In this document: in pieces, positions 1 through 64,000 of the stretch
Layout: every line of letters starts with the position of its first letter
How positions within the stretch are numbered: position 1 is the first letter of the stretch
Assembly: GCF_036010325.1 (NCBI RefSeq)
Contig: NZ_CP108549.1
Location: 1,922,001-1,986,000, forward strand
From: Streptomyces sp. NBC_01210
Lineage (GTDB): Bacteria; Actinomycetota; Actinomycetes; Streptomycetales; Streptomycetaceae
Direction of reading: 5' to 3'
Length of the DNA: 64,000 nucleotides
Notes under the pieces: generated by a model
Database searches by the model: none
Told to the model about the DNA's origin: nothing
What the model saw: the letters and a program-made list of their open reading frames with translations, nothing else
Position numbers and translations under genes: made by a program

Positions 1-2
1 AC

Positions 3-65
3 GAGCTCGAACTCCTCGCCCGCGACGGCGAGTTGACCGGACTGCTCGGTCACACCGGCTCGTAG
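3..65 (+). CDS. C-terminal tail of a gene cut by the window edge
   Basis: An open frame runs from the window edge to a TAG stop and encodes about 20 residues ending in LLGHTGS. Too little is present to assign a family. It converges on the acetyltransferase gene that ends 21 bases later on the other strand. Confidence 0.4.
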   Translation, partial: ELELLARDGELTGLLGHTGS

Positions 66-85
66 GCCGCACTCGCGGGGCTCAC

Positions 86-547
86 TCAGTGGTCCGATGG
101 CCGGACCGGCGACTTGCGGTAGTGAATCCGGTCGTACGGTCCGTCCACGCGCCGCTCCATCACCTCGTACCCGTACCGCGGATAGAGCTGCTGGTTCTCC
201 CACATCAGCGCGTTCGTATACAGCCGGATCTCGCTCAGGCCCAGTTCAGCCGCGTACTCCTCGGCGAAGATCAGCAGCCTGCGGCCGAGTCCCGTGCCAT
301 GGGCGCCCGGATGGACGGCGATCGACTCCAGGAACAGATGGCCGGCCTCCGGGACCAGGACGATGACTCCTTGAACCGGATCGCCGACCACGAACACCCG
401 CCCCGCCGCCACCTCGGCCGCGTGGTCCGCCTCCATCGGGGCGGGCACGACGCCGATCCGTTCGATGTAGTGGTGGTAGGCCGCATCGGTCACGGATTTC
501 ACCAGCGGTACGTCGTCCAGGGCGGCGGGACGGATGTCATCGGTCAT
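86..547 (-). CDS. GNAT-family N-acetyltransferase
   Basis: 153 residues, the usual size of a single-domain GNAT enzyme that transfers an acetyl group from acetyl-CoA to an amine. The acetyl-CoA pyrophosphate loop is visible as [10 protein letters not shown] at about residues 83-92, preceded by the beta strand [11 protein letters not shown]. The C-terminal [13 protein letters not shown] matches the family's last strand region. The substrate cannot be predicted. Its start overlaps the stop of tctA by 4 bases, so it is probably translated from the same transcript as the tct operon. Confidence 0.88.
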
Positions 548-2043
548 GCCGATACGTTACGGCGGCTCCGTACGATCAGCCTCTTCAGCCAGGGCCACGT
601 CACCAGGATCAGGATCACGGCGTACACCGTCACCGAGAACCGGGTGTTGACAAGTCCGCTGACGCTGCCGTCGCTGATCTGCAGCACGCGGCGCAGCTGC
701 TGCTCCGCCGCCGGGCCGAGAATGACGCCGATCACCGCCGGCAGCACGGGAAGGCCGTACCGCCGCATACCGAAGCCGATCAGACCGATGATCAGCAGGA
801 TGACCAGGTCGAGCGCCTCGCCACCGACCGCGTACGCGCCGACCGCGGCGAAGAACATGATTCCCGCGTAGAGGTACGGACGCGGGATGCGCAGCAGCTT
901 CGCCCAGACCGGCGCCAGCGGCAGGTTCAACGCGAGCAGCAGCACCATGCCGACGAAGAGCGAGGCGATCAGACCCCACACCAGGTCGGGCTCGCGCTCG
1001 AAGAGCAGCGGTCCCGGCTGGATTCCGTACTGCTGGAAGGCGGCCAGCATCACGGCCGCGACGGCGGTCGTGGGCAGGCCCAGCGTCAGCATCGACACCA
1101 GGGTGCCCGCCGCCGAGGCCGAAGCCGCCGACTCCGGTCCTGCCACACCCTCGATGGCGCCCTTGCCGAACTCCTCCTTGTGCTTGGAGAGCCGCTTCTC
1201 GGCGACGTACGAGAGGAAGGTGGGGATCTCCGCGCCGCCGGCCGGGATCGCGCCGAGCGGGAAGCCGATGACGGGGCCGCGCAGCCAGGACTTCCAGGTG
1301 CGCCTGACATCGGACTTGGCGAGCCAGGGCCGGCCCACCGGGATGGCTTCTCCGCTGCTGCGCCGCAGATGGGCCGCGACCCACAGTGCCTCGCCGATCG
1401 CGAAGAGACCGACCGCGACAATCACGACGTCGATGCCGTCGGCGAGCTGGAGCGAGCCGAAGGTGAGCCGCTGCTGGCCGGTCATCTGGTCCAGGCCGAC
1501 GAGGCCCAGGGTCAGACCGATGAGCAGCGACGCGAGCCCGCGAATACGGGACGAGCCCAGTACCGACGTCACCGCGACAAAGGCCAGCACCATGATCGCG
1601 AAGTAGTCGGGTGCGCCGATGTCCACGGCCAGTTCGGCGACGGTCGGGGCGAGTACGACCAGCAGGATGGTGCCGATCATGCCGCCGGCGAAGTGTCCGA
1701 CGGCGGCGGCCGCGAGGGCCTGTGCGCCGCGTCCGGCCTTCGCCACGGGATTGCCTTCGAGGGCGGCGACCACGGCGGCGCTCTCACCGGGCGTGTTGAG
1801 CAGGATCGACGTCGTGGAACCGCCGAACATCGCGCCGTAGTAGATGCCGGCGAACATGATGAACGCGCCGGTCGGTTCGAGTCCGTACGTCACCGGCAGC
1901 AGCAGCGCCACCGCCATCGCCGGGCCGATTCCGGGCAGTACGCCGATTGCCGTGCCGAGCAGCACGCCTATCGCCGCCCAGAGCAGATTGACGGGGGTCA
2001 GCGCCGTACCGAAACCGTCGATGAGGGAGTTGTGAGAGTCCAT
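544..2043 (-). CDS. tctA: Tripartite tricarboxylate transporter, large permease subunit TctA
   Basis: 499 residues with about 12 hydrophobic segments, normal for TctA. The family signature is clear near the N-terminus ([20 protein letters not shown]) and in the glycine-rich [14 protein letters not shown] stretch. TctA forms the membrane channel, TctB is the small membrane partner and TctC the extracytoplasmic binding protein; together they import citrate-like carboxylates using an ion gradient. The gene follows the tctB remnant with a 3-base gap. TctA itself looks intact, but its operon partners are both truncated by inserted DNA, so a working transporter would need subunits from elsewhere. 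Confidence 0.93.
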
Positions 2044-2046
2044 CGG

Positions 2047-2316
2047 CTAAAGCACTCCCATCAGCGGGCCACCCGGCAGCGGAACACCGAGCAGGTTGTT
2101 GAAGACGAGGTAGGTGACCAGGGAGAGGGCCGCGGCGATCAGCGGATCGCGGTCGACGTGGCGGCTGCCGAGGGCGAAGGCGGCGCCCCAGAAGAGCAGG
2201 GCTCCGGCGATGGGGAAGCCCACCGGGCCGACGAGTACGGCGAAGGCGAGGAAGACGCCCGCGAGGAGCAGCACCGTACGCCAGGGGTAACTTGCAGCGT
2301 CCTCAGACGTGAGCAC
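2047..2316 (-). pseudogene. tctB: Truncated small permease subunit TctB
   Basis: The frame encodes about 85 recognisable residues with two or three hydrophobic segments, from YPWRTVLLLAGVFLAFAV to the end at GGPLMGVL. TctB proteins are normally about 150-180 residues with four membrane segments, so the N-terminal half is missing. Homology stops near position 2316. The frame continues upstream to about 2493 but that sequence is unrelated and belongs to the foreign block. This is the left scar of the insertion that splits tctC from tctB-tctA. Confidence 0.75.
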
Positions 2317-2354
2317 GCTTACTCGGCCCCGGAATGTCGGGTAGCCGGAACAGC

Positions 2355-3236
2355 TCAGGGCTGACGGGCAACGGCGCCGGTGGTGAACCACTGAACCAGC
2401 GGTATGGCCAGGTGCACCGCCATTCTGGCAGCCTCCAGGGTTTCTGGCCTGGTGGGTGTCTGGCTGCCGTGACGGGCGGTTTGGCCCTCCCACAGCATGC
2501 GCATCATTGCCTCCACCGGGGCGATCTGATCCTGGCCCTGGGTAGGGATGGCCACGGTGAGTTTGTGTCGCACACCCTTGATCTCTCCGAGCATGGTGCC
2601 GAGCGTGGCCTTCCCATGTTTGGGTTGGAGCACGGCGTGTGCGGCGGCCTCTACCGCCTTAATCGCTTCACTGTAGGAGCGGGTGGGATCAGGGCGACGT
2701 CCGTACGCCGCCCCCCACGCGGCGGCGAGATGGTCGGCGGCGGACCCCGCCGAGGCGGACGACGCTGCCGTCTCCACCGACATGCGGCTGGCGTCGATCA
2801 CTGCTGGAGCGACGCGGTGCTCCAACCTGGTCCGGTCGGCTCCCACGTGGAAGGCGGACCCACCGTCGTCGAGGATGAGATTCAAATGCTCGATCATGTG
2901 GTCGTCAGCTCCGCCAGCCTCGTGGGCCAGGAGTAGCAGGGCGTCGACGATGTCAAAGAGGTCCTGGCCGTCACGGGCACCGTGCAGCAGCTCGTCGCAG
3001 TCGGAGTAGGCCTCGCCGGTGGCGGCGTAGCTGACGGGAATGCGCAGCCGCAGGGCGAGGCGCTTCACGAGAAATGGGTCGTGGCTGTCCTCGTTGCCAT
3101 CAAGCATGGAGAACACCTCGCGGCACCAGCCACGCAACGGCACGGCGAGGTGGTCGGGTGCCTCCTCGTGGAGGGCATCGTCAAAGACCCGCTTTCCCAA
3201 CCGAGCCGACAACGGCTGTCGCGATGTCCGTTTCAC
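2355..3236 (-). CDS. Hypothetical protein with an abortive-infection-like C-terminal region
   Basis: About 293 residues from a GTG start (VKRTSRQPLSARLG). The N-terminal 150 residues show no motif I recognise. The C-terminal part, from SEAIKAVEAAAHAVL through KATLGTMLGEIK to VHLAIPLVQWFTTG, resembles the helical C-terminal domain of Abi-type and HEPN-like proteins. It keeps the pattern of an invariant short ATLG turn followed by MMRMLWEGQTARHG. An in-frame upstream extension reaches 3392 but looks non-coding. Function is unproven; a role in phage exclusion is only suggested by the domain and the mobile setting. Confidence 0.5.
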   Translation of the reverse strand: MKRTSRQPLSARLGKRVFDDALHEEAPDHLAVPLRGWCREVFSMLDGNEDSHDPFLVKRLALRLRIPVSYAATGEAYSDCDELLHGARDGQDLFDIVDALLLLAHEAGGADDHMIEHLNLILDDGGSAFHVGADRTRLEHRVAPAVIDASRMSVETAASSASAGSAADHLAAAWGAAYGRRPDPTRSYSEAIKAVEAAAHAVLQPKHGKATLGTMLGEIKGVRHKLTVAIPTQGQDQIAPVEAMMRMLWEGQTARHGSQTPTRPETLEAARMAVHLAIPLVQWFTTGAVARQP

Positions 3237-3464
3237 AAGGCGGGAGCCTAACGGCGTACGACAACGGTCGCATCCAGGATTCGATACTGGTGCCAAGGTC
3301 ATCTCCCTGAGGCCCGAACTGCCCTGTCCCACGCAGCCAGCGGAATAGGCACGGCGCCGATTCCAGCTGGTGACACGGTTCTTAACCGGCACTCACGAAT
3401 GGCGTTCCGGTGGAGAAATCCCGTGGCGGCCTCCAATGCGACGATGACAAGCTCACCCCATCGA

Positions 3465-3542
3465 AGGGGCGTAGCTCAGCCCGGCCAGAGCAGCGGATTC
3501 CAAACCCGTACGCCGCAGGTTCGAATCCTGCCGCCCCTGCCA
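3465..3542 (+). tRNA. tRNA-Trp (anticodon CCA), unusual
   Basis: Cloverleaf parts are all present. The acceptor stem AGGGGCG pairs with CGCCCCT, followed by discriminator G and an encoded CCA. The D arm is GCTC/GAGC, the T arm is GCAGG-TTCGAAT-CCTGC, and the anticodon loop TTCCAAA carries CCA, reading UGG. Two features are odd: the anticodon stem GCGGA/CCCGT has an A-C mismatch next to the loop and a terminal G-U pair. Those weak pairs make it look like an extra, mobile-element-borne tRNA rather than the housekeeping gene. It lies inside the foreign block between an Abi-like gene and the HEAGH protein. Confidence 0.72.
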
Positions 3543-3560
3543 CAGCCCCTCTCTGGCATC

Positions 3561-4049
3561 GTGTGCCTGGTGACGGCGCACTACATCGAGATCGAAACCG
3601 GTGGCCGCCTGTTCGCGGGGTACGCCAGTCATCCCAAGCCTGAAGTCCCCTGCTGCGTCAAGGCCGTACGGGCCTTCAGCGTGGGCCAGGCCGTCGAGGG
3701 GACCGCCCACCATGAGGCAGGGCACGCCGTCGCGATGATGCTGGCGGCTGGCGTGCAGTGCGAGTTGTTGTGGCTCGTCGGGCGCGGCCTTCTGACCCCA
3801 GAGCGGGCGTGGGCGGCAGAGGTCGGCGGACTCGACGACCAGGGGATCGCCCGGGACATCGCGTGCTCCGTCGGCTGGGAGCTCGACTACGAACCGTCCC
3901 CGATCGAGCTGCCGTGGAACTACCCCAGCCAGCAGGTGCGGGCGCTGCGCGTGCTCGCCGAGCGGTGGGCCCAGATCTCCGCCGTAGCAGGAGCGCTCGC
4001 ACAGCACCGCGCACTGACGAGCGAAGACCTGGAGCGCCTCGCTGGATAG
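3561..4049 (+). CDS. Small HEAGH-motif (M41-like) putative metallopeptidase
   Basis: About 162 residues from GTG at 3561; GTG at 3570 is an alternative. A clear zinc-binding HEAGHAVAMML lies about one third in, as in the small actinobacterial proteins related to the FtsH M41 peptidase domain. The C-terminal RWAQISAVAGALAQHRALTSEDLERL matches the helical end of that family. The middle is short and I do not see the third zinc ligand, so catalytic activity is doubtful. The gene starts just downstream of the tRNA-Trp. Confidence 0.6.
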   Translation: MCLVTAHYIEIETGGRLFAGYASHPKPEVPCCVKAVRAFSVGQAVEGTAHHEAGHAVAMMLAAGVQCELLWLVGRGLLTPERAWAAEVGGLDDQGIARDIACSVGWELDYEPSPIELPWNYPSQQVRALRVLAERWAQISAVAGALAQHRALTSEDLERLAG

Positions 4050-4128
4050 CGAAGAACGCGACACGGTAGACGGTCCCGGGCGGCGCCAAGGCCCTTCGAC
4101 TCCCCGCCGACGAAGGTGCGGCTTCAGA

Positions 4129-5406
4129 TCAAGCCAGGGCACCGGTGCGGACGGCGAACTCCCGCAGCCCTTGGACCCGCCCTGGGCCGTACAGGAGATC
4201 CGACGTCAGCGCACGGAGGGCTGGCCGTCGCACCTCCTGCGGCGCCTCCTGCTCGACACGGCGCAGCGCATCGAACGTCTGCTGGCCATCGCCGAGGGCA
4301 TGCCACATGCGGGCGGTGTCCGTCCAAGCCCGAGCACGCCGCTCGGCGGTCGGCATGAGGTCGATGTTCAGGTCGGCCGCGATCTTCACGCCTTCGTCCG
4401 GGGTGCCGAGCGAGTTGAGGACACCGATGCGGTAGACGTCGACCTGGGCGCGGGTGGCCTCGACGGTGAACAGGCCGCTGGGGGCCTCCGGTCGGCGCTC
4501 GACGTCTTCGTCGGCTTCGTCGAGCAGGGCGAGCGCCGTCGTACGGTCCTGGCCGGTTGCCGCAGAGTAGGCGGCGGTGAGCAGGAGTGTGCTTCGTACG
4601 GCTGCCGTGCGCGCCTGGGTGGTGTCGAGTTCAGCCGCTTGGCCTGTGAGGAGGTGCACGGCGGAGGACCAGCGGCCGGAGCGCCGCATCGTGATCGCCA
4701 GCACCCGGGACGCCTCGCCGACCGGCACGGACATGCCGCTCGCTCGTGCGGCGGACAGCGCGCGGTCGGCGGCGACCCAGGCCGCGTCGGAGTGCTGCTT
4801 CGAGGCCAGTTCAGCGGCGAGCACGTACGCACGAGCGAGCACGGCGGATGCTTGCTGTCGGAGGCGTCCGCTGGCGGCGTTCTTCGTCGCCTCGGCTGTC
4901 GCGAGCAGGCCGGGCATCGCGCGGCCGAGGTCGTTGTAACGGGCAGCCGTGAAGGCTTGGCGCGCCAGGCCGGTCTGGGACGTCAGGTTGGCGAGTGGGA
5001 CCGGTTCGGCGCTCGGCAGTCTGAAGAGGACGTCCTCCAGGTCGACGGCCGGCAGCGCTGCTGCTGTGCCTGTGCCGACGATGGCTGTCGCCCCAGCGGC
5101 CAGTGCCCCGGTCAGTAGTTCCCTGCGACGCACCGCATCCTCCTCGTCCGGCATCCACCCAGTTGCCACCGTAGCGATCGCTGGCCCCTCGGGCACAGCA
5201 GCACCGCTCAACCGCCCGGGCGGGATGCCCAGAGCCTTGGACATGAGGGGCACCACGTCGGCATCGAGCCGCATCTTGTTGCCCTCGATCCGGGAGATCG
5301 CCGACGCCGAGTAGCCGACTGCGAGGCCGAGCTGTTCTTGCGTAAGGCGGAGGGCGTTGCGGGCGCCGCGGATAAGGGCGCCTAAGTCCTTGGTGCTCTG
5401 GCCCAT
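4129..5406 (-). CDS. XRE-family regulator with TPR-like C-terminal region
   Basis: 425 residues from ATG at 5406, chosen because GCAGGAGGT sits immediately upstream; the open frame extends further but without a good start. Residues 1-70 form a Cro/CI-type helix-turn-helix (LGALIRGARNALRLTQEQLG, YSASAISRIEGNK). The remaining roughly 300 residues are alanine-rich helical repeats like the TPR sensor region of actinobacterial XRE regulators. It is divergent from the sugar operon starting at 5621 with a 214-base shared promoter region, so it is the likely regulator of that operon. The ligand is unknown. Confidence 0.85.
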   Translation of the reverse strand: MGQSTKDLGALIRGARNALRLTQEQLGLAVGYSASAISRIEGNKMRLDADVVPLMSKALGIPPGRLSGAAVPEGPAIATVATGWMPDEEDAVRRRELLTGALAAGATAIVGTGTAAALPAVDLEDVLFRLPSAEPVPLANLTSQTGLARQAFTAARYNDLGRAMPGLLATAEATKNAASGRLRQQASAVLARAYVLAAELASKQHSDAAWVAADRALSAARASGMSVPVGEASRVLAITMRRSGRWSSAVHLLTGQAAELDTTQARTAAVRSTLLLTAAYSAATGQDRTTALALLDEADEDVERRPEAPSGLFTVEATRAQVDVYRIGVLNSLGTPDEGVKIAADLNIDLMPTAERRARAWTDTARMWHALGDGQQTFDALRRVEQEAPQEVRRPALRALTSDLLYGPGRVQGLREFAVRTGALA

Positions 5407-5620
5407 GGGGACCTCCTGCGCACTGACGGGACGGACGACGGTAGCGCCGTCGCGCACAGGTCGGTAGGGCGTACAGACGCACACCGTTTGCCAGTTCTGC
5501 ACAGCGTATGCGGATGCGCCCTGGGCCAGTCCCGCTCCGGCTTCCGGGCCACCACCGTGGTCTTCGCAGACGGGCGGCACACCGAGCCGTCTCGCTGCTC
5601 GTACCTCTCCGGAGGCATCC

Positions 5621-6637
5621 ATGGGCAAAGTGCTCGTCACGGGCGGGGCCGGGTTCATCGGCTCGCACTTCGTCAAGCGCATCCTGCGGGCCGACGACAT
5701 CGCCGAGGTGACCGTCCTCGACGCCCTCACGTATGCGGGGCACATCGAGAACCTCGGCGAGGCGTTCCTCAGCCCCAAGCTCCGCTTCGTCCACGGCAAC
5801 ATCCTCGACGCCGACCTGGTCGACACCCTCGTACGGGAGCACACGGCGATCGTCCACTTCGCCGCCGAGTCCCACGTCGACCGCTCGTTCTTCGCCGGCG
5901 GCGCCTTCCTGTCGACGAACGTGCTCGGCACGCAGACCCTCGCCGATGCGGCGATGCGGCACGGCATCAGCAAGTTCGTACATGTCTCGACGGACGAGGT
6001 CTACGGGCCGCTGCCGGAGGGCTCAGCGAGCGAGGCTGACCCGCTGCGTCCGACCGTCCCCTACGCCGCGTCGAAGGCCGCCAGCGACCTCGTCGCGCTG
6101 AGCTACTTCCACACCTACGACGTCCCGGTGTGCGTGACGCGCAGCTCGAACAACTACGGCCCCTACCAGCACCCCGAGAAAATGATCCCTCTCTTCTCCA
6201 CCCGGCTCCTGCGGGGCCAGCAGGTCACCCTCCACGGCCAGGGCCAGCACGTGCGGAACTGGCTGCACGTCGAAGACAACTGCGCCGGCATCGACCTCGT
6301 CCTGCGCGGCGGCGCCCCCGGCGAGGTCTACAACATCGCTGGCGGCACCGACTTCGCGAGCAAGGAGCTGACCAAACACCTCCTCCGCCTGTGCGGCGCC
6401 GACTGGGACTCAGTCGTCTACGTGCCCGACCGGCGGTCGAACGACACCCGGTACTCCATGACCTGGACCAAGCTCGCCGGCCTCGGCTACCGGCCGGAGC
6501 GCGACTTCGAGGATGGTCTCGCCGAGACCATCGACTGGTACCGGCGCAACCCCGACCGCTGGGCGCCGTTGATGCGCAACCCGCACGCGGCCCCGGCCGC
6601 GCTCGCCACTGCCGGGAAGGAAGCCCATGCCCACTGA
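5621..6637 (+). CDS. NDP-sugar 4,6-dehydratase (RmlB-like, SDR family)
   Basis: 338 residues. The NAD-binding GGAGFIGSHF is at residues 8-17. The catalytic STDEVYG loop supplies Thr-Asp-Glu, and the YAASK stretch supplies the Tyr and Lys of the SDR pair. NNYGPYQHPEKMIPLF is typical of dTDP-glucose 4,6-dehydratases, which make 4-keto-6-deoxy sugars. The usual DKLTYAGN motif reads DALTYAGH here, so the nucleotide or sugar specificity may differ. It opens a four-gene operon; the next gene overlaps it by 11 bases. Role inferred: provides a keto-sugar for the aminotransferase encoded two genes downstream. Confidence 0.88.
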   Translation: MGKVLVTGGAGFIGSHFVKRILRADDIAEVTVLDALTYAGHIENLGEAFLSPKLRFVHGNILDADLVDTLVREHTAIVHFAAESHVDRSFFAGGAFLSTNVLGTQTLADAAMRHGISKFVHVSTDEVYGPLPEGSASEADPLRPTVPYAASKAASDLVALSYFHTYDVPVCVTRSSNNYGPYQHPEKMIPLFSTRLLRGQQVTLHGQGQHVRNWLHVEDNCAGIDLVLRGGAPGEVYNIAGGTDFASKELTKHLLRLCGADWDSVVYVPDRRSNDTRYSMTWTKLAGLGYRPERDFEDGLAETIDWYRRNPDRWAPLMRNPHAAPAALATAGKEAHAH

Positions 6638-7640
6638 CCAGCCCACCCCGCGCAGAATCCTCGTGACCGGCGTCGGCGCCAATCCGGGCTTCGGGCTGAC
6701 CCGCAGCCTCACGCGCCTAGGCCACAAGGTCATCGCCGCCGACGCGAACCCGCTCGCCCCCGGGTTCCTGCTGCCTTCCGTCGTACCGCGGGTCATCCCC
6801 CTCGCGACCGACCCCGACTACCCCACCGCCATGGCCAAGCTGTGCCGGGACCTGGCCGTGGAAGCGGTGGTGGCCGGCATCGAGAACGACCTCCCGCCGC
6901 TGGTGGACATGCTGCCCCAACTGGACGCCGACGGCGTGCGCCTGTGGCTCCCGGACGCCGAGTCCGTGCGCGCCTGCATCGACAAGGCCCTCTTCCACCA
7001 GGTGCTGACCGAGCACGGCATCGCGACCCCGTGCACCTGGCGTCCCGAGGCGATCGACCACGTCCCCGACGGAACCGAGCTGGTCGTCAAGCCCCGGCGC
7101 GGCCACGGAGCGCAGAACGTCCACTTCGTCGACCAGAGGGACCACGCTCGCGTCCTGTGCGAACTCGTCCCGGCACCCGTGGTGCAGGAGCGGGTCTACG
7201 GCAGCGAGTTCACCGCGGACTGCCTCGTGGCCCGCACGGGACGCGCCTCGGTGATCCTGCGCCGCCGGAATCTGGTGAAGGCCGGCCTCGCCGCCGTCTC
7301 CACCACGTTCGACGACCTCGCCGTGAGGGACCTCGTCGTGAAGACACTGGGCGCCGTCCGGGCCCGCGGGATCTGCTGCGTGCAGGGGTTCATCTCCCAC
7401 GACGGCGCGGTCACGATCACCGAGCTGAACGTCCGGATCGCGGGCGGCTTCCCCCTGACCGAAGCCGCCGGAGCGGATCTCGTCGGCCAGATGGTGAACG
7501 GCCTGTTCGGACTGCCGGTTGACCACGACCGCCTCACGTACCGGACCGGGGTGTTCCTGACCAACTACGTCGAGACCCTGGCCGTCGGCGACGCCGCCGA
7601 GCTTGAGCTCACGGCCGCTGTGAAGGGAGAACCGTCGTGA
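6627..7640 (+). CDS. ATP-grasp enzyme (carbamoyl-phosphate-synthase-like)
   Basis: 337 residues starting inside the end of the dehydratase gene. It has an N-terminal nucleotide-fold segment (RILVTGVGANPGFGLTRSL), a central ATP-binding lysine region (ELVVKPRRGHGAQNV) and the C-terminal metal-binding strand TITELNVRIAGGFPL. This is the CarB-like ATP-grasp group often found in surface polysaccharide and modified-sugar clusters, where it forms amide bonds through an acyl-phosphate. The setting with a keto-sugar dehydratase and aminotransferase suggests it couples an acyl or amino-acid group to an amino sugar; this is inference. Confidence 0.82.
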   Translation: MPTDQPTPRRILVTGVGANPGFGLTRSLTRLGHKVIAADANPLAPGFLLPSVVPRVIPLATDPDYPTAMAKLCRDLAVEAVVAGIENDLPPLVDMLPQLDADGVRLWLPDAESVRACIDKALFHQVLTEHGIATPCTWRPEAIDHVPDGTELVVKPRRGHGAQNVHFVDQRDHARVLCELVPAPVVQERVYGSEFTADCLVARTGRASVILRRRNLVKAGLAAVSTTFDDLAVRDLVVKTLGAVRARGICCVQGFISHDGAVTITELNVRIAGGFPLTEAAGADLVGQMVNGLFGLPVDHDRLTYRTGVFLTNYVETLAVGDAAELELTAAVKGEPS

Positions 7641-8770
7641 TCGCGTCTTCGAGGCCGGACACCAGGCGCAACGCCAGCCCGTACCTGTACGGGCAGGAGA
7701 CCGCGGCGGTCGCCCGGGTCCTGGAGTCAGGGCAGTACGGACACACCGACGTCACCGAGGAGTTCGAGCGCAGGGTCGCCGGCTTCCTCGGCGTTCCCGA
7801 CGCTGTCTCCGTCGCCTCCGGCACCGCGGCCCTCCACACCGCCCTGCTCGCCGCCGGGGTCGGCCCCGGCGACGAGGTCATCGTGCCGTCCATGACGTTC
7901 TGCGCGACCGTCCAGGCGATCCTGGCGGTCGGCGCCACCCCGCGATTCGTCGACATCGACCCCGCCACGCTGTGCGTGAACGACCAGCTCGTCATGGAGG
8001 CGGTCACCGACACCACCGCCGCCGTCGTCCCGGTCCTGTTCGGGGGCAGAGCAGTCGACCTCGCCACTGTCCGCAACGAGCTGGCCGAACGCGCGATCGT
8101 CGTCATCGAGGACGCCGCGCACGCCTTCGGCTCCCACAACGGGGCGAGGCGCGTTGGGGCCACCGGGGCCCTGACCTGCTTCTCGTTCGGGCCGATCAAG
8201 AACCTCACCTGCGGCCAGGGCGGCATGACCATACCCCGCACCCCCGAGGAAGCCGACAGGATCCGGCAGATCCGGCTTCTCGGCGTCGCCCAATCCCAGA
8301 GCGAGCGCGCGAACATCACCACCTACCGCGTGGACACCTTCGGCCTGCGCTACCAACTCTCGGGCATCAACGCCGCCATCGGCCTGGCCCAGCTCGACCA
8401 CTTCGACACCACCGAGCACACCCGCCGCCGCCTGTGGCGCACCTACCAGGAGGCCCTCGTCCCGCTGGACGGCGTGACGCTCGTCGACGTCGACGCCGAC
8501 CACGCGGTGCCGCACCTGTGCCAGGTCCGCGTGTCACACCGAGACCAGGTTTTCGCGGAACTGCGGGCCCGGGACATCGGCGTGGGCGTCCACTACCCGC
8601 CCAACCACCTCCAGCCCGCCTTCGCCACCTGGCGGCGCTCCCTGCCGACCACCGAGCAGGCCGGCGAGGAGATCCTGAGCCTGCCCTTCCACCCGCACCT
8701 CACCGAGACGGACATCGACCGCGTGGTCTCCGCCCTCGGGAAAGCCCTCAAATCCGCCGGAGCCTCGTGA
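7637..8770 (+). CDS. DegT/DnrJ/EryC1/StrS-family PLP aminotransferase
   Basis: 377 residues from a GTG that overlaps the previous stop (GTGA), a sign of translational coupling. The fold-type I pattern is complete: SVASGTAALHTALLAAGVGPGDEVIVP, VIEDAAHAFGS for the PLP ring contact, and FSFGPIKNLTCGQGG carrying the Schiff-base lysine. Enzymes of this family aminate keto-sugars made by 4,6-dehydratases. The product is therefore predicted to be an NDP-amino-deoxy sugar. The active-site stretch ending in TCGQGG carries a Cys where Thr-Thr or Ser is more usual. Confidence 0.9.
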   Translation: MIASSRPDTRRNASPYLYGQETAAVARVLESGQYGHTDVTEEFERRVAGFLGVPDAVSVASGTAALHTALLAAGVGPGDEVIVPSMTFCATVQAILAVGATPRFVDIDPATLCVNDQLVMEAVTDTTAAVVPVLFGGRAVDLATVRNELAERAIVVIEDAAHAFGSHNGARRVGATGALTCFSFGPIKNLTCGQGGMTIPRTPEEADRIRQIRLLGVAQSQSERANITTYRVDTFGLRYQLSGINAAIGLAQLDHFDTTEHTRRRLWRTYQEALVPLDGVTLVDVDADHAVPHLCQVRVSHRDQVFAELRARDIGVGVHYPPNHLQPAFATWRRSLPTTEQAGEEILSLPFHPHLTETDIDRVVSALGKALKSAGAS

Positions 8771-9201
8771 TGCGCAAGCTACTGACCGTGTGCCTGGGCA
8801 ACTACTGCCGCTCCCCGTTCGCCCGGACCGCACTCACCCGCAGGGGCGGCGCGGCCATGACGGTCCGCTCGGCGGGGCTGATCGGCAAGTGGCAGGACCA
8901 GCCCGCCAACCCGTCCATGATCAACGCCGCCCGGCGCCTGGGGCTCGACCTCGCCCCTCACCGGGCGCAGCAGATCACCCTGGAGATGCTGGACTGGGCG
9001 GATGACGTCCTGGCGATGGACGCCGCCGTCCTCGACACGCTCCGGGCGATCTGCGGCGAGCAGAATGCGCACAAGCTCGGCCTCTACCTCCGCGACCGCG
9101 ATGTCCCCGACCCGATGGGCCAGGGTGACGACGTGTTCAACGAGTGCGCCGTGCTGATCGAAGCGGGCACGGCGCTGCACATCGACCGGCGCCTCCTGTA
9201 A
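8770..9201 (+). CDS. Low-molecular-weight protein tyrosine phosphatase-like protein
   Basis: 143 residues, a full-length LMW-PTP. The P-loop VCLGNYCRSP gives nucleophile Cys8 and Arg14. The general-acid loop is visible as DVPDPMGQGDDVF near the C-terminus. Its ATG overlaps the preceding stop by one base. LMW-PTPs often sit in exopolysaccharide loci and dephosphorylate tyrosine kinases or glycosyltransferases. In this operon a small phosphorylated metabolite could also be the substrate. Confidence 0.87.
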   Translation: MRKLLTVCLGNYCRSPFARTALTRRGGAAMTVRSAGLIGKWQDQPANPSMINAARRLGLDLAPHRAQQITLEMLDWADDVLAMDAAVLDTLRAICGEQNAHKLGLYLRDRDVPDPMGQGDDVFNECAVLIEAGTALHIDRRLL

Positions 9202-9214
9202 CTCCCCGCGCTGG

Positions 9215-10399
9215 TCAGCCGGAGGCGGCGGACAGGATCACGTCCACGAGCCTGTCCGCCGCGTCCGGCCTCCCGTGTGCACCGGCTCGCTCGGCCATCG
9301 CCACCCGCCGCGCGGGGTCGGTGAGCAGCGGGCCGACCGCGTCCTTGAGCCGGTCGGCGGTGACGTCACCGAGCAGGGCGACAGCGGCTCCGGCCTCCTC
9401 AAGGTGGCGGGCGTTGTGCGCCTGCTCGTTGCCAGCCGACGTGGCGAGCGGGATGAACACCGCAGGCTTCCCCAGCGCGGTCAGCTCGGCGAGCGTGCCA
9501 GCGCCGCTGCGGGAGACCACGACGTCGGCGAGCGCCAGGACGTCGGGCAACTCCGGGCCGACGAACCCCGTCAGGTAGTACCGGCCCCGCAGGGCGTCCG
9601 GCAGCGCGGCCGCGTGCGCGCGCAGATCCTCGACGTTGTCCGGACCGCACTGGTGAATCACGTTCGCGCGCTCAAGCAGCCACGCCAGCGCGTCACGCAC
9701 GACGCTGTTGATCTGCTGGGCACCCTGCGCCCCGCCGGTCACGTACACCGTCGGCAGCCGCCGGTCGAATCCGAGCAGCCCCAGCGCCTCGACCGCCTTG
9801 TCCGCGTGCCCGGTCAACACCTGCGGACGCACCGGGTTCCCGGTGACTACCGCCAGGCCGCGCACCGCCTCCGGCAGCAGCGGCAGCGACGACTCCGACG
9901 ACACCGCGATCCGCGTCGCCGACCCGGCCAGCTTCCGGTTGGCCAGGCCGAGGCGCACCGTCTGCTCGTGCAGCACCAACGGCCGACGGCACATACGCGC
10001 GGCCAGGCCGGCCGGGACGGCGACGTAGCCGCCGGTGGCGAGCACCACGTCCGGCCGGAAGTCCGCGACCAGCTTCCTCGCCTGAGCAACGCCGAGCGGG
10101 ACTCGGGCCATGTCCTTCATGTTCGCCGCAGACATCATCTTGAGCGGGTTGCTCGAGCGGCGGATCTTGCCCGTAGCCACCGTGGCGAAGCGGATCCCTT
10201 CGGCCGGCGCGACACGAGCCTCCAGCCCGTCAGCTGTGCCGATCCACAGCACGTCGAGGGTCCTGCCCGCGGCCGACAGCCGGTTCTGCAGCGTGCGGAT
10301 TGCGGTCAGCGCCGGGTAGGTGTGGCCGCCGGTGCCTCCCCCCGTGACGATGAGACGGAAGGCGTTGGCGGGGTGGGGTGCACTGTTCACCCGGCGCAC
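9215..10399 (-). CDS. MurG-like glycosyltransferase (GT28 family)
   Basis: About 394 residues from GTG at 10399, with an alternative GTG at 10390. The GT-B signature of MurG is present: TGGGTGGHTYPALTAI at the N-terminus, VLATGGYVAVPAGLAA, and SRSGAGTLAELTALGKPAVFIPL followed by GNEQAHNARHLEEAGA for UDP-sugar binding. MurG adds GlcNAc to lipid I during peptidoglycan synthesis. This copy is outside any division/cell-wall cluster and lies convergent, 13 bases from the sugar operon, so it is probably a paralogue that transfers the operon's sugar. A modified peptidoglycan precursor is one possibility. Confidence 0.82.
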   Translation of the reverse strand: MRRVNSAPHPANAFRLIVTGGGTGGHTYPALTAIRTLQNRLSAAGRTLDVLWIGTADGLEARVAPAEGIRFATVATGKIRRSSNPLKMMSAANMKDMARVPLGVAQARKLVADFRPDVVLATGGYVAVPAGLAARMCRRPLVLHEQTVRLGLANRKLAGSATRIAVSSESSLPLLPEAVRGLAVVTGNPVRPQVLTGHADKAVEALGLLGFDRRLPTVYVTGGAQGAQQINSVVRDALAWLLERANVIHQCGPDNVEDLRAHAAALPDALRGRYYLTGFVGPELPDVLALADVVVSRSGAGTLAELTALGKPAVFIPLATSAGNEQAHNARHLEEAGAAVALLGDVTADRLKDAVGPLLTDPARRVAMAERAGAHGRPDAADRLVDVILSAASG

Positions 10400-10570
10400 C
10401 CTACTTGCTTCGACCGTCGTGGCGGGTCGCTCTCGACCTTGTTCGCTGGCGCGCTGCGACAGCTTGGTGGCCTCCTTGGTGTGGCTTGGGAGCCGTGCCA
10501 TGAATAACGGCTCAGGACGGTCTGACACCGTCATACGGCCTCGGCGGTGAACGTCTACGCCTACCTCTCC

Positions 10571-10603
10571 CCGGGCAGGCAGTGGCAGTTCCTCTGCCCG
10601 GGC
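10571..10603. repeat. Short inverted repeat upstream of the murG-like gene
   Basis: CCCGGGCAG at 10571-10579 is mirrored by CTGCCCGGG at 10595-10603 with a 15-base loop. It lies in the divergent region between the MurG-like gene and the GntR gene, so an operator or 5'-leader structure is more likely than a terminator. The 379 bases between these genes contain this and the larger hairpin at 10681-10750 and no gene. Confidence 0.45.
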
Positions 10604-10680
10604 CGGGTGCCGTGCCATGATTAAGACGACATGACGGCCGGACACACCGTCAGTCGGGCACTCCGCCCACGGTGATGCGG

Positions 10681-10750
10681 GAATCAGGCAGGCTCTGGGG
10701 GTGGGCGCACCCCATTCGGGCGGCGCCCACCCCCAGAGCCTGCGTGATTC
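10681..10750. repeat. Long near-perfect inverted repeat between divergent genes
   Basis: Arms at 10688-10708 and 10723-10743 are perfect 21-base complements (core CTCTGGGGGTGGG / CCCACCCCCAGAG), separated by a 14-base loop. After one mismatch the pairing continues through GAATCA / TGATTC at the outer edges. It ends 28 bases before the GTG of the GntR gene. Being upstream of both divergent genes it is not a simple terminator; an operator, attenuator or mobile-element end are all possible. Confidence 0.75.
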
Positions 10751-10778
10751 CCCGGGGAACGACGAGTGAGGGGACTCT

Positions 10779-11285
10779 GTGGCCAGGCGCACGACGGCCT
10801 ACCGGCGCGTCGCCGAGGAACTGCGCGAGCAGATCGCTGATGGGCGGCTCAAGCCAAACGAACGCATTCCGTCGCTGACGGAGCTGCAGGAGCAGTTCGG
10901 AGTCTCGGACACCGTGATCCTGGAGGCCCGAAAGGTGTTGGTCGCCGAGGGCCTGCTGCAGGCGCGCACGGGCGACGGCACCTACGTGCGCGAACGCCCG
11001 GAGCCGCAGCGTCTGCTCCACCAGGAGCCGGACGACCCCACCGAGCCGCCGTTCCGCCTGGAGAGGGACGAGTCGGGGCTGTTCCCCGACATCCTCGAGG
11101 TCGAGGCGGAGGCGAGCGTGCCGGCGCCCGCGGCCGTGGCCCGGCGCCTGGGCGTCAAGACGGGGCGCAAGGTGTCCATGTGCATCACAGCTCACGGTAC
11201 GTGGCTAGAGCGGCAGAACGGTGATCTATGGATCGACCTCAGAGCCGAATCCGCCACTTGGCCCACGTCTGGGACGCTTCCTTGA
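10779..11285 (+). CDS. GntR-family regulator, C-terminally truncated
   Basis: 168 residues from GTG. The winged helix is complete (AYRRVAEELREQIADGRLKP, IPSLTELQEQFGVSDTVILEARKVL, GLLQARTGDGTYVRE). The effector domain begins like a HutC-type UTRA domain (APAAVARRLGVKTGRKV) but breaks off after about 20 residues into unrelated sequence. UTRA domains are about 140 residues, so ligand sensing is probably lost. The protein could still bind DNA, possibly the inverted repeat just upstream. Confidence 0.75.
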   Translation: MARRTTAYRRVAEELREQIADGRLKPNERIPSLTELQEQFGVSDTVILEARKVLVAEGLLQARTGDGTYVRERPEPQRLLHQEPDDPTEPPFRLERDESGLFPDILEVEAEASVPAPAAVARRLGVKTGRKVSMCITAHGTWLERQNGDLWIDLRAESATWPTSGTLP

Positions 11286-11439
11286 GCCGACCGTAGCTGC
11301 AGGGCGTCAGGCCATGTCCTTGCCCCAGCCCGGGGTGCACTCGAGGATCTGTTTGGTGCCGTACTCGCAGAGCGGTATCTACCGGCCCGCCGCAGGCCGG
11401 GAATGACGAAACCCCCGCCGGAAGCGGCGCAAGTCATTG

Positions 11440-13302
11440 TCACCGAATGTTATTGATGATGGAGTCCCTCGTCCGAGCGCGCTCGGCGTAGGCTATCTCC
11501 TCGTCCATTGCTCGAACGGCGGCCGGGTCCCCGGCCCTCTGACGTAGGGTCTCGCCTGCGTCCAAGTCGCCAGCGCTTTCATGCAGCATCGCCAGGGTGA
11601 TCAGCGCCTCGCTGGCAAAAAGAAGTTGTGCCTTCGCCATCTGGTCCACCCAGGCGGTCAGGCTCAAGTCACTTCCCTCTCCAAAGACGACCGGGTCGCT
11701 GGGCTTCAAACGCCTAGTCGTCAGAAGGACCAGTGCGCCCGTGTGGCCGGCCAAGGCAGCCAGTTCACGAAGGTTGTGGGCCCACTGGAGGCGGTGGGAG
11801 TGCGCGGCTTCGGCGAGATTGTTGAGGTCTTCGGGGTTGGTGAGGTGGGTGCGGGCGGCGTCCCAGAATGAGGCGGGAGGGCACAGTGCCCCGCGGGCGC
11901 TGCGGCCGTGCTGTTCGAGGTAGTCGGCGAGCCGGAACACCGGCCCCGCCGCTGGGCGGAGATGCAGCGCCGACCCCGCCGCTGGGAGGTAGTCGGCGAG
12001 CCGGAACACCGGCCTCGGCACTGGGCGGAGGTGCAGCAGGGGCGTGGGTTCTGGGCTGCTGGGAGGGCGGCGTTGGGGGCGGGTTCTCGTGCGGCGCAGC
12101 GGTGCCTGCTTGCCGTGGACGGGGTGGGAGAGGTCGGCGAAGGCTGCTTCTGCCCAGTCCTCGGTGAGCTCGTCGTAGTCCTGGTCGCTGAGGTAGTCGA
12201 TCGCGGCGTCAATGAGGAAGGCCTGAGGGAGGTGGAGGCCCACGCCGAGACGGCGTGCGTCCATAGCCGCCTCCAACACTGCCCTGGCGGTCGGCGTACC
12301 GTGCTCGTAGCGGCGCTCCAGTTCGGGGGCGCCGGCGAGGTCCTGCGTCACCCGCCCGTGGAAGCTGGCCCGTGTCAGGGCGTCGGACAGCAGCCGGTCT
12401 CCGCCCTCCGCGAGGGCGGCTGCTGTGTGCAGTGCGTCTTGGTTGAAGGTTTCCGGGACGGTGATGGTCCGTCCGGCAAGCAGTTCCCGTACCTGGCTGT
12501 GCGGATCCGGGGTGCCAGGTTGGGGCAGGGCGGTGTACTGGTTGGCGTACTCGGGCCAGAGGGTGCCCAGGACCAGGACTGGGCGGCGTTCAGGGTGGGT
12601 GAGGAGGGTATGTATGGCGGCCGCGATCTGCTCGCCCACGCGGGGGTCGCCTAGGTAGTGCTGGGCTTCGTTGAGCCATACAACTGTGTGGGGCCTCACG
12701 TGTTCGAGGTCGTTCAGCGCGGCATGGGCTCGGGTGGGGTCGAAGGGGTGCCACAACCGCCAGCCCTGTGCCGCGAGCGGCTGGACGGCTTCCCAGCAGG
12801 CCCTCGTCTTGCCGGTTGACGACGACCCGATCAGGACCACTATCCGGCTGCGGTCCTGTGCTGCGTCCAGTACCGCGCCAGCGAGGATCTCGTCGTGGGC
12901 CCGCGGGACGTAGCCGGGCAGCATCCGCTCCGGCCCATCGGACTCGTGCCTGCTGGGGGTGGATCCGGCAGGGTGGAGCTCCAAGTCGTGAGGGTCCCAC
13001 TCGCTGATCGGCTTGCCCGGGCCCTCGTCCTTCCCGGTGGCGGGGCCGGTTGCTCCGGCGGCGGTCCGCCGCAGCTCCATCAACTGTTCGACCGGCAGGC
13101 TCAGCACCCGGGCCAGGGCCACGACCGTCTCGGCCGATGGAACGGGTCCGCCGGCCTGCAAGGCCTCCTGCACGGTCGTGCGGCCCCGCCTGGCACGGGT
13201 AGCGAGCTGCGTCTTGCTCAGCCGGGTGCGGGCCAGCCCGTCGGTTAGTTGCTTGCGCAGCTCGGTGAGCGCAGCATCGGTTTCCGTCTGCTCGTCGTGC
13301 AC
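11440..13302 (-). CDS. XRE helix-turn-helix protein fused to a P-loop NTPase
   Basis: About 620 residues from GTG at 13302. Residues about 10-70 are an XRE helix-turn-helix (LTDGLARTRLSKTQLATRAR, TTVQEALQAGG). A P-loop NTPase follows with Walker A GSSSTGKTRACWEAV and a Walker B-like HTVVWLNEAQHYL strand. After about residue 400 there is a proline/arginine-rich linker and a tandem 23-residue repeat containing LRPxxxPVFRLADYL. The C-terminal third is alpha-helical. The layout is like actinobacterial STAND-type signalling proteins, but I cannot name a specific family. Convergent on the GntR fragment. Confidence 0.72.
   Translation of the reverse strand: MHDEQTETDAALTELRKQLTDGLARTRLSKTQLATRARRGRTTVQEALQAGGPVPSAETVVALARVLSLPVEQLMELRRTAAGATGPATGKDEGPGKPISEWDPHDLELHPAGSTPSRHESDGPERMLPGYVPRAHDEILAGAVLDAAQDRSRIVVLIGSSSTGKTRACWEAVQPLAAQGWRLWHPFDPTRAHAALNDLEHVRPHTVVWLNEAQHYLGDPRVGEQIAAAIHTLLTHPERRPVLVLGTLWPEYANQYTALPQPGTPDPHSQVRELLAGRTITVPETFNQDALHTAAALAEGGDRLLSDALTRASFHGRVTQDLAGAPELERRYEHGTPTARAVLEAAMDARRLGVGLHLPQAFLIDAAIDYLSDQDYDELTEDWAEAAFADLSHPVHGKQAPLRRTRTRPQRRPPSSPEPTPLLHLRPVPRPVFRLADYLPAAGSALHLRPAAGPVFRLADYLEQHGRSARGALCPPASFWDAARTHLTNPEDLNNLAEAAHSHRLQWAHNLRELAALAGHTGALVLLTTRRLKPSDPVVFGEGSDLSLTAWVDQMAKAQLLFASEALITLAMLHESAGDLDAGETLRQRAGDPAAVRAMDEEIAYAERARTRDSIINNIR
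11920..12057. repeat. 69-bp tandem duplication inside the XRE-NTPase gene
   Basis: Two consecutive copies start at 11920 and 11989, both beginning GTAGTCGGCGAGCCGGAACA. The unit is 69 bases (23 codons), so the reading frame is kept and the protein gains one repeat of the LADYL segment. The copies have diverged by several bases, so this is not a very recent event. Confidence 0.75.
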
Positions 13303-13420
13303 CTGTCCGCCCCGGCTTGATGTGTTCGCCGGTGTACATCTTCGCCTGGCCGGACCCCGGCGAACACCGTTTCCGCGACCTTCGGTCACGTCAACATCCC
13401 ACTGTCTGCAGGAGCTTGTC

Positions 13421-13621
13421 GTGTCCGCTCTCGCCGTTGTGCTGTTCACCGCCGCTCTGATTGTCGTGTTCGCGCTGCTGGCCGCCGCCGCAGCAGGCAA
13501 ACTCGCCCGCCTGGACGGCGCCACCTACCCCGCCGCCCTCATGCGGGCCGCCACCACGTTCGCCGCGGTCCTCACCCTCGCCGCCGCCCTAACCGGCGCA
13601 CTCGCTCAGGTCATCTCCTGA
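13421..13621 (+). CDS. Small two-helix membrane protein
   Basis: 66 residues from GTG at 13421 with AGGAG eight bases upstream. Two hydrophobic segments are evident (ALAVVLFTAALIVVFALLAA and AATTFAAVLTLAAALTGAL) joined by a short basic loop containing KLARLDG. Small proteins of this shape are common in Streptomyces mobile elements and next to regulators. It is divergent from the XRE-NTPase gene, 118 bases away. No function can be assigned. Confidence 0.6.
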   Translation: MSALAVVLFTAALIVVFALLAAAAAGKLARLDGATYPAALMRAATTFAAVLTLAAALTGALAQVIS

Positions 13622-13671
13622 ACCCCTCGGCACGGGGTGGGGTTCGTAAACGCAGGCCGGGTCGTTGCTCA

Positions 13672-14439
13672 TCAGGGTCCCGCGCTGCCGACGTTGGCGC
13701 GATCCAGCAGGATCCGAAGGGCCCCTGATGCCTGGGCGGGAACGACTCCGTTGCCGAGTGCCTTGAGCTGGGCCGCGCGCGTCAACCCTGGCACTGCAGT
13801 GACCCACCCTGGTGCCAGCCCCATCATCCACTCGACGAACGCCGTGGCCAGGCGCCCGCGCTCGTTGGTTGCAGGCGGTGCGGCCCGGCCGCTGATGCGC
13901 TCCCATCGGGAGATCGCTGGAGCGTAGGGGCCCCACGCGTCTTCACCCGCGTTCGGCGTCCGGGAGTGCTTCTGCTCCGGGGACGGGGCGTCGAGCCGCT
14001 CGGCGTTGGGCAGCGCACCGTAGTGGGCCCCGCCCGGCAGCAGGTGCTCGACCTCGTCGGCGAGCGTTGGCCCGTGTCCGCCAGCGCGCCGCTTGTCCGG
14101 GTGCTGGCTGCCGCCGTTGGTGGCGAGTTGGGCTGTCGGGGTCTTCAGCAGCGGCTTGGCTTCCGGGCACTCCACTGTTGGGAAGGGCGGGGGCTGGTGG
14201 TGCCTCTTCCGTGCTACGCGGGTGTAGCTGATCCCCGGCGGGACGTCACGCCTGCGGCCAGGCAACGATGAACACCCTCTCGCGGCGGTGACACGCGCCG
14301 GCTTCCGAGGCGCGGTACAGGCACCATTCCGCATCGAACCGGAGGTCGGCCAGATCGCCGAGTACGGCTCCGAGGGCGCGCAGGTCTCAGAGCCGTTGTT
14401 CGTCATCCACTGCCCGGTGCTCGGATCCCACACTGCCAC
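13672..14439 (-). pseudogene. Cytosine-5 DNA methyltransferase remnant (phage type)
   Basis: The C-terminal half is well preserved: LLKTPTAQLATNGGSQHP, DEVEHLLPGG, PYAPAISRWERISGR, AFVEWMMGLAPGWV and LKALGNGVVP. That last stretch is the conserved end of C5 methyltransferases. Upstream, at about 14246-14387, the characteristic AEWCLYRASEAGACHRRERV appears in a different frame and ends at a TGA. A frameshift therefore separates the halves. The N-terminal domain with the SAM loop and catalytic Pro-Cys is missing, cut at the junction with tctC. The enzyme cannot be active. Confidence 0.7.
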
Positions 14440-15299
14440 TGCGGGGAGTCGTGCAGCTTCTCGACGAGGCCGACGAGCTTGTCGCGCTCGGCGCCGGAGA
14501 GGCCGGGTGGGGCGACGATGCCGCGCCAGTTGGTGAAGTCGGTGTCGAGTCCGGCCTCGCGCAGGGTGGGGGCGTCAAGGCCGGCGACGCGCTCGGGTCC
14601 GGTGACGGCCAGCAGCCGCAGCTCGCCCGCCTTGATCTGGTCGAGGTACTCGCCCACGCCCGAGACACCGAAGGCGACCTTGTTGCCCAGGATGGATGCG
14701 AGGAGCTCCCCGCCTCCGTCGAAGGGGATGTAGTTGACGGTCTTCGGGGCTATCCCGGCGGCCTGCGCCATCAGCATCGGCGCGACATGGTCCGGGCCGC
14801 CGGGCGAGGATCCGCCGCCGACCGGCAGCTTTCCGGGATTCTTCTTCCAGGCTGCGAGGAGATCCTGAATGGTCTTGTACGGCGAGTCCTTGCTCACCAC
14901 CACGATGTCCTGCTCCTCGGTGAGCCGGGCTATCGGGGTGGTGTCGGCGAGGGTCTTCGGCGAATGGTTGGTGTATACGGCGCCGACGACACCGAGGCCC
15001 ATGGACATGGCGAGCTTGCCGTTGCCGTGCTCGCCGACGAGCCGGGTCAGACCGACGGTGCCGCCGGCGCCCGGCAGGTTGAACACCTCGATGTTGTGGG
15101 TGAGTTCGGCGTCCTCGGCGTTCTTGGCGGCCGTACGCGCGGTGATGTCGTAGCCGCCGCCGGGCGTGTTGGGGACCATGAAGCGCAGGCCGGGGATCTG
15201 CGTACCGGTGTCGGAGCCGCTGCATGCGGTGAGCAGCGGCGGCCCCACGAGCACCAGCAACGCCGCCCCGAGCAGGGCGAGGGGAGTGCGCAATCGCAC
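14436..15299 (-). pseudogene. tctC: Tricarboxylate-binding lipoprotein TctC, 3'-truncated
   Basis: From GTG at 15299 the product begins with a lipoprotein signal peptide (LLGAALLVLVGPPLLTAC, lipobox LTAC). It continues with the TctC fold (FMVPNTPGGGYDITAR, FNLPGAGGTVGL, KLPVGGGSSPGGPDHV). Homology stops after LHDSPQW near 14436, about 30-40 residues short of the family's normal end. The frame then runs 10 residues into foreign sequence. This is the right-hand scar of the insertion. A longer start at 15344 is possible but lacks a better ribosome site. Confidence 0.85.
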
Positions 15300-15428
15300 G
15301 TGTGCCGCCTTCCGGGAGATGGGGAGAGGTGTGACGTGGCCCACATGTTGCCTGCGCGTTAAGAAGCTGTCTCTTTTCCGGAATCAACGGACGTTGTGGT
15401 CCTTGTGGTCGCGGCTTAGCGTGTCGGC

Positions 15429-16112
15429 GTGACGAAGGTGCTGGTGGTGGACGACGACTTCATGGTCGCCAAGCCGCACAGCCGCTATGTGTCGGCGACG
15501 GAGGGCTTCACGGTCGTCGGGGTGGCGCACTGCGGCGCCGAAGCGCTGCGCGCGGCCGAGAGGCTTCGGCCCGATCTCGTACTGCTCGACATCTATCTGC
15601 CCGATATGGACGGGATCAGCGTGCTGCGGGAGCTGCGCGCGGCCGAGGAGCGCGACGGACGCGCTTCCGTGGACGCCCTGTTCATCACGGCCGCGCGGGA
15701 TGCGGGACTTGTGCGGGCGGCACTGCGCGCGGGCGCCCTCCACTACCTGATCAAGCCCTTCAACCAGGCGGCACTGCAGGAACAGCTGCGCCACGTGGCC
15801 TCGCTGCGCTCCCGCCTCGACCGCCTGGGCGAGGCGCGCCAGGAGGACGTCGACCAGATCTTCGGCACGCGTCCGCCGGGTTCCCGCGAACTCCCCAAGG
15901 GCCTCGCGCCGCACACCGCGGAACTGGTGGTACGGATCCTGCGGGAGCACCCGGGCGGTCTTTCGGCCACGGAGTGCGCGGAGGCGGGCTCACTGTCGCG
16001 GGTCAGCGCGCGGCGGTATCTGGAGTACTTCGTGGAGACGGGGCGGGTGGAGGTGACGCTGCGGTACGGGGGGACGGGGCGTCCGGAGCGGCGGTACCGG
16101 CGGATCGGCTGA
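15429..16112 (+). CDS. CitB/DcuR-type response regulator
   Basis: 227 residues from GTG. The receiver domain has the acidic pair VVDDDF at the N-terminus, phosphoacceptor Asp in LVLLDIYLPDMDG, the conserved Thr in LFITAARD and Lys in HYLIKPF. The C-terminal part (VRILREHPGGLSATECAEAGSLSRVSARRYLEY) is the helix-turn-helix of CitB-family regulators. Divergent from tctC with a 129-base gap, so it is the expected activator of the transporter operon. Its cognate sensor kinase is not in the window. Confidence 0.9.
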   Translation: MTKVLVVDDDFMVAKPHSRYVSATEGFTVVGVAHCGAEALRAAERLRPDLVLLDIYLPDMDGISVLRELRAAEERDGRASVDALFITAARDAGLVRAALRAGALHYLIKPFNQAALQEQLRHVASLRSRLDRLGEARQEDVDQIFGTRPPGSRELPKGLAPHTAELVVRILREHPGGLSATECAEAGSLSRVSARRYLEYFVETGRVEVTLRYGGTGRPERRYRRIG

Positions 16113-16159
16113 CCTGCCTGGTGTTTCATGGGCAGAAACGTCTTCGAGGGGGCATTGCA

Positions 16160-16631
16160 GTGGCTGGGGAAGTGTGGGCATCGGTCTTGTCGCTCACGGG
16201 TGTTGTACTCGGCGGTGGACTGACGGCCTTCGCCCAGCGCGCCACCCAACGGTCCGCCGAGCGAACGGAGGAACGGAGGCAATCTGGCCGCCACCGCGGA
16301 GGTTCGCCGGGCGGAGCAGCCGCAGGCGATCAAGGAGTTCATCGCGTGCGCCTAGGACGCCGAACGGGCCGCCTATCGCCGTCCCGAGCCGTGGGGTGAC
16401 GACGAGGAAGGCTGGATGACACACACGCAGGCCGTCATGACCTCACTGTGGACCGCGGAGCGGACGGTGGTGCTGCTCTGTAACGAGACGTTGCAGGCGC
16501 CCGTTCACGTCTACGGCCGGGCGCTCAACCAGGCGGTGTGGCGAGAGATCGGCGACACCGAGGTGAACGAGCACCTCGAGGCGAGCAAGACCGCTTTCAT
16601 GACCGCGGCGCGGACGAGCATGGCCGCCTGA
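16160..16631 (+). pseudogene. Small Streptomyces membrane-anchored protein, frameshifted and with a nonsense codon
   Basis: A GTG start gives VAGEVWASVLSLTGVVLGGG, a single N-terminal membrane helix followed by TAFAQRATQRSAERTEERRQ. Then a frameshift near 16280 moves the homology to another frame (EVRRAEQPQAIKEFIACA). There a TAG at about 16351-16353 replaces what is probably a Gln codon, and the frame continues DAERAAYRRPEPWGDDEEGW to the natural end at TSMAA. Two independent lesions indicate real decay. The family is common in Streptomyces but uncharacterised. Confidence 0.7.
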
Positions 16632-16704
16632 GCCGCAACACGCGCCCGGAGCGCCTGGAGCGCCGCCGCCCGCTGGTCCCGCTCCGGTCCGATCGCGGTC
16701 CGCC

Positions 16705-16861
16705 TTATGGGGCGTGCTCGTGATCGGCGAGCACTTCGTGGATCACGTGTCGCGCGGTGGCCGCCATCACGGGATTCGAGTCCCGGTAGTACGGAAGCTC
16801 GATGAGCGCGATCGACAGCGCCCAGCCACGACCTCGCGCCCAGGTCGCGTCATCGACCCGC
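16705..16861 (-). pseudogene. C-terminal tail of an aminoglycoside/macrolide phosphotransferase-family protein
   Basis: About 45 residues (WARGRGWALSIALIELPYY, then TARHVIHEVLADHEHAP) match the last helices of APH-family kinases. The preceding residues in the same frame come from the IS5-type transposase, so the rest of the kinase gene was lost when the IS and the tail were joined. No N-terminal kinase part is found upstream. Not functional. Confidence 0.62.
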
Positions 16862-17482
16862 AGGCGCCGATGCGTTTGCCCCGTAACCATTTGCGCAGGT
16901 GGGGAATGTCGTAGGCCTTGTCGGCGTGGAGGCGTTGGGGTTTGAAGTGGCGGCCGTTGTGGGGATCGTGTCTCGTTTGGTGACCCTCGACCATGGGCTT
17001 CAGACCTTCGCTGTCATGGGTGTTGGCGGCGGAGACGCCGACGACCAGGGGCAGTCCGTTCGCGTCCGACAGGACGTGCATCTTGGAACCCGGCTTGCCC
17101 CGGTCCACGGGACTCGGACCTGTGAGTTCGCCCCTTTTTTAGCGCGTACGTGGGCGGAGTCGAGGACCACACGCGACACGTCGATCAGGCCGACGTCGTC
17201 GAGCCGGTGCAGGACCGCCTCGTGCAGCCGGCCCCACACCCCGGCCCGCGACCAGATCATGAACCGACGGTGGGCCGTCGACTTCGAGACCCCGAAGCAT
17301 GGCGGCAAGGCCCGCCAGGCACACCCGCTCACCAGCACGTAGATGATCGCTGCGAACAGCGTCTCATCAGGCGTGTTCGGTGTTCCGCCGCCCTGCGGCC
17401 GCACCCGGTCCTCCGGAATCAACGGCCTGGCGAGTTCCCACAGGCCGTCCGGAACAATCCAACTCCACGTACCCCGCCCCAT
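16862..17482 (-). mobile_element. IS5-family transposase remnant, two frames, 3'-truncated
   Basis: Frame one starts at 17482 (MGRGTWSWIVPDGLWELARP, VLVSGCAWRALPPCFG, VVLDSAHVRAKKG). Homology then continues in the -1 frame (DRGKPGSKMHVLSDANGLPL, VVGVSAANTHDSE, LHADKAYDIPHLRKWLRGKR) with two of the DDE acidic positions visible. The switch occurs at an A6-G4 run (17131-17140 on the plus strand), the type of slippery site used for programmed -1 frameshifting in IS5-group elements. The C-terminal part with the final Glu is absent; the reading frame runs directly into the phosphotransferase tail. Confidence 0.75.
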
Positions 17483-17843
17483 GAACGAACCAACGAGTGA
17501 TCACCACATAGGACATCGTCTTAGGCAGTGGTCGACGCGTTCCGCGCGATGCTCGTCGCCCGCAGCCCTGGCTCCCGGCCGCCGCCAGGACGTGTGCCAT
17601 GGGGGGCACGCCGTGGTTTGTGCTTCCGGTATCGGGCAACCTTGGCTGGTGTGGCGGTGGGTGAATGGCGGCGCCGTCGCACGTTGTTGGCGGTGATGAC
17701 AGGCGCCGCGCGGCACAACTATTGAGCAGGAGCCGGGTATCGGGGGGCAGGTGTGCGCATTTGGGTCGGTGGTCCCGAGTCGGGCCCGCCGAAGGCGGTG
17801 AGCGCCGTCTTGCCGTGAAGTCAACCCCGGTAGCGGCGGACTC
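17483..17843. other. Gap without a recognisable gene
   Basis: 361 bases between the IS5 remnant and the serine protease gene. Short open frames exist on both strands but none has a convincing start, ribosome site or protein family signature. I see no strong hairpin. Confidence 0.5.
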
Positions 17844-18977
17844 CTAGGGCCAGTTCGTGCGCCCCCATGCCACAAGGTTGGAAAGTCCAGGGCCGCCGGC
17901 AGCAACGTTGCCGGGTCCTGATTCGTCTGTTTGCGCCCCGGCGTGAACCCCGATGATCCGGGGTTGCCCTGCACCGAAGAAGGCGAACATCGGGCCGCCG
18001 GAGTTACCGCCGGTGGTGTCGCCTTGATGTTCGATTTCGAGGCCTCCATTGATGCCGTCATCGGTGTCGTGGACCGAAATGCCGCCCTGGAGGCTGGCTC
18101 CCACGAACCACATGCCCACGGGGTAGCCCATGTTGTTCCACAACGGCTGACCATTCCAGGCAGCGTTGTAGTTCTTGGTGCCGAAGTGACCGAGTCGGTC
18201 CGCTGTCCCGAGCGGTTCGTACAGTCGGCAGACGGCCCAGTCGTGCCCCACTGAGCCCCCGCCCGGCCCGTTCGTCTGGAAGCCCTGCACATCCGATACG
18301 TAGGATTTGACGCCAGCACCGTGGAGGGACTGGCCGTTGTAGTACGCGGGCACGAAACTCATCCACCACTCTTGGGATTGCCATGGCACAACATGGCCGG
18401 CCGTGAGGATAAGGCGGTTGCCGATGAGCGCCGCTGAACCGTGTGTTCCCTCGTTGTTGATGACTTTCCCGACGCAGCCCCAGGGGAAGCTCGTCTCGGC
18501 CAGTTCCGTCCGGTTGTCGGGGGGGAAGACGGCTTCCGGCTGAACCAGACCGCCCCTCAGCCGCGGGATCGGCTCTATTCTGCGGCTGGGAAGGAAGCGC
18601 GGCACATAGAACAGGTCGAGCCACTCGGGGCGACAGGCACGCAAATCCACGTCGGGATCGATCTCGGACAGCAGCTCTTCCGGGTGGCTGCGGATGGCCG
18701 TCTTGCCGCGCAGGGCAACCTCACCTTCGGGCCCGACCGGCACGTCGACACACCACAGATTTTTCCCGGCCCCATCCATGCGATGGACCTCTGGCTCTGG
18801 GGGGCTTCCATCGGCGAAGACGTGGATGCGCTGGCGGCTGGCTAGTTCAACCATCGCCGGAGGCCGTTCGCCGGTTCCCAGATCGGGCCGCATCTGTGCG
18901 AGTTCATATGGCGTCAGCGGCCGCTCGCCGTCTCCGACGAAGCGCAGGGGATCCACGGTCCGCTTGCTGGTTGACAT
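17844..18977 (-). CDS. Trypsin-like serine protease (S1-type), no signal peptide
   Basis: 377 residues from ATG at 18977, preceded by GGAGG. The catalytic triad is visible: His in RLILTAGHVVPW, Asp in VGHDWAVCRLYEP and Ser in TTGGNSGGPMFAF. The first 170 residues form a hydrophilic leader without a signal peptide or membrane segment (PLTPYELAQMRPDLG, IDPDVDLRACRPEW). An intracellular or pro-region-controlled protease is therefore suggested, unlike secreted Streptomyces trypsins. Neighbours are IS debris, so no operon partner is visible. Confidence 0.82.
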   Translation of the reverse strand: MSTSKRTVDPLRFVGDGERPLTPYELAQMRPDLGTGERPPAMVELASRQRIHVFADGSPPEPEVHRMDGAGKNLWCVDVPVGPEGEVALRGKTAIRSHPEELLSEIDPDVDLRACRPEWLDLFYVPRFLPSRRIEPIPRLRGGLVQPEAVFPPDNRTELAETSFPWGCVGKVINNEGTHGSAALIGNRLILTAGHVVPWQSQEWWMSFVPAYYNGQSLHGAGVKSYVSDVQGFQTNGPGGGSVGHDWAVCRLYEPLGTADRLGHFGTKNYNAAWNGQPLWNNMGYPVGMWFVGASLQGGISVHDTDDGINGGLEIEHQGDTTGGNSGGPMFAFFGAGQPRIIGVHAGAQTDESGPGNVAAGGPGLSNLVAWGRTNWP

Positions 18978-19273
18978 AGTGTGCCTCCGAGGACAGTAGA
19001 AGACGATCACGCTTGGCTGCTCGCCGTGCCAGGAGGCGGCTGGCGGCCGCTGCCGGGAGCCCGCACGGCCGGATCAATCGGGTGTGCGGTCGGACCGCTC
19101 GTAGCCGAGACTTAGCGGTGCCAGCGCGCCAAAGCCCTCTTCCAGGACACCACTGATCAGCCTGAGTCGCATCCGCGCAACTGGGGGTGCCCGCCACCCG
19201 CTGCGGGGTGGCCTCCTCCGGGCTCTCGGCTTGGTCGTTCCAGCAGTTCAGCCAAGGCGACAAGAGGGCCTTA

Positions 19274-20156
19274 CTGATCGTTTCGGAATGAGATTCGTTG
19301 TGGTGCTTGGCAGTTGGGTGTGGTGTCGGCAGGATCTGTTGGGTGTCTGCTGATCTTGTGCCTGATGACCTGTGGGAACGCGTGGCCCGCTGTTGCCTGC
19401 TCGTCCGCCTCGGCGGCATCGGTATCCCGGGCGGTTGCCGGCGGATGACCGGGCTGCGTTGCGGGGCATCGTTTACGTGCTGTGCAAGAGCGTGAGCTGG
19501 CGGGACGTTCCGGCTGAACAGGTTGGCTGCAGAGGGGTGACGGCCTGGCGGCGTCTGCGGGACTGGACCGAGGCCGGTGTCTGGCCGCAGCTGCACGAGG
19601 TACTGCTGACTGAGCTGCGGGCCGCGGGCCTGCTGGAGATGAACGACGCGGCCGTCGACGCCTCTCATGTCCGGGCCCTCAAAGGGGGGCTCACACCGGA
19701 CCTTCGCCAGTCGACCGCACGCCCGGGCAGCAAGCACCACCTGATCACCGACCGGCACGGCACCCCCTTGGCCGTCTCGCTAACCAGCGGAAATCATCAT
19801 GACGTCACTCAGCTGATGCCATTGCTGGACGCGACACCCCGCATCCGCGGGACGCGCGGGCGACCGAGGCACCGGCCGGGCCGCTGTTCGCCGACCGCGG
19901 CTACGACTCCGACAAGCACCGCCGCCTTCACCGGGCCCGCGGCATCACACCGAAGATCGCTCGCAAGGGCACAGCCCACGGCTCCGGCCTGGGCAGGACC
20001 GGCTGGGTCGTCGAGCGGACCTTCGCATGGCTCCACCAGTTCAAGCGGCTCCGGATCCGCTACGAGATACGCGCCGATCTCCACTTGAGCCTGCTCCAAC
20101 TCGCTTGCAGCATCATCTCCTTGAGACGACTCCGAACCTCATTCTGAAACCATCAG
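19274..20156 (+). mobile_element. IS5-family insertion sequence with intact ends and broken transposase
   Basis: Imperfect terminal inverted repeats of about 24 bases begin CTGATCGTTTCGGAATGAG on the left and, read from the right end, CTGATGGTTTCAGAATGAG. A TTA direct repeat flanks the element at 19271-19273 and 20157-20159, consistent with target duplication. The ends are therefore complete, giving an 883-bp element. The transposase inside is frameshifted, so it could move only if supplied with enzyme in trans. Confidence 0.82.
19343..20147 (+). pseudogene. IS5-family transposase, multiple frameshifts
   Basis: The protein begins in one frame (SADLVPDDLWERVA), shifts near 19390 to LRGIVYVLCKSVSWRDVPAE and AWRRLRDWTEAGVWPQLHEV, and shows AVDASHVRALKGG. 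Near 19690-19720 it appears to pass through a compensated shift, then reads HHLITDRHGTPLAVSLTSGN. It shifts again near 19862 to LFADRGYDSDKHRRLH, VERTFAWLHQFKRLRIRYE and the terminal RRLRTSF. All three catalytic acidic regions can be found, but never in one frame. At least three indels make it inactive. Confidence 0.8.
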
Positions 20157-20550
20157 TTAGCACCTCCGTAAGCCGCCCCCACGATCTGCGCGTGTCAACA
20201 CCGCAGCTCAGCGAGGCGTTTGGGCCATACGGAGAGCCTGCGGGTGGGAGCCAACCAAGATCTGCTGCCGATGCACGGGACGATCCTCACGCCGCAGCCC
20301 CGAGGGCAAGCACCTCAGCCCTCTAAAACTGACGCTCATCGTTGACACCTGGGTCTCCGATCACGACGGAGATCCGCATGCCGAAGTCCACCCCCACCAC
20401 TCCACGATGGTTCTGAAGCGCCAACGGCGCTTGCCGCACCCGCCGGTTCTGCGGTCGGCGCAACATGACCGCCTCGTCACGAAGTTCTATATGAGGGCAA
20501 ATCGGCATGCAGGTTGAAGGAGGGTCGTATATCGGATCATCCTTGGCGTC
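20157..20550 (-). other. Gap with a possible TnpB-type transposase fragment
   Basis: Within this 394-base gap a short minus-strand frame (about 20329-20475) reads ALQNHRGVVGVDFGMRISVV. This resembles the first catalytic strand (VVGVDLG) of TnpB/OrfB proteins of IS200/IS605 elements. Only about 45 residues remain. The rest of the gap shows no gene; its last part should hold the promoter of the exonuclease-TerD gene. Confidence 0.32.
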
Positions 20551-22464
20551 ATGAGTCTCGCCTCGACCTCCTTCGAACTGCCCGCCACGGGCGACTACGC
20601 CTACGACTGGGCCCTGGTCGACGTGGAGACCTCGGGACTCATGGCCCGGCGGGACCGGGTACTGTCCGTCGCGGTGATCACGATCGGTCCGGACGGTGAG
20701 CAGGCCGGGGAGTTCTCGACGCTGCTCAATCCCGGGTGCGATCCGGGGCCGGTGGAGGTGCACGGGCTGACCGTCGAGCGGCTGCAGGGGGCACCGACCT
20801 TCGACCAGGTCGCCGGGCGGATCGGAGCGATGCTCCAGGACCGGGTCCTGGTCGCTCACAACGCCCAGTTCGACTACGACTTCTTGGCCTACGAGTTCGC
20901 CCGTGCGCGGATGTGGCTACCGGTGTCGCAGCGGCTGTGCACCCTGGCTCTGAATCGCCAGGTGGATCCGCCTACGGACGACATGAAACTCGGCACCCTC
21001 GCCGCCCACTACGGCATCCCCCAGCAGCGGGCTCACGATGCACTGGACGACACCCGCGTACTGGCGGGGATCCTACGGGCGTCACTGCGCGAGGCAGCCC
21101 GGCTCGATCTGCCGTTGCCGCTGGTGACCTGCCCGCCCCGGGCAGAATCCCAGTTCACGCCCAAGCCGCCCAAGACTCCCTGCGCCTACCGCAATCCGGG
21201 ACGGCTGACTCCCGGCGGGCCGCTCCAGCAGGGCATGAAGGTCGCGATCACCGGTGAGACCGCCCACGCCCGGGCGGAGCTGGTCGGGCGGGCGGTTGCC
21301 GCCGGGCTGAACATGATGACCTCCGTCAGCCGGCACACCAGCGTGCTGGTCACTAACGAACCGGCGTCCGGATCGGCAAAGGCCCGACGCGCGTTCGCCG
21401 AAGGCGTGCCGGTCATCGACGAGCACACCTTCCTACGGCTGCTGGCTGACGTACGGCCGGGGACAGCGCATGAGGCGACGGCCGTCGCTGTCGTTCCGGT
21501 GGCTGAGCCGGAAGCAGAACCAGTCGCCGGGCCCGTGGAGGAGCTGGTGCCCACGACAGCCCCTGCCGCATCCGTCCCGGAAGCAGCGGTGCTCCCCACG
21601 GCCTGCCCCGGCGCGTCAGTCCCCGCTCCGCGCCAACCGGAGCCCTCCGCCGGCACCTTGGACAAGCCTCTGGCGGGGCGTCGGGTGCTGGTACTCGGTG
21701 GTGCCCATGCCGTTGCCGCGGCCACTCGTACCCGCGTCGTCGAGCTGGGCGGGTCCGCGGCGATCAACCTGTCCGCCAGCGTCACCGATGTCGTACTCCT
21801 GCCGGGCGGGGAGGGCGACCGGCGCATGAGCCGCATCACCGCACTCGAACTCCCCCTGCACAACCTGCACTGGCTCACCGCGCCCACCGGCACCGACCAG
21901 GACGCGGCGGCCTTCCGGCCTCAGGAGCCGCACGTGATGCCGAGAGGCGGCGTCATCGACCTGCCCATGCCGCACGGCACACCCGCCCCCGAGTGGTACG
22001 TCACCGCCGGCTGGGCCCCGCAGCCTGACTGCGCGATCGACGTCGTCGCCTTTCTCCTCGACGAGGACGAACAGGTCACCTTCGACGAGGACTTCATCTT
22101 CTACGGGGCCCCAGAGAGCCCCGCCGGGACGGTGCGGCTGCTGACCGGCGGCCCCGCCGAACAGACCATCGCCCTCGACCTGGCATCCCTGCCACCTGCG
22201 ACCCGCAAGGTCGTCGTCGCCGCGGCTATCGACGGCGCCGCCACCTTCGGCACGGTCGGTGCAATCCAGATCGGGGCGGCCCCCGGCAGCAGCGGAGCAC
22301 CGCTGACCCGGGCCACCCTGGACGCCGCCACCACCGAACGCACGATGCTGCTCGCGGAGATCTATCGCAGAGGTCCGGTCTGGCGCCTACGCGCCGTCGG
22401 CCAGGGCTACGACCACGGCCTCGACGCCCTCGCACGCGGATACGGGGTCGACATCGCCGACTGA
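20551..22464 (+). CDS. DnaQ-like exonuclease - BRCT - BRCT-like - TerD fusion protein
   Basis: 637 residues. Residues about 15-180 are a DEDDh 3'-5' exonuclease (WALVDVETSG supplies the first Asp-Glu, VLVAHNAQFDYDF the second Asp, RAHDALDDTRVLAG the His and last Asp). Residues about 225-300 are a BRCT domain (GMKVAITGETAHARAELVGR, TSVLVTNEPASGSAKARRA). After a Pro/Ala/Glu-rich linker, a second BRCT-like domain follows (LAGRRVLVLGGAHAVAAATR). The last roughly 180 residues are a TerD-type calcium-binding fold (IDVVAFLLDEDEQVTFDEDFIFYG). TerD proteins belong to tellurite, stress and phage-resistance loci. The fusion suggests nucleic-acid processing linked to that stress response. Confidence 0.85.
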   Translation: MSLASTSFELPATGDYAYDWALVDVETSGLMARRDRVLSVAVITIGPDGEQAGEFSTLLNPGCDPGPVEVHGLTVERLQGAPTFDQVAGRIGAMLQDRVLVAHNAQFDYDFLAYEFARARMWLPVSQRLCTLALNRQVDPPTDDMKLGTLAAHYGIPQQRAHDALDDTRVLAGILRASLREAARLDLPLPLVTCPPRAESQFTPKPPKTPCAYRNPGRLTPGGPLQQGMKVAITGETAHARAELVGRAVAAGLNMMTSVSRHTSVLVTNEPASGSAKARRAFAEGVPVIDEHTFLRLLADVRPGTAHEATAVAVVPVAEPEAEPVAGPVEELVPTTAPAASVPEAAVLPTACPGASVPAPRQPEPSAGTLDKPLAGRRVLVLGGAHAVAAATRTRVVELGGSAAINLSASVTDVVLLPGGEGDRRMSRITALELPLHNLHWLTAPTGTDQDAAAFRPQEPHVMPRGGVIDLPMPHGTPAPEWYVTAGWAPQPDCAIDVVAFLLDEDEQVTFDEDFIFYGAPESPAGTVRLLTGGPAEQTIALDLASLPPATRKVVVAAAIDGAATFGTVGAIQIGAAPGSSGAPLTRATLDAATTERTMLLAEIYRRGPVWRLRAVGQGYDHGLDALARGYGVDIAD

Positions 22465-22525
22465 ACAACGGTGCCGGAGGCGGAGGTCTGCGCGTCCCCG
22501 GGTCTGGGTCAGGCCCGGCGGCGCG

Positions 22526-22755
22526 GTGCGGGCGAGGAACCAGGCGTGGGAACCGGCAGTACGGGCCGCCGAACTGCCGCCCGAGGTGCTAGCCAGGGTC
22601 GCCGAGTACGCCACCGCTCTGTGGGACGGGCTCGGCCTGCGCGGCTCGGCACGCGTCGACTTCATCCTCACCGAGGACCACCAGCCGTACGTCCTGGAGG
22701 TCAACAGCACGCCGGGCATGTCGACAGCTTCGCGCTCGGCAACTGTTGCGTGGTG
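22526..22755 (+). pseudogene. D-alanine--D-alanine ligase-like C-terminal fragment
   Basis: The frame encodes ARVAEYATALWDGLGLRGSA, ARVDFILTEDHQPY and VLEVNSTPGMS, the metal-binding end of the ATP-grasp domain of Ddl-type ligases. The normal continuation is lost after the TPGMS motif, and the N-terminal two thirds are absent. It follows the exonuclease-TerD gene by about 60 bases. A dead fragment left by recombination is the simplest reading. Confidence 0.6.
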
Positions 22756-22976
22756 ACGGCACCCCTGGCCGATTGCTTGCGGCAGACGGCAAAAGGGGTC
22801 AACTTCGCAGTGCGGCGGCCACAACGAGGCGCCTTGGCGCGTATCCGAGGGTGAGTTCGTCTCCGGGGCACGGCACGAATTGTGGACCATCCTCTGCTCT
22901 GGCCACAGGGCGCGGCCCCCCTCAAGGCAGGGAGGCCCCATCCATATTCGTCAGCCTGACGTGAATCCTGGTCGAA

Positions 22977-23003
22977 CCTAGTCCTAGTTAGCCCTAGCTA
23001 GCC
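22977..23003. promoter_or_regulatory. Array of CTAG-type repeats upstream of the Nudix gene
   Basis: The 27 bases contain four to five TAG/CTAG units in close succession (CCTAGTCCTAGTTAGCC followed by CTAGCTAGCC). CTAG is rare in high-GC actinobacterial DNA, so the cluster stands out. It ends 43 bases before the Nudix start, where an operator or promoter element would be expected. Confidence 0.5.
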
Positions 23004-23046
23004 GCTGCTCTGCGATGCTGGAGGTCGATCGAGAGGGGCCGCAGCG

Positions 23047-23580
23047 ATGCAGTGGAAGATCCACGGGGAACGTCCGATCTACGAGAACAGCTGGGTGAAC
23101 CTGTGGCTCACCGACGTCGAGACGCCGGACGGGAACCGGTGGGAGCACCACGTCGTCAAGCTCCGGCACCTGGCCGTGGCCGCAGTGGTCAACGAGCGGC
23201 GCGAGGTTCTGATGATGTGGCGGCATCGCTTCATCACGGACGTCTGGGCATGGGAGCTGCCCATGGGTCTGGTCGAGGAGGGTGAGACGCCAGCCGATGC
23301 GGCGGCCCGTGAGGTGCTGGAGGAGACGGGCTGGCGGCCCGGTCCGATCAAGTCGCTGATCTACGCCGAGCCGGCCAACGGCATCACCGACTCCCAGCAC
23401 CACGTCTTCCGGGCCGACGGGGCGACGTACGAGGGTCCGCCGACCGAGAAGAACGAGTCGGACCGGATCGAGTGGATCCCACTGGCCGACGTGCGGGGCA
23501 TGATCGACCGTCGTGAGATCGTCAGCAGTGGCTCCCTGGTCGGACTGCTGTACGTGCTCATGGACGAGGCGATCCACTGA
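23047..23580 (+). CDS. Nudix hydrolase
   Basis: 177 residues from ATG. A complete Nudix box reads GLVEEGETPADAAAREVLEE then TGW, fitting GX5EX7REUXEEXGU, which binds magnesium and cleaves nucleoside diphosphates linked to another group. ELPMGL before the box and the length resemble ADP-ribose/sugar-nucleotide pyrophosphatases. Its 3' end overlaps the convergent XRE gene by 23 bases. Whether it serves the adjacent peptide-modification operon or acts in housekeeping is unknown. Confidence 0.88.
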   Translation: MQWKIHGERPIYENSWVNLWLTDVETPDGNRWEHHVVKLRHLAVAAVVNERREVLMMWRHRFITDVWAWELPMGLVEEGETPADAAAREVLEETGWRPGPIKSLIYAEPANGITDSQHHVFRADGATYEGPPTEKNESDRIEWIPLADVRGMIDRREIVSSGSLVGLLYVLMDEAIH

Positions 23581-24904
23581 CCTGGCGCGGCAGCACTTCC
23601 CGGAGCCGGGCCTCGAATGCCACCGCGGCCGGTTCCCGGCGGAAGGGCTCCAGCTGCTCGTAGAACTCCCGGAGGTGGCCGGCGACTCGTTGCGAGCTGA
23701 CAGCCGCTGCCGGGGCGAGGGCGTCCATAGCCGTGTGGCATGCCTCGTCAAGTTTGCCGCGCTGGAGCTGGGTGCGGGCGAGCCAGAAGGCGTGGAAGGC
23801 GCGGCCTCGGTGGTTCGTCTGGTGTTCTCGGCGAAGGGCGTCCGCGATGAGGGGTTCGGCGAGGGCGGCTTCGCCCAGGCGGCCGTGCGCGATGCCGGTG
23901 TCCACGATCAGCTTCGGTTCGTCGAAATAGGCGACCCAGGCCGGATCCGGATCGCCGGTGCTGATCCCTCCGAACTGGGTGTGGGCTTCCGAGATCGCGG
24001 TGTGGGTCGCGCCGTGGTTGCCGAGGGTGGCGTGGGCGAAGGCTTCGCGCATCGCGAGCATGGCCAGCACGCGCGGCGTCGTCCCTGCGGCCGCTCGGGC
24101 CTGGTCCTGGGCGGCCGTGACGAGTGCGAGGGCATCGCCGGGCTTGTCCTGGTAGGTGGCCTGAAGGCTCATGCAGGCGAGGACGTTAGCCATGAACTGG
24201 CGGTCGTCGATGGCCTTGGCCAGGCCGAGGGATTCGGTGAAGTAGGCGCGCGCCTGGTTGTACTGGCGGGCGTCGAAGTAGATCCATCCGGTGAGCCGGG
24301 CCAGCTCGGCCGCGATGCTGTGCAGGCCGTCCCGCAGAGGAGCCGGACGCTGCTCCTTGAGGAGATCGACTACGTAGCGGAGCTGGCCGACGACCGCCGG
24401 CCGTAAGGTCTCGCCGCCGTGCTCGTCGTCCCGGCGCCAGTAGTCCGCGATCGACGAGTGCAGCGCGTCCAGCGTCGACGCGCTGAGATCCCGCTCGGCC
24501 GCCAGGGCGAGGATGCTGTCGACGTCCGCCCCCTGTAGTCCGGTGACAAGCGGTTCGACGGCTGAGGCCGACACCTCGGCCGGTCCGCGGGGCGTGACCG
24601 TCAGGCTGGGCGGCGTCTCCCAGGAACGGCGGGCAAGGCCGAGCATGTGTCCGGGGATGCGCAGTCCGTCCGAGATCCGTTCGATCACGTCCATGTGCAG
24701 CAACTGCCGCCGTCCGGCGATCACCTCGCCCACGCGGCTCGGGGTCAGGTCGCAGCGGCGCGCGATCATCGACGGATAGATGCCTGCTCGTGCCTTGACC
24801 AGCTGAAAGATGCGGCCGAAGTCTCTGGCCTGGCATGCCTCGATCATCACTGGGTCCGTGAGCAGGCTGACCGGGAGTTCCTTCGAGCGAGATGGCTCGG
24901 GCAT
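23558..24904 (-). CDS. XRE-family regulator with TPR-like sensor region
   Basis: 448 residues from ATG. The N-terminal helix-turn-helix (RIFQLVKARAGIYPSMIA, LTPSRVGEVIAGRRQL) is followed by about 350 residues of helical repeats with TPR-like spacing. Architecture resembles the regulator at 4129-5406. It is divergent from the radical SAM operon, with the palindrome at 24963-24979 in the short shared promoter region. This makes it the probable controller of that operon, by analogy with peptide- or small-molecule-sensing XRE-TPR regulators. Confidence 0.87.
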   Translation of the reverse strand: MPEPSRSKELPVSLLTDPVMIEACQARDFGRIFQLVKARAGIYPSMIARRCDLTPSRVGEVIAGRRQLLHMDVIERISDGLRIPGHMLGLARRSWETPPSLTVTPRGPAEVSASAVEPLVTGLQGADVDSILALAAERDLSASTLDALHSSIADYWRRDDEHGGETLRPAVVGQLRYVVDLLKEQRPAPLRDGLHSIAAELARLTGWIYFDARQYNQARAYFTESLGLAKAIDDRQFMANVLACMSLQATYQDKPGDALALVTAAQDQARAAAGTTPRVLAMLAMREAFAHATLGNHGATHTAISEAHTQFGGISTGDPDPAWVAYFDEPKLIVDTGIAHGRLGEAALAEPLIADALRREHQTNHRGRAFHAFWLARTQLQRGKLDEACHTAMDALAPAAAVSSQRVAGHLREFYEQLEPFRREPAAVAFEARLREVLPRQVSGSPRP

Positions 24905-24962
24905 CGGGCACGCTCCGGCATGAGGACTACGGATCGCTGCACTTGGTCAACCGAGGGTGATG

Positions 24963-24979
24963 TTACCCAGGTTGGGTAA
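24963..24979. promoter_or_regulatory. Palindromic operator candidate TTACCCA-GGT-TGGGTAA
   Basis: A perfect 7-base inverted repeat with a 3-base spacer lies 59 bases upstream of the XRE-TPR gene and 49-53 bases before the first small gene of the radical SAM operon. Size, symmetry and position fit a dimeric helix-turn-helix operator controlling both transcripts. Confidence 0.65.
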
Positions 24980-25027
24980 TCTGCTTGGCCTTTCTGGCCG
25001 GGCCCGCGGATCGCGATGCTCCTGGCC

Positions 25028-25228
25028 ATGGCGAACGGACAGGACGACGTACGGATGACGCTGCGGGTCTCCCGCGACTCCGGCCAGACGTGGGGGCCTC
25101 TCGCGGAGGTACGCGTGGGCGAGGACCCGGTGGTCCCGGAGAACCCGGGCCGCTACCCGCCGTGCGTCTGCCCCCGGTGCTCGAAGCAGGAACGGAATGC
25201 CGTCGCGTCCTTCCGGATGGTGTCGTGA
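25028..25228 (+). CDS. Small conserved-type protein with C-terminal CxCPxC motif
   Basis: 66 residues from ATG at 25028; ATG at 25016 is an alternative in frame. The central RVSRDSGQTWGPLAEVRVGE is followed by CVCPRCSK, a possible metal-binding knuckle. First gene of the radical SAM operon; its stop overlaps the next ATG (TGATG). The family is one I have no name for; it may be carried with the operon rather than act in peptide maturation. Confidence 0.55.
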   Translation: MANGQDDVRMTLRVSRDSGQTWGPLAEVRVGEDPVVPENPGRYPPCVCPRCSKQERNAVASFRMVS

Positions 25229-25558
25229 TGCGTTGCGCGTACTGGCGCCGGGTGCCCCCTCGACCTGGCACGGGAAGCACGGGAGAAGTCGGCCGCGAAG
25301 TACATCGACAGGGCGGTGCAGTGCCAGCTGTCCGCGCACGACGAAGGTGAGCACTTCGGCCTCCTCACCGACGCCGGCGCGTACGGGACCGCGCTGTGGC
25401 TCCGCTGGGACGGGACGGACGAGGCGGAACTTGCCGTGTTGCCGGACTGCTCGGTGGCCGCCCCGGGTCCTGACGGTGAGGGCTGCTGTCTGTTCGCCGA
25501 CCACGCCAAGCAGCACACATGGGAAGACGCCCTGGAGGAGGTCTCGTGCACCAACTGA
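25227..25558 (+). pseudogene. Small protein gene interrupted by a one-base frameshift
   Basis: ATG at 25227 gives MRCAYWRR, then one extra G in the run at 25249-25252 breaks the frame. In the next frame the sequence continues CPLDLAREAREKSAAKYIDR and AVQCQLSAHDEGEHFGLLTD, to a stop at 25558. Removing one G would restore a single protein of about 109 residues. It could be a sequencing error, since the operon around it is intact. A shorter product from GTG at 25316 (80 residues) is possible. Function unknown. Confidence 0.55.
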
Positions 25559-25755
25559 TCGCGAGCCCGCACAAGACCCGGCGCCCTCGCTCGCCTCGCA
25601 ACGAACAGTGCGGGGACTGCGGTGGCAGCGGCGCCAACTCGTCCGGCAAGACCTGCGACACCTGTAACGGCCTGGGCGAGATCCACTGCCGCGCCGGCCG
25701 CCAGGAGCCCCATGCGCTGTCCCGCTCCGTGATCCGAAAGGAAGGCCACCGATGA
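25546..25755 (+). CDS. Small zinc-ribbon-like protein
   Basis: 69 residues from GTG at 25546, overlapping the previous gene by 13 bases. It contains CGDCGGSGANSSGKTCDTCN followed by GLG, two CxxCxGxG-type repeats like the DnaJ zinc-finger units, so one zinc ion is probably bound. It ends 4 bases into the radical SAM gene. Such a small protein could act as a chaperone or carrier for the peptide, but no homologue of known role is recognised. Confidence 0.6.
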   Translation: MHQLIASPHKTRRPRSPRNEQCGDCGGSGANSSGKTCDTCNGLGEIHCRAGRQEPHALSRSVIRKEGHR

Positions 25756-26876
25756 CCCACGCTCTGATCGCCTCCCCGTTCCTCGACGGACACCTTCTCC
25801 TCAAACCCGGGGCAAGGGCTGGCGCCCGAATCTCCGCGGACCACTTCGAGGGCCTGCGCCAGGCCGCCACCGACGGTGGGTCGCTTCCCACCTGGGTGGT
25901 GCAGACCGCCGCCGACGTGTGGGGCCTGGACCTGGGCGGCCAGACCGCGCAGGGCACCGTGCTGGTACGCGAGCCGTCCCCATACGGCTACTGCCGGGCG
26001 TCCTGGGAGATCAACCTCGGCTGCAACTTCGGCTGCAAGCACTGCTACCTCGGCGAGCGCCCGTTCTCCGGCCTCGGCTGGGAGGACAAAGTGCGGCTGC
26101 TGGACATCATGCGCGAGGCCGGTGTCCTCTGGCTCCAGATCACCGGTGGCGAGCCCACCATGGACCCCCACTTCCAGGGCGCCTACCGGTACGCCTGGCA
26201 GGCCGGGATGATGCTCACCATCTCCACCAACGGCTCCCTGCTCTGGCGGCCCGACCTCCTCAAGCTCTTCCGCGACTGCCCGCCCTACCGGCTGGTCGTC
26301 AGCATGTACGGGGCAAGCGAGGAGTCCTTCGACATGCTCACCCAGCGCCGTGGCGCGTGGAAGGCGTTCCGGCGCGGCATGGACGCCGCCCGTGAGGCTG
26401 GCCTGCCTCTCCGCATCAACGTCGTGGTGACGGAGGACAACGCCTCCGAGGCCGACGAGATGGCCGCTCTCGCCGAGGAGTGGAACGTCGAGAACCACGC
26501 GTACACGAACATGACGCCCACGATCTACGGCGGCGGTGAGCCACTCCTCGCCCAGTCCGCCGCCCACCTGCGGCAGCGCAAGCCGTTCGCCGGCTGCAAC
26601 GCGGGACACACCTTCTTCCACGCCGACCCGCACGCCAAGGTGTCGATCTGCAAGGTCGGCCGGGACGACCAGATCGACCTGATGGCCGAAGGCATCGACG
26701 GCCTCACCCGGCTCGGCGCCATCGCCGACCGCCTCATGCTTCGCACCGGTGGGTGCGAGGGCTGCGCCCTGTCCGGCACCTGCCGGGTCTGCCGCCCCCT
26801 GGCCAAGCACTACCAGGAAGCGAAGGCGCCGCTGCACAGCTACTGCCAACACGGAGACAAGGAGAACGCCTCATGA
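25752..26876 (+). CDS. Radical SAM/SPASM peptide-modifying enzyme (predicted)
   Basis: 374 residues. The radical SAM cluster motif is CNFGCKHC (Cys91, Cys95, Cys98), followed by the SAM-binding GGEP (ITGGEPTMDPHF). The C-terminal region is rich in cysteines (AGCNAGHTFFHADPHAKVSI, GGCEGCALSGTCRVC), consistent with a SPASM domain holding auxiliary iron-sulfur clusters. Roughly 85 residues precede the core and could bind a leader peptide. SPASM enzymes commonly form thioether, C-C or other crosslinks in ribosomal peptides. The immediately coupled 54-residue gene is the natural substrate candidate. Confidence 0.9.
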   Translation: MTHALIASPFLDGHLLLKPGARAGARISADHFEGLRQAATDGGSLPTWVVQTAADVWGLDLGGQTAQGTVLVREPSPYGYCRASWEINLGCNFGCKHCYLGERPFSGLGWEDKVRLLDIMREAGVLWLQITGGEPTMDPHFQGAYRYAWQAGMMLTISTNGSLLWRPDLLKLFRDCPPYRLVVSMYGASEESFDMLTQRRGAWKAFRRGMDAAREAGLPLRINVVVTEDNASEADEMAALAEEWNVENHAYTNMTPTIYGGGEPLLAQSAAHLRQRKPFAGCNAGHTFFHADPHAKVSICKVGRDDQIDLMAEGIDGLTRLGAIADRLMLRTGGCEGCALSGTCRVCRPLAKHYQEAKAPLHSYCQHGDKENAS

Positions 26877-27037
26877 CCCCGCCCGTACTGGTGCCCCTTC
26901 TGCCCGGCCCGCCGACCTCGGCCCGCCGCGCCGCCCCGCCCGTCGCGACCGCGTCGATCACCGCCGTCCAGGACCTCGACGTGATCGTGGAGAGCGCGGA
27001 GTGCTCCTGCGACGCCGGTGACGACAACCCCCACTGA
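26873..27037 (+). CDS. Candidate RiPP precursor peptide
   Basis: 54 residues, starting with ATG overlapping the radical SAM stop (ATGA), so translation is coupled. The N-terminal part is Pro/Ala-rich (MTPPVLVPLLPGPPTSARRA); then comes a hydrophobic/acidic segment VQDLDVIVESAE and a C-terminal CSCDAGDDNPH. The only cysteines are 44 and 46, with several Asp/Asn residues as possible crosslink partners. The DLDV motif recalls the leader of FxLD-type peptides, but the tail differs. The role is inferred from size, position and composition. Confidence 0.72.
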   Translation: MTPPVLVPLLPGPPTSARRAAPPVATASITAVQDLDVIVESAECSCDAGDDNPH

Positions 27038-27060
27038 CCGACAGATCCGGTCAACTCCGT

Positions 27061-27092
27061 TCAGGCCCCGGCGTGCTCGCGTCGGGGCCTGA
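27061..27092 (+). terminator. Hairpin after the precursor gene
   Basis: TCAGGCCCCG at 27061-27070 pairs perfectly with CGGGGCCTGA at 27083-27092 around a 12-base loop. It starts 23 bases after the precursor stop. There is no T-run, as usual in actinobacteria. It may end transcription or stabilise the short precursor mRNA while reducing expression of the acetyltransferase beyond. Confidence 0.65.
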
Positions 27093-27124
27093 GCCCTGAC
27101 CGGCTCACCGTTAGGGTGCCGCTC

Positions 27125-27991
27125 ATGTTCTTCCGCTGGGACTGGCTCCGGCCTGTACTGACCGCGCCGATCATGCCGACTCTCGGTCCCGTCCACCCCG
27201 ATGCCCTGACCGCTGGCATGTTCGAGGACACCCTGCGAGTGGCCGACACCGGAGACTTCCTTCCGTACGACAAGGACCGGCGCTGGGGCGGCGAGAAGGA
27301 CGAGAAAGTCCTCCGCGAGGACGTGGTGCACCAGCCCGAGCACACCCTCATCCCCACACTGACTCGGCGTGGACGGGGCACCGTGAAGGTCTTCGCCTAC
27401 GGGCTCCGCGACAGCGTCGTGGAGGAGGCCGCCGAGCTGGCCGCGAAGCTCGCCGCCGCGCACGACATGGTCAACGCCCGGGTCGTGCGCCCCCTTGGTC
27501 CTGAGACCGCACACCCGCGCGGCACCCGCGTCCAGCTGAAGGACTTCACCACCGGCCCCTGCCCCGACCCGGGCGGTCCGGTCCGGCCCGTCACCGCCTG
27601 GCCGGCCGCCGTGCGAGAGACCTTCGCGCCGTTCGCCGAGGCGATGGCCGCCGATGGCCTGGCCTTCCTCCACACCCAGATGCAGGCCGGCCGGTGCGGC
27701 CCGGTTCTCACCGCCGCCGTCGAGGACCGCGTCGTGGGGGCGATCGGCCCCATGGAAGTACGCCCCGACGCGATCGGACGTCTCCAGCTCATGCCCCAGT
27801 ACTTCGCCGTCCTGCCCGAGGCCCGAGGACAGGGTCTCGGACGTGTCCTGTGGCGGGCCGCGATGCACTGGGGCCAGTCCCACGGCGCTACCTACCAACT
27901 CCTCCAGACCGAGGTTGACGGCCCCTCCGACCGGCTGTGCCAGGCCGAAGAACTCACCTCCCTCGGCTTCACCCACACCACAGCGGCGTAA
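27125..27991 (+). CDS. GNAT-family acetyltransferase downstream of the RiPP operon
   Basis: About 288 residues from ATG at 27125, with in-frame GTG at 27116 as an alternative. The C-terminal 130 residues carry the GNAT core (MPQYFAVLPEARGQGLGRVL, with the RGQGLGR acetyl-CoA loop). The N-terminal half (FFRWDWLRPVLTAPIMPTLG, DGLAFLHTQMQ) has no domain I recognise. It lies 23 bases beyond the hairpin on the same strand. It could acetylate the mature peptide or confer self-protection; both are guesses from position. Confidence 0.75.
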   Translation: MFFRWDWLRPVLTAPIMPTLGPVHPDALTAGMFEDTLRVADTGDFLPYDKDRRWGGEKDEKVLREDVVHQPEHTLIPTLTRRGRGTVKVFAYGLRDSVVEEAAELAAKLAAAHDMVNARVVRPLGPETAHPRGTRVQLKDFTTGPCPDPGGPVRPVTAWPAAVRETFAPFAEAMAADGLAFLHTQMQAGRCGPVLTAAVEDRVVGAIGPMEVRPDAIGRLQLMPQYFAVLPEARGQGLGRVLWRAAMHWGQSHGATYQLLQTEVDGPSDRLCQAEELTSLGFTHTTAA

Positions 27992-28124
27992 CTGCCGGAT
28001 CTAGGAAGGCGCGAGGTCACAACCTGTCCAGTGCCTCTCGGGTGATCCACCTCATCACCGCGCCTCGTCACCATCGATGCGTGTGTTGTAGGCGTGCGTG
28101 ATGTACGTCGTCGCGGCCTGAGAG

Positions 28125-28871
28125 ATGATCTCCGGCATGACAAACGGGGTAGCGGCGGGGGCAGGGTCGGGGGCCAACGAGGCTGACGCCTGGCGCGCAC
28201 GATTGGGCTGGGCGTTCGGCCTCATAGCCGACGATCCCGCTGAGCGAGAGGCGGCACTCGCGCATCTGGATGGGGCCAGGAAGAACACCTGGGCGGCTCT
28301 CGACCGGTGGAACGAGCTGTGGCACCTCACGAGGCCACTGGGACCGGAGGAGCAGTACCAGGAGCCGGCCTTCAGGCGGGCGCGCGAGGTGTACGCAGAC
28401 ATGTGTAGCCATTCCCTGCCCGAAGGGCTGTGGGTGGGCGAGGGTGCCCACGGGCCGGTTCTGCCCTATGCGCTTCTCTTTCTGGAGTGGGAAGCGCGGT
28501 TCCCCCGCGAGTGGACAGAGCATGCAAAGGCGTGGGGCACGAAACAGTCACTCATCCGCCGCATGGCCGTTGCCGATCATGATCAGCCGACCAGGGCGAA
28601 GCTCATCGACCTCGTCGAGGTCGTCGTCCAGCGGGCCTACCGCTGCAAGGACCGCGAGTACGTTCGCGTCGCACGAGCAGTCGACGGTGAGGATCTTCGC
28701 CGCAGGCTCGGTACGGCCGCCGCCTCGGACAACCCATGGGCACGACTTCACGCCGGCTACGTCCTCTGGCTTCTCGATCGCCCCGAGGTACCGAACACGC
28801 ATCACGTTTGGCGAACGTGGGTCGCAGAAGCGCCCAGAAGGCAGCGTGGCTCCTCCGGTCCCTGCGGGTAG
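28125..28871 (+). CDS. Hypothetical protein
   Basis: 248 residues, rich in Trp, Arg and Glu (TWAALDRWNELWHLTRPLG, HGPVLPYALLFLEWEARFPR). It ends HAGYVLWLLDRPEVPN and THHVWRTW followed by a short basic tail that may be out-of-family. No signal peptide or membrane segment. ATG at 28137 is a second possible start. I do not recognise the family; the helical, tryptophan-rich composition resembles actinobacterial DUF proteins next to mobile DNA. Confidence 0.6.
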   Translation: MISGMTNGVAAGAGSGANEADAWRARLGWAFGLIADDPAEREAALAHLDGARKNTWAALDRWNELWHLTRPLGPEEQYQEPAFRRAREVYADMCSHSLPEGLWVGEGAHGPVLPYALLFLEWEARFPREWTEHAKAWGTKQSLIRRMAVADHDQPTRAKLIDLVEVVVQRAYRCKDREYVRVARAVDGEDLRRRLGTAAASDNPWARLHAGYVLWLLDRPEVPNTHHVWRTWVAEAPRRQRGSSGPCG

Positions 28872-29113
28872 TTCCGGGCTACCGCACGCACCCGTCCCCG
28901 TACCCCCCTGCGCCTGCCCTGGATGTCGGAGTCTTCACGCGCCAACCACCGCCCACGCTCTCGCCGTTCGCTCATGCAGGCGCGGGTTGCCACGCGGCCG
29001 GCCGGAGCGGCTTTGGCCGGTGTCCTGTTCGGGTTGGGGTCGGGCATGTTCAGGGGGCCGTACGCTGGCCCGGCAACTCGGGCAGGCTTTTGAGGTACGC
29101 CGACCTATCGCCA

Positions 29114-29892
29114 TTACTGACTTTGTTGGCGTGGTGTCGTCAAGGTGAGTCCGGTTTCGGCGAGGCATCCGTTGATGAGGTTGCTGCGGTACTGGATCTG
29201 ATCGACGTGCCGCTTGGGCCGGTAGATCAGCCGTGAGCGTTCGCCTTGCTTGTAACACGCCAGAGCGGCGACGGAGAAGCGGCGCTGAGAACGTCCCCGG
29301 ACCCGGATGACGGGTGTGCGTCCGCGCCGGGCCCAGGTCCGTGCGGTGGGCGGCGTCATCGAGAAGCCGGCTTCGTCCTCGAAGCACAGCCAGGCGTCGA
29401 GCGCCGCCACGGACCTTCCACCTGCGGCCAGGTCTCCTTCCAGCCCGCCACGGCCTCCTCGTCGCGCTCGATGGCGCGGCGGGCCGGGACCTGGTGGCTG
29501 AAGCCGTGCCGGTGCAGCATCTGCGCGATCGCCGACAGCGTCATGCTCTTGTGGAACCTGCGCCCGATCAACGTCTTGATGCGCGCCAGCGTCCACGTCT
29601 GGTCCAGCCAGCCGTGCGCGACTGGGCCCTTGGCGAGCTCCTGCTCGAGCACGGTGGACAGGGCCTCGCTGAGTTTGGGCCGTGAGACGGGCCCAGCGGA
29701 CCGCAGCCCCTCGGTGCCGGCCTCGTGCCAGGCCCGGCGCCAGCGCTGCACCGAGCGCACACTCACCCGTAAGTCCTTGGCGACCTCGGCGTTGGAGGCA
29801 CCGGCAGCGAATCGCTCCGCGGCCTCCAGCCGGATCCGCTCGCGAAACGCCTGCCGTTCAGGCGTCAGCCCACCACCCTGCGGATATCTCAC
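29114..29892 (-). mobile_element. IS630-family transposase remnant
   Basis: The N-terminal frame (29892 to about 29410) has the double helix-turn-helix of IS630 proteins (SNAEVAKDLRVSVRSVQRWR, GWLDQTWTLARIKTLIGRRF). A frameshift follows, and the next frame gives LDAWLCFEDEAGFSMTPPTA with the first catalytic Asp-Glu and ACYKQGERSRLIYRPKRHVD. The sequence ends before the second and third catalytic motifs. Frameshifted and 3'-truncated, so inactive. Confidence 0.78.
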
Positions 29893-30005
29893 ACAACCGG
29901 CATACCGCGACGATCACGCATCGTCAGCCCCCAACGACATCACGCCGAAAAGGTCAGTAGTTGCGTTCCTGAGACAGGCGGACTGCGGTTCCCTATGGTG
30001 TCCCC

Positions 30006-31133
30006 ATGGATCGGGACGAACCTGTCGGTTTCTGGAGTTATACGCGTCGGGACGACGATATTGAACGTGGAAAGATCAAGGGATTGGTCGATCTGATCTC
30101 AGATGAGTTCGAGATCACGACTGGCCGCGAACTGCACATCTTCTTCGACAAAAAGGATATTTCCTGGGGCGAGGAGTGGCGCTCTCGCATTGACTCCGCG
30201 ATCATGGGGACAACATTCATGATCGCTATCATTACTCCGCGTTTCTTTAGGAGCCAGGAGTGCCGTCGAGAAGTGATCACCTTCTCCAGCCATGCGTCGA
30301 GCCTCGGACTGGATGACCTCTTGCTTCCCATTCTCTATAGCGGTTCATCTGACCTCCTTGACGAGAATCCCGACGATGAATTGGTCGCCTTGATCAAAAG
30401 GCGGAATTATGTCGATTGGACGGCTCTTCGGCTGGAAGATGAAGGGTCTCCTAGGTACCGCCAGGCAGTTCATGAGCTTGCCATTCGCTTGGCGGAAATT
30501 CTTGCGAGCGCCAGCGAGAGGGAGCCGACCGCACAAGAGGAAGCACTAGCCGTTGACGACCAGGCAGGGATCGTAGAACAGCTTGCCGAAATGGAAGACG
30601 CTCTACCGCGCTTGGCTGAGTGCCTGACTGGCTTCGGTGAAGTAACGGCAGAAATCGGCTCCCATATGGAGTGGGCTACCGGCGAGATCAGCGAATCCGA
30701 CAAGCGTAACGGTGGGTTCGCGGGAAGGTTGCGGGTCAGTCAGCAATTGGCCAGTCGGCTGCAAGATCCTGTGCAGAGGTTTGCTAAATGGGGCGACCAG
30801 TACGCGGCCGAGCTGGCGATCGTTGACCCCGGCGTCCTGACGCTCATTAGGATCTCCAGAGACCCGGAACTCCCGCAGGAAGATCGCGCGACCCTCGGCG
30901 AGTTTTTCAAGGCTGCCCTAGGGGCGGCATCCGCCTCGCGTGACAATGTTCCAATTCTCGTGGGCTTTTCTTCCAATGCGGAGGAAATCGCCAAATTCAG
31001 CAAGAGCGTTCGACCTCTTATGATGACCCTGAAAAAATCAGCACAAAGGGTCGTTGATGGTCAATCCGTTATGGATGAGTGGGAGCGACTGATCCAAGAA
31101 GATGGTGGAGATAATACCGCTTCACCTGAGTAA
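30006..31133 (+). CDS. TIR-domain protein, low GC
   Basis: 375 residues. Residues about 5-140 form a TIR domain: FWSYTRRDDD opens the fold, HIFFDKKDISWGEEWRSRID is the BB-loop region, and FFRSQECRREV supplies the SxxCxxE motif whose Glu is the catalytic residue in TIR NADases. The remaining 230 residues are helical without a recognised domain (GEVTAEIGSHMEWATG, PVRFAKWGDQ-like stretches). Base composition and codon use are clearly AT-richer than all neighbours, a sign of recent transfer. Bacterial TIR proteins commonly deplete NAD during phage infection; that role here is inferred. Confidence 0.82.
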   Translation: MDRDEPVGFWSYTRRDDDIERGKIKGLVDLISDEFEITTGRELHIFFDKKDISWGEEWRSRIDSAIMGTTFMIAIITPRFFRSQECRREVITFSSHASSLGLDDLLLPILYSGSSDLLDENPDDELVALIKRRNYVDWTALRLEDEGSPRYRQAVHELAIRLAEILASASEREPTAQEEALAVDDQAGIVEQLAEMEDALPRLAECLTGFGEVTAEIGSHMEWATGEISESDKRNGGFAGRLRVSQQLASRLQDPVQRFAKWGDQYAAELAIVDPGVLTLIRISRDPELPQEDRATLGEFFKAALGAASASRDNVPILVGFSSNAEEIAKFSKSVRPLMMTLKKSAQRVVDGQSVMDEWERLIQEDGGDNTASPE

Positions 31134-31236
31134 TTTTGAGACGTGAAGCGTGATGACTCCTATCAGCTGATCGGCGAATACATTCGACTGAAGGTGACTC
31201 GCCCATTGAGGCCCACCGCCTCGACGCGTCGCTCCA

Positions 31237-31536
31237 TCACTGGCCCGCCTGCTCCCTCCCAAGAGTTCGAGTTCTCCAGTAGGCCATCGCCGCCGCGCCG
31301 AAGCCGGCCGCTACGAACACGCATCCCAGCCAGAAGAGCGGCGTGCTCTGCCGCTCCACGCCGCCAAGCAGCATCGCCACCATGCCGAGGACGGGAAGCA
31401 AGACCGCGCCAGCCGTCCACCACTGGCCCTTACGAGCTTGGCCAATCGCTGAGGCCAACCCGAGCACGAAGACCAGCATCATCACTGCCACTGCTATCCA
31501 CATGACGGCAGTCTGCCGCGTCCTCGTCTGCCGCAT
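31237..31536 (-). CDS. Small integral membrane protein
   Basis: About 99 residues from ATG at 31536; the open frame continues to 31590. Three hydrophobic helices are visible (AVMWIAVAVMMLVFVLGLAS, WWTAGAVLLPVLGMVAMLLG, LFWLGCVFVAAGFGAAAMAY) with a basic C-terminus. No known family or partner. It converges on the TIR gene. Confidence 0.6.
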   Translation of the reverse strand: MRQTRTRQTAVMWIAVAVMMLVFVLGLASAIGQARKGQWWTAGAVLLPVLGMVAMLLGGVERQSTPLFWLGCVFVAAGFGAAAMAYWRTRTLGREQAGQ

Positions 31537-31900
31537 ACCCGCCACGTGCTCGACCGGCAGAAGGAACCCCGTGGCATGACGCTTTTCCACAGGTCATCGC
31601 ATTGATCATCTAGACGGCCCCAAGTCGGCGAGGCCCCACGTCACTTCTTCCGATGCCCGCCCCCATGACCTCATCTACTGCTGACATCAACGAGGGCGCA
31701 CAGCTGCATCCTTGAACGACCCAGTACAGCAGTCGGAGGCCCAGGCCTGCGCGCAACAGAGGGACGGCGATCGAACTCCTCAAGCGGTGATCAACTGTTC
31801 TGCGCTCGCTCCGTGGGCCATGTGTGGGCCAGAGCGATGGATTCGCGGGACAAAAGGCAGTACTGCGCAGGTCAGAGTGCATCCGCCACGCGGCACCGCG
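31537..31900. other. Gap without a recognisable gene
   Basis: About 360 bases between the small membrane protein and the tRNA-Ser fragment. Open frames here are short and show no family signature. The sequence just before the tRNA fragment would correspond to the inner arm of an integrated element if the fragment is an attachment site. Confidence 0.4.
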
Positions 31901-31957
31901 ACGCTCTTGAAAACCGTCATGGCGTCACCGTGGGTTCAAATCCCACACCCACCGCCA
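31901..31957 (+). other. 3' half of a tRNA-Ser gene (UGA anticodon), possible attachment-site scar
   Basis: From the anticodon loop onward this matches a serine tRNA: loop CTTGAAA with anticodon TGA at 31908-31910, a long variable arm, T arm GTGGG-TTCAAAT-CCCAC, acceptor strand CACCC-ACC, discriminator G and CCA. The 5' half, including the complementary acceptor strand and D arm, is absent, and the anticodon stem already carries a C-C mismatch. Site-specific integrases of actinobacterial elements typically use exactly this 3' portion as attachment core. A functional tRNA is excluded. Confidence 0.68.
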
Positions 31958-31979
31958 GGTCAGCGTAAGAGCTGGTCAG

Positions 31980-32008
31980 AGGGGTGCCTCTCACTGAGAG
32001 GCACCCCT
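31980..32008 (+). terminator. Strong hairpin terminator after the tRNA-Ser fragment
   Basis: AGGGGTGCCTCTCA at 31980-31993 pairs perfectly with TGAGAGGCACCCCT at 31995-32008, followed by TCTGTG. Such terminators normally follow tRNA genes, supporting the view that the original tRNA-Ser downstream context is preserved on this side. Confidence 0.78.
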
Positions 32009-32097
32009 TCTGTGTTCAGCCTGCCTCACCCTGGATCGCCGGTATCCCTGTGTTAACCAGGGCATGTGGCCAAGCTGCGGCCAGGGTTTCCGCCGGC

Positions 32098-32484
32098 CTA
32101 TGAGCCCGGCTCGGGTTCAACTGACCATTCCGCCTCGTAGTCCGGGTGATCACTGTGCTCTGCGGCCATCTGCTTCACCGCGATGCTCAAGCCGGTAGCT
32201 CGATCGCTCACGAAAGAACCCTGGGTGTCGGTGCCCGGGCCCGTCGCTTCCGTGTAAGCGTCAACGATGGCCCGGTGTGCCTCAACGCGGCGGATCACGC
32301 GCGCTGGATCGTGGCGTGCCATGTGGTCGGCGATGGCGAGGTGGACCCTGATTTCGGCTCCGGTGTCGAGAACCAGGGAGGTTCTTTCTGCCCGCCACCG
32401 TCCGTCCTCCACGATGCAGTCCAGCGCCAGGTTCATGTCCTCGTCGAGGCGAGCATGTATGAAAGCCACAAGGGAGTCCGTCAT
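32098..32484 (-). CDS. DUF6221-family protein
   Basis: 128 residues. The family pattern is clear: MTDSLVAFIHARLDEDMNLA at the start, ARHDPARVIRRVEAHRAIVD in the middle and the acidic SDHPDYEAEW near the end. DUF6221 proteins are small, soluble and frequent in Streptomyces phage-like and mobile regions. No function is known. Confidence 0.75.
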   Translation of the reverse strand: MTDSLVAFIHARLDEDMNLALDCIVEDGRWRAERTSLVLDTGAEIRVHLAIADHMARHDPARVIRRVEAHRAIVDAYTEATGPGTDTQGSFVSDRATGLSIAVKQMAAEHSDHPDYEAEWSVEPEPGS

Positions 32485-32799
32485 GGACCGACCCTGCCCT
32501 AGTTGGACCCCGCATTGGGAGCTGGCTCTGCCCCTTGCTCCGCGAAGCCCCTGTCGATTAGTTCGTTCATGCGGTCCATACCTTTCTTGGTGGGTTCGTT
32601 TCCGGTCATTCGTAAGATCGGGAAGCCCAGGGGGCTCTGGGTGTGGCTGTCATGTGGCTGCCGCTTGTGGCTCAGGAGGACTGGCCGCCCGGAGCCCCGC
32701 GACGACTCGGCCACTCATTGGGATGCGCGAACTGAATCGCTGTGTATGGACACGTCGGCGAGGTCGTCTGCTGGGACTTGGAACGGAACGACTTGGGAG
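32485..32799. other. Left flank of the IS110 transposase gene
   Basis: 315 bases. A minus-strand short frame ending at 32499 (MDRMNELIDRGFAEQGAEPA) sits just upstream of the DUF6221 gene. It may be the start of an old upstream gene, but evidence is thin. The IS110 element's left end lies somewhere here; IS110 elements lack reliable inverted repeats, so the boundary cannot be set. Confidence 0.35.
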
Positions 32800-34005
32800 G
32801 TGACCGTGCCTGACCTCTGGGCCGGTACGGACGCGGGCAAGGCCGAGCATCACTGCACGGTGATCGATGCAGACGCCACGGTGGTGCTCTCGCGCCGGGT
32901 GACGAACAACGAGCCCGAGCTGCTGGAGCTCATCGCGGATGTCCTCGACATCAGCGACGAGGTGACCTGGGCGGTTGACCTGAACGCTGGTGGTGCGGGT
33001 CTGCTGATCACGCTGCTGGTCAACCACGGGCAGAAGCTGCTCTACATCCCCGGCAGCGCTGTCCATCACGCCTCCGGCGCCTACCGCGGCAGTGGGAAGA
33101 CGGATGCGAAAGACGCCTTCGTCATCGCCGACCAGGCGAGGATGCGCCGGGACCTGCAACCCTTGGCGGCGGAGGACGAGATAGCGGTTGACCTGCGGAT
33201 CCTGACCGCCCGCCGCTACGACCTGACCGCCGACCGCACCCGGGCGATCAACCGGATGCGGGCCCAGATGCTGGAGTACTTCCCGGCCCTGGAACGGGCC
33301 TACGAGTACAACGTCTCCAAGGCCGCGCTCCTCCTTCTGACCGGCTACCAGACTCCGGCCGCCCTGCGGCGCATCGGCAAGAACCGCCTCGCCACCTGGC
33401 TGAAGAACCGCAAGGTCCGCAACGCTCCCGCCATCGCCGCCAAGGCGATCGAGGCCGCCGAGGCCCAGCACACCGCCGTCCCGGGCGAAAAGACCGCGGC
33501 GGCCATGGTCGCCCGGCTGGCCAGGGAGGTGATTGCCCTCGACGAGGAAATCGCGGAGATCGACAAACTCATTGAGGGCCGGTTTCGCGAGCACCAGCAC
33601 GCCGAAGTGATCACGAGCCTGCCCGGCATCGGCACCCTGCTGGGCGCCGAGTTCATCGCCCTGACCGGTGGCAACATGGACGCTTTCGGCAGCGCCGACT
33701 GCCTGGCCGGCGTCGCGGGACTGGCCCCTGTCCCCAGGGACTCCGGGAACGTCAAGGGGAACCTTCGCCGCCCGCGCCGCTACAGTCGGCGGCTCCTGCG
33801 TATGTGCTACCTCGCCGCCCAGGTCGCGGCCTACCACTGCCCTGTCTCGAAGGCGTTCTACCAACGGAAGCGAGCCGAGGGAAAGAACCACAAGCAGGCC
33901 GTCCTGGCCCTCGCGCGCCGCCGTCTCAACGTGCTGTGGGCCCTCATACGCGACAACCGGACCTTCGAGATCAGCCCACCCGGACAGGATGCCGCAGCGG
34001 CATGA
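32800..34005 (+). mobile_element. IS110-family transposase, apparently intact
   Basis: 401 residues from GTG at 32800. The N-terminal DEDD nuclease domain begins LWAGTDAGKAEHHCTVIDAD and contains GSGKTDAKDAFVIADQARM. The C-terminal transposase_20 domain has VITSLPGIGTLLGAEFIALT and the serine-containing DSGNVKGNLRRPRRYSRRLL. No frameshift or stop interrupts it. IS110 enzymes work with a bridge RNA encoded in the element's non-coding end; the flanks at 32500-32800 and 34006-34250 would be the places to look for it. Confidence 0.88.
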
Positions 34006-34587
34006 CTCACTCACGATGCGTCACCAGCCTCGCTTGACAACATCATTGGGAGTCCTCCTCCCCATCCAGCACCTTGTAGCGCTGCAGAACGGCGATGCTC
34101 TGGCCGGCCCGCCTGTGGGCCGGGAACAGGTGACCAGCGGCAACCATCAACGACCGGTGATGCCTACTCCCTCGCAGGTCAGAACGCCGTGCACGCTGAC
34201 CGCCAGCTCACACCTTCGCCGCACCGGTTCTTCGACATGTGGGTGACTCACTTCCCTACGACTTGCTCGGGGAGCCACACGGGGAGCCACCACGGCCAAC
34301 ACGAGGCGGCGCTCCCTGGACGACTACGGACGATGCCCCCGCCTTGACCAGGGGGCGGGCCCGCTCAACGCTGCCGTTTCCTGAGCAGCCTCTTAGCACC
34401 TCCTTAAAACCACCATAAGGATCGCCATCCCCCCTCCCAGCAGGCGATTTCGACGTCCCGAGCGGCTAGCTTGCTGATCGCCGGGGCCGGTTCGAACAGT
34501 CGGCGCAGTAGGTCCTACGGGGGGCCGCACCGCCCGTTCGAGCCTGCCTCGGGTCCCCCCATATGCCGCTTGAAGGAGAACGTCACC
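34006..34587. other. Gap with short direct repeats upstream of the LPMO gene
   Basis: About 580 bases. An 11-base unit CGGGGAGCCAC is repeated with a 12-base period at 34268 and 34280, preceded by GTGGGTGACTCAC. Short repeated GGTGACTC/GGGAGCCAC-like units resemble integrase arm sites of actinobacterial elements, but no integrase gene is nearby. The last 100 bases must hold the LPMO promoter, with AAGGAG just before its start. No gene is seen. Confidence 0.4.
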
Positions 34588-35613
34588 ATGACCGCTCGCC
34601 GTAAGGCCGCCTCGGTCGCCGCCCTCGGGTTCGCACCGTTCGCGTTGGCCGGGCTGGCTGCCGCTCCGGCCGTTGCGCACGGGTCGATGACGGACCCGGT
34701 CAGCCGGGTGTCCGCCTGTTTTGCCGAGGGGCCGGAGAGCCCGGACTCGGCAGCCTGCAAGGCGGCGGTCGCGGCCAGTGGGACGCAGGCCTTCTACGAC
34801 TGGAACGAAGTAAACATCGCCAACGCCGCCGGCAACCACAAGCAGTTGATCCCGGACGGCAAGCTGTGCAGCGCGGGTCGCGACAAGTACAAGGGCCTCG
34901 ATCTGCCCCGCGGCGACTGGCCGTCGTCCAAGCTCGCCTCCGGCAATCACACCTTCCACTACAAGGCGACCGCCCCGCACAAGGGTTCCTTCGAGCTGTA
35001 TCTCACCAAGGACGGTTACAACCCGTCGAAGGCCCTCAAGTGGTCGGACCTGGAGGAGAAGCCGTTCGCGAAGGTCACCAACCCCAAGCTGGTGAACGGT
35101 GAGTACGTCTTCGACGGCATCGTCCCGAACAAGTCCGGCCGTCACCTGATCTACTCCATCTGGCAGCGCTCGGACTCCCCCGAGGCGTTCTACACCTGCT
35201 CCGACGTCGTGTTCGGCAAGGACAACGGCAGCGCGGGCGGCGGTGCGGCCCCGGTCGCCTCCGCCCCCTCCGACAAGGAGATCGCGGACAGCACGGACAA
35301 GTCCACGGTCGACCACAACGGCCATGGCGGCGACGAGCATTCGGAGCACTCGGCGGCTCCGGCCACCCCGGCCGAGCAGTCGGACAAGCAGGCGGACGAG
35401 CAGTCGGCCGGCAACGCTCCCGAGGCCAACGGCGCCGCCGAGCCCGCCGTCGCGCCGGACGCCCGCAGCGAGAACCTCGCCGAGACCGGTGGCGACAGCA
35501 ATACCCCGTACATCGCCGTCGTCGGCGCCGCCGCCCTCGCCATCGGTGCCGCCGCGATGTTCGGCACCGTCCGCCGTAAGGCCACGGCCACCGGCGGGCG
35601 TCACGGCCGCTGA
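34588..35613 (+). CDS. AA10 lytic polysaccharide monooxygenase, sortase-anchored
   Basis: 341 residues. A Sec signal peptide ends LAAAPAVA, and cleavage exposes His1 of HGSMTDPVSR, the copper-binding histidine of the AA10 brace. Cys-containing core motifs typical of chitin/cellulose-active AA10 follow (FYDWNEVNIANAAGNHKQLI, KLASGNHTFHYKATAPHKGS with the second His, SGRHLIYSIWQRSDSPEAFY). After a Ser/Glu/Ala/His-rich linker comes LAETG, a membrane helix (IAVVGAAALAIGAAAMF) and an RRK tail: a class E sortase signal. The enzyme should oxidatively cleave chitin or cellulose while held on the cell wall. Confidence 0.9.
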   Translation: MTARRKAASVAALGFAPFALAGLAAAPAVAHGSMTDPVSRVSACFAEGPESPDSAACKAAVAASGTQAFYDWNEVNIANAAGNHKQLIPDGKLCSAGRDKYKGLDLPRGDWPSSKLASGNHTFHYKATAPHKGSFELYLTKDGYNPSKALKWSDLEEKPFAKVTNPKLVNGEYVFDGIVPNKSGRHLIYSIWQRSDSPEAFYTCSDVVFGKDNGSAGGGAAPVASAPSDKEIADSTDKSTVDHNGHGGDEHSEHSAAPATPAEQSDKQADEQSAGNAPEANGAAEPAVAPDARSENLAETGGDSNTPYIAVVGAAALAIGAAAMFGTVRRKATATGGRHGR

Positions 35614-35630
35614 TCGTCAGCACTGGAGAA

Positions 35631-35674
35631 GCGACTGCGGTCCGCTCCCCCGAGGGGAAACGGACCGCAGTCGC
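35631..35674. terminator. Bidirectional terminator between LPMO and lipase genes
   Basis: GCGACTGCGGTCCG at 35631-35644 and CGGACCGCAGTCGC at 35661-35674 are perfect complements around a 16-base loop, followed by TCGTTT. The two flanking genes converge on it, so it probably serves both. Confidence 0.82.
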
Positions 35675-35701
35675 TCGTTTCTCAGGAATCTCCCGGGAAT
35701 C

Positions 35702-36592
35702 TCAGGAGAAGACCGACGCGCAGTTCGTCCGCGTCGCGTGCGCCGGGTCAAGTGCGTTCGCGACCTCGTGGTACGCGATCCGGTCGAACAGCCCGATCGC
35801 CAGATGCTCCGACAGGTCGACCGCGCACAGGTCCTGGAGAAGGACGTTGCGCACATCCGGTCCGACCAGGAACTGCGAGCGGTACGGGGTGGCGACCTCG
35901 TCGTAGCGCGTGGTGATGACGGTGTAGTGCACGCCGGGCACGGTGTCGCCGCCCGCGTTGAGTTTCGTCAGGAAGGCGGAGCCGACCGTCTGGTCGGCCA
36001 GCCCCGGGGTGGCGGCCCTGAGCAGATCCTCGGCGCCCGGGAAGTACGGCAGCAGGTTGGCAAGGCCGCTCAGCGTGGTGCCGTGATTGTCGGGCCCGAG
36101 GCCGACCAGCGCGTTCACCTTGTCGGCCCCGCCCAGGAACTTGAGGTAGTAGCGCGGCATCAGGCCGCCCTGGGAGTGGCCGACGAGGTCCGCTTTGGAC
36201 GCTCCGGTCGCGGCGAGCACCTTGTCGACGTACGTGTCGAGCTGCTCGGCCGACTTGTCGATCGGGCCGAGGCCGTTGAAGAAGGGCACGCCGGGGAGCT
36301 GTCCGTAGTCGAGGCTGAAGACGCAGTATCCGCGGTTCACCAGGTACGGAGCGAGGGCGAGCCAGTTGTCCACGGCGTTCCCGAAGGTTCCGTGGACGAG
36401 GACGACGGGGCGGGGATGGGCGGTGGAGGGCCGGCAAGAGTAGTTGTTCCATCCGCTGTGGGGTGCGGATTCCGCGTTGGCAGAGGCGACATTGGCCGAA
36501 TCGGCGTTCGCGGCGGCGGTGGGGGTGAGGGCGACAGCCGCGGCCAGGAACAGGGCGGCCAGCGGTCTGAGGGCACGTTTCCAGGGCAGCAT
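35702..36592 (-). CDS. Secreted alpha/beta-hydrolase lipase
   Basis: 296 residues from ATG at 36592 with AAGGAG upstream. Signal peptide: basic start, then PLAALFLAAAVALTPTAAAN-A. The oxyanion region is PVVLVHGTFGN, the nucleophile elbow GHSQGG, and His is likely in LSEHLAI. It resembles the EstA/LipA triacylglycerol lipases of Streptomyces and Bacillus. Cysteines near both ends (SCRPST, DLCAVDL, TNCASVFS) could form disulfides. Expected to be exported and to hydrolyse ester lipids. Confidence 0.88.
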   Translation of the reverse strand: MLPWKRALRPLAALFLAAAVALTPTAAANADSANVASANAESAPHSGWNNYSCRPSTAHPRPVVLVHGTFGNAVDNWLALAPYLVNRGYCVFSLDYGQLPGVPFFNGLGPIDKSAEQLDTYVDKVLAATGASKADLVGHSQGGLMPRYYLKFLGGADKVNALVGLGPDNHGTTLSGLANLLPYFPGAEDLLRAATPGLADQTVGSAFLTKLNAGGDTVPGVHYTVITTRYDEVATPYRSQFLVGPDVRNVLLQDLCAVDLSEHLAIGLFDRIAYHEVANALDPAHATRTNCASVFS

Positions 36593-36722
36593 CGAGCAGT
36601 CTCCTTGCGGCTCAAGGGAGTAGCGATGGCTGGTTTTTGGTGCTCTCGCTAACTTACGCACGAGTAACGAGAGATTGGAAGTTACGCGCCGGTAAAAACT
36701 GAATACGTGTCAATAGCGGGCG

Positions 36723-37739
36723 CTACGCGGCGAGCGAGCCCGGCACGACCGCCTGCGGCCCGAACCTGGCCCGCGCCCGGTCCGCCACCGCCTCGATCCG
36801 CCGCGCCCGTTCGTCCGCGGGGTCGAACGTCAGCTGCCGCGCGGCCCGTTCGGCAGGCGTCAGATCCTCCGCACGCAGCGACAGGCTCCGCACCCTGGCC
36901 CGCTGCAGGCCGAGCGACTCATGGATCCGGTACGCGACACCGGTGAGCGCCATGGAGTGGGCGGTCGGCTCGCGCAGGGCGCGCGCACGCGTGGTCGTCG
37001 ACCGGTCGGCGTACCGCACGGTGAGGCTCAGCGAGCGGCACACCTGGCCCTCTCCGCGCATCCTCAGCCCCAGCTCCTCGGCGATCGAGAGCAGCGCCCT
37101 GCGGTGCTGCACCGGATCCAACTCATCGCGCTCAAAGGACCGTTCGGCGGCGATCGAGCGCGCGGCGGCGTTCGGGACGACCTTCGTACGGTCGATGCCG
37201 TGCGCCCGCTCCCACAGCTCGCGCCCGGCGCGCGCGCCGACGATCCGCTGGAGTACGGCGAGCGGCGCGCCGGCGACTCTGCCGATGGAGTCGAGGCCGT
37301 ACGCGCACAGGGTGCGGGCCGTCGCCGCCCCGACCCCGTCCAGCGCGGCGACAGGCTTGTCGGCCAGGAACCCCGCCGCCTCGTCGTCCGCCACCACCAG
37401 GGTCGTCCCCGGCGTGGCCTCCCGTGCCGCCGTCCTGGCCAGCATCGGGTTCGGTCCCGCCCCGATCACGCAGTCCATCCCGCAGTGTGCGAGCGCACGC
37501 ACCCGCAGCAGCGAGGCGAGCTGGGCCGCGTCCCGTCCGAAGTACCGTTCGGCGCCCCGTACATCGATGAGCGCGGCGTCCGGCGGGAGCGCCTGTACGA
37601 CGGGGCTGATGTCCTCGGCCAGACCGAGCAGCGCGGGCAGCGCCGCCTCGACCCCGCCGCCCGCCTCGCGCCCCGCCTTGCGCCCCGCGTCGCCCGTCTC
37701 ACGCAGCGGCGGCCGCCGGAAGCGTACATAGAGGATCAT
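36723..37739 (-). CDS. ImuB-like Y-family polymerase homologue (copy 1)
   Basis: 338 residues from ATG at 37739, overlapping the DnaE2 stop by 4 bases. Y-family finger/thumb features are present (HCGMDCVIGAGPNPMLARTA, PVAALDGVGAATARTLCAYG with helix-hairpin-helix, SLSLTVRYADRSTT little-finger). The catalytic Ser-Asp-Glu region reads AALIDVRGAERYFG, lacking the acidic pair. ImuB proteins are non-catalytic adaptors linking DnaE2 to the beta clamp, which fits. It pairs with the truncated DnaE2 gene upstream. Confidence 0.8.
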   Translation of the reverse strand: MILYVRFRRPPLRETGDAGRKAGREAGGGVEAALPALLGLAEDISPVVQALPPDAALIDVRGAERYFGRDAAQLASLLRVRALAHCGMDCVIGAGPNPMLARTAAREATPGTTLVVADDEAAGFLADKPVAALDGVGAATARTLCAYGLDSIGRVAGAPLAVLQRIVGARAGRELWERAHGIDRTKVVPNAAARSIAAERSFERDELDPVQHRRALLSIAEELGLRMRGEGQVCRSLSLTVRYADRSTTTRARALREPTAHSMALTGVAYRIHESLGLQRARVRSLSLRAEDLTPAERAARQLTFDPADERARRIEAVADRARARFGPQAVVPGSLAA

Positions 37740-39343
37740 CCCGCGCTCCCAGGGCTCTGGTGCCACAACTTCCGCCCGGTGGCGGCCTGTTGCTCACCCG
37801 GCGGCTGAAGGTCGGCCCAGGGGTTCAGCTCATAGCCCGTCGGCAGCTGAATCCGGCGGCCGTTGTCGCCCGGCCCCTCCCCTTCCACCGGTACGGGTGC
37901 GGCCAGCCGCGCCGCGACCGCGTCGAGCCCGCCCGTACGCCGCAGCTCCACCAGCTCCGCCAGATTCCAGGCCGCCGCGCCGACCACGCTGAGACTGCGC
38001 GGTCCGCGCCGCTGCACCACCCCGCGCACCAGCAGCAGCCAGGAGTGGAAGACGGTGTGCGCGCACGCGGCGTGGCTGTCGTCGAAGAAGGCCAGGTCGA
38101 CCAGGCCCGTACCGTCGTCGAGCGTGGTGAAGATGACCCGCTTGCCGGACCGGATCGGCGGTGTCTGGGTGGCCGCCTTCGCGCCCGCGACCAGCACCGT
38201 CTGCCCGTGCTGTGCCGAGCGCAGCCGCTGTGCGGAAAGCACTCCCAGCTCCTTCAGGAAGGTGTGGTGATCGTCCATCAGATGGCGGGACGCGTCCATG
38301 CCGAGGACGCCGAGCTCGGCGCTGAGGCGTTCCGCGTCATCGAGGTCCGGGAGGCCGACCGGGGCCGTCTTCTGCCCGTCGCGGGGGGGTACCTCCCACG
38401 CTGAAAGCTGCGGGGGAGGAAGTTGACTTCCGTACACTCCCGAACCCGCCCCGGAACCCCGGTGGCCCCGATGGCTCCGATGGAGTTCGGCAAGATGCAG
38501 CAGCAGATCGCGCCGGTTCGCGCCGAAGGCATCCAACGCGCCGACCTGGGCCAGCCGTTCGGCGACCGGCCGCCCGGGACGGGCCCGCTGCCAGAAGTCC
38601 AGCAGCGAGGAGTAGGGCTGCCCGGCCTCGATCCGCGCCGTCTCCGCCTCGCTGATGCCATGGACGTCCGAGAGCGCGAGCCGCAGCCCCCACACCCCCT
38701 GCCCAGCCCCCTCATCAGACACCAGTTCGATTCGGTGAGCGACCGCGGACCGGTTCACATCCAGCGGCAGCACCGGCACTCCACGCCGCCGCGCGTCCGC
38801 CAGCAGCAGCCGCTTCGGATACATCCCGGGGTCGTGCGTGAGCAGCCCGGCGTAGAAGGCCGCCGGGTGGTGCGCCTTGAGCCACGCCGACTGGTACGTC
38901 GGCACGGCGAAGGCCACCGCGTGCGCCTTGCAGAAGCCGTACGAGCCGAAAGCCTCGATGATCTCCCAGGCCCGGGCGATCACTTCTGACCCGTACCCCC
39001 TCGCCTCCGCGTGCTGCGCGAACCAGACCTTGATCTTCCCCTGCGACTCGGAATGGGAGAGCCCGCGCCGCACCCGGTCGGCCTCGTCCAGACCGCAGCC
39101 GGTCATGATGTGCACCATCTCGATGATCTGCTCATGGAAGACGACCACTCCGTACGTCTCCTTCAGCGGCCCTTCCAGATCCGGATGCGGATAGCGGACG
39201 GGCGCCCGGCCGTGCCGGGCCTCGATGAACGGCCGCACCATGTCGGCCGCGACCGGCCCCGGCCTGAAGAGCGAGATGTCGACGACCAGGTCGTCGAAGG
39301 TCGAGGGCTGCAGCCGGCCGACCAGATCGCGCTGGCCGGTTCA
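37736..39343 (-). pseudogene. dnaE2: 5'-truncated DnaE2-type DNA polymerase III alpha
   Basis: About 535 codons remain, from LVGRLQPSTFDDLVVDISLF through YGVVVFHEQIIEMVHIMTGC and SYGFCKAHAVAFAVPTYQSA to the OB-fold end (VIFTTLDDGTGLVDLAFFDD, KLWHQSPGSAG). Full DnaE2 is about 1100 residues, so the PHP domain and the catalytic PDxDxD palm are missing. Homology ends abruptly at about 39343, where foreign sequence starts. The protein cannot polymerise. A second, complete copy lies at 49479-52931. Confidence 0.85.
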
Positions 39344-39521
39344 TTAGTCAAGTCACGTGTCGGTTTTGAAGTTGTCGGTTCTGAGAGCTCAACCCGCTGA
39401 GTGGTTGCCCAGAGCGAACCAGCCCGCGTCCGCACTGATATTGCCTGCGCAACACGTCTGTGCCGCCTGTCCGCCATTCCCCAGTTCAACATGCGGCCCC
39501 ATCGACGGAAATGGCTAAGAC

Positions 39522-39611
39522 ATGGGTGATCTGACTGCCGCGCACCGCGGGTACGAGTACCAAGAGCAGGGTGCGGCTGGCCCTCTTTCGGACGTCGCCG
39601 GCTCATGGTGA
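39522..39611 (+). pseudogene. N-terminal remnant of a nuclease-associated protein
   Basis: ATG gives GDLTAAHRGYEYQEQ, close to the MGxLTAxHRGYEYQ start of actinobacterial dsDNA-nuclease/ATPase defence-type proteins, then ends at TGA after 29 residues. Only this N-terminus is left. It lies in the scar between the truncated dnaE2 and the MerR fragment, showing that at least three unrelated genes were joined here. The interval 39344-39521 contains no recognisable gene. Confidence 0.4.
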
Positions 39612-39859
39612 TCCGCCGCATGAAGCCGCTCGGGTTCACCCTCGACCAGATGCGCGACCTCCTGGACGCCACCGACTGCCTCGATGACGAGCCCGGCCTC
39701 GACACCGGCGAGCGCGAGGCCCTACTGAAGCGCGTGCGCGAGTACGAGCAGGCCGCCACCGAGCAGGTCGACAAACTCCGAGTCCAGCTGGCCCGCGCCG
39801 AGGACTTCGCTGAAACGCTCCGCACGCGCCTGCACCAGGCCGCTCCTGACGGGTCCTGA
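39605..39859 (+). pseudogene. MerR-family regulator, C-terminal fragment
   Basis: 84 residues begin in the second helix pair of a MerR DNA-binding domain (VIRRMKPLGFTLDQMRDLLD) and continue with the dimerisation coiled coil (LLKRVREYEQAATEQVDKLR). The first roughly 35 residues, including the recognition helix, are missing, so it cannot bind DNA normally. It directly overlaps the end of the nuclease remnant. Confidence 0.62.
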
Positions 39860-40041
39860 CCCCGCGGGCCCGGCTGGAGACCTGACACAGCCCTCAGCCG
39901 CAGCCGGGGTTCGTGCGACCTGCACGCGCCGAGAGTCCCCCAGGAGCCCGTATGAACCGTCCGCTCGTACCGGCCACGCCCCCCGAAGCTCCGCGGTGAC
40001 CCGCCGGGCCCGGCCGCTGTCCGGCCTCGCCCCTGCTGGCG

Positions 40042-40173
40042 GTGGGCGCGATCCTCACGATCGCGGGCGCCGCCCTTTACACGATGCCCGCCCAGCGGCC
40101 TGAGTTGTACGCGGCCGCCGCACTGGTGCTCGCCGCCGCTGCTGCCTGGTGGTGCGCCTCCCGCCAGGGCTGA
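40042..40173 (+). CDS. Very small membrane protein upstream of nhaA (uncertain)
   Basis: A possible GTG start gives 43 residues with two hydrophobic stretches (GAILTIAGAALYTMP and LYAAAALVLAAAAAWWC). Upstream frames suggest the original gene started near 39996 and lost frame by one base in GGCCTCGCCCCTGCTG. Either a tiny gene or a frameshifted remnant. It precedes nhaA by about 180 bases. Confidence 0.35.
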   Translation: MGAILTIAGAALYTMPAQRPELYAAAALVLAAAAAWWCASRQG

Positions 40174-40349
40174 TCACAACCTGACACCGATGCGATCTTG
40201 CGGAGGCGTGCGGGGCAGACAGCCTGTCCACCGGTGGATACGGTGTAAAGAACGCGTCAAGAACTGGCGCGCGGTGTGCCGGGAAGTCTGGTCGGCGTCC
40301 TGGGGGCAGTGTGCCCTCTCGTCGCTGACGCACCCGGAGGCCCACTGCC

Positions 40350-41669
40350 ATGGCCGGCACCCGCTCCCCATTCCTCGGACTGCTGCCCCTGCCCGAGCGG
40401 CAGGCGATCACCCGGGCCCTGCGCACGGAGACCGTCGGCGGCCTGGTCCTCCTCGGCGCAGCCGTCCTCGCGCTGATCTGGGCCAACAGCCCGTGGAGCG
40501 CGGCATACGCCTCCGTGCGCGACTTTCACTTCGGGATACCGGCCCTCGGCCTGGACCTGTCCGTGGGTCACTGGACGGCGGACGGGCTGCTGGCCGTGTT
40601 CTTCCTCGTCGCCGGGATCGAGCTGAAACGCGAGCTGGTCGTCGGTGAACTGCGCCCCCCGGCCACCGCCGCGCTGCCCGTGATCGCCGCGCTGTGCGGA
40701 ATGGCGGTACCCGCCGCCCTCTACCTGGCCACCACCGCGGCGGGCGGTGGCAGCAGCGCGGGCTGGGCGGTCCCGATGGCCACCGACATCGCCTTCGCCC
40801 TGGCCGTCCTGGCTGTGCTGTCCACGCACCTGCCGGCCGCGCTGCGTGCCTTCCTCCTGACCCTGGCCGTGGTTGACGACCTGGGCGCGATCCTGATCAT
40901 CGCGGTGTTCTTCACCTCCGACCTGAACCCGTGGGCACTCGCCGGAGCCGTCGCGGGCCTGGTCCTCTTCTACCTGCTCCAGCGGCTGCGGGTGCGCGGC
41001 TGGTGGTGGTACGTCCCCCTCGGGGTGGCGATCTGGGCGCTGATGTACAACGGCGGCGTCCACGCCACCGTCGCCGGAGTCGCCATGGGCCTCATCCTGC
41101 GCACCACCCGGGACAAGGACGAGGACGTCTCGCCGGCCTCGCGGGTCGCGCACCTGGTGCACCCGCTCTCCGCGGGCGTCGCGGTGCCTCTGTTCGCGCT
41201 GTTCGCCGCGGGGGTGAGCATCTCCGGCCCTGCCCTGGGCGCGGTTTTCACCAGCCCCGAACCCCTCGGCGTGGTGATCGGCCTGGTCGTGGGCAAGACG
41301 GTGGGGATCTTCGCCGGAACCTACCTGGCCGCCCGCTTCACCCGCGCCCAGCTCAACCCCGACCTCGCCTGGGCCGACGTCCTGGGGCTCGCGGTGCTGG
41401 CCGGGATCGGCTTCACCGTCGCCCTCCTCATCGGAGAACTCGCCTTCCCCGCCGGCCAGACAGCCGAGCACGTCAAGGCCGCCGTCCTCGTCGCCTCCCT
41501 GATCGCCACCGTCCTCGCCGCGATCCTGCTGCGCAGGAGAAACACCGTCTACCGGCGCCTGTACGAGGCGGAGAACCTCGACGCCGACAACGATGGCATC
41601 CCCGACATCTACCAGCACGACACGGCTGCCGAAGGCACCGCCGCTCGTACGGACGGGAAGCACACCTGA
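40350..41669 (+). CDS. nhaA: NhaA-type Na+/H+ antiporter
   Basis: 439 residues with about 12 membrane segments. The family signature is plain: TVGGLVLLGAAVLALIWANS, the unwound-helix region MATDIAFALAVLAVL and the ion-binding Asp pair in LAVVDDLGAILIIAVFF. NhaA exchanges cytoplasmic Na+ or Li+ for protons and controls internal pH and salt. The C-terminal tail (ENLDADNDGIPDIYQHD) has a Ca-binding-like DxDxDG loop, unusual for the family. The next gene overlaps its stop (TGATG). Confidence 0.92.
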   Translation: MAGTRSPFLGLLPLPERQAITRALRTETVGGLVLLGAAVLALIWANSPWSAAYASVRDFHFGIPALGLDLSVGHWTADGLLAVFFLVAGIELKRELVVGELRPPATAALPVIAALCGMAVPAALYLATTAAGGGSSAGWAVPMATDIAFALAVLAVLSTHLPAALRAFLLTLAVVDDLGAILIIAVFFTSDLNPWALAGAVAGLVLFYLLQRLRVRGWWWYVPLGVAIWALMYNGGVHATVAGVAMGLILRTTRDKDEDVSPASRVAHLVHPLSAGVAVPLFALFAAGVSISGPALGAVFTSPEPLGVVIGLVVGKTVGIFAGTYLAARFTRAQLNPDLAWADVLGLAVLAGIGFTVALLIGELAFPAGQTAEHVKAAVLVASLIATVLAAILLRRRNTVYRRLYEAENLDADNDGIPDIYQHDTAAEGTAARTDGKHT

Positions 41670-42115
41670 TGGCCGGCGGCGATGCCTCACTGCTGGCGCC
41701 CGTGATCGTCATCGCCGCCCTGGTCATCCGCACGGCCGTCACCGAGCTCCGGCATCCGGGCAGCGCCCGGCGCCAGTGGGCGTTCGCCACCAGCCCCCGG
41801 CCCATGGCGGCCGGTGCGACGGTCGCTGCGGCCACGGTCTTGATCGGTGGTACCCGTTTCGGCTGGGCAGCGGCATGGGCCCTGCTCACCGGGGCACTCA
41901 CCGGCCGCGACACCCCGGCCGCCTCAACTCACCCGAGCAAGGAGCAGTCCGTGTCGGAACGACGGATCGGGAAGGTGATGGCCGCCCTCGGCGCGCCCCT
42001 GACTCTGGCCGGGGTGGCGATGTACTTCCTGCCCGGACCCGGCGTCCCTGTGCTCATCATCGGGCTGTCCCTGCTCATCACCGGCCTCGCCATGACCGCA
42101 GCCGCCCGCCGGTAA
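41669..42115 (+). CDS. Small membrane protein of the nhaA operon
   Basis: 148 residues with four hydrophobic stretches (LLAPVIVIAALVIRTAV, MAAGATVAAATVLIGG, GAPLTLAGVAMYFLPG, PVLIIGLSLLITGLAM). A charged linker after residue 85 (HPSKEQSVSERRIGK) and an internal GTG at 41951 allow a shorter second product. Coupled to nhaA by overlapping stop and start. No known family. Confidence 0.6.
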   Translation: MAGGDASLLAPVIVIAALVIRTAVTELRHPGSARRQWAFATSPRPMAAGATVAAATVLIGGTRFGWAAAWALLTGALTGRDTPAASTHPSKEQSVSERRIGKVMAALGAPLTLAGVAMYFLPGPGVPVLIIGLSLLITGLAMTAAARR

Positions 42116-42164
42116 CATCACCCGCCCCCGACCTGCCCCAGTACCCGACAGGAACCCGACGACG

Positions 42165-42467
42165 ATGACCTGGCAGTGGATCGGCCTGACAATCTTCTCC
42201 CTCACCCTGCTGCCCGCCGGACTGGCAATGGCCGCCGGCTGGGCACCCTCCCGCCTGCGCGCCCGGCTCACGCCAGTGCGCGCCCGCGGCTGGGCCCTCC
42301 TCGCCCTCTACGCCGTAGCACCCCTGAACGCGATTCCCCGCCTCGCCGGAGCCGCCCCGGAGGTGAGCCTGGCCTTGACCGCCACCACCGCCGGGATCAT
42401 CGCTGTGGCCGGTTGCCTGCTGGCCGCTCTGATTCCCTTCGCAAGAGCCAGGGACAGCGTCCGATGA
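42165..42467 (+). CDS. Small membrane protein of the nhaA operon
   Basis: 100 residues: three hydrophobic helices (WIGLTIFSLTLLPAGLAMAA, ALLALYAVAPLNAIPRL, LTATTAGIIAVAGCLLAAL) separated by basic loops. Its stop overlaps the ATG of the next gene. Family not recognised. Confidence 0.6.
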   Translation: MTWQWIGLTIFSLTLLPAGLAMAAGWAPSRLRARLTPVRARGWALLALYAVAPLNAIPRLAGAAPEVSLALTATTAGIIAVAGCLLAALIPFARARDSVR

Positions 42468-42682
42468 CACACAAGCTGCGCACGTGGTTTCCGGCCTGGT
42501 CTGTCGTTGCCTGGTGGACGACCGTCACCGCCACCCTCTGGCTGGCGGGCAAAACTCTTGGACAACCCGCACAGCTCGCACAGTGCGCTGCATCCGCCGC
42601 TCTCCTGGTGGCGGTGGGTGAAGCCGGTGACTGGTTGCGGCGACGCCGGACCGCACGACGAACCGGCCCCTCAGCGCCCTAG
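42464..42682 (+). CDS. Small membrane protein of the nhaA operon
   Basis: 72 residues from ATG overlapping the previous stop. One or two hydrophobic helices (WSVVAWWTTVTATLWLAG, AASAALLVAVGEAGDWL) and an Arg-rich C-terminus. Last gene of the nhaA set; converges on the broken TauE/SafE gene. Confidence 0.55.
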   Translation: MTHKLRTWFPAWSVVAWWTTVTATLWLAGKTLGQPAQLAQCAASAALLVAVGEAGDWLRRRRTARRTGPSAP

Positions 42683-42739
42683 CATTCGCGCGCCCGTCGT
42701 GCGATGACTTCGTCCCACGCGGCGACGGCTTTGCGCGAG

Positions 42740-43556
42740 TCAGTCGTGGCGGGCGAGTTTGACCGCGGAGACGAGCAGGATCACGGCCAGTACGGGGATG
42801 AGCACCAGGTCCGAGAACACCCCGAGCAGCAGGCCGCCCAACACCGCGCCGGCGATCGAGCCCGCGGCCATGACCAGGGTGAAGCGCAGGTTGGCGCCGA
42901 GCACCGCGAAGCTGCCGTCACGGCTGTAGCGGGCGAAGGCCACCAGCATGGTCGGCAGGGACACCAGCAGGGACAGGCTTCCCGCCGTCTTGATGTCCAC
43001 CGCGAACAGCAGCACGATCGTCGGGATCAGCAGCTCGCCCCCGGCCACGCCCATGATCGCCGCGACTACCCCGATGCCGAACCCGGCAACCACGCCCAGG
43101 GGCACTTGCGCCCCCAGTGGCAGCGCGAGCGTCCCCAGGGTGGTGGTGTGGGTGACCAGCAGTGCGGCCGCCATCAGCACCATGAGCCCCGCCAGCACCT
43201 TGTACGGGGTGGGGGTGCGCATCCGTACCGCCCACGAGGCTCCGGCCCAGGCGCCCAGCAGGCTTCCGGCCAGCAGGTTGACCGCGACGGGTCAGTGCGC
43301 GGCCACTTCGGAAGCGGGCACTGCCGCCAGCCGGGCGGGCAGTGCGACCAGGACCACCACCAGGCTCATCGCCGTTCAGAATGACCGCCGAGAGCGCGGC
43401 GAACCCGAAGAGGCCGATCAGCAGCGGCAGCCTGAACTCCGCACCGCCCAGACCGATCATCTCGCCCAGGATGCCGACAGCCCCTCCCGCGGTGAACACC
43501 ACGGGCAGCGAACGCGTCGACCATGAGAGAACAAGGTCAGCCACCATGACGGGCAT
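42740..43556 (-). pseudogene. TauE/SafE-family permease, frameshift and stop
   Basis: The N-terminal frame gives FTAGGAVGILGEMIGLGGAE and FRLPLLIGLFGFAALSAVIL, the glycine-rich first repeat of sulfite/organosulfonate exporters. Near 43375 the frame is lost. In the other frame an in-frame TGA precedes PVAVNLLAGSLLGAWAGASW, and the protein then continues to the end (VVAAIMGVAGGELLIPTIVL, the second repeat). At least one indel and one nonsense change disable it; the second half could be translated alone from 43222 but would not be a full transporter. Confidence 0.75.
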
Positions 43557-43769
43557 CCTCTGGTCATTGGCCCTGCCCGCTATGGCGCAGGCACGACTTC
43601 GGGGAAAGGCACCGGCGCCCGCTCACGTGTGGTCGTGACCTCCGAACCGGTGCCGCGTTCCCTCAGTCCTCTCCGCCGTCGTCATCGTCGTCGAGCCGGC
43701 GGCGTCCGGGTCGCGCAGCGGCCGAAGGCCGCCGCCGGCCGGGGTGGACGCGGTGAAGCTGTAGCGGCC

Positions 43770-44047
43770 CAGGACGTTGAGGGCCCTAGGCTGTTGATGA
43801 TCCGATCGGCCGCGGACTTCGAGATCCCGAAGAGCTGGGCGAGCTGCCGCAGCGTCAGGTTCGTACGCCAGTAAGCCGTGACCAGCACCACCCGGTCTTC
43901 CAAGTCGAGGCTCCAGGGCAGGCCGCGCCGAGGCGTGTCCACACCCTCCCGCCGCAGTGCGATCACCAGCTTGCCGAAGCAGCGCGGGCTCAGCCCGCTA
44001 AACGGGACTATCCAGGACGGCACCGAAGCCGTGATCACACCTGCCAT
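43770..44047 (-). mobile_element. N-terminal fragment of an IS5-type transposase
   Basis: About 90 residues of the helix-turn-helix part (VITASVPSWIVPFSGLSPRC, LVTAYWRTNLTLRQLAQLFG, ISKSAADRIINSLG). The DDE catalytic domain is absent and the frame runs into unrelated sequence at about 43780. A dead remnant. Confidence 0.65.
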
Positions 44048-44095
44048 ATGAAGATCATCTCGCGCGGTGGGGTCACTCCCGTGGTCGCTGGCCTC

Positions 44096-44811
44096 CTATT
44101 CGGATTGCAATTCGCGAACCCGGGCCCGGAACATGCGCCAGCGCCTCTCGTTCTCATGCACAAGCGTCGCTGACTCCGCCATCAGGTCGGCTGCCCTGTC
44201 AAACAGCTCAGAAGCCGAATAGAGGTAGGCAGGGGCCTTCCGCTCGCCTCGCAGGTCGGCACGGAGCGCCGCCGGAGAGAAGTCGACCCGGGCCAGCAGG
44301 TCAAGGGCGCGGCGCAGCAGCCGCGCGACCAGAGCCTGCAGGCCCGCCGACTGCCAGTCATTGGCGATGATCCGGTGCCGCTCCCCCAGCAGGTCGGCAA
44401 GCGCCGGGTAGGCGGCCAGGCTTCCCGCGATCTCCCACGCCTGCTCCATCGCCTGGGCCAGCCAGGCGCCGCCCTGCTCGGTGTCTTCGGCGAGTCCCTC
44501 TTCAGTCTCCGGAGTTCGGCGGGCTCGTCCTCCCCTTCCATGAAGAGGATCCCCGACTCCGCTACGAGCCCTGGAGCATTCAGGTCCTCCGTGCCGGCGA
44601 ACGCGATCGCCGACTTCTGCTCACCGGCTTCGACGTCACTCCACCGGTCGGCCAGTGACTTCAGCGCCCGAGATCGCGCCTGGAGCTCTCCGGCCTGCCG
44701 CAGTGGGGCCTGTGAGTAGTACTTCTCATGCTCACGATGGAACTGCGCGAGGTTGTCGATCACCTGTAGCAGTGAGTCTGGAGGGGTGTGCTGCGCCTCG
44801 TCCTCGGGCAT
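44096..44811 (-). pseudogene. Hypothetical soluble protein with one frameshift
   Basis: From ATG at 44811 the product starts MPEDEAQHTPPDSLLQVIDN and runs through LKSLADRWSDVEAGEQKSAI to about 44500. There the frame is lost; the next frame continues WLAQAMEQAWEIAGSLAAYP and ends FRARVRELQSE at 44096. Joined, it is about 237 residues, highly helical and acidic. A single indel explains the break, so sequencing error is possible. The family is unknown. Confidence 0.55.
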
Positions 44812-45064
44812 GCCAGCAGTGTGCACCACGTCTTACGCACACGGCACCGGGGCACGCAGGCCCTTCATCCTGGAAGACGACATCGGGCCGGCTCTCAAAC
44901 TCATCTGTTGGCGAAGTCAGTACAAGCGGAGCGTCTACCATCTGGCATGGCCTCGTACTACGGGCTGTGCCATCGCTGCCCGCCCGGACCTGTTGGATGG
45001 TCTGTCTGAGCTCGCGTCTGCACCCATCGTCATCCGTGACTTTGTTCTGCACGTGAGCAGCACT

Positions 45065-46615
45065 TCAAGAGTGGACGGTGAGTGATGGCGGGCATGCCGG
45101 TCGGGCGGAAACTGCAGGATCGTAGGCCACTTCACTGTGGTTCTTCTCCTGAGTCAGTTTGTCGATCCATGACAGGCCACCGAGGTCGAGCTGCTGGCGC
45201 GCACGGGTAACAGCGACGTACGCGAGGCGTGCGTCAGTGTCGTTGACGGGTTCCGGGATTGGGTGGCCCTCGGCGTCGAGTTGATCGGTGTCTTTGGGGG
45301 GTGGGAAGTCGTCACCGATCCGGACGGTTGGCCATTCGCGGCCCTTGGCCTTGTGAGCGGTGGACACCGTTACGTCGGCATGGTCCTCGTCGGTGAGCTC
45401 GTCGACCGCGGCGAGAATGGCGTCGGGACCGTGCGTGTCGACGAGGTCGACGAAGGGCTGGAGGTCGCCGCCGGCGGGGTCGTAGGCCGCGTAGTCCTGC
45501 ACTTCCCCCCAAGAGGCGAAGAGGACGAGCTCCGGATGGTTGGTGCGGCGGCCTTCTTTGAGGTCGCGAGCCGCCAGCGCCAGTGCGGCGAGCGTGTGCC
45601 CGCCGCGGGCCAGGGCGACGCGGCGGCCTTCGGAGAGGAGGCGCATGACTGCGGCCATGGCACCGATGTTGGTGCGGCACAGCACCGCGTCCGGGTTGGC
45701 GATGTCTCCGACCTCGGTGGGAATCGTCTCGCTGCCGGTCAGGCGGATGGGTGCCTCGGCAAGCTCAAGCCAGCGGTTGGCTTGTTCGGCGAGGAGAGGG
45801 CCGAAGCGGAAGGAGCGGGTCAGAGTAAGAGCGGTGGCATCGAAGTCGGTCATTACATCGCGCGCACCGCGCCAGCCGTAGATGGCCTGGGCAGAGTCGC
45901 CGACCATGACGAGCTGGGCGTGGTCACGCTGGGCGTTGAAGACCTGTTCCAGTACCGGGTTGGTGTCCTGGGCTTCGTCGAGGAAGAGGAAATCCGCTTC
46001 GATCTTGGGTTGGGTCAGGGCCCACATCTTCAGGTAGTGGTCGTGTTCGAAGCGGACAGCGCCCTGGTCGGGGTTTTGCAGGTCGGCCCAGGCCTTGGCC
46101 GCGAACGGCAGGACCGCGTCAGCGAGTTGGGTGTGCTCGGCGTGTGTCGCCAGGCGGCGAAGATGCGGTACATGGTGGCGGGCCAGTGCGCGGTCGGCGG
46201 AGTAGCAGAAGCGCGTCACGGCGCGTAGCACCGTGTGAGAGAGCGTCTTGTGGCTGATCTCGTGATCGCCGATGCGGATGGGCCGGGTGATGCCGAGGGC
46301 CTGGCCGGTCTTCCAGGCAGGCTGGCGGGGGCCGTTGAGTCGACTGGCATAGCGGTGGCCGAGTGCTGCGTACGCGGTCGCATGGGCCGTCTTGCACATC
46401 ACCGTATGGGGGAAACGTGTGGCGGCGTCACGAGCGATGTCCTTGTTGAAGGCGAGGTAGCGACCGCGTCGTTTGGTGCTGGCTGCGAGCATCGCGAGGG
46501 TGGTGGTCTTGCCGGTACCGGCTCCCGCTTGCAGGACGAGGTGGTGTCCTGCTCGGAAGGTGTCGGCGGCTTGGACCTGCTCGTCTGTCGAGGTGGTCGC
46601 GTGGTGCGCGGTCAC
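45065..46615 (-). CDS. UvrD/Rep-like superfamily I helicase
   Basis: 516 residues from GTG at 46615, overlapping the upstream stop (GTGA). Walker A is LQAGAGTGKTTTLAML, motif II FLFLDEAQDTNPV, motif III VMVGDSAQAIYGWRGA, motif IV/V region VSTAHKAKGREWPTVRIG and motif VI YVAVTRARQQLDL. All core helicase motifs are present though the protein is shorter than UvrD (about 700 residues), as in stand-alone phage- or defence-associated helicases. ATP-driven 3'-5' unwinding is expected. Coupled to the DUF6083 gene. Confidence 0.87.
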   Translation of the reverse strand: MTAHHATTSTDEQVQAADTFRAGHHLVLQAGAGTGKTTTLAMLAASTKRRGRYLAFNKDIARDAATRFPHTVMCKTAHATAYAALGHRYASRLNGPRQPAWKTGQALGITRPIRIGDHEISHKTLSHTVLRAVTRFCYSADRALARHHVPHLRRLATHAEHTQLADAVLPFAAKAWADLQNPDQGAVRFEHDHYLKMWALTQPKIEADFLFLDEAQDTNPVLEQVFNAQRDHAQLVMVGDSAQAIYGWRGARDVMTDFDATALTLTRSFRFGPLLAEQANRWLELAEAPIRLTGSETIPTEVGDIANPDAVLCRTNIGAMAAVMRLLSEGRRVALARGGHTLAALALAARDLKEGRRTNHPELVLFASWGEVQDYAAYDPAGGDLQPFVDLVDTHGPDAILAAVDELTDEDHADVTVSTAHKAKGREWPTVRIGDDFPPPKDTDQLDAEGHPIPEPVNDTDARLAYVAVTRARQQLDLGGLSWIDKLTQEKNHSEVAYDPAVSARPACPPSLTVHS

Positions 46616-47496
46616 GACTGTGTCGCCTTCTGGTTTCGATCGGCAGGTCCCTGACGTCGGGTGAGTGTCGGGAGCCGGGTGTGGATGTGCTCGTGGTGGA
46701 CGAGCGGGTCGAAGGGCTCCCACTCGGCCACCGCCACATCTGCGGCCGTGGGAATGGCGGCATGTTCGGCGCAGCGTTGGGCCCTCCAGCGCAGTTGCTC
46801 GGCATAGGACAGACCGGTGAGCGTGTAGACGGCCATGACCGCGCCGGGCAAAGGTAGCTGGCCGTGGGTCGCGGTGGTGGGCACGAGAGTCCAGACGCCT
46901 GCCCGGGTGTCAGGTGTGAGCAGCGGACTTGTGCAGCGGTGACGGCGTCGGGTCTGGGCCACGCACTGGATCTCGTCCACCGGGCGGTTGGCGAGGTATT
47001 GGACGTACAGGAGTTGCACGACAGGGCGGGCCGGTCGACAGATAGTCGCCGACGAGGCTTCGGTATTCGGCTTGGTGGACGGGGGAACGAATGCGCCGTC
47101 GTCGATCAGGCGGCGGGTGTTGACCGCCAGAGCGCGGCGCAGTCCCGTCAACTCGGGGATGCTCGGAAGGCCGTCGCGGGCAGGGCACAGCATGGCGTGC
47201 GGCAGGCGGCACCAGCCGCTGCCGTCGCCCGCGGGCTGAGCGACACCGGAGCTGACGTGCCAGTGGCAAGTAGCGGGCACGTTCTCGGCGGGCAGCTCGT
47301 GTGGATGCAGGTGGATGGGCCGCTCGTTGGTGTGGTGGTACCACTCGATTCGGTTGCCGCAATCCCGGCAGCGGTCACTCTGACCGCACCGCAGCAGTCG
47401 ACTGGCGCCGTCGGCATTTACACGAAGGTAACGCCTCGCGCGGACATGGATGAGGCTGCCATCCCAACGACGTGGAGAAGGGGGTGTGGAGCGCAT
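46612..47496 (-). CDS. DUF6083-family protein
   Basis: 294 residues from ATG at 47496, chosen because family members begin MRSTPPSPRRWDGS-like. The conserved core is LRCGQSDRCRDCGNRIEWYH, with a CxxC pair likely to bind zinc, then HELPAENVPATCHWHVSSGV and GWCRLPHAMLCPA. The C-terminal half carries VQLLYVQYLANRPVDEIQCV and a second Cys pattern. Function unknown; its tight coupling to a helicase suggests a nucleic-acid role. Confidence 0.75.
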   Translation of the reverse strand: MRSTPPSPRRWDGSLIHVRARRYLRVNADGASRLLRCGQSDRCRDCGNRIEWYHHTNERPIHLHPHELPAENVPATCHWHVSSGVAQPAGDGSGWCRLPHAMLCPARDGLPSIPELTGLRRALAVNTRRLIDDGAFVPPSTKPNTEASSATICRPARPVVQLLYVQYLANRPVDEIQCVAQTRRRHRCTSPLLTPDTRAGVWTLVPTTATHGQLPLPGAVMAVYTLTGLSYAEQLRWRAQRCAEHAAIPTAADVAVAEWEPFDPLVHHEHIHTRLPTLTRRQGPADRNQKATQS

Positions 47497-47655
47497 GCGG
47501 GCGAACCTGCCAGCCAACACGCCGTTCAATCGGCGTCACCGCCACAGGTGTCCCCCGGACGGCCGCATCCGATGAGACTGGCTTTCGAACGCACGATCAC
47601 GCGTTCGTGCCGAGTCACCGATTCGGGTGGTTGGCGCTTGCCGTCCTACGGGCTG

Positions 47656-47919
47656 TCAGTCGTCTGTCTTTTCCGGGGGTTGGTGTCCGTTGCACAAGGT
47701 GGCGAAGAGTTCGTCGAGCGGGGTGCTCAGGGCGTGTGCGAGGGCGTGCCAGGTCTTCAGAGTTCCGATCGTGCGGCCCTGTTCAATCTCGATAAGAGTC
47801 CGTCTGGCGAGGCCGCTACGGGCGGCGAGCTCGTCGTAGCTCCATCCTTGGGCCGCCCGCAGGCGCGCGAGCTCCAGGCGGAGCGCCTCGAAGTCCGGAT
47901 CGGGCGGAAAGATCGTCAC
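47656..47919 (-). CDS. Small XRE-family regulator
   Basis: 87 residues from GTG at 47919; an upstream frame exists but is low quality. The helix-turn-helix is complete (LARLRAAQGWSYDELAARSG, LARRTLIEIEQGRTIGTLKT) and almost the whole protein is the DNA-binding domain. The 17-bp inverted repeat at 47955-48015 lies immediately upstream, so it probably binds there and represses its own and the divergent gene. Confidence 0.83.
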   Translation of the reverse strand: MTIFPPDPDFEALRLELARLRAAQGWSYDELAARSGLARRTLIEIEQGRTIGTLKTWHALAHALSTPLDELFATLCNGHQPPEKTDD

Positions 47920-47954
47920 CTGACCATCCGACGGGGCAGACCCCTGCCCTGTCA

Positions 47955-48015
47955 GTGCAGACCTCTGCCCTATTTCCCCAGGTGGCAGCGCGGGCAAGAG
48001 GGCAGAGGTCTGCAC
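47955..48015. promoter_or_regulatory. 17-bp inverted repeat with an extra half-site
   Basis: GTGCAGACCTCTGCCCT at 47955-47971 is the exact complement of 47999-48015, with 27 bases between. A third related half-site (GCAGACCCCTGCCCTG) precedes it at 47937-47952. Three similar half-sites between a small XRE gene and a divergent gene is a typical arrangement for cooperative repressor binding. Confidence 0.72.
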
Positions 48016-48088
48016 TACCGTGTGCGGGCCGTCGCTCTTTCTTGAGCGGACAACGGCGCGGAACAGGATTGGGAGGAGCGCGCGCCCT

Positions 48089-49147
48089 ATGAGGCTCCGC
48101 ACAACATGCCCAGCAGTGCGGCGTGCCTGGACTGTGGAGCTGCGGCCCGGCTCCGGCGGACCGCAGCTTGTGTGTCAGCAGTGCGACCACCGGGGCGTGC
48201 CGCTCGCTGCCGTATCCGCGCGCTCCGCAGCGCTGGAACATCTGGCTGGGCACGCCCGGCGAGACGTTCTGCCGTCGCACATGCGCACCTGCCAGTGCCA
48301 TGAACGAGGCTGCCACTGGCACCCCCGTCACCGCGGCTGCGCCGGCCCTATCCGTCTGCTTCTCGCGCGCGAGCGGGGTGGACGGCTCTGGCGGCTTGCC
48401 GATGCGTGCACGGCCTGTGCGTCGATCACGGCGCAGGCCGCCGTGGTTCCGGAAACCTTCCTACGCGTGGCCGCGACCCCGTCCGCCAGCGCCTGTCGCC
48501 GCCGCAAGCGACTGCCCAAAGGACCGGGTGACCAGATTCGGGTGCGGGAGATGCTCAGCTACCTGGCCGCAGCCTTGCCGAGCCACACCGGGGCTGCGGC
48601 CCGCCTGCTCGCTGTGCAGTGCGCACTGCGTATGGACTCCAAGGGGGAGGTCCGATTGCCGGCCGGGGTCCTGCGCAGTCTTCGCCTCGGCCGCGATCCG
48701 GCCCCGTGGAGTGAGCTGGAGCAGGCAAGGTGGCTTTGCAGAACGCCGACTTCCCCGGACGTTGCCGTCAGGGTAGTGGTCGCCCAGATCCTCGACGGCG
48801 GGTTGTTTGCTCAGCGACCCGCTCGTCCGGACCGCAGGAGTGCTGCTGACTGGGCGCTGCGCGCGGCAAGGGACGGCTGTGTGGGCGCCGGCGACCCGCC
48901 TCTGCGACTGTTCGCCCTCTGCCTAGCGGCACACGCGGAATCCTCGGCCGGTCGCGGGTGCACCGAGATGGACCGGATCGCACGTGAGTGTGGTCTCGCT
49001 CCTGCGGCTCTGTTCCCTGTGCTCGACCAGTTGGCGGCGTTTGGCCCCCTCGCCTCATGGAACGTGACCCTTGCCTCGGGAGACCTGTACTGGGAGCTGC
49101 TGCCGAAGGGTGATCAGCGGCAGTCGGCCGATCTGACGGCGACGTGA
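48089..49147 (+). CDS. Hypothetical protein with Cys-rich N-terminus
   Basis: 352 residues from ATG at 48089 with GGGAGGAG nine bases upstream. The first 130 residues contain several Cys/His clusters (VCQQCDHRG, TCQCHERGCHWHPRHRGCAG, DACTACASI) suggesting zinc binding. The rest is helical (EMLSYLAAALPSHTGAAARL, LFALCLAAHAESSAGRGCTE) ending in a winged-helix-like ARECGLAPAALFPVLDQLAA. It may be a DNA-binding protein. Divergent from the XRE gene. Confidence 0.62.
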   Translation: MRLRTTCPAVRRAWTVELRPGSGGPQLVCQQCDHRGVPLAAVSARSAALEHLAGHARRDVLPSHMRTCQCHERGCHWHPRHRGCAGPIRLLLARERGGRLWRLADACTACASITAQAAVVPETFLRVAATPSASACRRRKRLPKGPGDQIRVREMLSYLAAALPSHTGAAARLLAVQCALRMDSKGEVRLPAGVLRSLRLGRDPAPWSELEQARWLCRTPTSPDVAVRVVVAQILDGGLFAQRPARPDRRSAADWALRAARDGCVGAGDPPLRLFALCLAAHAESSAGRGCTEMDRIARECGLAPAALFPVLDQLAAFGPLASWNVTLASGDLYWELLPKGDQRQSADLTAT

Positions 49148-49411
49148 ATCCCGAGGGCTGACGCGACCGGCCTGAGACTCGATCCGTTACGGAACGTGTC
49201 GTTCGTGCTGCAAACCGTTGCTCGTCCGTCCTCCTTGAGCCGCTGAATGACGACGGCACGGTGCGCGCCATGGGGGCGATTTCCTCCAACTGCTCCGCCC
49301 GGTTGGGGAGGTGACGGGGAGGCGCCTATTTTCGGCCGCTACTCACCCCACCAAAGAATCGTTGCTGTGTTCGAATCTGGTCGCTGACCGGGACCGATGG
49401 GGTTAGAGTAA

Positions 49412-49427
49412 TCGAACGAGCGTACGA
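49412..49427 (+). promoter_or_regulatory. LexA (SOS) box upstream of dnaE2
   Basis: TCGAACGAGCGTACGA differs at one base from the actinobacterial SOS consensus TCGAAC-N4-GTTCGA. It lies 52 bases before the dnaE2 ATG. DnaE2 and ImuB are classic LexA-repressed damage-response genes in actinobacteria, so this site should make the operon DNA-damage inducible. The rest of the 331 bases after the preceding gene shows nothing else. Confidence 0.82.
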
Positions 49428-49478
49428 TGACCATATCGGATGTATGGCCGAAAAGGGGTGGAGTGATGGAGGTGCGAC

Positions 49479-52400
49479 ATGGCGGGCTTCGCCCATCTGC
49501 ACGTCGCATCCGGTTACTCCGTTCGCTACGGTGCCGCCCACCCCGAGCATCTCGTCCGGCGGGCGGCCGAGCGGGGCATGACGGTGCTCGCGCTCACCGA
49601 CCGGGACACGGTCACCGGGGTCGTCCGGTTCGCACAGACATGCGCTGGAGTCGGGGTCCGGCCAATCTTCGGTGTCGACCTGGCGGTGGAGGCCCTTGCA
49701 CCCCCGCCGCCTGCCCAGCAGCGCCGCACCCCGGTGCGTGGTGGTGCACACGTCGTCGAGCCGCCGCTGAGGTTCGTGCTGCTCGCGCAGAACCGGGCGG
49801 GATGGGCGCGACTGTGTCGCATTACGTCAGCCGCCCATGCCCATGCCGGGGCCGGTGCGGCACCGGCGGTGCCGTGGGAAGCGTTGCGCAAGTACGGCGG
49901 CCCCGGCCTGACTGTGCTGCTCGGACCGCGCTCGGAGCCGGTACGGGCCTTGATGGCTGGGCGCGAAGACGTCGCGATGAAGCTGCTGGCGCCGTGGCGG
50001 GAGATCTTCGGTAGTGGAATCAGGCTGGAAGTTGTTGTGCATAAACGTTTCAGCATCGGGCCCGGATCGCTTCGGCTGGCGGCTCGAACGCTGGCGCTGG
50101 CCGACCGCACCCGCACCACTGCAGTGCTCTCCAACGCGGTCCGCTACGCCGACCCGGAGCAGCATCGGCTTGCTGATGTCCTGGATGCGGCGAGGCTGCT
50201 GCGACCGATCGACCGACGCCGCCTGGACAGCGGGCAGCGTTGGCTCAAGGACGAAAGGGCAATGACGGTCATCTCGCAGATGGTTGCCGAGTGCGCCGGA
50301 ACGGATACGCGGCGGGCACGCCGCCTGGTGGCGGATACCGCTGTCACGGCGGCCATGTGCGCCGTCGACCCCGAAGTGGATCTCGGGCTTGGCGCGCGGC
50401 ACTTCCCGGAGCCGGCGCTCTTCGGTGCCAAGCCTGGGAGGGATGGTGCAGCGCAGTTGCTGCGCCAGCAGTGTGAGGCCGGTATGGCCCGACGCGGCCT
50501 GGACCGCGACCGAGCGGCGCTTGGCCGGATGGACGAAGAACTCGATGTGATCTCCAAGTTGGCTTACGACTCCTATTTCCTTGCTGTCGGCCAGGTGGTG
50601 GCCGACATCCGGGAGAGGGGCATCAGGGTCGCGGCCCGCGGCTCGGGCGCCGGGTCGATGGTTTGCCACGCGCTGGGAATCGCCACGGCGAACCCGCTCG
50701 ACCACCGGCTGCTGTTCGAACGCTTCCTGAGCGTGCGCCGGGCATCGCTGCCCGACATCGACATCGACGTGGAATCCGCCCGGCGGCTGGAGTGCTACGA
50801 CGCGATCTTCGACCGGTTCGGCAAGGAACGGGTGGCGGTCACCGCGATGCCCGAGACCTACCGGGCCCGCCGGGCCCTGCGGGACACCGGCCTGGCGCTG
50901 GGCATAGCGCCGGCAGAGGTCGACCGGATCGCCAAGAGCTTCCCGCACCTGAGAGCCTCGGACATCACCGGCGCGCTCGCCGAGCTGCCGGAACTGCGGC
51001 AGCTGGCGTCCGAGGCACACCGGTACGGACCTCTGTGGGAGCTTGCCGAAGGCCTCGACTCCCTGGTCCACGGCATGGCCATGCACCCCTGCGGCGTGGT
51101 CATCAGCGACGCGACCCTCCTGGACCGGCTGCCGGTGCAGCCCACACCGCAGGGCGACTACCCCATGGCCATGGCGGCAAAGGAGGAGATCGAAGACCTG
51201 GGCAATATCAAACTCGACGTCCTGGGTGTCCGCATGCAGTCCGCGATGGCCCACGCCGTCACCGAGATCGAACGGACGACCGGCAACCACATCGACCTGG
51301 ACGACCCACAGCAGGTACCGCTCGACGACGTCTTCGCATTCAAACTCATCCAGGAGAGTCAGACCCTGGGCCTGTTTCAATTGGAGTCACCTGGTCAGCA
51401 AGATCTTTTGTCGAGACTGCAGCCACGCGATCCTCAGTACGTCATCGCGGACATCAGTCTCTTCCGTCCCGGTCCGGTCGCCGGGGGCATGCCTGAGCGG
51501 TACATCGCCGCACGCCATGGCGGCACACCCTCGTACGCCCATCCGGACCTCGAGCCGGTGCTCGCCGACACCTACGGCGTGACCATCTGGCACGAGCAGA
51601 TCATCGAGACGCTCTCGGTGATGACCGGCTGCGACTACGCGCTGGCCGAGATCGCGCGGCGAGCGCTCGGCGAGAAGGAGCGACTGCCCCGAATCAAGGA
51701 CTGGTTCCATCACCAGGCACGCGCCCGCGGTTACAGCACGGAGGTGCGGGACGAGGTCTGGAAGACCGTCGAGGCCTTCGGCGCCTACGGCTTCTGCCGG
51801 GCGCACGCGGTCGCCTTCGCCGTACCGGCCCTGCAGAGCGCCTGGCTCAAGGCGCACTACCCGGCATTCCTGCTGGCCGGCCTTCTCGAACACGACCCCG
51901 GTATGTGGCCCAAGCGCGTCCTCGTCTCCGACGCCCGTCGACGTGGCGTGCCGGTTCTGCCCGTCGACATCAACCACTCCAAGGCGAAGCACACCGTGGA
52001 GAAGGCCGACGGAGACCAGTGGGGCGTGCGGCTCGCACTGTCCGCGGTGCACGGCATCAGCGAGAAAGAGTGCGCCCGGATCGAGGAGGGCCAGCCGTAC
52101 GGATCGCTGTCCGACTTCTGGCAGCGGGCCCATCCCAGCAGACCGGTCGCCGAACGCCTCGCGGAGATCGGCGCCCTGAACTCCCTCCACGACGGACGCC
52201 TCACACGACGCGACCTGCTGCTGCAGATCGCTGAACTCCACCGGGCCTCCCGCACCCGATCGGCGGGCAAAGGCCAACTACCCATCGACACGAACGCCGT
52301 CGGCGGAGCGGAGCCGAGCGGCCTGCCGGAGATGACTGGACGCGAAGCCCTGAGCGCCGAGCTGAGCACCCTCGGCATCGACGTCTCCAAGCACCTGATG

Positions 52401-52931
52401 GAACACCACCACCGACTGCTGCGCGAGATCGGCGCGACCGACGCGGCCCACCTGGCCGGAATGCGTCCCGGTCAGCAGGTCCTCGTCGCCGGCGTACGGG
52501 CCTCCACCCAGACCCCACCGATCGCCAGCGGCAAGCGCATCATCTTCGTCACCCTGGAAGACGGCTCCGGCTTGGTCGACCTGGCCTTCTTCGAAGACTC
52601 CCACCCGGCCTGCGCGCACACCGTCTTCCACAGCGGGCTGCTGCTCGTTCGCGGCACGGTCCAGGTGCGCGGCACCCGCCGCACCGTCGTCGGAACCATG
52701 GCCTGGGACTTGGACGAGATCGCTGCCGCCCGCCGCGACAACGGCCCAGAGGCCGCGCTCGCCCTCCTCGGATCCAGTCACCCGCACCCGACTCCTGCAC
52801 AGCCGCAGCGGACCCTGGCCAACGGCACCACAGGCGCTCGGCTGCACCCGTACGCCGACCTGCAGCCCGCCGGCAACCGGTCGGCAGACCTGAAGAAGTT
52901 CGGCTACACCAGCCCGGGGAGTGCAGGATGA
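49479..52931 (+). CDS. dnaE2: Error-prone DNA polymerase DnaE2 (complete)
   Basis: 1150 residues from ATG with GGAGGTG upstream. It has an N-terminal PHP domain (FAHLHVASGYSVRYG, ALTDRDTVTGVVRFA), a catalytic palm with SLPDIDIDVESARRLECYDA holding the acidic residues, finger motifs (GLFQLESPGQQDLLSRLQPR, WHEQIIETLSVMTGCD, AYGFCRAHAVAFAVPALQSA), helix-hairpin-helix and a C-terminal OB domain (IIFVTLEDGSGLVDLAFFED). With ImuB it carries out damage-induced translesion synthesis and mutagenesis. imuB overlaps its stop. The second half is alignable with the truncated copy at 37736-39343 but clearly diverged. Confidence 0.93.
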   Translation: MAGFAHLHVASGYSVRYGAAHPEHLVRRAAERGMTVLALTDRDTVTGVVRFAQTCAGVGVRPIFGVDLAVEALAPPPPAQQRRTPVRGGAHVVEPPLRFVLLAQNRAGWARLCRITSAAHAHAGAGAAPAVPWEALRKYGGPGLTVLLGPRSEPVRALMAGREDVAMKLLAPWREIFGSGIRLEVVVHKRFSIGPGSLRLAARTLALADRTRTTAVLSNAVRYADPEQHRLADVLDAARLLRPIDRRRLDSGQRWLKDERAMTVISQMVAECAGTDTRRARRLVADTAVTAAMCAVDPEVDLGLGARHFPEPALFGAKPGRDGAAQLLRQQCEAGMARRGLDRDRAALGRMDEELDVISKLAYDSYFLAVGQVVADIRERGIRVAARGSGAGSMVCHALGIATANPLDHRLLFERFLSVRRASLPDIDIDVESARRLECYDAIFDRFGKERVAVTAMPETYRARRALRDTGLALGIAPAEVDRIAKSFPHLRASDITGALAELPELRQLASEAHRYGPLWELAEGLDSLVHGMAMHPCGVVISDATLLDRLPVQPTPQGDYPMAMAAKEEIEDLGNIKLDVLGVRMQSAMAHAVTEIERTTGNHIDLDDPQQVPLDDVFAFKLIQESQTLGLFQLESPGQQDLLSRLQPRDPQYVIADISLFRPGPVAGGMPERYIAARHGGTPSYAHPDLEPVLADTYGVTIWHEQIIETLSVMTGCDYALAEIARRALGEKERLPRIKDWFHHQARARGYSTEVRDEVWKTVEAFGAYGFCRAHAVAFAVPALQSAWLKAHYPAFLLAGLLEHDPGMWPKRVLVSDARRRGVPVLPVDINHSKAKHTVEKADGDQWGVRLALSAVHGISEKECARIEEGQPYGSLSDFWQRAHPSRPVAERLAEIGALNSLHDGRLTRRDLLLQIAELHRASRTRSAGKGQLPIDTNAVGGAEPSGLPEMTGREALSAELSTLGIDVSKHLMEHHHRLLREIGATDAAHLAGMRPGQQVLVAGVRASTQTPPIASGKRIIFVTLEDGSGLVDLAFFEDSHPACAHTVFHSGLLLVRGTVQVRGTRRTVVGTMAWDLDEIAAARRDNGPEAALALLGSSHPHPTPAQPQRTLANGTTGARLHPYADLQPAGNRSADLKKFGYTSPGSAG

Positions 52932-53908
52932 CCACGCGTCTGCGGCACATCGCCCACCTCCATCTGCACGCCGCATTGAGCAAGGCTCAGTACGACGACG
53001 TCATTGAACTGATGTCTGGTGTCACGCCTCACGTCCAGGCCATCCCACCCAACGCCGTCCAGCTCGACCTGACCTCGGCGCTCAGATACTTCGACCTGTC
53101 TCCCTACAACGTCGTTCAGTTGACAAAGCTCAGGCTGAAGGCCCTCTACAACATCGACAGCAGCGCCGGGCTCGCTAACAACCGCATGCTGGCTGCCATG
53201 GCGGCCGACGCGGCCGCGCCGGGAGACACCACCTGGGTCCCCACCGGACAAGTGACCGACTGGCTGTACCCGCGACCGGTCACCGCGCTGCCAGGGATCG
53301 GCCGCGCCACAGCGGAGACGCTCAGCAGGTACGGCCTGCACACCATCGGCCAGATCATCGACATGCCTCCGGCTACCTTGCAGCGACTTTTCGGCGCGGG
53401 TCCTGCTCGGCTGCTGGCCGAGCGCGCTCGCGGCCACGACCCCCGCCCGGTCATCCCGTTGGAACCGGCAGCGCACCTGATCGCCGACCTTGTGCTGGAG
53501 CGGGACTGCCTGGACCCGGCACAGCATCACCGTGCAGTCCTGGGGCTTGCCTACCAGATTGGCCAACGCCTACGCGGCGAAAGCCAGATCACGAGACGAC
53601 TCACCCTCACGGTGCGGTACGCCGACCGCAGTTCCACCACCCGCATGCGTACGCTGCCGGAACCCACCAACCACTCACCCGCCCTCGCCGCAACTGCCCT
53701 GGGTCTGCTGACCGCCCTCGGGCTGCAGCGAGCGAGAGTCCGCGCCTTCGTGATCCGCGCCGACGGCCTGCTGCCAGCGAACAGTGCCTACCGCCAGCTC
53801 TCTCTGGATCCCAGCGATGCCCGTGCCCACGCAGTCGAAGCTGCCGCAGACCGCGCCCGTCGACGCTTCGGGCCGGAGGCTGTACGTCCAGCCGCTCTGG
53901 CTGACTGA
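52928..53908 (+). CDS. ImuB-like Y-family polymerase homologue (copy 2)
   Basis: 326 residues, ATG overlapping the dnaE2 stop. Helix-hairpin-helix PVTALPGIGRATAETLSRYG and little-finger RLTLTVRYADRSSTTRMR are clear. The catalytic positions are replaced (IAHLHLHAALSK for the first acidic strand; AVQLDLTSALRYFD for the SxDE strand), as in non-catalytic ImuB adaptors. It serves as clamp-linking partner for DnaE2. No RecA-like ImuA gene is nearby. It runs directly into a GH65 fragment. Confidence 0.85.
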   Translation: MTTRLRHIAHLHLHAALSKAQYDDVIELMSGVTPHVQAIPPNAVQLDLTSALRYFDLSPYNVVQLTKLRLKALYNIDSSAGLANNRMLAAMAADAAAPGDTTWVPTGQVTDWLYPRPVTALPGIGRATAETLSRYGLHTIGQIIDMPPATLQRLFGAGPARLLAERARGHDPRPVIPLEPAAHLIADLVLERDCLDPAQHHRAVLGLAYQIGQRLRGESQITRRLTLTVRYADRSSTTRMRTLPEPTNHSPALAATALGLLTALGLQRARVRAFVIRADGLLPANSAYRQLSLDPSDARAHAVEAAADRARRRFGPEAVRPAALAD

Positions 53909-53909
53909 C

Positions 53910-54170
53910 TGCTCTCAGCGCGGACTGACCGGTTTCGAAACACGGGCCGGAGCACTGTGGCTGGACCCCGTGCCCCTGCCCGAACTCAGCGAATACAGCT
54001 TCGCCTTGCGCTATCGAGGCCACTGGGGCATCCGGCTCCGCATGCGGCCCGGACAGCTCGAAGTCGGCGTGCCGCCGTCCGACCGGTTGCCGATCGTCAT
54101 AGATCTCACGGACCGCGCGGTCTCCCTCGCACCCGGCGAATCCTGCCGGCTGACACTGCGGGGTCACTGA
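53910..54170 (+). pseudogene. C-terminal fragment of a GH65-family glycoside phosphorylase/hydrolase
   Basis: The frame encodes QRGLTGFETRAGALWLDPVP, LPELSEYSFALRYRGHWGIR and a final beta strand to a TGA. This is the C-terminal beta-sandwich of GH65 proteins such as maltose or kojibiose phosphorylases, normally at the end of about 750-residue enzymes. The catalytic domain is missing; the fragment starts two bases after the imuB stop, marking another recombination joint. Confidence 0.65.
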
Positions 54171-54208
54171 TCCCCCGGCCGACCCCGGGCTTGGGCGCCC
54201 CCCGCTGC

Positions 54209-55087
54209 TCACCGGTGCGCGATGACTGCGACGGGCGCGGCCGAGTGATGCAGGACGGCGTGGGTGACCGGGCCGATATGCGCTGCGAGCGGCGCGTCTT
54301 GGATACGCCGACCGATGACCACGAGCTCGGCGTCTGCCGACTCGTGCACCAGCTGCCGAGAGGCCCCGCCGAACAGTGCTTGCTCCACGACGTTCACGGA
54401 GGGGAACTTCTGTCGCCATGGCATCAGCATGTCGCTCAGCGCCTGTGCGATCTCCTCTCCGGCGTCGACAGCTGCGTAGTGGGTGCAGACCGGCGGCATC
54501 GTCCAGCCGTGTACCACTCGGAGACTGGCGGCCCGCCTGGCTGCCGCATCGAAGGCGAACGCCATGACCGCGTCGCAGTCCTGGCGGATGTCGACCCCGA
54601 GGACGACGTCACGGTACTCGCCCGACGCTTCGGCCTGTGCCGAGTCCGAGGGCGCGCCTGCGCGCCCCTTGGCCGCCCGTACGAGTACGACCGGCTGCTC
54701 GGTGGCGCTCACCGTGGCCAGACCGACCGAACCGAGGAGGAATCCCGCGACGCTGCCCAGCCCTCGGGAACCGAGCACGAGCAGATCTGCTTCGCTGGCG
54801 GCGGTCGCCAGACCGGCTGGTGGCTGCTGCCCCGCGAAGTGCCGAGTGGTGACCTCCAGCTGCGGATGGCGTTGCCGCACATCGGCGGCGGCCCTCTCCA
54901 GCATCTCCTCGGCCCAGGTGCGCCGCATCTCAGGGGTGATGGCGGGCCGGGTCAGTGCCGAAGGCCCTGCCTCTACGTGAACGAGGTGCAGCGGCACCCT
55001 GCGCAGCAGCGCCTCTCGCGCAGCCCACTCGGCGGCGGCGAGGCTTTCCGGTGTGCCGTCCAGACCGACGGCGACATTGCGCGTCAT
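54209..55087 (-). CDS. Tandem-domain universal stress protein
   Basis: 292 residues made of two Usp domains. The first ends with LVLGSRGLGSVAGFLLGSVG, the ATP-binding G-2x-G-9x-G(S/T) motif; the second starts VVLGVDIRQDCDAVMAFAFD and ends ADAELVVIGRRIQD. Tandem Usp proteins are typical of actinobacterial hypoxia/dormancy regulons. Divergent from the second Usp gene at 55532. Confidence 0.9.
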   Translation of the reverse strand: MTRNVAVGLDGTPESLAAAEWAAREALLRRVPLHLVHVEAGPSALTRPAITPEMRRTWAEEMLERAAADVRQRHPQLEVTTRHFAGQQPPAGLATAASEADLLVLGSRGLGSVAGFLLGSVGLATVSATEQPVVLVRAAKGRAGAPSDSAQAEASGEYRDVVLGVDIRQDCDAVMAFAFDAAARRAASLRVVHGWTMPPVCTHYAAVDAGEEIAQALSDMLMPWRQKFPSVNVVEQALFGGASRQLVHESADAELVVIGRRIQDAPLAAHIGPVTHAVLHHSAAPVAVIAHR

Positions 55088-55531
55088 GATGAGAACCTCT
55101 TCCGGTCGGATCCGCCACGCGGGATGTGTCTCCGCGCTGCGCCCCTATGGCCGCGCTTCCAGGGTCACTGGCGGTCTGCCCTGACACGAGAGGCCAAGGG
55201 GCCCTGGCCGGGCCGAACGGCCCCAGTGACGCTCGAGTCAGCCAGCCCGACAGCGGCGCGTCGAGCACCGCATCCACTCTTACCGGTGTACGCCGGCAGA
55301 GTCGTTTTCATGACCGTCAGCTGTTGGACAGCAGTGGTGGCCTCGTTGCCGAACGGTTGGTACCGCTCGCCGTCCAGACAGGTCCGGTCGGCCCTGGCGT
55401 CGGGTGGGCGGGGCAGGAAGGCTGGCGTGGGAGCGCCAGCATTGCGACGACGTTGGCCGCCCGGGGACTCGGCCTGCGACGTACGGACGCCGATGGCGCC
55501 AATGACACCCCCATCGAAAGGGGCAGACGAC
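55088..55531. promoter_or_regulatory. 444-base divergent promoter region between two usp genes
   Basis: No gene. A GGGCCG-AA-CGGCCC palindrome at 55210-55223 sits in the middle region and could be an operator of the DosR/DevR kind, though it does not match the classic consensus closely. AAAGGGG before 55532 is a plausible ribosome site for the plus-strand usp. Confidence 0.35.
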
Positions 55532-56404
55532 ATGAATCGGCCCGTCGTAGCAGCAATCGATGATTCGCCGGCCAGCCTGGCGGCGGCGGACTGGGCGGCG
55601 AGGCAAGCTTTGTACCGCAAGCTGCCGCTGTCCTTGGTGCACGTGAGTCCCGAGCGTCCCTCAGGAGAGGCAATACCGGTCTCGACCGCTGCGCCGCGGG
55701 ACGGGGTGCCCCGGCTGATCTCTGAAGAGGCTCGTCGGGACATGGTCGACAGCGAGCTGGACATCCTGACGGTCCAGTTGGAGGGGAATCCGCGCAAGGT
55801 GCTTCTCCGTGAGGCGGCCGGTGCTGAAATGCTGGTACTCGGTTCGCGACCTCTCAGGGATTTGGGGGGCTTCGTTCTTGGGGGCCTGGGTCTGCACCTG
55901 GCTGCTCACTCGGAACGGCCGGTGATCATCGTTCGACAGCCGGAGGAGGCCGAGGGGGGTCGTGTGGGGGAGCCCGTCCATGCCCCGATCATGGTGCTGG
56001 GCCTCGATACGGAGAATCGGGCCGACGACTTGATTGACTTCGCCTTCCGCGCAGCACAGGCCGCTGGGGCCAGCCTCCGCATCGTTAGCGCGGCGGCTCT
56101 GCCGGTCTTCCCGCTTCACCATTTCGTGCCGGTGAGCCCCGAGGAGAGGGTGCGGCTGGAGGAGCGCAAGCGCCCGGCGCTGGAACGAGCGCTTGAGGGA
56201 TGGGCCGAGAAGTTCCCAGAGGTGCAGGTCGACACCGCGATCGTCGTGGGACATGCCGATGAGGTGCTCGTCGATGAGTCCCGGGGCGCTGACATTGTCA
56301 TTGTGGGACGTCGACGAGCCGTTGGCCCACATCATCTCGGAGCCATCGCTCACGCGGTGGCTCATCACGCGCCGTGCTCGGTCGCGGTGGTTCCGCACAA
56401 CTGA
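55532..56404 (+). CDS. Tandem-domain universal stress protein
   Basis: 290 residues from ATG at 55532. The first domain begins RPVVAAIDDSPASLAAADWA; its nucleotide-binding loop LVLGSRPLRDLGGFVLGGLG is slightly atypical. The second starts IMVLGLDTENRADDLIDFAF and ends ADIVIVGRRRAVGPHHLGAI. Related to but diverged from the neighbour at 54209; likely an old duplication. Confidence 0.9.
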   Translation: MNRPVVAAIDDSPASLAAADWAARQALYRKLPLSLVHVSPERPSGEAIPVSTAAPRDGVPRLISEEARRDMVDSELDILTVQLEGNPRKVLLREAAGAEMLVLGSRPLRDLGGFVLGGLGLHLAAHSERPVIIVRQPEEAEGGRVGEPVHAPIMVLGLDTENRADDLIDFAFRAAQAAGASLRIVSAAALPVFPLHHFVPVSPEERVRLEERKRPALERALEGWAEKFPEVQVDTAIVVGHADEVLVDESRGADIVIVGRRRAVGPHHLGAIAHAVAHHAPCSVAVVPHN

Positions 56405-56564
56405 GTACGACGCAGACGCCGCCTTGGACAGTGCAGCCCGCTGGTGACCTGGCAGGGGCAGATCAGTCCGGTCCGCGGCGGCCACGGTGTCCGCCAAGCA
56501 GGCTGCGGCACGCCCGACCGCTCCCGAGGCGGCTCCTGCCGGGCGGGTGAAGGAGTGCGCCGAG

Positions 56565-57219
56565 CCGGTGTCCGGTGCCGAACCCGCGCCTCTGCTGGTC
56601 CGTGACGTCATGGACGTACGGGCCGCATCGGTGCGCGGCGACATGCCGTTCCTGGACATCGCCCGGGAGCCTGACCCGTGAACACGTCGGATCTCTGCCG
56701 GTGGTCGATGCCGACGACCTGTGATGGGTGTGGTGTCGGAGTCTGACCTGCTGGCGAAGGCCGCGGTGGAGGCGTCCCGACACGAACCCGGCGCGATCGG
56801 CCCGCTGAGGCAACGGCGGCTGCATGACAAGGCCCGTGCCGAGACCGCCGAGACGCTGATGACCACTCCTGCCGACACCGTGTTCCCTGGTTCGACCGTC
56901 GCCGAGGCCACCTGACTGGTGTCCTTGTCGCGTCTCAAGCGCCTGCCGGTGACGGACCATGAGGGCCGCCCGGTCGGTGTCGTGCACAGGAACGCACTGC
57001 TCAACGCGCTGATACACGATGATGCCGGGACTCGCGAGGAGATCGAGTCCCTCGCCGAATCCCGGCTGCCCGGAACACCGTCGAGGTCACCGTGCGCAAT
57101 GGCGTCGTGGACGTCAGTGGCCGGATGGCGGATGCCGATGTCCCGCGGCTCCTCACGGAGTCAAAGTCATCGACGACGTGACCGTAGTGATCGATCACCT
57201 GAACCCTGTCATAGGGTGA
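56565..57219 (+). pseudogene. CBS-BON protein, broken by several frameshifts
   Basis: Pieces appear in successive frames: VRDVMDVRAASVRGDMPFLD, then GVVSESDLLAKAAVEASRHE, TAETLMTTPADTVFPGSTVA, then SRLKRLPVTDHEGRPVGVVH and a BON-like end. Together they match the two CBS domains plus BON domain of the intact gene at 57982-58587. At least three lesions; no functional product. Confidence 0.7.
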
Positions 57220-57985
57220 CGCCGGAGTCCCGAACTCCGTCGGCAGGCACGCGATCCACGTCCTCGCTGTCCTGGCTCCCGCTCGGCCGGGTACCAGAGC
57301 GGTCGCCCAGCGTGATGGTGATCTCGGGAGGGACTTGGAGCGTGTTCTTGACGGTGCAGTGTGAGATCACCGCCTGGAACGCCCCGGCGCGGGCCGGGGG
57401 CAGTTCCGGGACGTCCACGGAGATGCTCAGCGAACCGACTCGCGCCGGGCGCGCGGAAGCCATCTTGTAGTCAGCGGCGACGCGCAGTCCCTTCCGGGGG
57501 ATGCCGTGCCGGTCGAGGAAGCGCCCGGCGTAGTGCGCGATGCACGACGTCGCGGCGGCCACGAGCAGTTCCACCGGTGTCGGGGCTGTGTCATGACCAC
57601 CGTCCGCCACAGGCTGATCAACCGTCAGTACGTGCCCTCGTACCGTTACTTCATAGGCGTCGCCGGAGATGGAAACGGCCTCGGCATGTCCCGGCACGCC
57701 CGGCTCGGGTGGCGCGACGGCCTCGGCCTGGAACAGCAGAATCCCGGCGACGCGCCTCGCCTCCTCGGGCGTCAAGGAGGCCCAGACCTCGCTTCGGTCA
57801 TAGGGCTCGCACACGGTGCCCAGCACCACGCGGCCCATCTCGGCGGGCGGCCCCTCGGGCACGAATCTGGAGACACTGATCGTGCGGCCACACCCTGTGC
57901 GCACGTATTCCGCCTGCGTAGCCCGCTGCTTCTCGGACACGATGTCACCATCCGGAATCAATTTCTTGCCTTGTGCCGACTTCAA
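57209..57985 (-). CDS. OsmC-family peroxidase-like protein
   Basis: 258 residues from TTG at 57985; GTG at 57940 is an alternative with a better-looking upstream. The C-terminal 140 residues are an OsmC/Ohr fold with reactive Cys in AATSCIAHYAG and AVISHCTVKNTL. These reduce organic or inorganic hydroperoxides with a thiol. The N-terminal about 100 residues (GRVVLGTVCEPYDRSEVWAS) form an extra domain. Its start overlaps the stop of the CBS-BON gene, so the two are co-transcribed. Confidence 0.85.
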   Translation of the reverse strand: MKSAQGKKLIPDGDIVSEKQRATQAEYVRTGCGRTISVSRFVPEGPPAEMGRVVLGTVCEPYDRSEVWASLTPEEARRVAGILLFQAEAVAPPEPGVPGHAEAVSISGDAYEVTVRGHVLTVDQPVADGGHDTAPTPVELLVAAATSCIAHYAGRFLDRHGIPRKGLRVAADYKMASARPARVGSLSISVDVPELPPARAGAFQAVISHCTVKNTLQVPPEITITLGDRSGTRPSGSQDSEDVDRVPADGVRDSGVTL

Positions 57986-58587
57986 CGCACCGGTAGCCCG
58001 ACATCCAGCTGCGCGTCCACGTCCACGACCCCCGGCACAGCGCGAGCCAGCCGGACGAGCAGATCGATCAGCGGGCTGTCGCGAACGGTGCCGGTCAGAG
58101 TGACGGCGCCGTCCTGGACACGTACGTCCAGAGCTGATGAACCGGCCGGGATCAGACGGGCGACCAGTTCGCCGCGTACCTCCTCGGCGATGTCGGAGTC
58201 CGGGCGAAGATAGATCTTCAGCAGGTCGCCCCTGCTGACCACGCCCTTGAGCCGGCCCTCATCGTCCACGACGGGAAGCAACTTCAGACAACCCCGGGCC
58301 ATGAGCCGGGCGGCGTCGGCGATCGTGGCGTGCGGCGTCAACGTAATGGCCGGGACCGTCATCAGTTGGCCCGCCGTCACCGCGCGGGAGGTGTCCTCGC
58401 CCTGTGCCTTGAGGAGCAGATCGGCCTCGGACACGACTCCGACGACGCGGCCTTCGGCCGCGAGCACAGGCAGGGCGCTGATCCGCCACTGCCGCATGAT
58501 CTCCACGATCTCCCTGAACGGGGCATAGCGACCCACGGCGATTACTGCGTGGGTCGTCACGTCACCAACGGTTCGCAGGCGCTTCAT
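57982..58587 (-). CDS. CBS-BON domain protein
   Basis: 201 residues. It has two CBS domains (VGDVTTHAVIAVGRYAPFRE, VGVVSEADLLLK; AGQLMTVPAITLTPHATIAD, GVVSRGDLLKIY) and a C-terminal BON domain (LDVRVQDGAVTLTGTVRDSP). CBS pairs bind adenine nucleotides and BON binds membranes or surfaces. Such proteins accompany Usp and OsmC genes in actinobacterial dormancy clusters. Confidence 0.9.
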   Translation of the reverse strand: MKRLRTVGDVTTHAVIAVGRYAPFREIVEIMRQWRISALPVLAAEGRVVGVVSEADLLLKAQGEDTSRAVTAGQLMTVPAITLTPHATIADAARLMARGCLKLLPVVDDEGRLKGVVSRGDLLKIYLRPDSDIAEEVRGELVARLIPAGSSALDVRVQDGAVTLTGTVRDSPLIDLLVRLARAVPGVVDVDAQLDVGLPVR

Positions 58588-58731
58588 GACGAATCCTCAC
58601 CGGTGTGCATGTCTCGAGCTCCCAGCGTGGCTGCCGAGGCGACCAGCAGGTAGGGCCGAGCGGGACCGTTCGAGGACTGTTGGGCCCTGATGACACCACG
58701 CGCCAGGTGGTTCCATGGAATTGACGAAAGG

Positions 58732-58746
58732 GTCCCTGAAGGGGAC
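58732..58746. promoter_or_regulatory. GTCCC-N5-GGGAC inverted repeat, possible DosR-type site
   Basis: GTCCC at 58732-58736 and GGGAC at 58742-58746 lie 145 bases upstream of the CBS-BON start. DosR/DevR-type hypoxia regulators bind GGGAC/GTCCC-based palindromes. In classical sites the order is GGGAC then GTCCC, so this inverted order weakens the case. Confidence 0.3.
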
Positions 58747-58849
58747 GCGGAGAAGCGGTCGGCGACCGTGCACCGCGCAATCAGGATCCGCGAAAGCGGA
58801 TGAGCCCCTTCCGCTTGTCTGTTGCCTTCCCCGGCCGGTCGGCTTCCCG

Positions 58850-59046
58850 GTCCGGCCGGGAGGGTCAGCTGCTCTCTCGACCGTCGGCCGGGTTCGCCAT
58901 GCGGTCTGCTCGCCATGCGGTCTGCTTGCGGCGGCTCGACGTCCAGGCCGAGGTTGTCGTACTCGTAGCCGATCGTCTGGTGCACGGCCACCACGCCGTC
59001 GACGGAACGGCACAGGCGCTCCGAATCGGGCGCGCCGTGCCGTCAC
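58850..59046 (-). pseudogene. BON-domain remnant
   Basis: A minus-strand frame reads RSVDGVVAVHQTIGYEYDNL followed by a low-complexity tail. VDGVVAVHxxxGY is the end of a BON domain like those fused to CBS pairs. No CBS part or start is attached. The rest of the 636 bases between the CBS-BON gene and fdhA shows no gene. Confidence 0.4.
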
Positions 59047-59223
59047 CTCCGCCGAGGCCAGTCCCCGCGGCGAGGGTGCTCAGTGCGGCGAAGACGTCCC
59101 CTGTCGCGAGGGTCTGCACGGCGGGCCCGGCCTCCCCGGTGGGGGCGGCGGCCCGTGGCCGCCGTCACCGGGGGTCAGTACGGGGGTTCCGGTACCCATG
59201 TCGTGCACCCCGGCCGGTCGCCG

Positions 59224-61914
59224 TCACGACGCGGCCACGCGCACTGCCGTGACCTTGTACTCGGGGCAGGACGTGACGGTGTCCGCGTGGTCGGAGGTGA
59301 GGCTGTTCACTCCGCTCGCCGGGAAGTGGAACGAGCAGAAGACCTGGCCGGGGGCGGTCTGTTCGCTGACCCGGGCGACGAGCCGGGCCCGCCCATGCCG
59401 GCTCTCCACGGAGACCTGCGTGCCGTCCCGCAGGTCGTACCGGATGGCGTCGTCGGGGTGGATGTCGAGGAAGTCGACCGGGTCGAGTTCGAGGTTGCCG
59501 CCGCGGCGGGTCATGCTGCCGGAGTTGTAGTGGGCCCAGCGCCGACCGGTGACCAGGACCAGCGGATAGTCGTCGTCGGGCTGTTCACCGGGTGGGAGAT
59601 AGGGGGCCGCGGCAAGGTGGGCCCGCCCGTCCGGCGTGGCGAACCTCTCCGCGTACAACGTGGCCTCTCCCGGGCGGCCGGAGTCCGGGCAGGGCCAGGG
59701 GACGGCGCCTTCTCGGTCCAGCCGGTCATGGGAGAGACCGGCGAAGACGGGCGCGACCCGTCCGCACTCGGCCAGGGCATCGGCCGGAGTCGCGCAGCCC
59801 AGGTCGACTCCCATCACCGCAGCAAGGGAACGTACGACGTCGAAGTCGGTTCGGGCGTCTCCCGGTGGGGGCACGGCGGGGCGGACTCGCTGGAACCGGC
59901 GGTCGAAGTTGACGAAGGTGCCGTCTTTCTCCAGCCAGGACGCGACCGGTAGCACGATGTCGGCGTGCCGGGCGGTCTCGGACAGGAACAGTTCGTTGCA
60001 GACGACGAGCGAGCATGCGTCGAGGGCCTGGGCCACCCGGTTTGCGTCGGGGTCGGTGGCGCGGACGTCCTCGCCGATGACCCACAGTGCGCGCAGATTC
60101 CCGGCCCGTGCGGCGGCGAACATGTCCGGGATCCGCAGGCCGGGCCGGTGCGGAACAGGTACGCCCCACACCGCCTCGGCCCGTGACCGGGCGGCCGGGT
60201 CGGTCACCTTTCCGTACCCGGGCAGCAGGTCCGGCAACGCGCCCATGTCGGAGGCGCCTTGGACGTTGTTCTGGCCACGCAGCGGGTTGACCCCGTAGCC
60301 GCGGTCTGTGCCCACGGCACCTCGCAGGATCGCGAGGTTGGCCAGCGACCGCACCCCGTCCGTGCCGTGCAGGTGCTCGGTGACGCCCAGGCCGTAAACG
60401 ATCGCGGGGCGTTCGGCCCGCCCGTAGAGCCGAGCGGCGGCGACCACGTCCGCGGCGGGTACCCCCGTGATGTCCGCGACCTGTTGGGGCGAGTAGTCGT
60501 CCAGCAGCTCGGTGAGTTCCGGGAGGCCGGTTGCTCGCCGGCGCAGGAACCCCTCATCGATCAGTCCTTCTGCGAGCAGGACGTGGGCGAGCCCGTGAAA
60601 CAGCGCGACGTTGGTGCCGGGGCGGGGGCGCAGATGCACGTCGGCATGCAACGCGAGCCCGACGGCGCGGGGGTCGGCGACGACCAACCGGGCCCCACGC
60701 AGAACGCGTTGGAGCAGTCGCGCTCCGACCACCGGGTGGGCCTCGACAGGGTTGGCGCCGACCACCAGTAGGCAGTCGGCCCGCTCGACGTCGTCGAAGC
60801 TGTCGGTGCCGCCGGAGAGTCCGAAGGAGGCCGTCAGGCCGGCGGCGGACGGGGAGTGACACAGACGCGAGCAGTTGTCGACGTTGTTCGTGCCGATGAC
60901 AACCCGCATGAACTTCTGAACGAGGTAGTTCTCCTCGTTGGTGGCGCGGGCCGACGAGATCGCCGCCACGGCGTCCGGGCCGCCCGTGTCAACGGCCTCG
61001 CGCAACCCCCGGGCGACATGGCCGAGCGCTTCGTCCCAGCCGACCGGCTCCAGATGGCCGTCGCGTCGCAGCAGAGGTCGGGTGAGCCGTTCGGAGGAGG
61101 TGAGATATCCGTGCGCGAAGCGGCCCTTGACACACGCGTGCCCCCGGTTGACCGGGCTATCCCGGGCGGGCAGAACGGCGGTGACCTCGCCGTCCTGGGT
61201 AGCGACCTCGAGGGAACATCCGACACCGCAGTAGCCGCAGGTGGTGCGCGTCAGCGCCGCCGCGGACCGATTGGCGGAGGTGAGCCCGCGCCCCGGGCCC
61301 GGCTCGGTGATTGCACCCGTGGGGCAGATGTCGACACAGCCGCCGCAAGCCACGCAGTCCGACTCGGCCCAGGACCCGCCGGTCCCGGGGGCCACGACGG
61401 TGTCCGCTCCCCGCCCGACCAGGGTGAGGGCGAAGGTGCCCTGCACCTCGGCGCACATGCGGACACACCGGCCGCAGGCAATGCACAGGTCGCGGTCGAG
61501 GTGCACGTACGGGTGGGACTCGTCCCCGCCCCGGCCTCCAGTGGCCTGTGCCGCCTCGGGGCCGACGCCCATCGACCGGCAGACATGCACCAGCTCGCTG
61601 GGGTTGCCGTCGGCGAGGGCCCGCGGCGGCAGGGCGGAGGCGATGAGCTCCACCGCGTCCCGGCGCAGTTGCCGCAGATCGTCGGTGACGGTTTCGACGC
61701 GGACACCGGATACGGCCGGGGTCACGCAGGCCGCCGCGATCCGGCCGTCGGCCCGTACGAGACAGGTACGGCAGGAGCCGACCGGGCTGAGCCGGTCGTC
61801 GGAGCAGAGCGCGGGCAACTCGATCCCGGCCATCCGTACCGCCACGAGCAGGGAGGCTCCCTCGGGCACCTCGATGCTCGTGCCGTCAACGTCGACCCCG
61901 GTCACTGGTCCCAT
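59224..61914 (-). CDS. NAD-dependent formate dehydrogenase, molybdopterin (alpha) subunit
   Basis: 896 residues from ATG at 61914, overlapping the beta-subunit gene by 13 bases. N-terminal 2Fe-2S domain (Cys in PALCSDDRLSPVGSCRTC), ferredoxin-type clusters (LCIACGRCVRMC, DCVACGGCVDIC) and a further 4Fe-4S site (TCGYCGVGC) lead into the molybdopterin oxidoreductase domain. The catalytic position near residue 350 is Cys (NCSRLCHSPSAAG), not selenocysteine. C-terminal dinucleotide-binding fold: YPLVLVTGRRWAHYNSGSMT. It oxidises formate to CO2 and passes electrons to the beta subunit. Confidence 0.92.
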   Translation of the reverse strand: MGPVTGVDVDGTSIEVPEGASLLVAVRMAGIELPALCSDDRLSPVGSCRTCLVRADGRIAAACVTPAVSGVRVETVTDDLRQLRRDAVELIASALPPRALADGNPSELVHVCRSMGVGPEAAQATGGRGGDESHPYVHLDRDLCIACGRCVRMCAEVQGTFALTLVGRGADTVVAPGTGGSWAESDCVACGGCVDICPTGAITEPGPGRGLTSANRSAAALTRTTCGYCGVGCSLEVATQDGEVTAVLPARDSPVNRGHACVKGRFAHGYLTSSERLTRPLLRRDGHLEPVGWDEALGHVARGLREAVDTGGPDAVAAISSARATNEENYLVQKFMRVVIGTNNVDNCSRLCHSPSAAGLTASFGLSGGTDSFDDVERADCLLVVGANPVEAHPVVGARLLQRVLRGARLVVADPRAVGLALHADVHLRPRPGTNVALFHGLAHVLLAEGLIDEGFLRRRATGLPELTELLDDYSPQQVADITGVPAADVVAAARLYGRAERPAIVYGLGVTEHLHGTDGVRSLANLAILRGAVGTDRGYGVNPLRGQNNVQGASDMGALPDLLPGYGKVTDPAARSRAEAVWGVPVPHRPGLRIPDMFAAARAGNLRALWVIGEDVRATDPDANRVAQALDACSLVVCNELFLSETARHADIVLPVASWLEKDGTFVNFDRRFQRVRPAVPPPGDARTDFDVVRSLAAVMGVDLGCATPADALAECGRVAPVFAGLSHDRLDREGAVPWPCPDSGRPGEATLYAERFATPDGRAHLAAAPYLPPGEQPDDDYPLVLVTGRRWAHYNSGSMTRRGGNLELDPVDFLDIHPDDAIRYDLRDGTQVSVESRHGRARLVARVSEQTAPGQVFCSFHFPASGVNSLTSDHADTVTSCPEYKVTAVRVAAS

Positions 61915-63587
61915 CCCGCCAGCCGGTCCCCGTATGCGCGGGCGAGGCTGTGCACGGCAGGTGGGATCCGGCGGCCGAAGGCACACAGGCTCGCTTCGGC
62001 CAGGACATGCGACAGCCGTTCCCACTCATGTCCGGGCGGAGTGCCGGCGGACGCCAGTTCCAGGCCGCGGCGCGAGCCCACGCGGCAGGGTGAGCAGGCG
62101 CCGCAGCTCTCGGCGGCGGCGAACTGCCAGATGTGCCGCAGCACTTCCTCGGGTGGCACGCGCTGGTCGAAGGCGACCAGTCCGGCATGACCGAGGGCGG
62201 CGCCGCAGGCAGCGAGGTCGGCGGTGGTCAGCGGCACGTCCAGCGCGTCGGCGGCGAGGAAGCCACCCAAGGGCCCGCCGACCTGGAGAGCGGTCAGTTC
62301 GGATCCGTCTTTCAGGCCGCCGCCCAGCTCGGTGACGATGCGCCTTACCGGGGTGCCGAGCTCGACTTCGTACGCGCCGGGCCGGGCGAAGCGCTCGGAC
62401 AGGCAGACCAGCTTCGTCCCGGTTTCGTTGAGAGCCCCGCGCCGGGCGTACGCTCCACCACCCCGGGAGACGATCCACGGGATGGCTGCCAGGGTCTCGA
62501 CGTTGTTCACCACGGTCGGCGCACCCCACAGCCCGCGCCGGGTCGGGTAGGGCGGCCGCGGCCGGGCGCAGCCCCGGTCCCCCTCCAGGCTCGCGATCAG
62601 GGCGGTCTCCTCACCCGCCACGTACGACCCGGCGCCCTCCACCACCTCGACGTCCACAGCCGAGGCCGTGCCGTGGACAGCCGGGCCGAAGTGCCCGTCG
62701 GCGTATGCCTGACCGACCGCGTCCCGCATTCGCGCCAGCGCACGCGGATACTCCGAGCGCACCAGCACCACACCCTGGCGGGCACCGCATGCGAAGCAGG
62801 CCAGAGCCAAACCTTCCAGCACCCGCTCCGGATCCGCCTCCATCAACAGCCGATCGGCGTAGGAACCGGGATCGCCCTCGTCTCCGTTGACCACCACCAC
62901 GGTGCCGGGTGCCCGGCCGGCCGCCTCCCACTTCGCCGCGACCCGGAAGCCCGCGCCGCCCCGCCCCCGCAACCCGGAGGCCGCCACTTCCAGCTGTACC
63001 TCGTCAGCAGTGCCTGCCGTCACCATCCGCGGCCACACCTGCCAAGCGGGCTCACCGGCCACCACGCCTCCCAGCAGAACGGGGTCTCCGGTGTCGTCCG
63101 CGGCCGGGATCTCCGGCGCCCGCGGGGGCTCGCGGCCCGCAAGCTGACCGGCCAGTGTCGGGCCGGTGCAGGGCGTATCCCCGTCGAGCGCCGCGGGACC
63201 CGCATAGCAGTACCCCAAACAGCGCACGGCCTGCACAGACGTCGCTCCGTTCGGTGAGGCCGTGCCCGCGGTGATCCCCAGCTCGTGCTCCACCTCAGTG
63301 AGATGCCGTCCGGTCTGCGCGGCGAAGCACGCCGTCGCGGCGCAGACCCGGACGTGACGGTGGCCGTGTGGGGCAACGAGGTCCGCGTAGTAGCTGGCCG
63401 GTCCGAGCGCAGCGGCAGCGGGCAGGCCGATACCGGCGGCGACAGCCGGAGCCCAGACCTCGGGGCTTTCCGCCGTTTCCGCCCTGGCCTCGGCCAGGGA
63501 CTTGATCAGCCGATCTCCCGGCCGCCCACGCCGGTCGGCAAGGGCCCGAAACGCGTCGAATCGGTCCGCAGGACCCACGGGAACCAT
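61902..63587 (-). CDS. Formate dehydrogenase NADH-binding (beta) subunit, NuoE-NuoF fusion
   Basis: 561 residues from ATG at 63587. The first 150 residues are NuoE-like with a 2Fe-2S thioredoxin fold (Cys in CAATACFAAQTG and VRCLGYCYAG). The NuoF part has the FMN/NADH-binding SGLRGRGGAGFRVAAKWEAA, the second Rossmann-like VVVVNGDEGDPGSYADRLLM, and the 4Fe-4S motif ESCGACSPCRVG with the fourth Cys in SLCAFG. It transfers formate electrons to NAD+. First gene of the two-gene operon; no fdhD or accessory gene visible. Confidence 0.92.
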   Translation of the reverse strand: MVPVGPADRFDAFRALADRRGRPGDRLIKSLAEARAETAESPEVWAPAVAAGIGLPAAAALGPASYYADLVAPHGHRHVRVCAATACFAAQTGRHLTEVEHELGITAGTASPNGATSVQAVRCLGYCYAGPAALDGDTPCTGPTLAGQLAGREPPRAPEIPAADDTGDPVLLGGVVAGEPAWQVWPRMVTAGTADEVQLEVAASGLRGRGGAGFRVAAKWEAAGRAPGTVVVVNGDEGDPGSYADRLLMEADPERVLEGLALACFACGARQGVVLVRSEYPRALARMRDAVGQAYADGHFGPAVHGTASAVDVEVVEGAGSYVAGEETALIASLEGDRGCARPRPPYPTRRGLWGAPTVVNNVETLAAIPWIVSRGGGAYARRGALNETGTKLVCLSERFARPGAYEVELGTPVRRIVTELGGGLKDGSELTALQVGGPLGGFLAADALDVPLTTADLAACGAALGHAGLVAFDQRVPPEEVLRHIWQFAAAESCGACSPCRVGSRRGLELASAGTPPGHEWERLSHVLAEASLCAFGRRIPPAVHSLARAYGDRLAGWDQ

Positions 63588-63665
63588 GACCTCATCGTGG
63601 AGGCAGCAGCACAAGGCCGCATCCGGGCGTCGGCGGGGTGTCTGCGTGGGGACGGCGGCCCTCGC

Positions 63666-64000
63666 CTATGGGCTTGGTCCTCCGAGCCGCGGCGTCTCAG
63701 GCCGAGCAGCCTCCGAAGGCGGCACGATCGACGACACCTGAGTCATCGGGCAGACCGCGTCCCACGGTGGTCGCCGTGCCCCGGCCGACGACAGCCCCGA
63801 TCCTGCGCGCCCGCAGGGCCGTGCCAAGGGCGACCGGTCCAAGAGGACGATGCCGCCGACCATGGCGGTGGCGTCGTCCTCAACGCCTGCACAGCCAAGG
63901 CCCAGGTGGACGAGGCGAGCCGCTCGCCGAAGACAGCGATGCCGATCAGCACGGCGCCGATCGGCTCCAGGGTGTCGATGAGCGGCAGGCTGATGGCCAG
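63666..64000 (-). pseudogene. EamA/DMT-family permease C-terminus, frameshifted, cut by window end
   Basis: Entering from the window end, LAISLPLIDTLEPIGAVLIG followed by IAVFGERLASSTWALAVQAL is the second EamA repeat of drug/metabolite permeases. Near 63870 the frame shifts and MVGGIVLLDRSPLA supplies the last helix in another frame. The remainder lies outside the window. It could be a single-base sequencing error. Confidence 0.6.

Follow-up and report, generated by a model that had tools for sequence, protein, structure and literature searches.

A mobile cassette of a radical SAM enzyme, a small peptide with a conserved tail and a tailoring enzyme in streptomycetes: a candidate RiPP family

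What is made by a radical SAM enzyme whose gene overlaps that of a 54-residue peptide? The question is raised by a locus in the window, the whole stretch of 64,000 nucleotides of Streptomyces sp. NBC_01210 analyzed here, where a first-pass annotation had proposed a RiPP of a class that it did not recognize. We find a three-gene cassette, composed of a radical SAM enzyme, a small peptide and a tailoring enzyme, of which the copy in the window spans 25752-27991. Overall, this is best read as a peptide-enzyme RiPP family for which we found no earlier description, and its product probably carries a Cys-Asp thioether and is phosphorylated or acetylated. The explanation that we favor as a whole, a mobile RiPP cassette whose family is absent from the libraries and papers searched, has in our estimate a probability of about 0.6. 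This figure, like the likelihoods expressed in words for the single steps below, is a rough judgement.

The cassette follows several small genes on the forward strand, and the whole series had been described as coupled, with each start overlapping the previous stop. We verified the open reading frames at 25028 (or 25016), 25546, 25752 and 26873, and the overlaps at 25226-25230, 25752-25755 and 26873-26876. Small ORF A (66 aa; 25028..25228, alternative start 25016) leads into ORF B (25228..25558), which is frameshifted: the frame from 25228 stops at 25350 after only 40 residues, so that the overlap with the gene at 25546 is absent from the window as sequenced, and another frame is open from 25316 to 25558. 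The same stretch is one C shorter in 9 of the 15 relatives examined (L001, L003-L007, L009, L010 and L015), and in L001, L002, L006 and L010 ORF B remains open as far as its overlap with the following gene. Small ORF C (69 aa; 25546..25755, forward) has a DnaJ-zinc-finger-like CxxCxGxG motif and weak DnaJ matches. Among 45 loci, these small upstream genes are mainly confined to close relatives. ORFs A and C are accessory, and the GNAT enzyme further downstream is part of the cassette. The earlier observation is thus largely borne out, the exception being the intactness of the gene at 25228.

The peptide gene (54 aa; 26873..27037, forward) directly follows the enzyme gene through an ATGA overlap, and its product ends in CSCDAGDDNPH, as first noticed. 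The first-pass annotation would have been contradicted if this small gene were absent or unconserved beside related enzymes, which is not what we observed. Of 159 loci that differ in their DNA, 154 have the peptide beside the enzyme, and the pairing persists down to about 50% enzyme identity. We inspected the five misses singly: the enzyme gene is shortened in two (L043, L044), the enzyme frame and the peptide are broken in L038, the contig ends in L106 and the tail is shifted in L015. None of them encodes an intact peptide that departs from Cys or Pro at these positions; since our tail search pattern includes Cys and Pro, their presence is partly built in, and L284 has Val in place of a Pro seen elsewhere. 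A gene-encoded precursor conserved together with an adjoining enzyme of modifying type, as seen in these 154 loci, is the arrangement of a RiPP.

Across cassettes the peptide measures roughly 40-75 aa, and its last dozen residues are nearly fixed. In the window, the C-terminal tail ESAECSCDAGDDNPH (residues 40-54; 26990..27034, forward) is the presumed core. We compared the codons of 24 relatives of equal length with those of the window and found 33 synonymous versus 1 replacement differences in the tail, compared with 147 synonymous versus 203 replacement in the leader. With 30 relatives of any length, a count that took in some leaders of unequal length, the tail shows 44 synonymous versus 3 replacement differences. 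The tail is therefore under strong purifying selection and the leader is variable, in agreement with the earlier choice of the tail as the relevant part of the peptide. No family for the window peptide was found in NCBIfam, Pfam or PHROGs, and a full-text search of open-access papers, judged by title, returned no description of the tail motif or of the system, which upholds the view that the class is not a described one. The label 'FxLD family lantipeptide', which one UniRef entry gives to the peptide P0125, was discarded, as neither P0125 nor the window peptide has an NCBIfam family in a search with a maximum E-value of 10, in which HMMER filters drop most matches above 0.1.

The enzyme (374 aa; 25752..26876, forward) is of the SPASM type, as annotated. 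It matches the radical SAM family PF04055 (E-value 7.5e-19) and has a CxxxCxxC motif formed by C91, C95 and C98. Seven more cysteines follow in SPASM order, of which C282, C335, C338, C344, C347 and C365 are invariant in 56 aligned sequences and C300 is nearly so; relative to the usual SPASM spacing, the last gap is CX2C instead of CX3C. Among the structural matches listed for the enzyme model, the best are the peptide maturases SkfB (residues 4-352) and SuiB (residues 2-367). BlsE, the best of the matches that do not act on peptides, aligns over residues 78-353 only. The additional part is the N-terminal domain (residues 5-57; three strands and two helices), which aligns with those of SuiB and SkfB within the whole-enzyme model. 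The N-terminal 81 residues have no Pfam PqqD/RRE match, so it is the fold that suggests leader binding. RRE leader-binding domains are common in RiPP systems and not universal.

These data bear on two readings in which the peptide is not a RiPP precursor of the usual kind. The peptide could be an accessory subunit or carrier of an enzyme that acts on another substrate, as the best PDB match by sequence is the nucleoside-sugar enzyme BlsE and AbmM is also among the closest PDB sequences. However, the BlsE match covers only the radical SAM core, the structural match to SkfB and SuiB takes in the N-terminal domain, and the conserved tail retains Cys in every intact copy seen, which make this reading very improbable. 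Equally improbable is a peptide-derived redox cofactor like PQQ or mycofactocin. Its appeal is that the tail is near-fixed and ends in Tyr or His, and that the top NCBIfam model for the enzyme is the mycofactocin maturase (MftC equivalog), although with 76 bits against a cut-off of 265. Yet Tyr is not universal, many type II tails (see below) continue past it, and the distribution is patchy and mobile. We set this reading aside because no oxidoreductase partner was recognized by eye among the 17 neighboring gene clusters common to at least 4 of 55 representatives. We also rejected a prokaryotic viperin, since the enzyme reaches 44 of 180 bits with the NCBIfam viperin model and the PADLOC pVip match (E-value 6e-15) covers only the shared radical SAM core. 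That the two genes encode a precursor and its maturase, as first proposed, is the step of which we are most confident, closely followed by the view that the tail is the part of the peptide that is modified.

The tails fall into two types. In the 113 type I tails, Asp (110) or Glu (3) stands four positions beyond the second Cys, whereas all 41 type II tails have Asp at +3, that is, CX2D in place of CX3D. Crosslinking between Cys and Asp, as suggested earlier, fits this pattern of conserved residues. In the favored explanation, the N-terminal domain of the enzyme would bind the leader and the radical SAM centre would oxidatively join Cys46 to Asp50, four positions on, giving a thioether of the PapB or ranthipeptide sort. 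A protease encoded elsewhere would then free the tail; no protease or exporter was recognized by eye among the same 17 clusters, several of which have no recognized identity. On the conserved residues and the analogy with PapB, and with the different spacing of the type II tails counting against it, the Cys-Asp/Glu thioether taken as a separate step falls slightly short of an even chance. We discarded Cys-to-formylglycine chemistry of the sulfatase type, as its Ala/Pro context is missing from type II tails.

The enzyme encoded after the peptide is not always the same. In the window it is a GNAT enzyme (288 aa, long N-terminal part; 27125..27991, forward; PF00583, E-value 1.9e-7), whose gene follows a hairpin, as annotated. 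Of the 154 loci with the peptide, 152 encode a GNAT, an APH-fold kinase or both downstream of it. This alternation is new here, and the presence of the kinase goes with a Tyr that follows the last Pro: Tyr occurs with the kinase in 89 loci and without it in 1, while residues other than Tyr occur without the kinase in 64 loci and with it in none. One viral contig is a second exception. Tyr is found without a kinase in L248 and L276, and the sisters L276 (Tyr) and L278 (Phe) differ at this residue, neither having a kinase. In L039, a kinase lies about 4.3 kb upstream of a His tail, outside the cassette, and was left out of these counts. When the GNAT is alone, His, Phe or Asn almost always follows Pro; the presence of the GNAT does not itself set the residue after Pro, since Tyr also occurs beside it, with a kinase and in L276. 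On the tree, 4-5 contrasts are independent, most of them agree with the link and none oppose it (P-value between 0.125 and 0.5), and they are too few to reach significance.

The kinase matches PF01636 weakly (E-value 0.016) and a kinase fold structurally. The K, E, H, N and D residues of its active-site motifs are fixed in all 85 aligned kinases from cassette loci; the catalytic-type Asp is replaced by Glu in 7 of the 85, all in Tyr loci, for which we lowered the likelihood that the kinase acts on the Tyr after Pro from even odds to a little below. Phosphorylation of this Tyr is thus a tentative step, and in GNAT-only cassettes the GNAT would acetylate another site. The modifiers may have another purpose: the radical SAM enzyme would mature an antibiotic-like toxin, and the GNAT or kinase would protect the producer by inactivating this toxin, in the manner of MccE with microcin C and Cph/Cac with capreomycin. 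One or both modifiers accompany nearly all peptides, the two types substitute for each other, Cph001 with a capreomycin (8i8g) is among the kinase fold matches, and carriage on phages and plasmids suits a weapon. However, no exporter or protease was recognized among the shared neighbors, and the tail is conserved beyond expectation for a bacteriocin, which leave self-immunity unlikely. It is compatible with the favored explanation and differs from it only in the purpose of the modification.

The hairpin between the peptide and GNAT genes (27059..27094, forward) has 16 pairs, and its 68-nt stretch folds with -43.9 kcal/mol (z = -5.8 compared to 200 shuffles); the other three of the four stretches tested gave z = -4.4 (L021), -4.9 (L031) and -2.8 (L014). 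A simple search, run without a chance control, detected in 16 of 18 loci an arm of at least 8 bp that contains no more than one mismatch. Upstream, the annotated XRE-TPR regulator is of the NsdA family (448 aa; 23558..24904, reverse strand, divergent; NF053720, E-value 8.9e-100), and the shared promoter contains the expected palindrome TTACCCAGGTTGGGTAA (24963..24979; 17 bp with perfect 7-bp arms). This putative operator, to which the regulator may bind, is unique in the 9.2-Mb genome even when one mismatch is allowed. A profile built from 20 such neighbors finds the regulator gene upstream, in divergent orientation, in 74 of the 159 loci. Only 17 of the 159 have the exact TTACCCANNNTGGGTAA at a distance of up to 3 kb upstream; all 17 have the regulator, and they include type II kinase-bearing loci. 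The site therefore marks one subgroup of regulators.

Where present, the regulator would control the operon. It might instead read the peptide as a conserved signal, comparable to the Rgg/SHP circuits that, according to PMC13361665, regulate radical SAM RiPPs in streptococci. Besides the frequent divergent gene, this is suggested by the 16 NsdA-family genes above cut-off in the genome, where the operator-like site occurs once, and by the HTH genes and integrase within about 5 kb of the cassette in phage Success. But 85 of 159 loci lack the regulator gene by the profile used, a near-fixed tail gives little specificity and the regulator may merely control the operon, so that we consider signalling through it improbable, more so than self-immunity.

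The cassette has a mobile distribution. Many streptomycetes carry it, as do some of their relatives, and the enzyme is found in 75 of 392 same-genus genomes sampled (E-value 1e-30, fragments included). The full cassette is carried by Streptomyces phage Success, by at least two plasmids (the two examined of eight) and by 14 viral contigs (IMG/VR). We give an even chance to a role of the product in competition or signalling, either for the element or for its host. A bolder version is doubtful: in RiPPs spread by phages and plasmids, the 'aminoglycoside phosphotransferase' kinase would phosphorylate the Tyr of a thioether-bridged peptide, the GNAT would be swapped in upon loss of Tyr, and the product would give the element or lysogen an advantage over competitors or other phages.

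The earlier interpretation holds in part, namely for the conserved small gene, the tail, the maturase fold and the lack of a described class. It had overlooked the alternation of GNAT and kinase with its link to the residue that follows Pro, the carriage on phages and plasmids, and the broken small gene. The enzyme is present in about a fifth of the genomes sampled, yet open-access searches found no description of the peptide or of the system. The set is compact, with one enzyme, one peptide and one tailoring enzyme, and its natural Tyr, His, Phe and Asn variants predict the acting partner. Most named proteins among the 120 listed of 609 are called aminoglycoside phosphotransferase, and many proteins with this name would be misnamed should the peptide prove to be the kinase substrate. 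Phage carriage raises the question of whether streptomycete phages use modified peptides.

Several known systems resemble the cassette in part. According to PMC9413430, PapB joins a Cys to the acidic residue, Asp or Glu, of CX3D/E motifs and tolerates spacings of 0-6. PapB/freyrasin and the ranthipeptides share with the cassette a radical SAM maturase and a small precursor, and CX3[D/E] is present in 113/113 type I tails and in 0/41 type II tails, whose CX2D falls inside n = 0-6; this likeness is one of the core motif, and the crosslink in the cassette is putative. Unlike them, the cassette has one short C-terminal motif instead of six, a CxC doublet and a GNAT or kinase partner. SkfB, SuiB (streptide) and RaS-RiPP maturases are the best fold matches listed and cover almost the whole length, N-terminal domain included, but at 14-17% identity and with other precursors, partners and hosts. 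In the mycofactocin (MftA/MftC) and PQQ systems, a radical SAM enzyme also adjoins a small peptide whose C-terminus is conserved, whereas the cassette is without a recognized partner oxidoreductase and scores far under the MftC cut-off. In phosphorylated lasso peptides, microcin C with MccE and capreomycin with Cph/Cac, a peptide product is modified by a kinase or GNAT, the role predicted here; their scaffolds differ and the cassette kinase is only weakly PF01636. Prophage RiPPs such as sublancin in SPbeta are likewise RiPP cassettes on a phage, but that of the streptomycetes has an enzyme of radical SAM maturation type and is widespread on chromosomes too.

The cassette in the window comprises the gene for a 374-aa radical SAM enzyme (25752-26876, + strand, recognized through PF04055), a 54-aa peptide gene coupled to it by an ATGA overlap (26873-27037, +), a 16-pair hairpin (z -5.8) and, 3' of this hairpin, a gene for a GNAT acetyltransferase (27125-27991, +). 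We thus recovered the order described in the first-pass annotation, which had read a SPASM-type enzyme, an overlapping peptide gene, a hairpin and a GNAT gene from the sequence. The divergent XRE-TPR regulator and the palindrome in the shared promoter are also present, the former as an NsdA-family gene (24904-23558, -) and the latter as a 17-bp site (24963-24979). The gene from 25228, which had been counted in the same coupled series, has to be removed from it: in the window it carries a frameshift and its reading frame stops at 25350, and 9 of the 15 relatives examined have one C fewer in this stretch. Downstream of the cassette, inspection by eye revealed transposase-like ORFs (IS630-like in two frames, 29114-29892, -; IS110-like, 32503-34005, +) and, 2 kb past the GNAT gene, a 375-aa ORF with a TIR-domain-like start (30006-31133, +). 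Among 45 relatives, the NUDIX-regulator side of the window is common to close kin, and the downstream ORF at 28125-28871 was seen in L001 only.

We take the cassette to be a RiPP family defined by the enzyme, the peptide tail and a GNAT or a kinase. Its conservation, gene coupling, enzyme fold, mobility and covariation in counts are observed features. A scan of species genomes for relatives returned 45 loci, and further whole-genome searches (cut-off E 1e-30 or 1e-40) detected the enzyme in 75 of 392 genomes of the genus sample, 80 of 394 of the family, 17 of 394 of the class and 6 of 396 of the phylum, every one of the same genus, as well as in 6 of 35 and 16 of 200 genomes of two other families of the class; these samples overlap. 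The loci studied with their flanks, a part of all matches, number 160 including the window, of which 159 are distinct by enzyme DNA and many are close kin. When the peptide was sought beside homologous enzymes, the check put forward in the first-pass annotation, a small ORF with the tail was found 3' of the enzyme in 154 of 159 loci, and in 106 of these its start codon overlaps the enzyme stop as ATGA. The search pattern required Cys, then N/Q/V before Pro, then Y/H/N/F near the end, leaving the rest free. The five loci without a match have an enzyme gene cut short (L043, L044), a broken enzyme frame and peptide (L038), a contig end (L106) or a shifted tail (L015). Conservation is concentrated in the tail: 33 synonymous against a single replacement difference from the window were counted in the last 15 codons of 24 equal-length relatives, and 147 against 203 in the first 39, counts that are non-independent owing to shared ancestry.

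The third gene covaries in counts with the residue following the tail Pro. Clustering the neighbours of 106 loci, reduced to 55 representatives at 90% enzyme identity, gave two frequent downstream genes in addition to that of the peptide: one for a kinase-like protein of ~270 aa, in 31 representatives, and the GNAT gene, in 18. Profile searches recovered further cases. The 55 representatives divide into 35 with Tyr and a kinase, 2 with Tyr and both enzymes, 16 with His, Asn or Phe and a GNAT, 1 with Phe and neither enzyme, and one unscored. The corresponding figures for the 154 loci are 85 Tyr with kinase, 4 Tyr with both (in one, L257, the GNAT match is weak and more distant), 63 His, Phe or Asn with GNAT, one Phe with neither (L112) and one Tyr with neither (L248). 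L112 carries two other small genes 1338-2377 after the radical SAM start, one of which ends ADCSQCHSGCSDSNYAGK. At L248, unrelated GNAT-like and phosphotransferase/kinase-like frames, noted by eye on the opposite strand (1348-3257 after the radical SAM start), face the Tyr-type tail and may be there by chance. L276, with a Tyr tail and GNAT only, is a second exception to the kinase-Tyr link; its sister L278 has Phe. Of 114 enzymes placed on a tree, 113 were scored; kinase presence provides five independent contrasts there, in which Tyr shifts the same way in four, shows no difference in one and is opposite in none (p 0.125). With twelve further loci from phages, plasmids and viral contigs, well-supported branches yielded four contrasts, of which on average 2.7 agreed, 1.3 showed no difference and none opposed (median p 0.25, range 0.25-0.5). 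With so few contrasts and p of at least 0.125, the association, though striking in counts, is non-significant once kinship is allowed for.

The predicted structure of the kinase (pLDDT 92.4) has an APH fold matching choline kinase LicA and APH(4)-Ia. Its PF01636 match is weak, NCBIfam models gave nothing near a cut-off on four members, and the named homologues among 120 listed of 609 are mostly called aminoglycoside phosphotransferase by the source databases. Lys, Glu, His, Asn and the second Asp of the active-site motifs occur in all 85 aligned kinases from cassette loci, and the catalytic-type Asp of the HTD motif is Asp in 78. Its replacement by Glu in the other seven (L110, L145, L150, L151, L154, L225 and L257) speaks somewhat against activity in these. 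In the main rival to our reading, GNAT and kinase serve immunity instead of tailoring, and the present data fit either.

The cassette is also found on mobile elements. A protein search located the enzyme in eight plasmid records and in the S. lividans phage Success, which is represented by two records. At the left end of this phage, genes 3, 2 and 1 encode, in turn, the enzyme, a peptide of 38 aa with the C-terminus GCGDDNPYN, and a protein whose annotation reads 'kinase' and which matches the kinase profile at 2e-114; HTH genes and an integrase lie no more than about 6 kb away. Examination of two of the eight plasmids showed enzyme, peptide and GNAT on NZ_CP107946.1, in a stretch identical with L098, and enzyme, peptide and kinase on a record under the name phiDSM40276. 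All 14 IMG/VR loci, several of them mutual copies, have a GNAT or kinase match, and 13 have the tail by pattern. The remaining viral contig, L284, has the variant CSCTASSDQVYNN, with Val where other intact copies have Pro. Neighbours at four of these loci resemble, by eye, portal, endolysin, integrase and replication proteins.

We built a regulator profile from 20 NsdA-type neighbours; 74 of 159 loci have a divergent upstream gene within 4.5 kb that matches it. By the curated NsdA-family model, 16 genes of the own genome exceed the cut-off, a rate of roughly 1 in 100 for a 4.5-kb stretch; the comparison is rough, as the two models differ. The palindrome, a putative operator, is a single site in the own 9.2-Mb genome with one mismatch allowed. 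Its exact sequence recurs in 17 loci, all with the profile-matching regulator gene, including kinase-bearing loci of type II whose enzyme is about 55% identical.

In the tailoring reading, the peptide would be bound through its leader, the radical SAM enzyme would form a thioether in it, the kinase would phosphorylate the tail Tyr, and a protease encoded elsewhere would release a product that may benefit the element or host. Tails are of two types, C-x-C-x3-[D 110/E 3]-[D 103/S 6/N 3/A 1]-[N 76/Q 36/V 1]-P-[Y 50/H 46/F 10/N 7] (type I, 113 loci) and [G/A]-C-[G/N/S]-[D/N/E]-D-N-P-[Y 40/F 1] followed by 0-2 residues (type II, 41 loci). The thioethers made by PapB join Cys to Asp or Glu within CX3D/E motifs, and the enzyme accepts spacings of 0 to 6 (PMC9413430). 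The likeness of the cassette tail to these substrates, which is no proof of the same thioether chemistry, is a resemblance at the level of the motif.
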